Source: an uncultured Desulfuromonadales bacterium (GTDB lineage Bacteria; Desulfobacterota; Desulfuromonadia; Desulfuromonadales; Trichloromonadaceae). From it: DNA of 41,304 nucleotides. The notes beneath the pieces were generated by a model that did no database searches, was not told the DNA's origin, and saw nothing but the letters and a program-made list of their open reading frames with translations. How positions within the stretch are numbered: position 1 is the first letter of the stretch; every line of letters begins with the position of its first letter. The DNA lies in the NCBI GenBank assembly GCA_945787465.1, contig CALZIZ010000045.1, forward strand, positions 1-41,304. The letters run 5' to 3'. The translations under genes were made by a program, and so were the position numbers. Shown piece by piece: positions 1 to 41,304 of the stretch.

Positions 1-1472
1 AGCCCGCCCCAGGCGTCCTGACCCTCCAGGGCCAGGGCCTTCGGGTCGCAGGCCAGGGTGTCGAGGATCTTGGCGGCGGTATCGGGCATAAAAGGGGCCA
101 CCAGCAAAGAGATCAGACGGACGGCCTCGAGCAGGTTGTAGAGCACGGTCCCGAGTCTTTTCCTCTGGGCTTCGTCCTTGGCCAGGGCCCAGGGGGCGGT
201 TTCGTCGATGTACTTGTTCGAAGCGCTGATCAGCTCCCAGATCGCCTGCAGGGCCTTGTGAAAGGCCAGGTCGTTGAGGTGAGTGTCGACGGCGGCAACC
301 CCTTTGGGGAAGCGGGCCATGTAGGCATCGTCGATTTCATCCGTGGCCTGGGGAGCGGGCAGGGTGCCGGCGAAATATTTGTTGAGCATGGCGGTGGAGC
401 GGCTGACGAGGTTGCCCAGGTCATTGGCCAGGTCCGAGTTGATGCGGTGAACCAGCGCAGCATGCGAGAAATCGCCGTCAAGGCCGAAAGGGACCTCACG
501 CAGCAGGAAGTAACGAATGGCGTCGACGCCGTACTTGTCGATGAGCATGTTCGGCTCGACGACGTTGCGCAGGCTCTTGCTCATCTTCTGCCCTTCAACG
601 GTCCACCAGCCGTGGGCGAAGACCTTTTTGGGCAGCGGCAGCCCGGCGGCCAGCAGAAAGGTCGGCCAGTAGACGGTATGAAAGCGCAGGATGTCCTTGC
701 CGATGACATGCACATCGACAGGCCAGAACTTGGCCACCTTGCCTTCGGGGTCATCGGGGTAGCCCAGCGCGGTGATGTAGTTGGTCAACGCATCGAACCA
801 GACGTAAATGACGTGTTTCTCATTTTCGGGGACCGGAATCCCCCAGGAGAAGGTCGTTCTCGAAATCGACAGATCCCGCAGCCCTTCCTTGACGAAATTG
901 AGCACCTCGTTGCGGCGGGATTTGGGCTGGATGAAGTCGGGGTTCTCCTCGATGTGCCTGATCAGCGCATCCTGGTATTTGCTCATGCGGAAGAAGTAAG
1001 ATTCTTCCTTGAGCTTGTCGGTCTCACGGCCGCAGTCAGGGCAATTGCCGTCCATCAGCTGGGTTTCAGTCCAGAAGGTCTCGCAGGGGGTGCAATACCA
1101 GTCTTCGTACTCGCCCAGATAAATGTCTTCCTTGGCGTGGATTTTCCGGAACAGCTCCCAGACGCCCTTTTTGTGCCTCTCCTGGGTGGTGCGGATAAAG
1201 TCGGTGTTGCTGATGTTGAGCTTTTCCCAAAGGGCCTGGAAGCGCTTGACGACACGATCGGCCAGCTCAAGAGGAGTTTCTCCGGCCGCCTGGGCCGCTT
1301 TTTCGACCTTCTGGCCGTGCTCGTCGGTGCCGGTCAGGTAAAACACCTCGTAGCCGCGGGATTGTTTGTAGCGCGCAAGCACGTCACAGGCCAGGGTGGT
1401 GTAGGCATGGCCGATGTGCGGGACGTCATTGACATAGTATATGGGGGTGGTTATGTAGTAGCGCTTGTCCAT
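1..1472 (-). CDS. metG: Methionyl-tRNA synthetase, C-terminal part outside window
   Basis: Reverse-strand translation from ATG at 1472: MDKRYYITTPIYYVNDVPHIGHAYTTLACDVLARY...CTPCETFW...CPDCG...KMSKS...; class I signature, Zn-knuckle cysteines and KMSKS visible; runs off the left edge. Confidence 0.96.
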   Translation of the reverse strand, partial: MDKRYYITTPIYYVNDVPHIGHAYTTLACDVLARYKQSRGYEVFYLTGTDEHGQKVEKAAQAAGETPLELADRVVKRFQALWEKLNISNTDFIRTTQERHKKGVWELFRKIHAKEDIYLGEYEDWYCTPCETFWTETQLMDGNCPDCGRETDKLKEESYFFRMSKYQDALIRHIEENPDFIQPKSRRNEVLNFVKEGLRDLSISRTTFSWGIPVPENEKHVIYVWFDALTNYITALGYPDDPEGKVAKFWPVDVHVIGKDILRFHTVYWPTFLLAAGLPLPKKVFAHGWWTVEGQKMSKSLRNVVEPNMLIDKYGVDAIRYFLLREVPFGLDGDFSHAALVHRINSDLANDLGNLVSRSTAMLNKYFAGTLPAPQATDEIDDAYMARFPKGVAAVDTHLNDLAFHKALQAIWELISASNKYIDETAPWALAKDEAQRKRLGTVLYNLLEAVRLISLLVAPFMPDTAAKILDTLACDPKALALEGQDAWGG

Positions 1473-1488
1473 CGGTTTCTCCTGATAT

Positions 1489-2526
1489 TTATTTTCGCCG
1501 CGGACGGCGTCGGCTGCGGCTGCGCTTTTTGCCGGGTTTGGCCTCGCCATCGGGGGCGGGCTCGGGGGCGGTCACTTTGGGGGGGGCCGGCGGTTTTTCC
1601 CTGGTGGCCCTGGCGGGTTTTGGCTGGCCCTGAGGTTTGCCACCCCTGGGGCGTCCCCCCTGTTTCTTTTTGGGTTCCCGGGGTTCGCCGGGCTGGGACG
1701 GTTTTTTTTGCTGGGCCGACTCCTGGTCTTTGGCGATCTCGGTTTCGCCGGCCGGAACCTGGGCGGTCTTGCCGTCCAGAAACCTTACCGTAACCTTCTG
1801 GCCCAGGACGTCTTGCGCGACGACATCGCCCTCGCGGCCTTCGTGCTTTACTCTGCGGCCGCACTTGGGCAGGGCCTTTTTAAGCGCACAATAGGTTTCA
1901 AACTCATATCCCAGACAGCACAGCAGTCTGCCGCACTGGCCGGAAATCTTATTGGGGTTCAGGGCCAGGCCCTGCTCTTTGGCCATGCGCACCGAAACCG
2001 GGGCGAACTCGGTCAAAAATGTGCAGCAGCACAACTCGCGGCCGCAGATGCCAATGCCGCCCGTCAGTTTAGCCTCGTCGCGAACGCCGATCTGGCGCAT
2101 TTCGATGCGGGTGTGAAAATAGTGGGCCAGGTCTTTGACCAGTTCCCTGAAATCGACCCGGCCGTCAGCGGTGAAATAAAAGACAATCTTGGAGCCGTCG
2201 AAGAGGTATTCGGCCCGCACCAGCTTCATGTCCATCTTGCGATCTTCGATTCGCCGCTGGCAGAAGCCATAGGCCTCTTTCTCACGGCCGGCGTGACTGG
2301 CGGCCATTGAGAGGTCCTCTTCAGTGGCCAGGCGAAGAACGTTCTTGATGTCCTCCGGTGCCTGGTCGCGGGGGACCTCCCGCGGTTGAAGAACCACCGA
2401 TCCCAGTGCCCGCCCGCGGTCTGTTTCAACGACCACCCGGTCTCCGCCTTTGAGCTCCAGGTCTCTGGCGTTAAAGGTGTAATGTTTTCCGGCGGTGCGG
2501 AATTTGAGAGAGACGATACGGATCAT
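1489..2526 (-). CDS. ricT: PSP1-domain protein, RicT/YaaT-like, with basic Pro/Lys/Arg-rich C-terminal tail
   Basis: Conserved Cys-rich core GGIGICGRELCCCTFL...NPNKISGQCGRLLCCLGYE typical of RicT/PSP1 proteins; located between holB and metG. Confidence 0.88.
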   Translation of the reverse strand: MIRIVSLKFRTAGKHYTFNARDLELKGGDRVVVETDRGRALGSVVLQPREVPRDQAPEDIKNVLRLATEEDLSMAASHAGREKEAYGFCQRRIEDRKMDMKLVRAEYLFDGSKIVFYFTADGRVDFRELVKDLAHYFHTRIEMRQIGVRDEAKLTGGIGICGRELCCCTFLTEFAPVSVRMAKEQGLALNPNKISGQCGRLLCCLGYEFETYCALKKALPKCGRRVKHEGREGDVVAQDVLGQKVTVRFLDGKTAQVPAGETEIAKDQESAQQKKPSQPGEPREPKKKQGGRPRGGKPQGQPKPARATREKPPAPPKVTAPEPAPDGEAKPGKKRSRSRRRPRRK

Positions 2527-2588
2527 AAAGAGTATTTGAATCCTATTCGGTATAATTAATAGTATTTTTAATGCAGTGACTGCCGGGG

Positions 2589-3557
2589 TCAGGCTGCCAG
2601 TCGCAGCAGCAGAACCTCCATGGCCAACTGGCGGTTCACGTTGCGCTCCAGTTGGTGGCGGCTGGCGTCAATGGCCTCGAGCTTGCGCAGTAGAGCGGGC
2701 ACGCTGGCTCGGGCGGCAACACGACGAATCTTGTCGGCCAGGTCGAGGTTGACCATTTCCGATTCCGGGCGACCGTGCTTATGAAGCAGAAGGTCGCGGT
2801 AGAAGGCCTGCAGAATGTCGAGTATTTCGCCCAGGCGATCTTTGTCTTCAGCGATCTCTTCGGCTAGTTCGAAAAGCGGAAGGATGCTTCCTGGAGAAAG
2901 GGCGGTGACCGCCTTGAGGAGGCTGCGGCGTTTCTCCAGGTAGAGGTCGCGGTCCTTGCCGAAGGCCTTTTTAAAGCTGCCCTCAGAGAGGGCCGCCAGA
3001 ATGTGTCCCTGAACCTCGTCGACCTCAAGGCGCTCGATAAGCACCTGTTGCAGTAACTGTTGGGGCAGCCGGGAAAAAGGCAGCCTCTGGCAGCGCGATC
3101 TGATGGTGGATAAAACCTTTTCCGGTTTTGCCGATAGCAGAATCAGCAGTGCCTCACCTGATGGCTCCTCGAGGGTTTTGAGCAAGGCGTTGCCTGCCGC
3201 CGGATTCATTTTCTCGGCGCCATCGATGAGGCAGATCTTTTTCGGAGCCTCAAGGGGGCGGTAAGAGAGCTCCTTCTGCAAGGCGCGAACCTGTTCAATT
3301 TTGATCAGCGTGCCCTCGGCTTCGAGAAGGTGCAGGTCGGGATGGTTGTGGTGGTCAACCTTGCGACAGGCACTGCAGTTACCGCAGCCGGTTCCTTCAA
3401 GGCAGAAGACGGCACGCACCAGGGCCAGGGCGACCAGGCGCTTGCCGACCCCCTCCGGGCCTTCAAACAGGTAGGCGTGGGCGAGGCGGTCAGAGCTGAT
3501 GGCCCGGCGCAATATGTCCTTTTGGCGGTCGTGTCCCAAAATCTGGGCAAAGGTCAT
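2589..3557 (-). CDS. holB: DNA polymerase III subunit delta-prime
   Basis: HAYLFEGPEGVGKR Walker A-like motif, Zn module CGNCSACRKVDHHNHPD, LLKTLEEPSGEALLIL; adjacent to tmk. Confidence 0.93.
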   Translation of the reverse strand: MTFAQILGHDRQKDILRRAISSDRLAHAYLFEGPEGVGKRLVALALVRAVFCLEGTGCGNCSACRKVDHHNHPDLHLLEAEGTLIKIEQVRALQKELSYRPLEAPKKICLIDGAEKMNPAAGNALLKTLEEPSGEALLILLSAKPEKVLSTIRSRCQRLPFSRLPQQLLQQVLIERLEVDEVQGHILAALSEGSFKKAFGKDRDLYLEKRRSLLKAVTALSPGSILPLFELAEEIAEDKDRLGEILDILQAFYRDLLLHKHGRPESEMVNLDLADKIRRVAARASVPALLRKLEAIDASRHQLERNVNRQLAMEVLLLRLAA

Positions 3558-3561
3558 GACC

Positions 3562-4203
3562 TCAGGCTCTCCGCTTGAGAAAATCTGTTACTGCTGCATC
3601 GATCCGCTCTTCCACCACTTCGATACTGCCTAGCGCATCGATTCGGGCGTATCTTGGCAGGTTCTGGCAGATGGCCAGGTAACCCTCTCTCACCCGCTGA
3701 TGAAAGGCGAGGGATTCCGCCTCGAAGCGTCCCTCCTGTTCGAGGTTCGATCTGGCGTTGCGCCCCAGCGCACGGTTCAGGCCATGCTCGACGGGCATGT
3801 CAAGCAGCAGGGTCAGGTCGGGGGTAAGCCCCCCTGCGGCAAGATCATTAAGCTCTGCGATCAGGTTGCGGTCGAGCCCCCGGCCAAAGCCCTGGTAGGC
3901 CAGGGTCGCATCGGTGAAGCGGTCGCAAAGCACCAGGACGCCCTGCTCCAGGGCGGGCTTTACCACTTCCTCGACATGCTGGGCCCGCGCCGCGGCGTAA
4001 AGCAGCAGCTCGGCCCGGGGGGCCAGGTCGCTGTTGCCGGGGTCGAGAAGGATCTTGCGAATCGCATCGGCGATTGGGCATCCCCCAGGTTCTCTGGTTG
4101 TGAGCACCTGGCGTCCGCGGGCCCGCAGTTTTTCTGCCAGGCGGGCCAGTTGGGTGGTCTTTCCGCAGCCCTCGATTCCTTCAAAGGTGATGAATATCGG
4201 CAT
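3562..4203 (-). CDS. tmk: Thymidylate kinase
   Basis: MPIFITFEGIEGCGKTTQLARLAEKL P-loop, TREPGG, DRFTDATLAYQGFGRG. Confidence 0.96.
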   Translation of the reverse strand: MPIFITFEGIEGCGKTTQLARLAEKLRARGRQVLTTREPGGCPIADAIRKILLDPGNSDLAPRAELLLYAAARAQHVEEVVKPALEQGVLVLCDRFTDATLAYQGFGRGLDRNLIAELNDLAAGGLTPDLTLLLDMPVEHGLNRALGRNARSNLEQEGRFEAESLAFHQRVREGYLAICQNLPRYARIDALGSIEVVEERIDAAVTDFLKRRA

Positions 4204-4347
4204 AGATTAGTCGCCATCCGAAAACTAGGACGGCATAGGATAAGTTCCGGGTGTGGAAACTGGATTGTATTGGTCAGGAAAATCAAAATATTATATGGGT
4301 CGATGGGGGTATAATCAAGGAAAAAGCGGGTTTTGCGTCGCTATGCG

Positions 4348-4376
4348 TTGATCGCCAGGGGCGAATCGAGTATACT
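4348..4376 (+). promoter_or_regulatory. Predicted sigma70-type promoter upstream of rnc
   Basis: TTGATC (4348-4353), 17-nt spacer, TATACT (4371-4376); the -10 lies inside palindrome CGAGTATACTCG (4367-4378). Confidence 0.55.
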
Positions 4377-4432
4377 CGGGCGCCAGTGTGCTGTTAGGAG
4401 CCAAGGCCGGAAAGTGGAGAGCGTAGAATTTT

Positions 4433-5128
4433 ATGCAGGGTGAGGCGATAACAGAGATTGAAAAGAAGATCGGGTACCGTTTTCGGCAACCGGTGCTGTT
4501 GCGTGAAGCCCTGACCCACAAGTCCTACAGCAATGAAAAGCCTGACCACGACGTGCCCCACAATGAACGGCTTGAGTTTCTTGGCGATGCGGTTCTTGAC
4601 CTGGTGATCAGTCACCGGCTGTACCGGGACTATCCGGATAGCCCCGAAGGGGAGTTGACCCGCGTCAGGGCCGAGGTGGTCAGTGAGAAAAGTCTCGCCC
4701 GCTTTGGTCGCGAACTGCAGCTCGGTGGTTGGCTGCTGCTCGGGCGGGGAGAAGGACTTAGCGGCGGTCGTGACAAAGACAGCCTGTTGGCCGACACGCT
4801 CGAAGCGTTGCTGGGGGCGGTGTACCTCGATGGCGGTCTGGAGCAGGCCAGGGCGGTCACCGAACCGATGTTTTCCAAGGCGATTGTCCAGTCGGCCAGG
4901 CGCAAGGCCGGGGTCGACCACAAGACCCGCCTTCAGGAGATCTTCCAGGGGCGGGGAGAGCGGCTTCCGGCCTATGTGCTGACGCTGGTCGAGGGTCCGG
5001 ACCACCAGCGTATCTACACCGTCGAGGTGCGTGCGGCTGGGCAGGTCTTGGGCTGTGGGCGGGGCCGCACCAAAAAGGCCGCCGAGCAGGAGGCGGCCCG
5101 TAACGCCTTGGCTGGGCTAGAAGACTAG
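4433..5128 (+). CDS. rnc: Ribonuclease III
   Basis: NERLEFLGDAVLDLVIS signature plus C-terminal dsRBD (DHKTRLQEIFQ...GRGRTKKAAEQEAARNAL). Confidence 0.96.
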   Translation: MQGEAITEIEKKIGYRFRQPVLLREALTHKSYSNEKPDHDVPHNERLEFLGDAVLDLVISHRLYRDYPDSPEGELTRVRAEVVSEKSLARFGRELQLGGWLLLGRGEGLSGGRDKDSLLADTLEALLGAVYLDGGLEQARAVTEPMFSKAIVQSARRKAGVDHKTRLQEIFQGRGERLPAYVLTLVEGPDHQRIYTVEVRAAGQVLGCGRGRTKKAAEQEAARNALAGLED

Positions 5129-5132
5129 CCAG

Positions 5133-6158
5133 ATGCGCCTCTATCCCTTTTTTATCCCCCACCAGGGATGCCCGAACCGGTGTGTTTTTTGTCAGCAGCA
5201 CCATGTCAGCGGGCAGGGGGAGGCGCCAACTGCCGATCAAGTTCGCCGGCAGCTCGAGGTCATGCTGCCTGAAAAAGGCGATGGGCAGGTCGCCTTTTAT
5301 GGCGGAAGCTTCACCATGTTGCCCTCGGAGGTCCAAAGGGCTTATCTTGAGGCTGTGGTTCCCTGTGTGAAAGCTGGCCGGGTGTCAGGTGTCAGGGTGT
5401 CGACACGGCCCGACGGTCTGGGCCGGGCGCAGGTGAAGTTGTTACGTGGTTTTCCGGTTGCAACCGTCGAAATCGGCTGCCAGTCTTTTTGCGACCATGT
5501 GCTGCGCAGGGCCGGCCGCAACACGCGGGCCGCTGAGGTTGCCCCGGCGGTGGGGATGCTGCGTGAAGCAGGGATTGCGGTTGGTTTGCAATTGATGCCA
5601 GGGCTGCCTGGGGCGGGCCCTGGTGAAGCCGTTGAATCATTGGTGTATGCTTTGGCTCTTGAACCGGATTTTTTACGTATTTACCCAACGCTGGTGTTGC
5701 GCGGGACAGGACTTGAAAAGGCATACCGCCAAGGGACTTACCGCCCGCTGGATTTAGGTCGGGCCGTGGAGGTCTGCGCCGAAATGTTCTGGCGCTGCCA
5801 CAGGGCGGGGGTGCCGGTGATTCGACTGGGATTGCAGGCCACGGCCGAGCTTGACTGGCAAGGGGCTTTGGTCGCCGGGCCCTATCATCCTGCCTTCGGC
5901 CAGTTGGTTCGTTCGCATCTCTGGCTTCGCGCCTTGCGAAGGGTCGGCAGCTGTACCGCTGAGGTTGGAGTCCATCCCTCCGAGCTCTCCGATGCTCTTG
6001 GACAGCGGCGTTGTAATCAGCAGGCCCTGCAGGAGGAGTTCGGTGACTACTTGATTCAACCGAAGGCCGGGGTGACCCGGCACAACCTCGATTTTTCCGG
6101 TCGGCAGGTCTCCTTGTGGGAGCTTGCCGCCTATGAAGGAAGTGACTCCATTGACTGA
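5133..6158 (+). CDS. Radical SAM protein, Elp3-like N-terminal type, without visible GNAT domain
   Basis: MRLYPFFIPHQGCPNRCVFCQQHH carries CxxxCxxC; FYGGSFTMLP and STRPDG motifs; only 341 aa. Confidence 0.88.
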   Translation: MRLYPFFIPHQGCPNRCVFCQQHHVSGQGEAPTADQVRRQLEVMLPEKGDGQVAFYGGSFTMLPSEVQRAYLEAVVPCVKAGRVSGVRVSTRPDGLGRAQVKLLRGFPVATVEIGCQSFCDHVLRRAGRNTRAAEVAPAVGMLREAGIAVGLQLMPGLPGAGPGEAVESLVYALALEPDFLRIYPTLVLRGTGLEKAYRQGTYRPLDLGRAVEVCAEMFWRCHRAGVPVIRLGLQATAELDWQGALVAGPYHPAFGQLVRSHLWLRALRRVGSCTAEVGVHPSELSDALGQRRCNQQALQEEFGDYLIQPKAGVTRHNLDFSGRQVSLWELAAYEGSDSID

Positions 6159-7053
6159 ACAGACAGATAAGTTTCGCTCCGGATTCGTGTCGATTGTCGG
6201 GCGGCCCAACGTGGGCAAGTCGACTTTGCTGAACCGGGTTCTGGGACAGAAAATCGCCATTACCACGCCCAAGCCGCAGACCACCCGCAATCGGATTCTG
6301 GGGATCCACAATCTTCCCGACGCCCAGATTCTGTTTCTCGATACCCCGGGAATTCACCGTGGTCGCGGACGACTCAATAAGTTCATGGTCGATCAGGCGC
6401 TCTCTGCCTGCTCGGGTGTCGACGGGGTGTTGTTTCTGATTGAAGCGACCGATCCGCCCGGCGGCGGGGACGAATTCATTCTTGAGATGCTCTCCCGGGG
6501 TAGTTCGCCGGTGATTCTCTGCATCAACAAGATCGACCTGATCAAGCCACCGGTTCTGCTCAAATTGATCGATACCTACTCCAAGAAGTTCAATTTTCAG
6601 GCAATTGTCCCCATCTCCGGCCTGAACGGGGCGGGGGTCGAGGAGCTGCTTGCCGAGGTGCGCAAGCTGCTTCCGGAGGGGCCGAACTATTATCCCGAGG
6701 ATATGGTGACCGATCTTCCCGAACGGTTTATCGTTGCCGAAATGATCCGTGAGCAGGTTTTGATGCAGACGCGGGACGAGATCCCTTACGGGGTGGCGGT
6801 GGTGGTCGAGGATTTCGAAGAAAAGACCGATCGCAACCTGGTGGTGATTCGGGCGGTGATCAATGTGGAACGCGACAGCCAGAAGGGGATCATGCTCGGC
6901 AAGCGCGGCGCCCGCATTCGCGCAATTGGCCAGTCTGCCCGCATGGAGGTAGAAAAGTTTCTGGGCACCAAGGTGTTTCTCGAGCTCTTCGTCAAGGTGC
7001 AGAAAAACTGGACCGATTCCCAACGCCTGCTCAGGGAGTTTGGTTACGAGTGA
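6133..7053 (+). CDS. era: GTPase Era
   Basis: [42 protein letters not shown]-terminal KH domain (GKRGARIRAIGQSAR). ORF track starts at TTG 6124; ATG at 6133 preferred. Confidence 0.95.
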   Translation: MKEVTPLTEQTDKFRSGFVSIVGRPNVGKSTLLNRVLGQKIAITTPKPQTTRNRILGIHNLPDAQILFLDTPGIHRGRGRLNKFMVDQALSACSGVDGVLFLIEATDPPGGGDEFILEMLSRGSSPVILCINKIDLIKPPVLLKLIDTYSKKFNFQAIVPISGLNGAGVEELLAEVRKLLPEGPNYYPEDMVTDLPERFIVAEMIREQVLMQTRDEIPYGVAVVVEDFEEKTDRNLVVIRAVINVERDSQKGIMLGKRGARIRAIGQSARMEVEKFLGTKVFLELFVKVQKNWTDSQRLLREFGYE

Positions 7054-7206
7054 AAAATGCAAATTATGAATTCCGAGTTTTAAATTTTGAACTGATCTTC
7101 AAGGGCAGGGGCCTTCGACAGGCTCATGCCGAACTGCTGTCAGACTCCCTTTCTGCTGCCTTTGTGCATGTGGAATCGAACATATAGAAGTTAAGGGCAA
7201 ATACTT

Positions 7207-8520
7207 ATGTTACCGGTTGTAGCCATTGTGGGGCGTCCCAATGTGGGCAAGTCCACGTTGTTTAACCGTCTGCTCGGCAGGCGCAAGGCGATAGTGGAAG
7301 ATTTTCCCGGCGTGACCCGGGATCGGCATTACGCCGAGGTGACCCGGCACCGGGTGCCTTTTACGCTGATCGACACGGGCGGTTTTGAGCCGGTCAGCGA
7401 GGAGCGGCTTCTGGTTCAGATGCGCGAGCAGTCCCAGTTGGCCGTGGAAGAGGCCGACCTGATTCTTTTCGTCATGGACGGAAGGGAAGGGCTGACACCT
7501 TCGGACGAGGAAGTGGCAGGCATGCTGCGTCGGGTCTCCAAGCCGGTGCTCTACGTCGTGAACAAGGTCGATGGAGAGAAGCAGGAGGCCGTTGCCGCTG
7601 AGTTTTACGGACTCGGGGTCGATGAGATCATCACCATCTCTTCAGAACATGGCCGGGGTATAAACGAACTGCTTGAGTCCATGTTCGAGTGCCTGCCGCC
7701 GACCCCGCCGGTCGAAGAGGATCGGGAAGAAACCCGTTTGGCGGTTATTGGTCGGCCCAACGTGGGAAAATCGTCCCTGGTGAACAAAATTCTGGGGTAC
7801 GATCGGGTCGTAGCCAACCCCACTGCCGGCACCACCAGGGACAGTGTCGATACGCCCTTTGTTTACAATGACAAGCGCTATGTGCTGATCGATACCGCCG
7901 GTATCAGGCGTAAGGGGCGGGTGAGTCAAAAGCTTGAAAAGTACAGCGTGATCCAGGCCCTCAAGGGCATGGACCGGGCCCACGTCGTTTTGATGGTAAT
8001 CGACGCCCAGGAGGGCGTTACCGATCAGGACCTGCATGTGGCCGGTTATGCAGCTGAAAAGGGGCGCGGGATAATCCTGGTCGTCAACAAGTGGGATCTG
8101 GTGGCCAAGGACCACAAGACCATGGGCGAGTACCTTCGCGACCTGCGGATATCCTTTAAGTTCCTGGCCCATGCGCCGGCCATTTTTGTCTCGGCCCTGA
8201 CTGGTCAGCGGGTGGCCAAGATTATGGGGGAGGTCGAGAAGGTTTCGGCCGAGTTCAATAAACGCCTGACCACCTCGGCGCTGAACCGGGTGCTTGAAGA
8301 GGCTGAAAAGGCTCACCAGCCGCCGATGTACCAGGGCAAGCGACTGAAGTTTTTCTATGTGACCCAGACCGCGGTGAGGCCGCCATCGTTCGTGGTGTTT
8401 GTGAACAAGGCCGAAGGCGTTCACTTTTCTTACCAGCGTTACCTGGTCAACAAGTTTCGCGAGGCCTTCGGCTTTGAGGGGGTGCCGATCCGCATCGAGT
8501 ACAGGGACCGGACGCGCTGA
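7207..8520 (+). CDS. der: Ribosome-associated GTPase Der (EngA)
   Basis: Two tandem G domains ([17 protein letters not shown] and [17 protein letters not shown]), C-terminal KH-like domain. Confidence 0.97.
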
Positions 8521-8761
8521 GCGCAAGGGGAAAAATACTTTACTTGCCCAGGTTCCTGCGATATAGTGTTTCCTGTTTAATTTTAGCCCTTTACGGTTCA
8601 TTGTCTTAGCCTGCGCTCATCCTGCCCAGGGCAACTGCAAGCAGCCGGTTGCCGTTGCTCTGAGGCAGGACTGCAGATTCCCTTTTTAATGCTCAGAGGG
8701 GCATTGCGGAATTCAGGTTTCAAGTCGCGGGTCGAAACGTCCTTATGCATTCCGGGGATCC

Positions 8762-10441
8762 ATGAGCCTTGTCGGAAATCTTGAAGATCTGGGTCTGGGA
8801 GACATTCTCCAGATCGTCAGTCTGAGCCGGAAGTCCGGGGTTCTGGTCCTGGCCAGCCGCAACAGGGAAGGTACCATTGTTTTTCTGAACGGCCAGGTCA
8901 TCCGAGCCACATCCAGTGTCAGCCGCGACAACCTCGGCGATCTTCTGGTGCGGCAGGGCGTGGTTGACCTTGAGACGCTCAAAAATGCCTTGATGCTTCA
9001 GAAGCAATCTCAACCCCCGCCCCGCCTGGGAATTATCCTTTCTGAAAATTTTGGAATCCCCAAAGACGGCATAGACAAGATCGTCAAAGAAACGATCGAA
9101 AACATCGTCTATAGCTTTTTCGGCTGGACCGAGGGGACCTTCTCCTTTGAACTTGGTGAGCCTGAGGAGCTGGCCGCCACCCAGCTCAACCCCCTGCAGT
9201 TCATGCTTGACCAGGGGCTGAACCCCCAGTGGCTCGCTATGGAGGGGAGTCGGATTTTTGACGAAAAGCGTCATCGCGGTGAATCCCTGGAGCTTCCCTC
9301 CGAGCGTCCCATGGTCGACATGGAGGCCCTGCTTCGGGAGGTGGACAATGCCGCCGGGGTTGCCGTGGTCACCAGTGACTCTGCGCCCGGTGGTAGCGGG
9401 TTGCAGCCTGTGCAGATTTACCTGGTGGACGATGATGTCTTCACCGGAGAATTTCTCGGCCGCCTGTTGCAGGAGTTGGGCTACCAGGTCATGACCTTCA
9501 GCGAAGCCGAAGCCACCCTCGAGGCGCTTGAACGTGCGGTCGACGAAGGGGAGAACCCGGTGGTGGTGATCGACCTGATTATGCCGAGGATGGATGGAGC
9601 CGGCATCCTCGGCGGCATGGAAGTGCTTGAGCAGGTTCACGGCAGATATCCCGACCTCAGGGCGCTGCTGATGTCCGATCACGCCCATCCCGATGCCGAA
9701 CGGCATGTTCACGCCCTGGGGCTTCCGGCCATCCTTGCCAAGCCCAAAAAGAGCGATGTTCGCGATGAGGCCGGGCGCAATGCGTTGCAATCTCTGGCCC
9801 AGGCGATCGATTCGCTGCTCAGAGAAGAGCCTGCCCAGGGTTCTTATAACTTCGGGGCAGATCTTCTCAAGGAACTTGGCGAGGACTCTGGTGCCGCCAC
9901 AACGATCAGTGCTCAAGGCTCCGCCGGCTTGAGGCAGCTCAAGGGGATGTTGCAGGAGCTAAGTCATCCCGCTCTCGGTGGGGGCATTATCCTGCTGGTG
10001 CTGCGCTTTGCCAGTGAATTTGTCAATCGTGCGGTCATGTTCCTGGTTCAGGATGAACAAATCGTCGGCCTCGGTCAGTTCGGCATCGAAATTGCAGAAG
10101 TTCTTGCCGATGCCAGGGTCCGCCAGACCTGTATCCCGACCACAGAAGAGTCCATCTTTCTGGGAGCGTTGCGGCAGAAAGTGCCAATGGTGGTTCCCTT
10201 CGGGACCAGCGACTGGGACAATTATCTGTCACAGCAACTCGGGGGAAAGGCGCCTAGGGAGGTTTTTCTCGGGCCTATCCTCAGCGAGGGCAAGGTGGTT
10301 GCCATCATTTACGGCGACAACCTGCCCCAGGGGCAACCGTTTGGCGATACCGAGCCGCTGGAGATATTTCTTTCCCAGGCCGGGCTGGCCATGGAAAAGG
10401 CGCTGCTTGAAAGACGGTTGCGCGGGCGCAACGACGATTGA
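8762..10441 (+). CDS. DUF4388 (PATAN-like) protein with internal receiver domain and C-terminal GAF-like region
   Basis: N-term SLVGNLEDLGLGDILQIVSLSRKSGVLVL...GTIVFLNGQVIRA; REC core QIYLVDDDVFTGEFL...VVVIDLIMPRMDG...LAKPKK. Confidence 0.85.
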   Translation: MSLVGNLEDLGLGDILQIVSLSRKSGVLVLASRNREGTIVFLNGQVIRATSSVSRDNLGDLLVRQGVVDLETLKNALMLQKQSQPPPRLGIILSENFGIPKDGIDKIVKETIENIVYSFFGWTEGTFSFELGEPEELAATQLNPLQFMLDQGLNPQWLAMEGSRIFDEKRHRGESLELPSERPMVDMEALLREVDNAAGVAVVTSDSAPGGSGLQPVQIYLVDDDVFTGEFLGRLLQELGYQVMTFSEAEATLEALERAVDEGENPVVVIDLIMPRMDGAGILGGMEVLEQVHGRYPDLRALLMSDHAHPDAERHVHALGLPAILAKPKKSDVRDEAGRNALQSLAQAIDSLLREEPAQGSYNFGADLLKELGEDSGAATTISAQGSAGLRQLKGMLQELSHPALGGGIILLVLRFASEFVNRAVMFLVQDEQIVGLGQFGIEIAEVLADARVRQTCIPTTEESIFLGALRQKVPMVVPFGTSDWDNYLSQQLGGKAPREVFLGPILSEGKVVAIIYGDNLPQGQPFGDTEPLEIFLSQAGLAMEKALLERRLRGRNDD

Positions 10442-10534
10442 ACCTATATATTTTACCCGGCCGCCAACGGGTTTTCAGGCGTATTTTCTGAATGCTGTGG
10501 GCGGTCTTGAATTTTTTGGAGGTGGAGAGGGCCA

Positions 10535-10903
10535 ATGCCTAAGAAGATCCTGATAGCCGAAGATTCTTCAACCATGCGGGCTCTGATCGTTTCAAGTATC
10601 GCCGCCATGGGCGATTTTGAAATCTTTGAGGCCGCCAACGGGTTTGAAGCCTTAAGGATTTTGCCCCGTGAAAAGGTGGATCTTGTCATTACCGATATCA
10701 ATATGCCTGATATCAATGGCTTGGAGCTGGTCAGCTTTGTGCGGAGCAATGCCAACTACCAGTCCATCCCGCTCTTTATCATCAGCACCGAAGGCAGCGA
10801 GCGCGACCGGCAGAAAGGACTGAAGCTGGGAGCCAATGCCTACCTCGTCAAGCCATTTTCTCCCGATGAGCTGCAGGCTCTCATCCGGCAGTATCTCGGG
10901 TAG
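10535..10903 (+). CDS. Single-domain response regulator (CheY-like)
   Basis: MPKKILIAEDSSTMRALI...VDLVITDINMPDINGLELV...IISTEG...YLVKPF; phosphoacceptor Asp and Lys intact. Confidence 0.94.
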   Translation: MPKKILIAEDSSTMRALIVSSIAAMGDFEIFEAANGFEALRILPREKVDLVITDINMPDINGLELVSFVRSNANYQSIPLFIISTEGSERDRQKGLKLGANAYLVKPFSPDELQALIRQYLG

Positions 10904-10912
10904 GAGGCCCTG

Positions 10913-12952
10913 GTGACTGACAACTCTTCCTCGCAGGTGCTCAATGAATTTCTTGGCGAAGCCGAAGAGATCATCGAAAAACTCAACGTCGACCTGGTGA
11001 CCCTTGGCGACAGCGCCGATGCCGGTGAGGGAGACCCTGATCTGCTCAACGGCATATTTCGAGGGGCCCACTCCTTGAAGGGCCTGGCGGGAATGTTCGG
11101 TTTTGACGATGTCTCCAGCCTGGCCCATCATATGGAGGGTCTGCTTGACAGTTTGAGACTCGGAAAGGTCCCTCTCGACACTCCGCTGGTCGAGACTCTG
11201 TTCGATGCCCTGGAGATCATTACCCGTCTGGTTCATGGCAAGGGCGAAGGGGATGGCTTCACTCTTGACCTCAAGCCCATCCTCGATCAGATCAGCGGCA
11301 TTCTCAGTGGCAGCGGGCAGGCGGCCGGAAATCAGCTTGAAAATCTTAATATCGATCAGGAAATTCTCAGCGTTCTTACCGAGTATGAAGAACACCGGCT
11401 CCTTGACAATATTCAGAAGGGGCGCACGCTGTTCAAGGTTAAGGCGTCCTTCGACCTGACCAGCTTTGACCAGGACCTCGCCGAGATTAACCACATTCTC
11501 AAGCAGCACGGAGAGGTGGTCAGCACTTTGCCCTGCAGCGGGGATGTCTCTGACCGGATTGCCTTTCAGCTGTTGTTTGGGACTAATGCTGACGTTGAAA
11601 CCATTCAAAAGGCTCTGGGGCGGGACGATGTAGTGATCGAAACCGTCGGCCAGGCGGGCTCCGCCCCCGTCGTTCAGGCGGCCCCTGTGGTTTCGGCCCC
11701 CTCAGGAGAGGCTCGAGAAGTGGCGCCGCCGGCTGTAGAAACCTCGGTGCGCTCCATCAGCCGCACGGTTCGAGTGGACATCGAAAAGCTTGACTCTTTG
11801 ATGAATATTGTCGGTGAACTGGTTCTGGCCAAGAGTTCGATCGCCGGGCTTTGTGAGCAACTCAAGGAAGAGTATGAAGGGGAACTGGCCAGTTCCATGA
11901 TAAAAGCGACCCGGATTCTAGAGCGGCGGTTGCATGAACTGCAGAGCGGGGTCATGGATGTGCGGATGGTTCCCGTCGGTCAGCTCTTTGAGAAGATGAA
12001 CCGTATCGTGCGGCGGGTTGCCAGCGAGACGGAAAAAAAGGTCAACCTCGATTTGCGCGGGGCCGACACCGAACTGGACAAGCTGATTATCGAAGACCTC
12101 TCCGATCCCCTGATGCACATCATCCGCAATGCCATCGATCACGGCCTCGAGTCTACCGCTGAACGCCGCGCAGCAGGCAAGCCCGAGAAGGGGACCATTT
12201 GTCTGTGGGCGTCGCAAAAGGGCAATAATGTCGTCATTGAGGTCAGGGACGACGGGCGTGGCATCGACCCTGAAAAAGTCCGTCACAAGGCCGTAGAGAG
12301 GGGTTTGATTTCCGAGGGTGTCGAACTGTCCAGGGAGGAAGTCTTCGAGCTGGTTTTCATGGCCGGCTTCTCAACCAGGGATCAGGTCACCGACCTTTCC
12401 GGGCGCGGCGTTGGCATGGACGTGGTTAAGAACAATATCGCCATGCTCTCGGGGGTCATCGAAATGGACAGCCAGGTCGGGCAAGGAACCAGTCTGGCCA
12501 TTACCCTGCCAATTACCCTGGCCATCATCAAGGCCCTCGTCGTCAGGGTCTGCGGCAAGACCTACGCGATCCCCATCAATTCGGTGATGGAGACGCTGAT
12601 GCTCAATCCGGCCGATATCCATACCATTGAGCGGCGCGAGGTCATCGAACTGCGCCAGAGCACCTTGCCGCTGTTGTGGCTCGACCGCACCTTCGGTCTT
12701 CCTGCCGGTGAGCGAAAGGAGGATAAGTTCTTTGTCGCGGTCGTCGGTCTGGCAGAAAAACGCATGGGCATTGTGGTCGATGAGCTTCTGGGGCAGCAGG
12801 ACGTGGTTATAAAATCACTCGGCAGCACCCTCTCTTTCGTCAAGGGGATTGCCGGGGCGGCCGACCTTGGCAACCAGAAGACAATCCTGGTGCTGGATGT
12901 GGGAGGATTGATGGGCGAGGCGTTCCGCGGGGAATCGAGTTTATATGTATGA
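10913..12952 (+). CDS. cheA: Chemotaxis histidine kinase CheA
   Basis: GTG start; HPt box FRGAHSLKGLAGMFGF, dimerization DIEKLDSLMNIVGELVLAKSSI, HATPase (IIRNAIDHGLES, DDGRGID, GRGVGMDVVK), CheW-like C-terminus. Confidence 0.96.
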   Translation: MTDNSSSQVLNEFLGEAEEIIEKLNVDLVTLGDSADAGEGDPDLLNGIFRGAHSLKGLAGMFGFDDVSSLAHHMEGLLDSLRLGKVPLDTPLVETLFDALEIITRLVHGKGEGDGFTLDLKPILDQISGILSGSGQAAGNQLENLNIDQEILSVLTEYEEHRLLDNIQKGRTLFKVKASFDLTSFDQDLAEINHILKQHGEVVSTLPCSGDVSDRIAFQLLFGTNADVETIQKALGRDDVVIETVGQAGSAPVVQAAPVVSAPSGEAREVAPPAVETSVRSISRTVRVDIEKLDSLMNIVGELVLAKSSIAGLCEQLKEEYEGELASSMIKATRILERRLHELQSGVMDVRMVPVGQLFEKMNRIVRRVASETEKKVNLDLRGADTELDKLIIEDLSDPLMHIIRNAIDHGLESTAERRAAGKPEKGTICLWASQKGNNVVIEVRDDGRGIDPEKVRHKAVERGLISEGVELSREEVFELVFMAGFSTRDQVTDLSGRGVGMDVVKNNIAMLSGVIEMDSQVGQGTSLAITLPITLAIIKALVVRVCGKTYAIPINSVMETLMLNPADIHTIERREVIELRQSTLPLLWLDRTFGLPAGERKEDKFFVAVVGLAEKRMGIVVDELLGQQDVVIKSLGSTLSFVKGIAGAADLGNQKTILVLDVGGLMGEAFRGESSLYV

Positions 12953-13751
12953 GGGTTTTTACGGGCTCCAAGAGCGGCCTTTCAGTAAAACCCCCGATCC
13001 CCGTTACCTCTACCTCAGCACCCAGCATCGTGAAGCGCTGGCACGGTTGCATTATGCCGTAGAGGAGCGGGAGCTGATTCTGTTCACCGGGGCCATCGGC
13101 TGCGGCAAGACAACCCTGTCCCGGGCCTTGATGGATGAACTCGGGCAGGATTTCAAGGTCATCCTGTTGATCAACCCCAGGTTGGCCCCACTTGAGTTTT
13201 TGCGGGTGATTGCCCGCAGATTGGGGGGCGGTGAGCCAGCCCTGTACAAGAGCGAACTGCTTGATCAGTTGGGCCGTGAGCTGGCCCTTCTTCACGAAAA
13301 ACAAATCTGCCCGGTCCTGGTGATCGATGAAGCCCAGCTGGTTCCCTACCGGGAAACTTTTGAGGAGATCAGGTTGCTGACTAATTTTCAGCTCGATGAT
13401 CGCAACCTGCTGAGCGTCGTTCTGATGGGGCAGCCCGAGCTGCGACAACGCCTTGCTCACCGATTTTACGAACCGTTGCGTCAACGGATCGGAATGCAGT
13501 ATCACCTTGAACCGCTTTCGCTTCAGGACACCGGTCAATACATCAATTTTCGCCTTGAGGTCGCTGGAGCGCAACCGGGACTTTTTCTGCCCGAGGCGGT
13601 GGAACAGATTTATCGCTACTCCGCAGGTGTGCCCAGAAAGATCAATCACGCCGCATCGCTGGCCCTGCTCGAAGGCTTCGGCCGTGGGTCAAGGGTTATC
13701 GATGGACAGATTCTCGAAGCCATTATGCCGGAGCTGAACCTGGCGCTCTAG
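12945..13751 (+). CDS. ExeA/GspA-like AAA ATPase, short form without extra C-terminal domain
   Basis: MYEGFYGLQERPFSKTPDPRYLYLSTQHREALARL (typical ExeA-like N-terminus), Walker A GAIGCGKTT, Walker B VLVIDEAQ; 8-nt overlap with cheA end (ATGTATGA). Confidence 0.9.
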   Translation: MYEGFYGLQERPFSKTPDPRYLYLSTQHREALARLHYAVEERELILFTGAIGCGKTTLSRALMDELGQDFKVILLINPRLAPLEFLRVIARRLGGGEPALYKSELLDQLGRELALLHEKQICPVLVIDEAQLVPYRETFEEIRLLTNFQLDDRNLLSVVLMGQPELRQRLAHRFYEPLRQRIGMQYHLEPLSLQDTGQYINFRLEVAGAQPGLFLPEAVEQIYRYSAGVPRKINHAASLALLEGFGRGSRVIDGQILEAIMPELNLAL

Positions 13752-13763
13752 AAAAGATGTCTG

Positions 13764-14462
13764 ATGATGGATCTCGCTGAAATACGCAAAAAAGCCAATT
13801 CGCAAAAGCAGGACGGGGTTGCCCCGCCGTTGCCAAGCGAGGCCGAGCCCGACGCGGTGGCCTTTGACCTTGATGTTCTGGAAGTCCCTCCGCCTGAAGA
13901 AAAAGGTGGATTGGCCCAGGGCTCTTCGATCGATCCCCTCGATGCCTTGTTTGCATCGCAGCGGGGGCTGGATCTGATCAAAGATGAGCAGTACCTTCAG
14001 GGGTTTGGCGAAAATGATTTGGTAAAAACGGAAAATCTTGTCGAATGGTTGACGTTTTCTCTCGGTAATGAAGATTATGCGCTGGACATCAACTCCATTC
14101 ACGAGATAATAAAACCCAGGGAAATTACAGATATCCCCCGGGTGCCCGAATTCATACTTGGTATTATCTCGTTGCGCGGTATAATACTGCCTGTATTCGA
14201 CCTGACCCGGCGTCTCAGGCTGGGCTCAGCCGAAGTCTCTCCGCATTCAAGAATAATCATCTGTGAATACGGGGAATGCACCGCGGGGCTTCTGGTCGAT
14301 CATATCAACCAGGTGGTGCGGATCAAAAAAGAAGAGATCGAACCCCCTCCCGCCGTCCTTTCAGGCCTGGATCGAGATTTGATCGAGGGGGTCGGCAGGC
14401 AAGAAGGCAAGATGATGATTTTGTTGAATTTGAAATGTGTTCTGGACCCTGAACTTATCTGA
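13764..14462 (+). CDS. cheW: CheW-domain protein with ~90-aa N-terminal extension
   Basis: WLTFSLGNEDYALDINSIHEIIKPREITDIPRVPEFILGIISLRGIILPVFDL; acidic/proline-rich N-terminal extension. Confidence 0.92.
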   Translation: MMDLAEIRKKANSQKQDGVAPPLPSEAEPDAVAFDLDVLEVPPPEEKGGLAQGSSIDPLDALFASQRGLDLIKDEQYLQGFGENDLVKTENLVEWLTFSLGNEDYALDINSIHEIIKPREITDIPRVPEFILGIISLRGIILPVFDLTRRLRLGSAEVSPHSRIIICEYGECTAGLLVDHINQVVRIKKEEIEPPPAVLSGLDRDLIEGVGRQEGKMMILLNLKCVLDPELI

Positions 14463-14483
14463 TGCAAAGAAAGGAGTGGCCCA

Positions 14484-14855
14484 GTGTCTAAGAAAAAGAT
14501 TCTGATCGTTGAAGATGAGGAAAGCCTTCTTAAGCTCGAAAGCATTTTGTTGACCTCCAAGGGATATGATGTCAAAGGCGTTGCCAATGGCCAATCTGCC
14601 CTGGATGCCATTGCCGAAGAAAAACCCGACCTGGTTTTACTCGATATCATGTTGCCCGAAATCGATGGCTTCGAAGTGTGTCAGAGAATCAAGGATGAGC
14701 CGACGACAAAGAACATCCCGGTTATTATGTTGACGGCCAAAAAGAGCCGCGAGGACATGGCCCGGGGAGAGCGTGTCGGCGCCGACTGGTACATTACCAA
14801 GCCTTTCAAGTCGGCCATGGTGATCGAAACCATCCAGAGGTTTCTGGCTAAATGA
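14484..14855 (+). CDS. Single-domain response regulator
   Basis: GTG start; KKILIVEDEESLLKLES...PDLVLLDIMLPEIDGFEVC...VIMLTAK...WYITKPF. Confidence 0.93.
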   Translation: MSKKKILIVEDEESLLKLESILLTSKGYDVKGVANGQSALDAIAEEKPDLVLLDIMLPEIDGFEVCQRIKDEPTTKNIPVIMLTAKKSREDMARGERVGADWYITKPFKSAMVIETIQRFLAK

Positions 14856-15355
14856 TGCACGCCCCCTCGCCAGATTTCGCAACAGAATCCCGCCAGGAGA
14901 TTCAACTCGCCTGTTTTCGTATCGGTGCCGAACTCTATGGGCTCGATATCATGCGGATCCGGGAAATAATCCGTCCCCAGAAACTGACGCCCGTACCTCG
15001 TGCACCCGCTTTTGTCGAGGGGGTGATCAACTTACGCGGGGCTGTCATTCCGGTGGTCGATCTGCGCAAGCGATTTGAGCAGGGCATCACAGAAGATAAT
15101 CGCAAGGCGAGAATCATTATCTGTTCCCTTGCAGGAAAAATCTTTGGGTTGATGGTGGATGAGGCCTATGAAGTGCGCCGATACACCAGGGCAGAGGTGC
15201 AGCCGGCCCCCCGATTTATGAGTGGCAAGGGGGCGGAGTTTTTCCTCGGGGTTTGCCGTCGCGAGGACGACCTGGTGATGGTGCTTGACCTGGAGAGAAT
15301 TCTTTCCTCCGATGAGCGAATCGTTCTGGAAAAAATCCAATCCTCGCCTCGCTGA
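14852..15355 (+). CDS. cheW: CheW-like coupling protein
   Basis: LACFRIGAELYGLDIMRIREIIRPQKLTPVPRAPAFVEGVINLRGAVIPVVDLRKRF; ATGATG overlap with the preceding response regulator. Confidence 0.93.
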   Translation: MMHAPSPDFATESRQEIQLACFRIGAELYGLDIMRIREIIRPQKLTPVPRAPAFVEGVINLRGAVIPVVDLRKRFEQGITEDNRKARIIICSLAGKIFGLMVDEAYEVRRYTRAEVQPAPRFMSGKGAEFFLGVCRREDDLVMVLDLERILSSDERIVLEKIQSSPR

Positions 15356-15415
15356 ACCATCCGCTTGAGTACTCCGCCGAATCGCATCGGTTGCGGTGAG
15401 GCGGCTGAGGTTTTA

Positions 15416-15952
15416 ATGATCATTCAATGCCCGGCCTGTGCCGGCCGATTTTCTGCCAGGCAACAGCGCTTTGCAGGAAAACGCATCTCTATCCGCTGTT
15501 CCCGTTGTCAACACCTGTTTCAGGTGGCCGTTCCCCCAATCCCCAGAAGGAAAATTCTCCTTGCCCATCAAGACAGCCGCATTTGCGAGAGCGTCTCGCA
15601 GCTGTTAAAGGCAAACGGTTTCGCTTTGCACGTGAGCCAGGATGGGGCACAGACTTTGCAGGACTTAGAAGCCTGGCAGCCGGATGTGCTTTTACTTGGC
15701 GTTGCAATGCCCGGATTTTTGCCCTTTGAGATACCACAGAAGATTCGCGGCAACCCTCTTCTGATGCGGACCAAAGTCATCCTTTTGGCTTCGATTTTTA
15801 ATCAGGCGGCCTACAGACGGCGGCCCGACAACCTTTATGGGGCCGACGACTATGTCGATGAGCATCTGTTTTCCCAAGAGTTGGTGAATAAAATAGACAG
15901 GGTTATGCAGCAACCGGAGGTTTTAACCAACGACGACACCTCCGCGGGATAG
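15416..15952 (+). CDS. MJ0042-type zinc-ribbon protein fused to a degenerate receiver domain
   Basis: From ATG 15416: MIIQCPACAGRFSARQQRFAGKRISIRCSRCQHLFQV (CxxC...CxxC), then RKILLAHQDSRICESVSQLL...PDVLLLGVAMPG...GADDYVDEHLF. ORF track starts upstream at TTG 15365. Confidence 0.82.
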   Translation: MIIQCPACAGRFSARQQRFAGKRISIRCSRCQHLFQVAVPPIPRRKILLAHQDSRICESVSQLLKANGFALHVSQDGAQTLQDLEAWQPDVLLLGVAMPGFLPFEIPQKIRGNPLLMRTKVILLASIFNQAAYRRRPDNLYGADDYVDEHLFSQELVNKIDRVMQQPEVLTNDDTSAG

Positions 15953-16077
15953 GGGCATGGCTGAACATGCACCGGCGGACATTGGGGGGTGCCCGATTGA
16001 CAGCTTTTGTCTGTCTTGGGCAAATCATAAAATCTCTTTGGACGGCTGCGTTGTCAGTTGTCAGGTGAGGTGGGGTT

Positions 16078-18090
16078 TTGGAAATAAACGATAATGTACA
16101 CATCATGCTTCAAGCAGAGCAGGAAGAGCAGCGCCTTCAAGGTCTGAAGCTGCTTTCTTCTATGGATCTTGCCGAGCACCTGCCGCTGTTGCTCTCGGCC
16201 CTTGGGGATGACAGCTGGAGGGTGCGCAAAGAGGCGGTGGAGCTGTTTCTCGCCACACCCAGGGCGGGCGTCCTTGCCGCTGAGATTGTAGAGCTGTTGC
16301 ACTCGCAGGACAACGCCGGGTTGCGTAACGCTGCTGTCGAGATTCTAACCAGGTTGGGGCGTCATAGCGTGCCGGCGTTGCTCGACGAATTGCCATGTAA
16401 TGATCATGATGTTCGGAAGTTCGTGATCGATATTCTCGGTGATATCGGCGACATCTCATGCCTTGAGCCGATGATCGGGGCTCTTGATGATCCCGATAGC
16501 AACGTGAGGGCTGCGGCAGCTGAGAATCTCGGCAAGCTTGGTCTCTCAGGGTCAGTTCCGGCTCTGCTCGATGCCATGGAGGTGCCTGATCTGCTGTTGA
16601 GATTTTCGATCCTCGAGGCCTTGAGCAAAATTGGCGGCGAGCTTCCTGTCGAAAAGCTGCTGGCCTATCAGGACGACAAGCTGTTGCGAAAAGCCCTTTT
16701 CGATTGCCTCGGACGGGTCGGCGGGGTCGAGGCCGTTCCTGCCCTGGTTCAGGGCCTTGCCGATCCTATGAGCAATGTTGGCGAGGCCGCAGCACTGGCT
16801 CTCTATCGCCTCTGCGACAATTATGGCCAGCAACTCGACGAGCTGATGGCCCGCTTGGTCAGTGAAGATGTCTGCCAGGCGCTGGGGCGATTGCTGAACA
16901 GTTCCAAGCTTTCGGTCAAACAAGCCGCAATCGGGCTTTTGGGCCGCTTCGGCTGTGCCCCATTGGCTCTTGAACTGCTGCAACTCCTGGAGCTCGAGGA
17001 GCTGCGTGAACAGACAGCCTCGGTTCTGGTGGCAAGCGGGTCACAGACCGGCCCGGTCCTGATTGAGGCCTGGCCCGGTTCGGACAATCGCATCCGCATC
17101 TATATCGCTTATCTTTTGGGCGAGATTGGCTGCGAACAGGCACTTTCGCTGCTTCTCGAAGGGCTCTTGAGCGACGAGCCGAATCTGAAGCTGGTTTGTG
17201 CCCAGGCGCTTGGCAAGCTCGGGCAGGTTCAGGCGGTGCCGCAACTTGTCGATTGCCTTGGCGACGAATCGGCGGACGTTCGCGAAACGGCCATGCGCGC
17301 CCTGAGCTCCCTGAGTCAAGCTCATCAGCAAGAGACTTTGGCCATTCTAGAGCCCATGTTCGAAGACAGCGACCCTGAGAAGCGTATGTATGCCCTGCAG
17401 ATTCTTGGGCAATGTGACGGTCCCGAGGTCGAGGCTCAACTGGCCTTTGCCCTTAAGGACGAATCGGCCCATGTGCGTAGTGCTGCGGTCAGGGCCTTTG
17501 AAGGGCGCGGCGGGGAGGGGCGCCTGCAGAGTCTGATGCTGGCCCTGACTGATGAAGACCCCGAGGTGAGGCGTCTGGCCGCCGAGGTGCTCGGCAGTTC
17601 GGGCGAGCCGCAGGCCGTCGACTCTCTCGAACTCGCTCTTCAGGACGGGGATATCTGGGTGCGTACCGCGGCCGTACGCTCTCTTGGGCGCCTGGATGGG
17701 CCCCGGGCTCTTGGCCTGGTGCAACGGGCTGTCGAAGACAAGGTGGGGCTGGTCATCATTGCTGCCCTGGAAACCCTTGAAGAACTCGATCCGGAAGCAG
17801 CTTCGCCCTTTCTGGCCAGGATGTTGGGCCATCATGATGATGAAGTGGCCCATACGGCCCTGAAGCTGCTTTATCGCAGCCAGAAAAAGGACTGGATTGC
17901 TCCAGTCAGAGATCAACTGCTCAACCACGCCCATTGGGAGATCAGGTTGACCATGGCTCGTGCCAGTGCCGAGCTTGAAGGGGTTGAGGCCATTGCCGGT
18001 CTGGAGCAGCGCTTGTTAGTCGAGGGTGAGCCGATGGTCCGTGACATGATTCAGGACCTTTTGCTTGACCTCAAAGTGGCCCAGGGGTGA
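16078..18090 (+). CDS. HEAT-repeat (PBS lyase-like) protein, ~670 aa
   Basis: Many ~31-aa repeats of the type LLSALGDDSWRVRKEAVELF, MIGALDDPDSNVRAAAAENLGKLG, LVDCLGDESADVRETAMRALSSL; TTG start is uncertain. Confidence 0.9.
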   Translation: MEINDNVHIMLQAEQEEQRLQGLKLLSSMDLAEHLPLLLSALGDDSWRVRKEAVELFLATPRAGVLAAEIVELLHSQDNAGLRNAAVEILTRLGRHSVPALLDELPCNDHDVRKFVIDILGDIGDISCLEPMIGALDDPDSNVRAAAAENLGKLGLSGSVPALLDAMEVPDLLLRFSILEALSKIGGELPVEKLLAYQDDKLLRKALFDCLGRVGGVEAVPALVQGLADPMSNVGEAAALALYRLCDNYGQQLDELMARLVSEDVCQALGRLLNSSKLSVKQAAIGLLGRFGCAPLALELLQLLELEELREQTASVLVASGSQTGPVLIEAWPGSDNRIRIYIAYLLGEIGCEQALSLLLEGLLSDEPNLKLVCAQALGKLGQVQAVPQLVDCLGDESADVRETAMRALSSLSQAHQQETLAILEPMFEDSDPEKRMYALQILGQCDGPEVEAQLAFALKDESAHVRSAAVRAFEGRGGEGRLQSLMLALTDEDPEVRRLAAEVLGSSGEPQAVDSLELALQDGDIWVRTAAVRSLGRLDGPRALGLVQRAVEDKVGLVIIAALETLEELDPEAASPFLARMLGHHDDEVAHTALKLLYRSQKKDWIAPVRDQLLNHAHWEIRLTMARASAELEGVEAIAGLEQRLLVEGEPMVRDMIQDLLLDLKVAQG

Positions 18091-18097
18091 GGGTGCC

Positions 18098-18976
18098 ATG
18101 TTGATATTTACCCCCGAAATCCCCATGTCCGATGAAGAGTTCCGCCTGCTGCGCGACCTTGTTTATAAGCACTGCGGGCTTAACTTTACAGAAGATTCCA
18201 AATATCTTCTCGAGAGGCGGCTCGGCAAGCGCCTTCAGCACCATCGGCTGAAAAACTACAAGGATTACTATTACCTGCTGCGGTATAACCGGGACAAGGA
18301 ACAGGAGTTAACCGAGGTGGTCAACTCTTTGACTACCAACGAGACCTATTTCTTTCGAGAGGATTTTCAGCTGCGTTCCTTCACCGAGGAGATTCTCCCT
18401 GAAATCCGCGCCCGAAAGGAGCAGCGTGGCGAGCGCAAACTGCGCATCTGGAGCGCAGGTTGTTCCAGCGGCGAGGAGCCCTATACCCTTGCCATGCTGC
18501 TTCTCGATGATCCAAGCTTTCGTGGCTGGCAGATTGAGATCGTCGGCACCGACATCAGTCAGAAGGTGCTGCAAATCGCCCGAAAGGGACTTTACGGAAC
18601 CAGCTCCTTTCGCAGTACCTCCCCTGATTATCAGCGGCGTTACTTCACCCAAAAGGATGGTAAATTCCAGATCGCTGACCGGGTCAGGGACCTGGTGACC
18701 ATCAGTCATTTGAATCTCTTCGATGCCCCCAAGGTGGCTTTGCTGGGCAAGATGGATGCGATTTTTTGCCGTAATGTCATTATTTATTTCGATATGACTG
18801 GCAAGAAACGGGTCATCGAGAACTTTTTCCAGCGCCTTAAACCTGAAGGCTTTTTGATGCTGGGGCATTCTGAATCGTTGATGAACATCTCAACCGCTTT
18901 TGTGCTGCGTCATTTCAAGCACGACATGGTTTATCAACGCCCTGCAGCGGGGCCCCCCGGTGAGGGGCTGCTATGA
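18098..18976 (+). CDS. cheR: Chemotaxis protein methyltransferase CheR
   Basis: LTTNETYFFRE, IWSAGCSSGEEPYTLAMLL, DAIFCRNVIIYFD, LGHSESL; ATG at 18098 preferred over TTG 18065. Confidence 0.96.
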   Translation: MLIFTPEIPMSDEEFRLLRDLVYKHCGLNFTEDSKYLLERRLGKRLQHHRLKNYKDYYYLLRYNRDKEQELTEVVNSLTTNETYFFREDFQLRSFTEEILPEIRARKEQRGERKLRIWSAGCSSGEEPYTLAMLLLDDPSFRGWQIEIVGTDISQKVLQIARKGLYGTSSFRSTSPDYQRRYFTQKDGKFQIADRVRDLVTISHLNLFDAPKVALLGKMDAIFCRNVIIYFDMTGKKRVIENFFQRLKPEGFLMLGHSESLMNISTAFVLRHFKHDMVYQRPAAGPPGEGLL

Positions 18977-20049
18977 CAGACAACATCCGCATTCTGGTGG
19001 TGGACGATTCTGCCTACAATAGGCGTTCGCTTAGAAAGATGCTTGGCGAGTTGCCGGGCATTGAGGTGGTGGGCGATGCCTGCGACGGCGAAGAGGGGTT
19101 GCGCAAGGTCTTTGATCTGAAACCTGACCTGGTAACCCTTGATCTTGCCATGCCCCGTCTCGATGGCTTTGGTTTTTTACGCATCGTCATGGAGCAATGC
19201 CCGGTTCCGGTAATCGTCATTTCATCCCATTCCGAGGACGAGAATGTCTTTCGCGCCCTTGAACTCGGCGCCGTTGAATTTATTCCCAAACCTTCAAAAA
19301 AGATCACTCCGGAGATTTACCAGGTACGCGAGGAGCTGCTGCGCAAGGTCAGCCAGGCTTCGGGGGCCGACATGCGTAAGGTGCTGGCCCGGCCGGCCAT
19401 CGACCCTCGGCGCAAGGTGCGCAGGCGCCAGGTCGCTTCCCCTCCCCGCAAAAGCTTTGGCGGCGGGGGCATCGGGCACGTGGTCATCGGCTCTTCGACC
19501 GGCGGTCCACCAGCGCTGCAAACGATTTTTTCTGCCATTCAGGAATCTGTTCCTGTTGCCTTCGCCGTCTCGCAGCACATGCCGGCGGTTTTTACCAGGG
19601 CCTTTGCCGAGCGCCTCAATAGATACAGCGCCCTGGAAATTCGCGAGGCGCAAAGCGGCGATATCATGACGCCCGGCAGGGTCCTGGTCGCCCCCGGGGG
19701 CTGTAACCTGGTCTTTGACAGGCGCCGGGAAGAGGTTTGCGTGCAGGTCGTCGATCCCGGCTCAGCGCAGCGTTACGTGCCCTCGGTCGATGTCATGTTC
19801 AGTTCGGCCGGGGAGATTTTTAAAAAAGATCTTCTTGGGGTTGTGTTGACCGGGATGGGCAACGACGGTGCCCAAGGTACTATTGATATTAAAAAGTGCG
19901 GTGGGCAGGTGCTTGCCGAGGCTGAAGAGTCAAGTGTCGTGTTCGGCATGCCGAGAGAAGCTATAGCGACCGGCCAGGTTGATAAGGTCGTACCTCTACC
20001 GCTGATGTGCCGGGAGATTTTTCGGCGTTGCAATCTGGCATCGCAATAA
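18973..20049 (+). CDS. cheB: Chemotaxis response regulator protein-glutamate methylesterase CheB
   Basis: REC domain (VVDDSAYNRRSLRKML...DLVTLDLAMPRLDG) plus methylesterase motifs IGSSTGGPPALQ, QHMPAVFTRAFAERL, LTGMGNDGAQG; ATGA overlap with cheR. Confidence 0.97.
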   Translation: MTDNIRILVVDDSAYNRRSLRKMLGELPGIEVVGDACDGEEGLRKVFDLKPDLVTLDLAMPRLDGFGFLRIVMEQCPVPVIVISSHSEDENVFRALELGAVEFIPKPSKKITPEIYQVREELLRKVSQASGADMRKVLARPAIDPRRKVRRRQVASPPRKSFGGGGIGHVVIGSSTGGPPALQTIFSAIQESVPVAFAVSQHMPAVFTRAFAERLNRYSALEIREAQSGDIMTPGRVLVAPGGCNLVFDRRREEVCVQVVDPGSAQRYVPSVDVMFSSAGEIFKKDLLGVVLTGMGNDGAQGTIDIKKCGGQVLAEAEESSVVFGMPREAIATGQVDKVVPLPLMCREIFRRCNLASQ

Positions 20050-20052
20050 CGG

Positions 20053-20907
20053 ATGGCTGCCTCTGAGGACAGGAGATCCCCGATGATGGAACCGGAAGAC
20101 GAAAAGGGTTCGGCAAAAAAAGTCGAAGAATTCCTGCAGGTATTTAAAAAGGGCGCAGAATTCACCCAGGAACTGCTCAAGGAAAACGAGCGCTTGCGTT
20201 ACCAGATTCTGCAGCTAAGGCAAGGTCCTCACCAGAGCCCGCCTGCTCCTGATGGTTCGGAGGTTGCTGCGCTCAAGAAGCAGATTGAGGACCTTGAGAG
20301 GGATAAACAGGAAATCCTCGATCGAATCAAGCAGATTCAGCAGGAAAACCACGATTTCGCTAATCGCTATGTTGAAATCGAATCCGAAAACAACAACCTG
20401 GCCAATCTCTATATCGCCTCATTTCAATTGCACTCGACCCTCGATTTTCGCGAAGTGCTGCAGGTGATCATGGAGATTGTCATTAATCTCATCGGCGCTG
20501 AAGAATTTGCCATTCTGCTGCATGACGAAAAGACCAATCGGCTCCAGGCTGTGTCGGCCGAAGGGGTAGACAAAGCCGAGCTGCCCTCGGTTGGTCTTGG
20601 CGAAGGGGTTATCGGTGAGGTGGCACAGACGGGTGAGAGCTACTTCTTTGCGAACATCGAGGACTACCAGGAAGATTTTTCCCACCCCATGGTCTGCATT
20701 CCCCTGAAAATCAAAGACCACGTGATCGGGGTGATTGTCATCTACAAGCTCCTGGTCCAAAAAAATCGTTTTGCCGAGGTTGATTTTGAGCTTTTCACCC
20801 TGCTGGCCGGTCATGCCGCTACGGCCATTTTCTCTTCAAAGCTCTATTCCGAATCTGAACGCAAGCTCTCGACCATTCAGGGGTTCATTGAGCTTTTGAC
20901 CAAATAG
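20053..20907 (+). CDS. Soluble coiled-coil/GAF-domain protein
   Basis: Heptad-rich region EVAALKKQIEDLERDKQEILDRIKQIQQENHDFANRYVEIESENNNLANLYIASFQLHSTLDFREVLQVIMEI followed by a GAF-like domain; no transmembrane stretch or MCP hairpin seen. Confidence 0.86.
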   Translation: MAASEDRRSPMMEPEDEKGSAKKVEEFLQVFKKGAEFTQELLKENERLRYQILQLRQGPHQSPPAPDGSEVAALKKQIEDLERDKQEILDRIKQIQQENHDFANRYVEIESENNNLANLYIASFQLHSTLDFREVLQVIMEIVINLIGAEEFAILLHDEKTNRLQAVSAEGVDKAELPSVGLGEGVIGEVAQTGESYFFANIEDYQEDFSHPMVCIPLKIKDHVIGVIVIYKLLVQKNRFAEVDFELFTLLAGHAATAIFSSKLYSESERKLSTIQGFIELLTK

Positions 20908-20920
20908 TCCGGGAGGGGCC

Positions 20921-21301
20921 ATGGTGCAATACAGAATCCTGATTGTAGAAGACTCGCCGACCATGCGTCAGTTGATTGCCTTTGCCCTGAAGCGGGTTCG
21001 GGAATTTATCATCGACGAAGCCGGCGACGGGGTCGACGGCTTGAAAAAGCTATCCAGCGTCAAGTATGATCTCATTCTGACCGACATCAATATGCCGATC
21101 ATGGACGGTTTGAAGCTGGTCAGTCTGGCTCGCAACGATCCCGGGTACAAGGATGTGCCCATTGTCATCATTTCCACCGAAGGGGCCGTTGAGGATCGGG
21201 AGCGGGCGTTGGCCCTGGGGGCCAACGAATATATCACCAAGCCCGTTCAGCCGGCCAAGGTGCTTGAAACCGCCCGTCGACTGCTGGGTCTCCAGCCCTG
21301 A
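20921..21301 (+). CDS. Single-domain response regulator (CheY-like)
   Basis: YRILIVEDSPTMRQLIAFAL...YDLILTDINMPIMDGLKLV...IISTEG...YITKPV. Confidence 0.94.
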   Translation: MVQYRILIVEDSPTMRQLIAFALKRVREFIIDEAGDGVDGLKKLSSVKYDLILTDINMPIMDGLKLVSLARNDPGYKDVPIVIISTEGAVEDRERALALGANEYITKPVQPAKVLETARRLLGLQP

Positions 21302-21345
21302 TTCCCATCCCGAACCAGAAAAATACGCCCGTCCTTTGCTGAGGG

Positions 21346-21375
21346 TTGACAATTCACTGAAATTTTATGTTTAAT
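21346..21375 (+). promoter_or_regulatory. Predicted sigma70-type promoter upstream of infA
   Basis: TTGACA (21346-21351), 18-nt spacer, TTTAAT (21370-21375). Confidence 0.6.
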
Positions 21376-21457
21376 ATCCAGCTTGGATGTTAAAATGAGT
21401 TTGAGTTCAGGAAATTTTAAAATCTCCTGTCCAAACGCCACTCACAAGGAGGAACCT

Positions 21458-21676
21458 TTGGCTAAAGAAGAAGCTATTGAAGTCGAAGGGGAGGTCATAG
21501 AACCCCTTCCCAACGCCATGTTCAGGGTGAAACTGGATAATGGCCATGTTGTTCTGGCCCACATTTCGGGCAAAATGCGCAAGTTTTATATCCGCATTCT
21601 CCCTGGAGACCGGGTCACCGTCGAACTCTCGCCCTACGACCTGACCAGGGGACGCATCACCTACCGGGAGAAATAA
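21458..21676 (+). CDS. infA: Translation initiation factor IF-1 with TTG start
   Basis: AAGGAGG at 21447-21453, then TTG GCT AAA GAA GAA...; gives a 72-aa product (M)[74 protein letters not shown] track adds 25 spurious residues. Confidence 0.93.
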
Positions 21677-21844
21677 GCGACGGAAGCACAGTGTCTGGGT
21701 GCCGGCCAAGGTGGGGGGCTATGCCCCCCGTTTGAAAGTGGTCGCCGCTTTTATGGTGACCCTTGATAAAGGTTGTTGTGTGCATACCGGCATTGGCCGG
21801 TATTCCTGTTTTATGTAGGTTGCCGCAAAGGCCGCGGAGGATTC

Positions 21845-24400
21845 ATGGAAGAGCGTTATAATCCGTCAGCAATAGAAGAAAAATGGCAAAAGACCTGGGA
21901 GCAGCAGAAAACCTTCAAGGTCACTGAACAGAGCGCCAAACAGAAATACTACCTTCTCGAGATGTTCCCCTATCCCTCGGGGCGGATTCACATGGGCCAT
22001 GTCCGCAATTACTCCATCGGCGATGTGGTGGCCCGTTTCAAGCGCTTGCAGGGTTTTAACGTTCTTCACCCCATGGGTTGGGATGCCTTTGGCATGCCCG
22101 CTGAAAATGCCGCTATTCAGCACGGCACCCACCCGGCCAAATGGACCTACGAAAATATCGACAACATGCGGGCCCAGCTCAAAAAAATGGGCCTTTCTTA
22201 TGACTGGGACCGCGAGTTCGCCACCTGCGATGTCGATTATTACAAGTGGGAACAGCTGATTTTTCTCAAGATGTTCGAGAAGGGGCTGGCTTACAAAAAA
22301 AGCTCCTCGGTGAACTGGTGCCTCTCATGTCAAACCGTGCTGGCCAATGAGCAGGTCGAGGATAACTGCTGCTGGCGCTGCGACAACGAAGTCGCGCAAA
22401 AGGAACTGGAACAATGGTTCTTTAAGATCACCGATTACGCCCAGGAGCTTCTCGACGACACCGAACGCCTGCCTGGCTGGCCCGAGCCGGTGTTAACCAT
22501 GCAGCGTAACTGGATCGGTCGCTCCATCGGTTGCGAGATCGAATTTCCCCTCGAGCACAGCCTGAAGAAGATCAAGGTCTTCACCACCCGTCAGGACACC
22601 CTGTTCGGCGCGACATTCATGAGTCTGGCCCCCGAGCACCCCATGGCTGCAGAACTTGCCACCGCCGAGCACAAAGAGGCCGTTGAGGCTTTTATCGCCA
22701 AGGTCAGGCGCCAGGACAAGGCCAAGCGAACCAGTGACGAACTGGAAAAAGAAGGGGTCTTTACCGGCTCGTACTGCATTAACCCGGTCACCCGGAAGAA
22801 GATGCCGGTGTTTCTGGCCAACTTCGTCCTGATGGATTACGGCACTGGTGCGGTCATGGCTGTCCCTGCCCATGACCAGCGCGACTTCGAATTCGCCGCC
22901 AGATACGATCTGCCCTTGACGGTTGTCATCCAACCCGAAGGCGACAAGCTCGACCCCGCCACCATGGCCGAAGCCTGGACCGGTCCCGGGATGCTGGTCA
23001 ACTCGGGGCAGTTCGACGGGCTGGACAACGAGGGAGCCAAAGAAAAGATTGCCGCCTACCTTCAGGATGAGGGAATCGGTCAGAAAACCGTTAATTTCCG
23101 CTTGCGGGACTGGGGTGTTTCGCGTCAGCGCTACTGGGGGACGCCGATTCCGGTCATCTACTGCGACGTCTGCGGAGTAGTGCCGGTCCCCGAAACCGAA
23201 CTGCCGGTGGTGCTGCCCACCGATGTTGAATTTACCGGGGAGGGCGGAAGCCCCCTTGCCAAGTTCGATTCCTTCCGCAACGCGACCTGCCCGCAATGCG
23301 GCGAGGTTGCCCGCCGTGAGACAGACACCTTCGATACCTTTGTCGAAAGTTCCTGGTATTTTGCCCGCTATGCCTGCTCCGGCTTTCCCTCCGGGCCCAT
23401 CGACCGGCAGGCCGCCGAATACTGGCTGCCCGTCGATCAGTACATCGGTGGTATCGAGCATGCGGTCATGCACCTGCTTTACGCCCGCTTTTTCACCAAG
23501 GTGCTGCGGGATCTGGGCATGATGAGGGTGGATGAGCCCTTTACCAACCTGCTCACCCAGGGGATGGTCTGCAAAGAGACCCGCAGCTGCCCTGAACATG
23601 GCTGGCTGTTTCCCGAAGAACTGGTGGACGACAAATGCGTTAAATGCGGCAAGGATGCCGCCGTCGGGCGCACAGAAAAGATGAGCAAGTCGAAGAAAAA
23701 CGTCATCGACCCCGACGGTCTTATCGAGCGTTACGGGGCAGATACGGCACGGCTTTTTTCTCTTTTTGCCGCTCCGCCCGAAAAAGACCTGGAGTGGAAC
23801 GAACAGGGCGTTGAGGGGTGTTACCGGTTTCTCAATCGTGTCTGGCGGGCGGTCTTGGAGAATCTCGAGATTATCCGGGATGCCCAGGCGCCCTCTGAAG
23901 CTCAGGGGGAGGCCCAGGTGCTGCGCCGGTTGACCCATCGCACCATCAAGAAGGTCACCGAGGACATCGACGGCCGATTCCATTTCAACACCGCTATAGC
24001 TGCAATCATGGAGCTGGTTAACGGAATCTACGGATTCCAGGCCAAGCAAGCGCACCCCGAAGTGCTTCGTGAGGCACTCGAAGCCGCGGTGCGTCTGCTT
24101 GCCCCTTTTGTCCCCCATGTCGCCGAGGAGCTTTGGAGCAGTCTCGGTCACGAACAGAGCCTGGAGCAGGTCGGATGGCCGAACTGGGATCAGGGGGCAA
24201 TGGTGGAGGACGAGAAACTAATCGTTGTTCAGGTCAATGGCAAGGTCCGCGGCAAGGTCACCGTGGCAGCAGATGCCGATGAGCAAACTGTAAAACAGAT
24301 TGCTCTTGATGATCCGAACGTGGCGCGGTTTATCGAGGGTAAGACCTTGCGCAAGGTTATAGTCGTGCCAGGCCGCCTGGTGAACGTGGTGGTTTCCTGA
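21845..24400 (+). CDS. leuS: Leucyl-tRNA synthetase
   Basis: [50 protein letters not shown] 21845 gives the usual N-terminus [15 protein letters not shown]. Confidence 0.97.
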
Positions 24401-24909
24401 TGCGTTTGGGGGTATTGCTGGTTCTGGTTTTTGCCGTCCTGTCCGGGTGTGGTTATCATCTGCCCGGACAGGGCAGCGACCTGCCGGGGAATATCCGCAC
24501 CCTTTATATCGAACTGTTCACCAATCAGACCTTTGAGCCGTCCCTGGAAAACCTGGTGACCAACGACCTTTCCGAACAGTTCGCCCGCAAGAGGTCGCTG
24601 CGCCTGGTTGAAGATCCATCCCGGGCCGATGCCGTTCTCTCCGGCGCTATTGCCGGGTATTCTACCGCTGCAGCCTCCTATGACCGTACCGACCGAATCA
24701 CCGAATATCGCGCCACCATGAAGGTCAGCGCCGTGTTGAGACGGTTCCGAGACGACAAAATCCTCTGGAAGGGGACGGTCTCCTGGTCCGAAGAATATCC
24801 TGCGGATCTCGATAAGGCGGCCCAAGAAGATAACGAAGCTGCGGCCATTGAACGGATCAGCGAGCGAGTGGCCGAAGAGCTGTTCTTCCGCATCACCGAC
24901 AACTTTTGA
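24400..24909 (+). CDS. lptE: LPS-assembly lipoprotein LptE
   Basis: Signal peptide with lipobox LSGC, GYHLPGQGSDLPGNIRTLYIELFTNQTFEP; TGATG overlap with leuS; upstream of holA. Confidence 0.88.
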   Translation: MRLGVLLVLVFAVLSGCGYHLPGQGSDLPGNIRTLYIELFTNQTFEPSLENLVTNDLSEQFARKRSLRLVEDPSRADAVLSGAIAGYSTAAASYDRTDRITEYRATMKVSAVLRRFRDDKILWKGTVSWSEEYPADLDKAAQEDNEAAAIERISERVAEELFFRITDNF

Positions 24910-25916
24910 ACAAGAGTGGCATGACCCCGGCAGAGCTTCTAAAATCTATCCGAAACCGGGATTTTCCGTCCCTGGTCTTTCTCTATGGCAGCGAAAGCTT
25001 TACTCTTGAGAAGGCGCAGCGGCGCTTGATCGATGCGGTGATACCTGCAGAGGGACGGGATTTTAACCTGAACCGCTATCATGGCAAAGACTGCGATGCC
25101 GCTGCGGTTCTGGATACCGCCAGAACCTTTCCGGTTTTCGCCTCGCACCGTTTGGTGTTGGTCAAGGACGCCCACCAGCTCAATGCCTTCCAGCTTGAAA
25201 AATTTCTCGACTACCTGCGCGATCCCGTTCCCGAGACAGTGCTGGTATTTACCGCCGAAAAAATCGACGGGCGGAAAAAATTTTTTCAGGAATTCAAAAA
25301 GCGCGGGGCACTGGTCGAATTCAAAAAACTCTACGACAATCAGATCCCCGGGTTTATCCGTGAGCAGGCTAAAGAGGCCGGGCGCAGCTTTACCGAGGAT
25401 GCGCTGCGGCTTTTCTGCCGCCGGGTCGGAACACACCTCCAGGAAATCCACGCCGAACTGGTCAAGTTGTTCGATTATCTTGGGGAGCGCACCCTGGTCG
25501 ACGTGGCCGATGTGGCCGCGGTGGTCTCTGATACCCGGGTTGACAGCGTGTTCGATTTTACTGACGCCTTGGGCAAACGCAATCGTGCAGAAGCCTTGCG
25601 CCTGCTAGGTCGCATCATGAATGAGGGCAGCGCACCGCTGCTGATTCTCTCCATGATGGTCCGACACTTTCGTCAGCTGTGGAAAACCAGAGAATTGGTA
25701 GAGCAGGGGGTCGGTAGTCGGGATATCGCACGGCGGGTTGGCATCAACCCCTATTTCGTTGATGGTCTGGTGAGCCAATGCCGGGGCTTTTCAATGGGCG
25801 AATACCGGCAACTCTTCGTCCGGTTTCTGGAAACCGATCTGGCACTTAAATCGAGCGGGGCGAACGCCGCAGCCCTGCTCGAACAATTGGTACTGGGGAT
25901 TGGGACCAGCAGGTAG
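24906..25916 (+). CDS. holA: DNA polymerase III subunit delta
   Basis: SLVFLYGSESFTLEKAQRRLIDAVIP, FTDALGKRNRAEALRLLGRIMNEGSAPLLILSMMVRHFRQLWKTREL; TTG 24906 or ATG 24921 start. Confidence 0.92.
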   Translation: MNKSGMTPAELLKSIRNRDFPSLVFLYGSESFTLEKAQRRLIDAVIPAEGRDFNLNRYHGKDCDAAAVLDTARTFPVFASHRLVLVKDAHQLNAFQLEKFLDYLRDPVPETVLVFTAEKIDGRKKFFQEFKKRGALVEFKKLYDNQIPGFIREQAKEAGRSFTEDALRLFCRRVGTHLQEIHAELVKLFDYLGERTLVDVADVAAVVSDTRVDSVFDFTDALGKRNRAEALRLLGRIMNEGSAPLLILSMMVRHFRQLWKTRELVEQGVGSRDIARRVGINPYFVDGLVSQCRGFSMGEYRQLFVRFLETDLALKSSGANAAALLEQLVLGIGTSR

Positions 25917-25923
25917 GGGGAAT

Positions 25924-25952
25924 AAAAAAAGGGGCCTTGAAGGCCCCTTTTT
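25924..25952. terminator. Bidirectional rho-independent terminator between convergent holA and rpsT
   Basis: AAAAAAAGGGGCCTTGAAGGCCCCTTTTT: GC stem flanked by A tract and T tract. Confidence 0.85.
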
Positions 25953-25958
25953 CATGTC

Positions 25959-26222
25959 TTACTGAATTGCATTCACCAGTTTGACCAGGCGGGAAATCTT
26001 GCGGCTGGCCGTCGCTTTGTGAATGACACCCTTGGTGGCTGCCTTGTCGATGAAGGGAACCGCCTTTTCCAGGGCTGTTTTCGCTGCTTCGGCATCTTCG
26101 TTGGCCACGGCCACGCGAACCATTTTAACAAAGCTTCTCATGGTCGAGCGAATGTGGGTGTTGCGAGCGGTACGAACGGCAGCTTGCTTGTTTCTTTTGA
26201 TGGCAGACTTGTGATTAGCCAA
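25959..26222 (-). CDS. rpsT: 30S ribosomal protein S20
   Basis: [35 protein letters not shown]...[20 protein letters not shown]. Confidence 0.97.
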
Positions 26223-26279
26223 GGTAACAACCTCCGAGAAAGTTAGTAGTTTTTTATTTCCCTGTTTTTAATGACGTGA

Positions 26280-26308
26280 TTTATAGCACCTGAATCGGCC
26301 TCAGTCAA
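26280..26308 (-). promoter_or_regulatory. Predicted sigma70-type promoter for rpsT
   Basis: On the minus strand TTGACT - 17 nt - TATAAA, upstream of rpsT. Confidence 0.65.
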
Positions 26309-26448
26309 GTTAAAAAAATTCCAATCAATTCTAAATAGATGCGTATGATTAGGTGCTTAGCCAAGAGACATGTCGGATTAACTAAAAATAATCCTAAAAC
26401 GCAAGCAATCGAACTCCATATTTTGGTTTATCGGGAGGAGGGCGGACC

Positions 26449-28023
26449 ATGAGTCGCTCAGAAAAACGCCAGATTTCCAAGGCAACGGGCATCATGGGCC
26501 TCGCCACCTTATGCAGCCGGGTGGCCGGATTGGTTCGGGATATGGTTGTCGCCGGCCTGTTCGGGGCCGGGTTTGGTACCGATGCCTTTTTTATGGCTTT
26601 TACCATTCCCAATCTTCTGCGGAGGTTTTTCGGCGAAGGTTCGCTCACCGCCGCCTTCGTGCCGACCTTCTCTGAGGTTCAGCAACGCCAGGGCGAAGAG
26701 GAGGCCAACCGCATTGCCGGTATTTGCTGGACTCTGCTGCTGCTGGTGATGGCTGCAGTCGTGATTGTCGGTATTCTTGGCTCTCCCCTGGTGGTGCGCT
26801 TTATCGGCTTTGGCTTTGGCGCCGTCGAGGGCAAGCTTGCCCTGACCGACAGCCTGAACCGCATCATGTTTCCCTATATCTTTTTTGTCAGCCTGCTGGC
26901 CTTGCTGACGGGGATCCTTAATGTTCGGGGTCATTACTTTCTGCCTGCCTTGTCGCCGCTGTTTCTGAATCTGACCATGATTGTTTGCGCGCTCTCGCTT
27001 ACAGGCCTGTTTGCCGTGCCGATCAAGGCCCTTGCCATAGGGGTGCTTCTCGGCGGAGCGGTGCAACTGCTAATGCAGGTGCCGGTGCTTCGACAAAAAG
27101 GCATTCGGCTGCGTCTTGATTTTAATTTTCGCGATCCGGTGGTGGTTCGAATTGTCAGACTGATGATTCCAGGTATCGCAGGGGTGGCGATTTATCAGAT
27201 CAACGTAGTGGTAACACGTTTACTTGCCTCTTTTCTGCCAGAAGGCAGCGTGTCTTACCTTTACTACGGCCAACGGCTGTTTGAATTTCCCCAGGGGATC
27301 TTTATTGTCGCCCTGGCCCAGGCTGTCTTGCCCGCCATGAGCCGCCAGGCCAGCTCCGAGAACCTTGAGGGGCTGCGTGATTCCCTCGGGTTCGCGCTGG
27401 CCTTAATTGCCCTGGTGACCATTCCTGCGGCTGCTGGCCTGGTGCTGTGCGCCGTGCCGATCTACAGCCTGTTTTTCATGAAAGGGGCTTTTGGCTTCGA
27501 AGAGGTTCGCCAGACATCGCTGGCATTAATGGTCTACGCGCCGGGGTTGCTGTTTCTTGGGGTCAGCAGGGTGGTGGTGCCTGCCTTCTATGCCCTTAAG
27601 GATACCCGGACTCCGGTGCGTATTTCTTTCTGGACGCTGCTGGTCAATGCCGGCCTCGGGCTAATGCTGATGCAGGGGCTTGCTCATGTCGGACTGGCCC
27701 TGGCCCTGACCTTGGCCACTGTATTTAACTGCCTGGTGCTGCTGGTGGCCCTGCGGCGAAAAATCGGCCCCCTGGGCCTGGGTCGAGTGGCTGCCTCGTT
27801 GGCCAAAATTGTCCCGGCCACCGCGCTTATGAGCTGGGTGGTCTGGGCGATCCTTGGGCTTGGGCAGTGGCAGGTTGCCGGGCAGGTGGCGGTAAACGGG
27901 CTCGTTCTTGGCGCTGCCGTATCTGTTGGGGCCCTGGTGTATGGGGTCACCTGTACAGTGTTGAGGGTTCCCGAGGCAAGCAGCGCCTTTGACATGGTCA
28001 GAAAGAAGCTGGGGAGAGCATAG
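26449..28023 (+). CDS. murJ: Lipid II flippase MurJ (MviN)
   Basis: TGIMGLATLCSRVAGLVRDMVVAGLFGAGFGTDAFFMAFTIPNLLRRFFGEGSLTAAFVPTF; polytopic membrane protein. Confidence 0.96.
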   Translation: MSRSEKRQISKATGIMGLATLCSRVAGLVRDMVVAGLFGAGFGTDAFFMAFTIPNLLRRFFGEGSLTAAFVPTFSEVQQRQGEEEANRIAGICWTLLLLVMAAVVIVGILGSPLVVRFIGFGFGAVEGKLALTDSLNRIMFPYIFFVSLLALLTGILNVRGHYFLPALSPLFLNLTMIVCALSLTGLFAVPIKALAIGVLLGGAVQLLMQVPVLRQKGIRLRLDFNFRDPVVVRIVRLMIPGIAGVAIYQINVVVTRLLASFLPEGSVSYLYYGQRLFEFPQGIFIVALAQAVLPAMSRQASSENLEGLRDSLGFALALIALVTIPAAAGLVLCAVPIYSLFFMKGAFGFEEVRQTSLALMVYAPGLLFLGVSRVVVPAFYALKDTRTPVRISFWTLLVNAGLGLMLMQGLAHVGLALALTLATVFNCLVLLVALRRKIGPLGLGRVAASLAKIVPATALMSWVVWAILGLGQWQVAGQVAVNGLVLGAAVSVGALVYGVTCTVLRVPEASSAFDMVRKKLGRA

Positions 28024-28024
28024 G

Positions 28025-28555
28025 ATGTCATACACAAGAGTTCGGCGGCAACCGGACTATTTGCTGCAGAAAACCCCCGTCGGTTGGCTTGGTATTGTCT
28101 CCGACGGGGAGGTGTTGCTTGAATTGCTCCTGCGCGAGGACCGTAAGGAGGTTGAAGACGCTATCGGTGCACAGTACCCCGGTGCCCGCCGCCAGGAATC
28201 GCCCCTTTTGCTGCAGGCGCGAAAGCAGGTCGATGAATTCTTTGCCGGCCGGCGCTGGCATTTCGACCTGCCCCTCGATTATTCGCGGCTTTCTCCGTTC
28301 AGTTCCGAGGTGCTGCAAGCCCTCGCCAGGGTGCCCTTCGGGCAGACCTTAAGTTATGGGGAACTGGCAAAACTGGTAAACCGTCCTCAGGCTGCAAGAG
28401 CCGTCGGTCGGGCCATGGCCGCCAATCCCTTTGTGCTTTTGGTCCCCTGTCACCGGGTTATCGGCAGGGGCGGGGGGCTGACGGGCTATTCAGGCGGAAG
28501 CGGGGTCGCTTCCAAGCAGTGGCTGCTCGATTTTGAAAAAGACGGGAAAGAATGA
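28025..28555 (+). CDS. ogt: Methylated-DNA--protein-cysteine methyltransferase
   Basis: Active-site VPCHRVIGRGGGLTGYSGG; ATG 28025 preferred over upstream start at 27989 inside murJ. Confidence 0.92.
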   Translation: MSYTRVRRQPDYLLQKTPVGWLGIVSDGEVLLELLLREDRKEVEDAIGAQYPGARRQESPLLLQARKQVDEFFAGRRWHFDLPLDYSRLSPFSSEVLQALARVPFGQTLSYGELAKLVNRPQAARAVGRAMAANPFVLLVPCHRVIGRGGGLTGYSGGSGVASKQWLLDFEKDGKE

Positions 28556-28599
28556 ATTTTGAGTTTTTGATTTATAATTTTGAATTGCAAGGATCTTCG

Positions 28600-28743
28600 T
28601 CACTGGTCACTGGTCACTGGTCACTGGTCACTGGTCACTGGTCACTGATACCTGATACCTGATACCTGATACCTGATACCTGATACCTGATACCTGATAC
28701 CTGATACCTGATACCTGATACCTGATACCTGATACCTGATACC
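28600..28743. repeat. Two-part heptamer tandem array: 6 x TCACTGG, 1 hybrid TCACTGA, 13 x TACCTGA plus partial TACC
   Basis: Counted directly: TCACTGG units from 28600 to 28641, TCACTGA 28642-28648, TACCTGA units 28649-28739, TACC 28740-28743. Confidence 0.97.
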
Positions 28744-28747
28744 GTGC

Positions 28748-28777
28748 TTGACATTGCTTCGAGATCTTTGGTAATAG
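28748..28777 (+). promoter_or_regulatory. Predicted sigma70-type promoter for tRNA-Val
   Basis: TTGACA (28748-28753), 18-nt spacer, TAATAG (28772-28777), ~18 nt before the tRNA. Confidence 0.65.
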
Positions 28778-28795
28778 TTCGGGCGTTACGGTTGT

Positions 28796-28870
<75 letters not shown>

Positions 28871-28898
28871 TATTTAACCGACAACCGGAAACATCGAT

Positions 28899-28923
28899 AG
28901 AGGCATCCTTTGATGCCTCTTTT
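28899..28923 (+). terminator. Rho-independent terminator after tRNA-Val
   Basis: AGAGGCATC-CTTT-GATGCCTCT followed by TTT; perfect 9-bp stem. Confidence 0.75.
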
Positions 28924-28941
28924 CATTAGTGGAGAAGAGTG

Positions 28942-30858
28942 ATGACCCAGGTTCGCGTATCATTGCCGGACGGCTCAAGCAAGGAGATCCCCCAGGGAGG
29001 AACGCCCCTCGACGTGGCGCGTTCCATTGGCGAAGGTCTGGCGCGTCAATCCATTGCCGCCCGCCTCAATGGCCAGTTGGTCGATGTCACCGCTCCTATC
29101 GGGGAGGATGCTTCCCTTGAACTGATTACCCTCTCCTCTGCAGAGGGGCTTGAAATTTATCGGCACTCGGCCGCCCACCTGATGGCGCAGGCGGTCAAGT
29201 CGCTGTTTGGCGCAGAAGTGCAGGTTACTATCGGCCCGGCCATTGAAAACGGCTTCTACTACGACTTCTATGCCGAAAACCATACCTTTTCGCCTGAAGA
29301 ATTCGAAACCATCGAAAAGAAGATGGCCGAACTGGCCGCCGCAGATCTGGCTATTGTCCGCGAGGAGGTCAGTCGCGACGGGGCCATTCAGATTTTTAAG
29401 GAGATGGGGGAGAATTACAAGGTCGAGCTGATTGAAGACCTGCCCAACGAAACGGTCTCCCTCTACCGGCAGGGCGACTTTGTCGATCTGTGTCGTGGCC
29501 CCCATTTGCCCTCGACCAAGTTTCTCAAGGCTTTCAAGCTTACCAGCGTGGCTGGCGCCTACTGGCGCGGCGACGAGCGCAAGGCCATGCTTCAACGCAT
29601 CTATGCCACAGCCTTTCCCGATAAAAAGCAGCTGAAGTCCTATCTTGCCAAGCTTGAGGAGGCCCGCAAGCGCGATCATCGTAAGCTCGGCAAGGAGCTC
29701 GATCTCTTTTCGTTCAATGACGAGGCAGGCGCGGGTCTGGTGATCTGGCATCCCAAGGGCGCTTTGCTGCGGACCATTCTTGAAGACTTCGAGCGAAAAG
29801 AACACCTCAAGCGCGGCTACGATATCGTCATGGGCCCGCAGATTCTGCGTACCGAGCTCTGGAAGACCTCGGGCCATTACGAGAACTACCGGGAAAACAT
29901 GTATTTCACCGAGGTGGACGAGCAGAGCTACGGCGTTAAGCCGATGAACTGCCTGGCTCACATGCTTGTGTACAAATCCCGCATGCGCTCTTACCGTGAC
30001 CTGCCGATGCGACTTTTTGAGCTGGGGACCGTGCATCGCCACGAAAAGTCCGGGGTGCTCCATGGCCTGCTGAGGGTCCGGGGTTTTACCCAGGATGACG
30101 CCCATATTCTTTGCGCCCCCGAGCAGCTTGATGGAGAGATCAAGGGCGTGTTGCGCTTCGTGCAGGACGTCATGGGGATCTTTGGCTTCGAGTACGAAAT
30201 GGAGGTTTCCACCCGCCCGGAAAAATCCATCGGCAGCGATGCCGATTGGGAGCGAGCCACCCAGGCTTTGATGAATGCTCTCAATGACTCGGGGCTGCCC
30301 TACGAGGTCAACGAAGGCGATGGGGCTTTTTACGGGCCGAAGATTGATATCAAGCTCAAGGACGCTCTTGACAGAAAGTGGCAGTGTGCTACAATCCAGT
30401 GCGATTTTACCCTTCCTGAGCGCTTTGAACTTACCTATGTCGGCAGCGACGGCGAAAAACATCGTCCGGTCATGGTTCATCGGGTTATCCTTGGAGCGAT
30501 TGAACGCTTCATCGGGGTGTTGATCGAGCACTTCGCCGGCAACTTTCCGCTCTGGATCTCACCGGTTCAGGCGACGATTGTCAATGTGACTGACAATCAG
30601 GCTCAATATGCCGAAGGGGTGTTTAATACGCTGCGCGCTGCCGGGGTTCGGGTTCAAAAAGACTTGCGAAATGAAAAGCTGGGCTTTAAGATTCGCGAGG
30701 CCCAGATGGAAAAGGTCCCCTACATGCTGGTTATCGGGGACAAAGAGCTTGAAAACGGAACTCTGGCTCCGCGTCATCGCTCCGGCAAGAACCTTGATCC
30801 CATGACGCCAGACGAGTTTGTTCGCTTCGTTCAGGACGAGTGTAGTCAATATCATTAG
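28942..30858 (+). CDS. thrS: Threonyl-tRNA synthetase
   Basis: TGS domain, [72 protein letters not shown] 28939 or ATG 28942 start. Confidence 0.97.
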
Positions 30859-30869
30859 GAGGTGCCACC

Positions 30870-31385
30870 ATAGCTAAGCAGGAGACCAATATCAATCGCG
30901 CCATTCGGGCCCGGGAAGTTCGCGTAATTGACGATGCAGGCGAGCAGCTTGGGGTTATAAGCCTGGATGAGGCATTGGCCACGGCCGAGTCACGGGGTCT
31001 GGACCTTGTAGAGGTTTCGCCAAATGCCACGCCTCCCGTATGCCGCATTATGGATTACGGGAAGTACAAGTACCAGGCAAGCAAGCGGGCTGCCGAAGCC
31101 AAGAAGAAAACGGCTAAGGTTGAACTCAAGGAAGTCAAGATGCGTCCCAAGACCGAGGAGCATGACTTTCAGTTCAAGGTCAAGCATGCTCGCCGGTTTC
31201 TTGAGGAGGGCAACAAGGTCAAGGTCACCGTCATGTTTCGTGGCCGGGAGGTAACCCATCCCGAGTTCGGGCGCAGGTTGCTCGAAAAAGTTGCCATCGA
31301 AATAAAGGATATCGGCCAGGTCGAGTCCATGCCACGTATGCAAGGTCGCTTCATGCATATGGTGGTGGCCCCTTTGAAAAAGTAA
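30870..31385 (+). CDS. infC: Translation initiation factor IF-3, apparent ATA start codon
   Basis: AGGAGG overlapping the thrS stop, then ATA GCT AAG CAG GAG ACC AAT ATC AAT CGC... reading (I/M)AKQETNINRAIRAREVRVIDDAGEQLGVISLDEALATAESRGLDLVEVSPNATPPVCRIMDYGKYKYQ; 171 codons. ORF track starts internally at 30975. Confidence 0.92.
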   Translation: MAKQETNINRAIRAREVRVIDDAGEQLGVISLDEALATAESRGLDLVEVSPNATPPVCRIMDYGKYKYQASKRAAEAKKKTAKVELKEVKMRPKTEEHDFQFKVKHARRFLEEGNKVKVTVMFRGREVTHPEFGRRLLEKVAIEIKDIGQVESMPRMQGRFMHMVVAPLKK

Positions 31386-31494
31386 CGGATTCCATAAACC
31401 AGGCGTTTGTCTTCAGGCTGCCTTTCGAACAGGTGGTCCGCTGGCTTTCGCCTGAAATTTTGATCTATCTATCACGCAGTTAAGGAGATGGGTT

Positions 31495-31692
31495 ATGCCC
31501 AAAATTAAAACCAACCGTGGCGCAGCCAAGCGCTTCCGCAAAACCGGTTCCGGAAAGATTCGTCGCAACAAGGCTTTTACCAGCCACATTCTGACCAAGA
31601 AGTCCACCAAGCGCAAGCGCGACCTTCGTCAGGCTACAGTGGTGAACAAAGCTGATGAAAAGAACATCAGTCGCCTTATTCCTTATCTTTGA
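31495..31692 (+). CDS. rpmI: 50S ribosomal protein L35
   Basis: [50 protein letters not shown]. Confidence 0.97.
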
Positions 31693-31804
31693 TAAGGGCA
31701 GGGAGACTCGGCCTTAAGACCGCGAACTGAGGGGACATTGTCTCCCCCTTCAGATCCGGCAGCGGGCAACCCCCGCTTATTACACACGCAAGAAGGAGTA
31801 AGAC

Positions 31805-32161
31805 ATGCCGAGAGCAAAAAGAGGTGTTAAAGCGAGACGCAGAAGAAACAAGGTTCTGAAGTTGGCCAAAGGTTATCGTGGCGCGCGAAGTAAGCTGTTT
31901 CGCAGCGCCACCGAAGCGGTAGACCGGGCGCTTAACTATGCATTCCGTGACCGCAAGGTTCGGAAGCGGGACTTCCGGGCCCTCTGGATCGCCCGTATCA
32001 ACGCGGCGGCACGGGAAGATGGACTTTCCTACAGCCGTCTGGTGCATGGGCTGAAAAAAGCCGAAATCGGGCTTGATCGCAAGATCCTGGCCCAGTTGGC
32101 TGTGACCGACCCTGCTGGCTTCACCGCAGTTGTCGAAAAGGCCAAGGCCCAGCTCCAGTAA
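31805..32161 (+). CDS. rplT: 50S ribosomal protein L20
   Basis: [43 protein letters not shown]. Confidence 0.97.
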
Positions 32162-32170
32162 GACTCGGAG

Positions 32171-32204
32171 AAAAGAGATGAGGGCCTCCCTCATCTCTTT
32201 TTTT
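32171..32204 (+). terminator. Rho-independent terminator after rplT
   Basis: AAAAGAGATGAGGG-CCT-CCCTCATCTCTTTT then T tract; perfect stem. Confidence 0.88.
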
Positions 32205-32447
32205 ATATTTGGATATGATCAGCGATGGAAGCCTGTCGGCTTCCATTCGTCTTTTACCTATCTACCTGGATCCGGGAGAGCTGGGCGGGAAAAGAGTGTA
32301 AGTGCTTGGCCTGAATAAGTGATTCAAAAAATCTGAGGCGCACCCATAGGTTCGTCGATGGTTTTTGGGACGCTTAGGCAGGTCAATGACTTGCGCTATT
32401 GCCCGGTCAGAACTCACGGATTCAGGTATTCAGATTCGGGAAGAGTC

Positions 32448-33464
32448 ATGAAGGCTAAGCTGGAGGAGATGTTACAGGTAGCGCAGGCGGCCATCGAGCA
32501 GGCCGACTGCGAATCGGCCCTGCAGGACGTGCGGGTGCGGTTTCTTGGCAAGAAGGGCGAAATGACCGCCATTATGCGCGGTATGGGGCAGTTGCCGCCC
32601 GACGAGCGCCCGCTGGTCGGGGCTCTGGCCAATGAGGTCAAGCAGCAGCTGGAGCAGATTTTCGATTCCCGGCTGGAGCAGGTTCGCCATGCTGACATCG
32701 AGCGCCGGCTTGAGCAGGAGCGACTCGACGTCACCCTGCCCGGGCGCCGCCACCCTCGCGGAACCAAGCACCCGATCACCCTCGTGACCGAAGAGATTAC
32801 CGAGATATTCGCATCGCTTGGTTTTGGTGTTGAGGAGGGGCCCGAGGTTGAGAAGGACTTTTACAATTTCGAAGCCCTGAACATCCCCAAGGACCACCCC
32901 GCCCGCGACATGCAGGACACCTTTTACGTTAACGACGATGTTGTCCTGCGCACCCATACCTCGCCGGTGCAAATCCGCACCATGCTGCGCCAGGCTCCGC
33001 CGGTTCGGGTTATCGCTCCGGGGACTGTTTACCGCAGGGACTCGGACATCACCCACAGCCCGATGTTTCACCAGATCGAAGGCTTTCTTGTCGACCGCAA
33101 AGTCACCTTCGGCGACCTTAAGGGCATCCTGACCACCTTCATCAACCAGTTTTTCGGCCGCGGCGTAGGAGTACGGTTCAGGCCGTCCTTTTTCCCGTTT
33201 ACCGAACCGAGTGCAGAGGTTGACATTCAATGCGTTATCTGCGGGGGATCGGGCTGCAGGGTCTGTAAAAATACCGGCTGGCTCGAAATTCTCGGCAGTG
33301 GCATGATCGACCCTGAGGTCTTCAAGTCGGTCGAATACGACCCCGAGGTCTACAGCGGTTTTGCTTTCGGCATGGGGATCGAGCGCGTCGCAATGCTAAA
33401 ATACGGCGTAAATGATCTGCGTCTGTTCTTTGAAAACGACCTGCGGTTTCTGAACCAGTTTTGA
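32448..33464 (+). CDS. pheS: Phenylalanyl-tRNA synthetase alpha subunit
   Basis: [80 protein letters not shown] 32448 gives the standard N-terminus. Confidence 0.97.
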
Positions 33465-33526
33465 GGGTTCTTTTCCATTAAATATCCAGTGCTTTCTTGT
33501 GCTTTATTCATAGAGGACCTTAAGCG

Positions 33527-35941
33527 ATGATCGTAACCTACAACTGGCTCAAGGAATTTGTTGATTTTGACCTGGATCCCGCCGATCTGGCCCACCAGCT
33601 GACCATGGCTGGGCTGGAGGTCGATGGCATGGAACTGGTGGGGGAGGGGCTGGACAGCGTTATTGTCGCGCGGCTGGCCTCGGTCGAGCCCCATCCCGAG
33701 GCCGATCGCCTGACCATTTGTCAGGTTGAAACGGGGCAGGATACGGTGCAGGTTGTTTGTGGCGCCAAGAACCACCGCACCGGTGACCTGGTCGCTTTTG
33801 CCCAGGTCGGTTCGGTGCTTCCGGGCGATTTCAAGATCAAGAAATCCAAGATCAGGGGCCGTGAATCCTTTGGTATGCTCTGCTCGGAGACCGAGCTGGG
33901 GCTGGCCGAGGAATCTGAAGGGATCATGATTCTTCCTGCCGGCCTTGAGCTGGGCACTGCAGCCTTCGACGCCCTGGGGCTCAAGGATGTGCGTTACGAA
34001 CTGGGGTTGACCCCCAACCGTCCGGACTGCCTGAGCGTTGTCGGGGTGGCCCGCGAGGTGGCGGCCATGGTTGGCCAGGACCTGAAGCTCCCCGGAGCCT
34101 CGGTGCAGGAAACGGGCTCGGCCATTGGCGAGCAGACCTCGGTCACCATCGAGGAGGCAGGGATGTGCCCCCGCTATGCGGCGCGGCTGATCAAGGGCGT
34201 TAAGATCGGCCCTTCCCCCGATTGGCTGGTGCGGCGCCTGGAATCGGTCGGTATGCGTTCGATCAATAACGTGGTCGATGTCACCAACTATGTGCTGATG
34301 GAACTCGGGCACCCTCTGCATGCCTTCGATTTCAACCTGCTGCGGGGCAAGAAAATCGTTGTAAAACGCGCCCTGGAAGGTGAACGCTTCACCACCCTCG
34401 ACTCCAAGGAGCATCAGCTCAAAGCTGGCGATCTGTGTATTTGCGATGGCGAAGGGGCCGTGGCCCTGGCCGGCATCATGGGAGGGGAGAACTCGGAAAT
34501 TCAACCCGATACCGTCGATCTGTTGCTCGAGAGCGCCTATTTCAATCCGCCGACCATTCGCCGCAGCAGTAAACGACTTGGGATTCATACCGAGTCCTCG
34601 CACCGTTTTGAGCGCGGCGCCGATGTCAATATGGTGCCTGTTGCCTTGGATCGGGCGGCTGATTTGATCCTGCAAGTCGCGGGCGGTGTTCTGGCCAAGG
34701 GAGTGATCGACGCCTACCCCCAGGCCGTGGCCGAGCGCAAAATCACCATGACCGCACTGCGCACCAGCCAGATTCTGGGTATTGAAATCGACGCACTGGA
34801 AATCCAGCGCCTGTTGCGTTCTATCGGGCTGAGCTCGGAGTTGCCCATGGACCGCTCCGACGGTGCTCTCTACATCACCGTTCCGACCTTCAGGCCGGAT
34901 TTGGAGCGGGAAGTCGATTTGATCGAAGAGGTTGCCCGCCTCAACGGGTACGATAAAATTCCCGTGACCATGCCCTCGGGACAGAGCATCTGTCACCGTC
35001 CGCCGGTGCATTTTTCTGAGTCCCGCATGGCCCGCAACCTCATGGTGGCCAGCGGTTATTCCGAAATCATCAACTACGCCTTTATCTCGCCCAAGGCTCT
35101 CGAGCGGCTTGGCCTTGGCGCCGACGATGAGCGCAGGTCCACCGTGGCCGTGCTTAACCCGCTGACCGAAGAGCAGTCGGTGATGCGCACCAGTCTGGTG
35201 CCCAGTCTGCTCGAAACCGTTTCGCGCAATCTCGCCTACCGCTCACGCGATCTGCGGCTTTTCGAACTGCGCCCAGTATTTCAGACCGTCCAGGGCGAAG
35301 AACTGCCAAAGGAGAAGCTGCGCCTGGCTGCCGCGGTATGTGGCCGTGCTGAGATTGAAGGTTGGAGCCAGGGCAGCCAGCAGGTTGACTTTTTCGACCT
35401 CAAGGGCATGGTTGAAGCTCTCCTTGCCGCCTTTCAGATCGACAAGGTGAACTGGGACGGCAGCCGCAGCGAATCTTTCTATCATCCGGGCAAGTCCTGC
35501 ACCCTGATGCACGGCAAAACCGTGCTCGGTACGCTGGGGGAGATTCACCCTAAGATTCAGGCTGAATTTGAGCTGGACCTTCCGGTTTACCTCTTCGATC
35601 TGGATATGGATGCCTTCTTTGCTGCCGCAGGTGATCATCCGGGATTCAGGCCTATTTCCAGGTTCCCTGATGTGTACCGGGACAGTGCTCTGCTGCTCGA
35701 TGACGCAGTCAGCGCCCAGGATGTCTTCGACGTTCTCGGCAAGGTCAAGGGCAAGCACCTGGAGAATATCACCCTCTTCGATCTGTACAAAGGGCCGGGG
35801 ATTCCCGAGGGCAAGAAGAGCCTCGCCATCAGGGTCCGCTATCGCTCCACCGAAAAAACCCTCACCGACGAAGAGATTCAGGGGGTCCACGGAAAAATTG
35901 TCAAGACTCTGTGTAAACGGCTAAATGCAGAAATTCGTTAA
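33527..35941 (+). CDS. pheT: Phenylalanyl-tRNA synthetase beta subunit
   Basis: MIVTYNWLKEFVDFDLDPADLAHQLTMAGLEVD, tRNA-binding domain (VCGAKNHRTGDLVAFA), C-terminal FDX-ACB domain. Confidence 0.97.
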   Translation: MIVTYNWLKEFVDFDLDPADLAHQLTMAGLEVDGMELVGEGLDSVIVARLASVEPHPEADRLTICQVETGQDTVQVVCGAKNHRTGDLVAFAQVGSVLPGDFKIKKSKIRGRESFGMLCSETELGLAEESEGIMILPAGLELGTAAFDALGLKDVRYELGLTPNRPDCLSVVGVAREVAAMVGQDLKLPGASVQETGSAIGEQTSVTIEEAGMCPRYAARLIKGVKIGPSPDWLVRRLESVGMRSINNVVDVTNYVLMELGHPLHAFDFNLLRGKKIVVKRALEGERFTTLDSKEHQLKAGDLCICDGEGAVALAGIMGGENSEIQPDTVDLLLESAYFNPPTIRRSSKRLGIHTESSHRFERGADVNMVPVALDRAADLILQVAGGVLAKGVIDAYPQAVAERKITMTALRTSQILGIEIDALEIQRLLRSIGLSSELPMDRSDGALYITVPTFRPDLEREVDLIEEVARLNGYDKIPVTMPSGQSICHRPPVHFSESRMARNLMVASGYSEIINYAFISPKALERLGLGADDERRSTVAVLNPLTEEQSVMRTSLVPSLLETVSRNLAYRSRDLRLFELRPVFQTVQGEELPKEKLRLAAAVCGRAEIEGWSQGSQQVDFFDLKGMVEALLAAFQIDKVNWDGSRSESFYHPGKSCTLMHGKTVLGTLGEIHPKIQAEFELDLPVYLFDLDMDAFFAAAGDHPGFRPISRFPDVYRDSALLLDDAVSAQDVFDVLGKVKGKHLENITLFDLYKGPGIPEGKKSLAIRVRYRSTEKTLTDEEIQGVHGKIVKTLCKRLNAEIR

Positions 35942-35949
35942 AAAAGCGG

Positions 35950-35978
35950 TTGCTAACCTCCTGTTCCTATGATATAAA
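35950..35978 (+). promoter_or_regulatory. Predicted sigma70-type promoter for ihfA
   Basis: TTGCTA (35950-35955), 17-nt spacer, TATAAA (35973-35978). Confidence 0.55.
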
Positions 35979-36024
35979 AACCCGTAAATTCAAGGACATG
36001 TGCGTTTTATTGCGTGGAGGCGAT

Positions 36025-36312
36025 ATGACAAAAGCGGATCTGATAGAAAATGTATATCTGAAAACCGGGTTTTCCAAGAAGGAATCCGCTGAAATTGTAG
36101 AAATGGTTTTCGATATCATGAAAAACAACCTCGAAGATGGCGAAAAAATCAAAATCGCCGGCTTCGGGAATTTTGTGGTTAAGCAGAAGGCCACTCGGCG
36201 TGGACGTAATCCGCAAACCGGCGAGGAGATTGAAATCACCTCGAGAAGAATCCTCACCTTCAAACCCAGCCAGGTTTTAAAATCCGCGATTAACGGATGT
36301 GAGGTCGAGTAA
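36025..36312 (+). CDS. ihfA: Integration host factor subunit alpha
   Basis: [86 protein letters not shown]; downstream of pheT as is typical. Confidence 0.93.
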
Positions 36313-36341
36313 CTGTCCTTACCCCAAGGGCGGGGGGAATC

Positions 36342-36701
36342 ATGGACGTGAAAATTCCCGAAAAGCTCTATTTTAAGATTGGCGAAGTCGCCGAACTCAC
36401 CGGAGTCAAAGCCCATGTGCTGCGCTACTGGGAATCTGAGTTCGGCGCTTTTCGACCCGTCAAAAGCTCGAGCAACCAGCGGCTCTACCGGCGAAAAGAC
36501 ATTGAGCTGGTACTGTTGCTGAAGGATCTGCTTTACGCCCAGGGCTTTACCATTGCTGGTGCCAAAAAGAGGTTGCGCAGCACCTCGGCGGCACCTGCCA
36601 AGCCTTTAACCAAGGACGATCAAGTCTCGGCGGAGCGCCGCCTGCTTGCAGATATTCGGGAAGAACTGCAGCGGTTGCGCGATTCGCTAGGCTCTTCCTG
36701 A
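36342..36701 (+). CDS. MerR-family transcriptional regulator
   Basis: [57 protein letters not shown]. Confidence 0.92.
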
Positions 36702-36747
36702 TGCTCTACGCCCCAACCCCCTCCAATGTGATTTCTCCGAGGCCCCT

Positions 36748-37521
36748 GTGCTGATATTGGTGACCAACGACGATGGTATCCATTCTCCCGGGATTAAAGT
36801 GCTTGCTCGCCGGCTGGGTGAACTCGGCGAGGTGGTCGTCGCAGCGCCTGATCGTGAACGCAGTGCCGTCGGGCATTCATTGACCCTGCATTCTCCCCTT
36901 CGGGCAGAGGAAATTCGGCCCGGCTTTTTCTCCATCGACGGCACACCGACAGATTGCGTGAACCTCGGGATTCACGGGCTTCTCGATCGCCGTCCCGATC
37001 TGGTCGTATCAGGGATCAACAAGGGCGGCAACCTCGGTGACGATATTACCTATTCAGGGACAGTCTCGGCGGCCATGGAAGCGACCCTGATGGGGGTTCC
37101 CGCCTTTGCCATTTCTCTGGCCGGCGATGATTATGCGGCCGAGGATTTTGCCTGCGCCGCCGCCTTTGCCCTTGACCTCGCCACCCGGGTCGTCGATCTG
37201 GGACTTCCTTCTGATACCCTGCTCAATGTCAATGTTCCGCCCGGAAAACCACTGGGGTCGCGCCTGACCCGGCAGGGGAAAAGGATTTACGGTGACGTGG
37301 TGGTGGAGAAATTTGATCCCCGCGGCCGAAAGTATTACTGGATCGGGGGAGGGGAGTTGGGGTTTGAAAACCTGCCAGGAACCGATTTTCACGCCATTCA
37401 CGAAAATTTTATTTCCATCACCCCTTTGCATCTCGATCTGACCAACTACCGTTCTTTTGAAGGGCTGGCTTCATGGGGGCTTGACGCAATGGGCGATTTT
37501 CATTCCCAGAGCAGTGATTGA
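36748..37521 (+). CDS. surE: 5'/3'-nucleotidase SurE
   Basis: GTG start; MLILVTNDDGIHSPGIKVLARRLGELGEVVVAAPDRERSAVGHSLTLH, SGINKGGNLGDDITYSGTVSAAMEA. Confidence 0.96.
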   Translation: MLILVTNDDGIHSPGIKVLARRLGELGEVVVAAPDRERSAVGHSLTLHSPLRAEEIRPGFFSIDGTPTDCVNLGIHGLLDRRPDLVVSGINKGGNLGDDITYSGTVSAAMEATLMGVPAFAISLAGDDYAAEDFACAAAFALDLATRVVDLGLPSDTLLNVNVPPGKPLGSRLTRQGKRIYGDVVVEKFDPRGRKYYWIGGGELGFENLPGTDFHAIHENFISITPLHLDLTNYRSFEGLASWGLDAMGDFHSQSSD

Positions 37522-37534
37522 AAGAAGTTGAATT

Positions 37535-38188
37535 ATGGAATTTTCCATTGCCCGCCGGCAAATGGTTGAACGGCAGATCAAGGGGCGCGGCATTACCGAC
37601 CCCCGGGTTATAGATGCCATGCTCAAGGTGCCCAGGCACCTGTTTGTCGAAGAGGCCCTGCAAAGCCAGGCCTACGGCGATTATGCTCTGCCTATTGGGG
37701 AAAAACAGACCATCTCCCAGCCATTTATCGTCGCTTATATGACCGAGGCGCTGCGACTTAAGGGCGGCGAAAAGCTGCTCGATGTCGGCACCGGTTCGGG
37801 TTACCAGGCTGCGGTTCTCGGTCAGCTTGCCTCGCGAGTTTATTCCGTCGAGCGCATTGTTTCCCTGGCCCGTCGGGCGCGGAGGGTTCTCGACTCGATA
37901 GGCAGCAGCAACATCAACATCAAGGTGACCGATGGCACCTTTGGCTGGGAGGATCAGGCCCCGTTTGACGGTATCCTGGTCGCGGCAGGGGCACCGTCTG
38001 TCCCCGAAGAATACCTTAAGCAACTTGCCATAGGGGCCCATCTGGTCATTCCGGTAGGAACCCGGGGAGCTCAGAAACTGATGCGGGTCACCAGAGTCGG
38101 GGCTGAGCGCTTTGAGGAAGAGGAACTGCTTGATTGCCGGTTTGTGCCCCTGTTGGGCCAGCATGGCTGGAAGAACGAGGATCGTTGA
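37535..38188 (+). CDS. pcm: Protein-L-isoaspartate O-methyltransferase
   Basis: [57 protein letters not shown]. Confidence 0.96.
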
Positions 38189-38190
38189 CC

Positions 38191-38679
38191 ATGGTATTGT
38201 TACGGCGGCTTTATGACTGGGTTCTTCACTGGGCACAAACGCCCTACGGAGCGCCGGCTTTATTTTTTCTGGCATTTGCCGAATCCTCCTTTTTCCCCAT
38301 CCCGCCCGATGTTCTTCTGCTTGCCTTGTGCATAGCCCTGCCTGCGCGGTCCTTGCGCTTTGCCCTGATTGCCTCGGCCGGATCGGTGATTGGCGGAGTG
38401 GTGGGCTATGGCATCGGCCTGGGGTTGTGGGGTGCCCTGCAAGGGTATTTTTTCATGTATGTCCCGGGGTTTACCGAGGAGGTCTTTGCCAAGGTACAGG
38501 ACCTGTTTTCACGGTATGACTTCTGGACCGTGTTTACCGCAGGCTTTACGCCGATCCCCTACAAGGTCATCACCATCGGTGCCATGAGGGATTTTATCGA
38601 AAAATATTTCAACATTCTCACTATTGTTTTCATGGTTTTGCTCATCGGCGGATTTGTCGTCCTCAAGTATGTTTTTTGA
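38191..38679 (+). CDS. YqaA/VTT (DedA-like) family membrane protein
   Basis: ALFFLAFAESSFFPIPPDVLLLALCIALPARSLRFALIASAGSVIGGVVGYGIG, FTAGFTPIPYKVITIGAG-like motif; ATG 38191 immediately after pcm. Confidence 0.88.
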   Translation: MVLLRRLYDWVLHWAQTPYGAPALFFLAFAESSFFPIPPDVLLLALCIALPARSLRFALIASAGSVIGGVVGYGIGLGLWGALQGYFFMYVPGFTEEVFAKVQDLFSRYDFWTVFTAGFTPIPYKVITIGAMRDFIEKYFNILTIVFMVLLIGGFVVLKYVF

Positions 38680-38771
38680 AATCGGGTCTGTGCTTGACGC
38701 TTCGGAGGTGCTTCAGTTAGTTTAGTAGTCAATTGATTTGCCTTTTTTATGCGCTGCGGCGCAGGTGGGGT

Positions 38772-39560
38772 ATGTTTCTTAGATTCCTGGTTTTGCTGAT
38801 ATTGATTACGGTGCTTGGCGGATGCGTATCTACCGAAGGTATGTATCATCCGGTACGGCAAGGGGAGACCCTTTACCGAATCAGCAGGACCTATAACGTC
38901 GGTGAGGTCTATCTCGCCAGGATCAATGGTATTGACGATCCGACGGAACTACGGGTGGGCACCAAGTTGTTCATCCCCGGTGCCAAGAAGTTAAAAACTG
39001 TTCCTCAACTGGCCAAGCGTTCCGCTGCTCCGGCCAGGAAGTCGACCAGGGAAAACAAGCCTTCAAAGGTGAGAGCGCCCGAAAAATCGTCTTCAAAAAA
39101 GCTCAGCCATGCACCTGCGTCAAAACCCAAGGCCAGAGTGGCGGCAAAGCCTGCCCCGGCACCGGAGCTTAAGAAACCACCAACAAAAAAAGGTCAGTTT
39201 CAACTTCCGGTTGCGGGAAAGATCGTTCGAAAATTCGGAGAAAGCTCCGGGAAGGTCAACAAGGGGATAGAAATTTCGGCGCCCAGGGGAACCCCGGTTG
39301 TTTCATCTGCCGCCGGGCAGGTGATCTACAGCGGCAATGGGATTGCCGCCTACGGCAACCTGATAATTTTAAAGCACGATAACTCCTTTTACACCGTTTA
39401 CGGCTTTAATCAGAAAAATCTGGTAGAGGCGGGATCCTTTGTCGGTAAGGGCCAGCGCATTGCCCTGCTTGGTACCCCACCGCGAGGCGGGAGTCCAAGG
39501 TTGCACTTTGAAATCCGCTACGGCAAGAAGGCTGTTAATCCGATTTTTTACTTGCCTTGA
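38772..39560 (+). CDS. nlpD: LysM/M23 (LytM) domain lipoprotein, NlpD-like
   Basis: Lipobox LGGC, LysM YHPVRQGETLYRISRTYNVGEVYLARINGI, C-terminal LytM region GKIVRKFGESSGKVNKGIEISAPRGTPVVSSAAGQVIYSGNGIAAYGNLIILKHDN. Confidence 0.92.
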   Translation: MFLRFLVLLILITVLGGCVSTEGMYHPVRQGETLYRISRTYNVGEVYLARINGIDDPTELRVGTKLFIPGAKKLKTVPQLAKRSAAPARKSTRENKPSKVRAPEKSSSKKLSHAPASKPKARVAAKPAPAPELKKPPTKKGQFQLPVAGKIVRKFGESSGKVNKGIEISAPRGTPVVSSAAGQVIYSGNGIAAYGNLIILKHDNSFYTVYGFNQKNLVEAGSFVGKGQRIALLGTPPRGGSPRLHFEIRYGKKAVNPIFYLP

Positions 39561-39580
39561 TAATGCCTATCTCTTAGAAT
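39552..39580 (+). promoter_or_regulatory. Predicted sigma70-type promoter upstream of rpoS, overlapping the nlpD stop codon
   Basis: TTGCCT (39552-39557), 17-nt spacer, TAGAAT (39575-39580). Confidence 0.45.
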
Positions 39581-39620
39581 CCTTAGGCAATTTTCACCAT
39601 TGACTCAGAGGTTTGCCGGT

Positions 39621-40589
39621 ATGGATGAAACCATGTTTGACGTTGAGGATAGCGAATACGGGCGCAGTGCAAGCGATAATAACGAGCTTGAACTGGAGCC
39701 TTCCGAGGAAGAGCTCGAGGCCGAAGAGAAGCGTGAGCAAGAAGAGTATGACGATCACTCCGATGACGCCATCAAGCTCTACCTGAAGGAGATTCAGAAG
39801 ACCACCCTTTTGACCGCCGAAGAAGAGCGGGCCCTTGCCAGGCGTATCTCCCAGGGAGATATGGCTGCTCGGGATAAAATGATCGAGTCCAATCTGCGTC
39901 TGGTGGTCAAGATCGCCAAACGCTACATGAATCGCGGCCTGCCTTTTCTCGATTTGATTGAAGAGGGCAACATGGGGTTGATCAAGGCAGTCGAGCGTTT
40001 CAAGCTCAGCAAGGAGTGCCGCTTTTCGACCTATGCCACCTGGTGGATCCGGCAATCGATCGAGCGCGCCCTGGTCAACCAGAGCCGGACCATCCGGTTG
40101 CCCGTTCATGTCAGCGACGACATCAACAAGCTGATCAAAATCAGCCGTGAACTGGTCCACAAATACAACCGCGAGCCCCACATCCATGAAGTTGCTGAAG
40201 CCATGGGCGTTGAACCGGCCTATGTGCGGCGATTGATGGTGCTGGTTAAAAAAACCTACTCCATCGAGCACCCCATGGGCGAAAACAACGATTACAGTCT
40301 CATGGATACCATTGAGGACCCTTCAGCCGTCGATCCCGCGACGATGATCGAAGACCTCAACAAGTACGGCTATGTCTCCGAATGGCTGGCGACCCTCAGT
40401 GAAAATGAACGCGAGATCCTGACCCTGCGCTTCGGGCTTGATGATCGTGAGCCCCAGACCCTTGACACCATTGGGCGGCGCTTTGGTGTGACCCGTGAAC
40501 GCATCCGCCAGATCGAGGCCAAAAGCCTTGAAAAATTACGCAAGATTCGCGAAGAGCGCGAATTCGGCGGCGATTTGCTTGACGAATAG
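39621..40589 (+). CDS. rpoS: RNA polymerase sigma factor RpoS
   Basis: DAIKLYLKEIQKTTLLTAEEERALARRISQGD, NLRLVVKIAKRYMNRGLPFLDLIEEGNMGLIKAVERF, TYATWWIRQSIERAL; surE-pcm-nlpD context. ATG 39621 with upstream GAGG preferred over TTG 39600. Confidence 0.94.
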   Translation: MDETMFDVEDSEYGRSASDNNELELEPSEEELEAEEKREQEEYDDHSDDAIKLYLKEIQKTTLLTAEEERALARRISQGDMAARDKMIESNLRLVVKIAKRYMNRGLPFLDLIEEGNMGLIKAVERFKLSKECRFSTYATWWIRQSIERALVNQSRTIRLPVHVSDDINKLIKISRELVHKYNREPHIHEVAEAMGVEPAYVRRLMVLVKKTYSIEHPMGENNDYSLMDTIEDPSAVDPATMIEDLNKYGYVSEWLATLSENEREILTLRFGLDDREPQTLDTIGRRFGVTRERIRQIEAKSLEKLRKIREEREFGGDLLDE

Positions 40590-40619
40590 ACAATGGCATT
40601 TGCTTGAGAGGAACAGCAC

Positions 40620-41135
40620 TTGGATGAATTGAAGAACATTATTCGGGATGTCCCCGACTTTCCCAAAAAAGGGATCGTTTTCAAAGACATCACTACTTTG
40701 CTGGCCGACAGCAAAAGCTTTCACCGTATGATCGACCTTATTGCCCACCGCTATGTCGGTGAGCATATCGACCAGGTGGTGGTGGTCGAGGCCCGGGGGT
40801 TCATTCTCGGCTCGGCCCTGGCTTACAAGCTCGGCACCGGGGTCACCCTGGTCCGTAAGCCCGGCAAGCTGCCCTGGAAAACGCGGCAGAAGACCTATGA
40901 CCTCGAATACGGTACCGACACCCTCGAAATTCACGAGGATGCTTTTACCCCCGGAGAACGTGTGGTTATCGCCGACGACCTGCTTGCAACCGGCGGCACC
41001 ATGGCAGCAGTGGTCGACCTGGTGCAGGAGCTGGGAGCCGAAGTCGTCGAATGCGCATTCATGGCTGAACTTGAGTTTCTCGAGGGCCGCAAGAAGCTGC
41101 CCGACGGCAAGGTCTTCAGCCTGCTTAAATTTTAA
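40620..41135 (+). CDS. apt: Adenine phosphoribosyltransferase, TTG start
   Basis: [72 protein letters not shown]. Confidence 0.96.
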
Positions 41136-41166
41136 AGAGCTTGCTGCTCAAAGGGGGACTTAAGGG

Positions 41167-41195
41167 TTGCAAAACCGCCCCCTTTGGGCTATAAA
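41167..41195 (+). promoter_or_regulatory. Predicted sigma70-type promoter for tRNA-Arg
   Basis: TTGCAA (41167-41172), 17-nt spacer, TATAAA (41190-41195), 11 nt before tRNA 5' end. Confidence 0.6.
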
Positions 41196-41206
41196 AACTG
41201 CTCCCG

Positions 41207-41283
41207 GGCCCCGTAGCTCAGCAGGATAGAGCAACCGCCTCCTAAGCGGTAGGTCACAGGTTCGACTCCTGTCGGGGCCGCCA
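41207..41283 (+). tRNA. tRNA-Arg (anticodon CCT), CCA encoded
   Basis: Acceptor GGCCCCG/CGGGGCC, D arm TAGCTCAGCAGGATAGAGC, anticodon stem ACCGC-CTCCTAA-GCGGT, T arm ACAGGTTCGACTCCTGT, GCCA end. Confidence 0.95.
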
Positions 41284-41304
41284 TTAAAATCAAGGACTTA
41301 GCCA

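Follow-up and report, generated by a model that had tools for sequence, protein, structure and literature searches.

In the literature on chemosensory systems, the "beta group" denotes a che gene cluster without an mcp gene (Tran et al. 2008, PMC2577667). The Esn genes of Geobacter sulfurreducens, GSU2220-GSU2222, represent this arrangement and encode CheW, an ATPase and CheA, respectively, with no MCP in the cluster; the system works with MCPs of class 40H. In a Tn-Seq analysis of growth on electrodes, GSU2220 (esnB, CheW), GSU2221 (the ATPase) and GSU2222 (esnC, CheA) yielded values of -2.4, -2.1 and -2.8, respectively; esnB and esnC were subsequently deleted, whereas GSU2221 was not (Chan et al. 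2017, PMC5585712). Within the literature searched, GSU2221 is mentioned in PMC5585712 only, and neither the ATPase itself nor the CheW peptide described below is studied in that paper or in PMC2577667. Polarity on esnB may account for the Tn-Seq defect of GSU2221.

ParC of Vibrio is a ParA-type ATPase. It forms an array-positioning pair with ParP, the N-terminal region of which binds ParC and is joined to a CheW-like domain by a proline-rich linker (PMC5706961). Among the AAA+ ATPases, ExeA/GspA, which serves type II secretion, combines the AAA_22 fold, intact Walker motifs and an N-terminal MY..F signature with a transmembrane (TM) segment and a periplasmic peptidoglycan-binding domain, and its gene adjoins that of GspB (T2SSB). 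A further relevant family is the XrtA/PEP-CTERM-associated ATPase (TIGR03015).

The window analyzed here, that is, the whole 41,304-nt stretch of contig CALZIZ010000045.1 from an uncultured Desulfuromonadales bacterium, carries an operon that matches the published beta group/esn cluster: cheA, cheW, cheB and cheR are all present, the cluster contains no mcp, and CheW, the ATPase and CheA are consecutive, as in GSU2220-GSU2222 of another genus. All genes of the operon lie on the forward (+) strand. The first gene encodes a DUF4388-receiver protein (8762..10441) and is followed by a CheY-like receiver (10535..10903) and by cheA of the beta group, EsnC type (10913..12952; Pfam domains Hpt, H-kinase_dim, HATPase_c and CheW, with assignment by class-wide search and tree). 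Next come the ATPase (12945..13751) and cheW1 of the EsnB type (13764..14462), a receiver protein (14484..14855), cheW2 (14852..15355), which has no N-terminal peptide, an MJ0042 zinc-ribbon receiver protein of variable presence (15365..15952), a HEAT-repeat protein (16078..18090), cheR (18065..18976), cheB (18973..20049), a GAF protein (20053..20907) and a receiver protein (20921..21301), the last gene before leuS. The operon contains no export gene. In the fully read loci of other genomes the order is der, DUF4388-receiver, cheY, cheA, ATPase, cheW1, receiver, cheW2, (zinc-ribbon receiver), HEAT, cheR, cheB, (GAF), receiver, leuS, with some of these genes absent in some lineages.

The ATPase is a stand-alone protein of 268 aa of the ExeA/GspA type. 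Its coordinates, strand and length, and its overlap with cheA, are as given in the initial annotation: the ATG at 12945-12947 and the cheA TGA at 12950-12952 share the 8-nt ATGTATGA (12945..12952, + strand). The same overlap is the commonest spacing, found in 55 of 132 loci (locus rather than species counts, as the collections share some loci and are partly redundant), and most of the others lie within ~10 nt. Pfam AAA_22 matches the protein with 82.6 bits, and the Walker A (GAIGCGKT, residues 49-56), Walker B/DEAQ (128), sensor-1 (GQPEL, 162), arginine (RQRI, 179) and sensor-2 (PRKIN, 230) regions can all be located; in 45 orthologues the key residues of these motifs do not vary. Since orthologues with 53-74% identity occur throughout the class, a chance reading frame is ruled out. 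The N-terminal MY..F signature is shared with ExeA/GspA, but the TM segment and the peptidoglycan-binding domain are not: the most hydrophobic 19-residue window scores 1.48, and the Pfam search finds no peptidoglycan-binding domain in an ORF that ends at 268 aa. Its next gene, moreover, encodes CheW1 instead of GspB. Hydropathy and Pfam thus agree with the initial reading of an intact AAA+ ATPase devoid of both parts. The best curated family is TIGR03015, which matches over the full length; however, because the score of 222.8 bits falls below the cutoff of 324.5, the ATPase is a relative rather than a member of this family, and its neighbors are che genes. A sequence search of solved structures returned a weak match to the VirB11 P-loop and nothing else. 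In the AlphaFold model discussed below the ATPase part is predicted with pLDDT ~96, and its nearest solved folds are MuB, TnsC and Orc/Cdc6. Members of these families oligomerize with ATP.

In a class-wide search, an orthologue of the ATPase was found in 199 of 277 genomes and the matching CheA in 202 of 277, with the two adjoining in nearly all loci read; the pair extends to Nitrospirota and to Desulfobacterota outside the class. The identity of ExeA-like proteins to the window ATPase is sharply bimodal, with paralogues at ~40%, seven of which are encoded in the same genome as the window. In the tree, the che-linked ATPases form a clade of their own (support 94), apart from the ExeA-type and HD_5-linked ATPases. 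A lack of conserved adjacency in relatives, which the initial annotation had named among its grounds for refutation, is therefore not what is seen. The pair is also less novel than was implied there: both the gene and the operon are already in the literature, GSU2221 being equated with the window ATPase on the basis of gene order and annotation. With high confidence, the ATPase belongs to the beta-group (Esn-type) chemosensory system as one of its conserved parts. Several apparent exceptions were dismissed upon inspection: in G101, which seemed to lack the ATPase, a C-terminal ATPase fragment sits at the contig edge, and in genomes that seemed to lack CheA (e.g., G232 and G236) the full search finds CheA adjoining the ATPase. 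In the G024 operon (L026, L050), an in-frame TAA interrupts the ATPase gene after residue 175, and one TAA is likewise present in the match to CheA from that genome, indicative of either decay or assembly error. At four loci (L066, L074, L076 and L100) cheA and the ATPase gene are in the same frame with a stop codon alone between them, so that the frame reads open for ~960-970 aa through the stop.

What appears to be new is the N terminus of CheW1. The CheW domain (Pfam, residues 95-227) is preceded by a short peptide, MDLAEIRKKA (13767..13796, + strand), and by a variable, disordered Pro/Ala-rich linker (13797..14045, + strand), which measures 51-170 aa among orthologues, contains 11% Pro and cannot be aligned. 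The peptide, in contrast, follows the consensus M[DN]LA[EDK]IRKKA, and its Arg and second Lys are invariant in an alignment of 20 divergent orthologues; variants in deeper lineages include LARARE(R/K) and IAEIREK. Across 98 distinct DNA versions, the Arg is retained in 98 and the Lys in 97, whereas synonymous sites vary freely; selection thus acts at the protein level, and an RNA-level cause of the conservation is rejected. The peptide is present at every one of the 132 ATPase-bearing loci in which CheW1 can be read: a pattern search recovered it in 130, and it was located by hand in two draft loci (L154 and L169) that had seemed to combine the ATPase with a peptide-less CheW1.

Operons without the ATPase present the converse picture. 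Among 23 of these, the peptide is absent from 21 (G125, G127, G258, G259, four genomes of the f22 family, G335 and twelve more distant clusters), degenerate in one and intact in one. The degenerate version, MNLAETRKKA, is found in G154 (L058), which has lost the ATPase, whereas G336 (L199) keeps an intact MDIAEIREK although no ATPase orthologue was found in its genome. Both have close relatives that carry the ATPase, and the losses may therefore be recent, but the two genomes still count as counter-examples. When mapped on well-supported branches of the CheA tree, six independent contrasts are available, in which the peptide follows the ATPase in four (five, if G154 is counted as lost) and never the reverse; a sign test on this trend gives p 0.125 (0.06 with G154 as lost), short of significance. 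The HEAT protein was considered as an obligatory partner and rejected: it is kept in G125 and G127, which have lost the ATPase, although several other ATPase-less operons are without it.

A comparable arrangement recurs around the paralogues. The usual gene downstream of the ExeA-type paralogues is that of GspB (T2SSB), which starts with MS[SFY]ILxALKKxE, so that here, as for the window ATPase, the next gene bears an N-terminal basic peptide. A basic amphipathic N-terminal pattern, written after examples had been seen, matches 20 of 24 genes following ExeA-type paralogues, compared to 2.2% of 780 background N termini. In a separate clade of ExeA-like ATPases (L107, L108, L112-L117), the next genes encode HD_5 phosphohydrolase-type proteins that begin with MV[KR][IF]SDII[KR] or similar, five of the eight matching the general pattern; several of these loci lie beside polysaccharide-export-like genes. 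The likeness among the CheW1, GspB and HD_5 peptides is one of arrangement, not of homology.

Given that the peptide is constrained, is often lost together with the ATPase and is paralleled on the partners of ExeA paralogues, we consider it likely that the ATPase docks on CheW1 via the N-terminal peptide. AlphaFold is silent on this point, because the confidence of the peptide is the same with and without the ATPase: its helix has pLDDT of about 67-74 in a model of an in-frame readthrough fusion of the ATPase and CheW1, and 75 in CheW1 alone, which led us to discard the higher confidence of the peptide relative to the linker in the fusion model as evidence of docking. The initial reading of the ATPase as a partner or output of the kinase is supported in part: adjacency is conserved, and GSU2221 shares its Tn-Seq defect with its CheA and CheW neighbors (PMC5585712). 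The partner is probably not the one proposed there: rather than CheA P5 or the HEAT protein, the evidence favors the following CheW, the peptide of which co-varies with the ATPase, and nothing was found in support of the ATPase being an output for the kinase.

Under the reading that we moderately favor, an ExeA-family AAA+ ATPase, shorn of its membrane and cell-wall parts, would be dedicated to the beta-group (Esn-type) system and would grip the MDLAEIRKKA of the adjacent CheW1, tethered to the CheW domain by the flexible linker. Once there, the ATPase would oligomerize in an ATP-dependent manner and thereby cluster, position or remodel the signaling units that contain CheW. That this activity serves array assembly or positioning, rather than regulation of kinase output, is a less secure part of this reading, at about even odds. 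By analogy, the ATPase and CheW1 could represent a non-homologous counterpart of ParC-ParP: both pairs consist of a Che-linked ATPase and a CheW-like protein with an N-terminal element and a proline-rich linker, although ParC is of the ParA/MinD type and the window ATPase is an AAA+ (AAA_22) protein, and in the window system binding and array positioning are predicted.

The 8-nt overlap and tight spacing with cheA, together with co-inheritance of the ATPase and the matching CheA, could instead signify that the ATPase acts directly on CheA, translational coupling fixing their stoichiometry while the ATPase regulates or reads kinase activity. This we find unlikely: at least four lineages of the class have no ATPase yet retain a beta CheA of ordinary full length, the co-varying element sits on CheW1, and overlap by itself suggests translational coupling, not binding. 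Similarly improbable is the possibility that the ATPase ties the pathway to envelope or exopolysaccharide export, the usual role of its relatives, with CheW1 recruiting it as an output arm. The export-like surroundings of the HD_5-linked clade and a reported effect of G. sulfurreducens beta cluster mutations on the extracellular matrix (an unpublished observation quoted in PMC2577667) are consistent with such a link, but the ATPase has neither a TM nor a wall-binding domain and no export gene is found in the operon. Less probable still is that the CheW1 peptide, which is short, basic and helical in models, is an amphipathic membrane-binding tail whose loss accompanies that of the ATPase, both being part of a membrane-proximal mode of the array. 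Although the similar GspB peptide is closely followed by a membrane segment, strict invariance of the Arg and Lys positions would not be needed in a helix that faces lipid, and the HD_5 partners carry a comparable peptide without a membrane domain detectable by Pfam.

Docking of the ATPase on CheW1 would bear on a pathway that underlies electrode sensing and colonization by Geobacter-type cells, and to which the ATPase belongs; the predicted ten-residue handle on CheW reduces the question of what the ATPase does to one testable interaction. More tentatively, ExeA-family ATPases might constitute a modular drive unit that recognizes an N-terminal amphipathic basic peptide on the next-door protein, a peptide which, once moved onto CheW, would have given rise to AAA+-driven array assembly or positioning independently of ParC/ParP. 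The same peptide rule could explain the targets of many unassigned ExeA-like ATPases.

Two further loci deserve mention. G297 encodes a divergent che cluster (L105), with a CheA 29% identical and a related ATPase, in which CheW starts with MAKIGEIRKKK followed by a proline-rich linker; a second, beta-like cluster of the same genome (L203) is without an ATPase. At L096 (G258), the next gene after that of an XrtA-type ATPase encodes a BcsQ/ParA-like protein whose N terminus reads MSNIYEALEQAQREK, possibly a variant of the same peptide.
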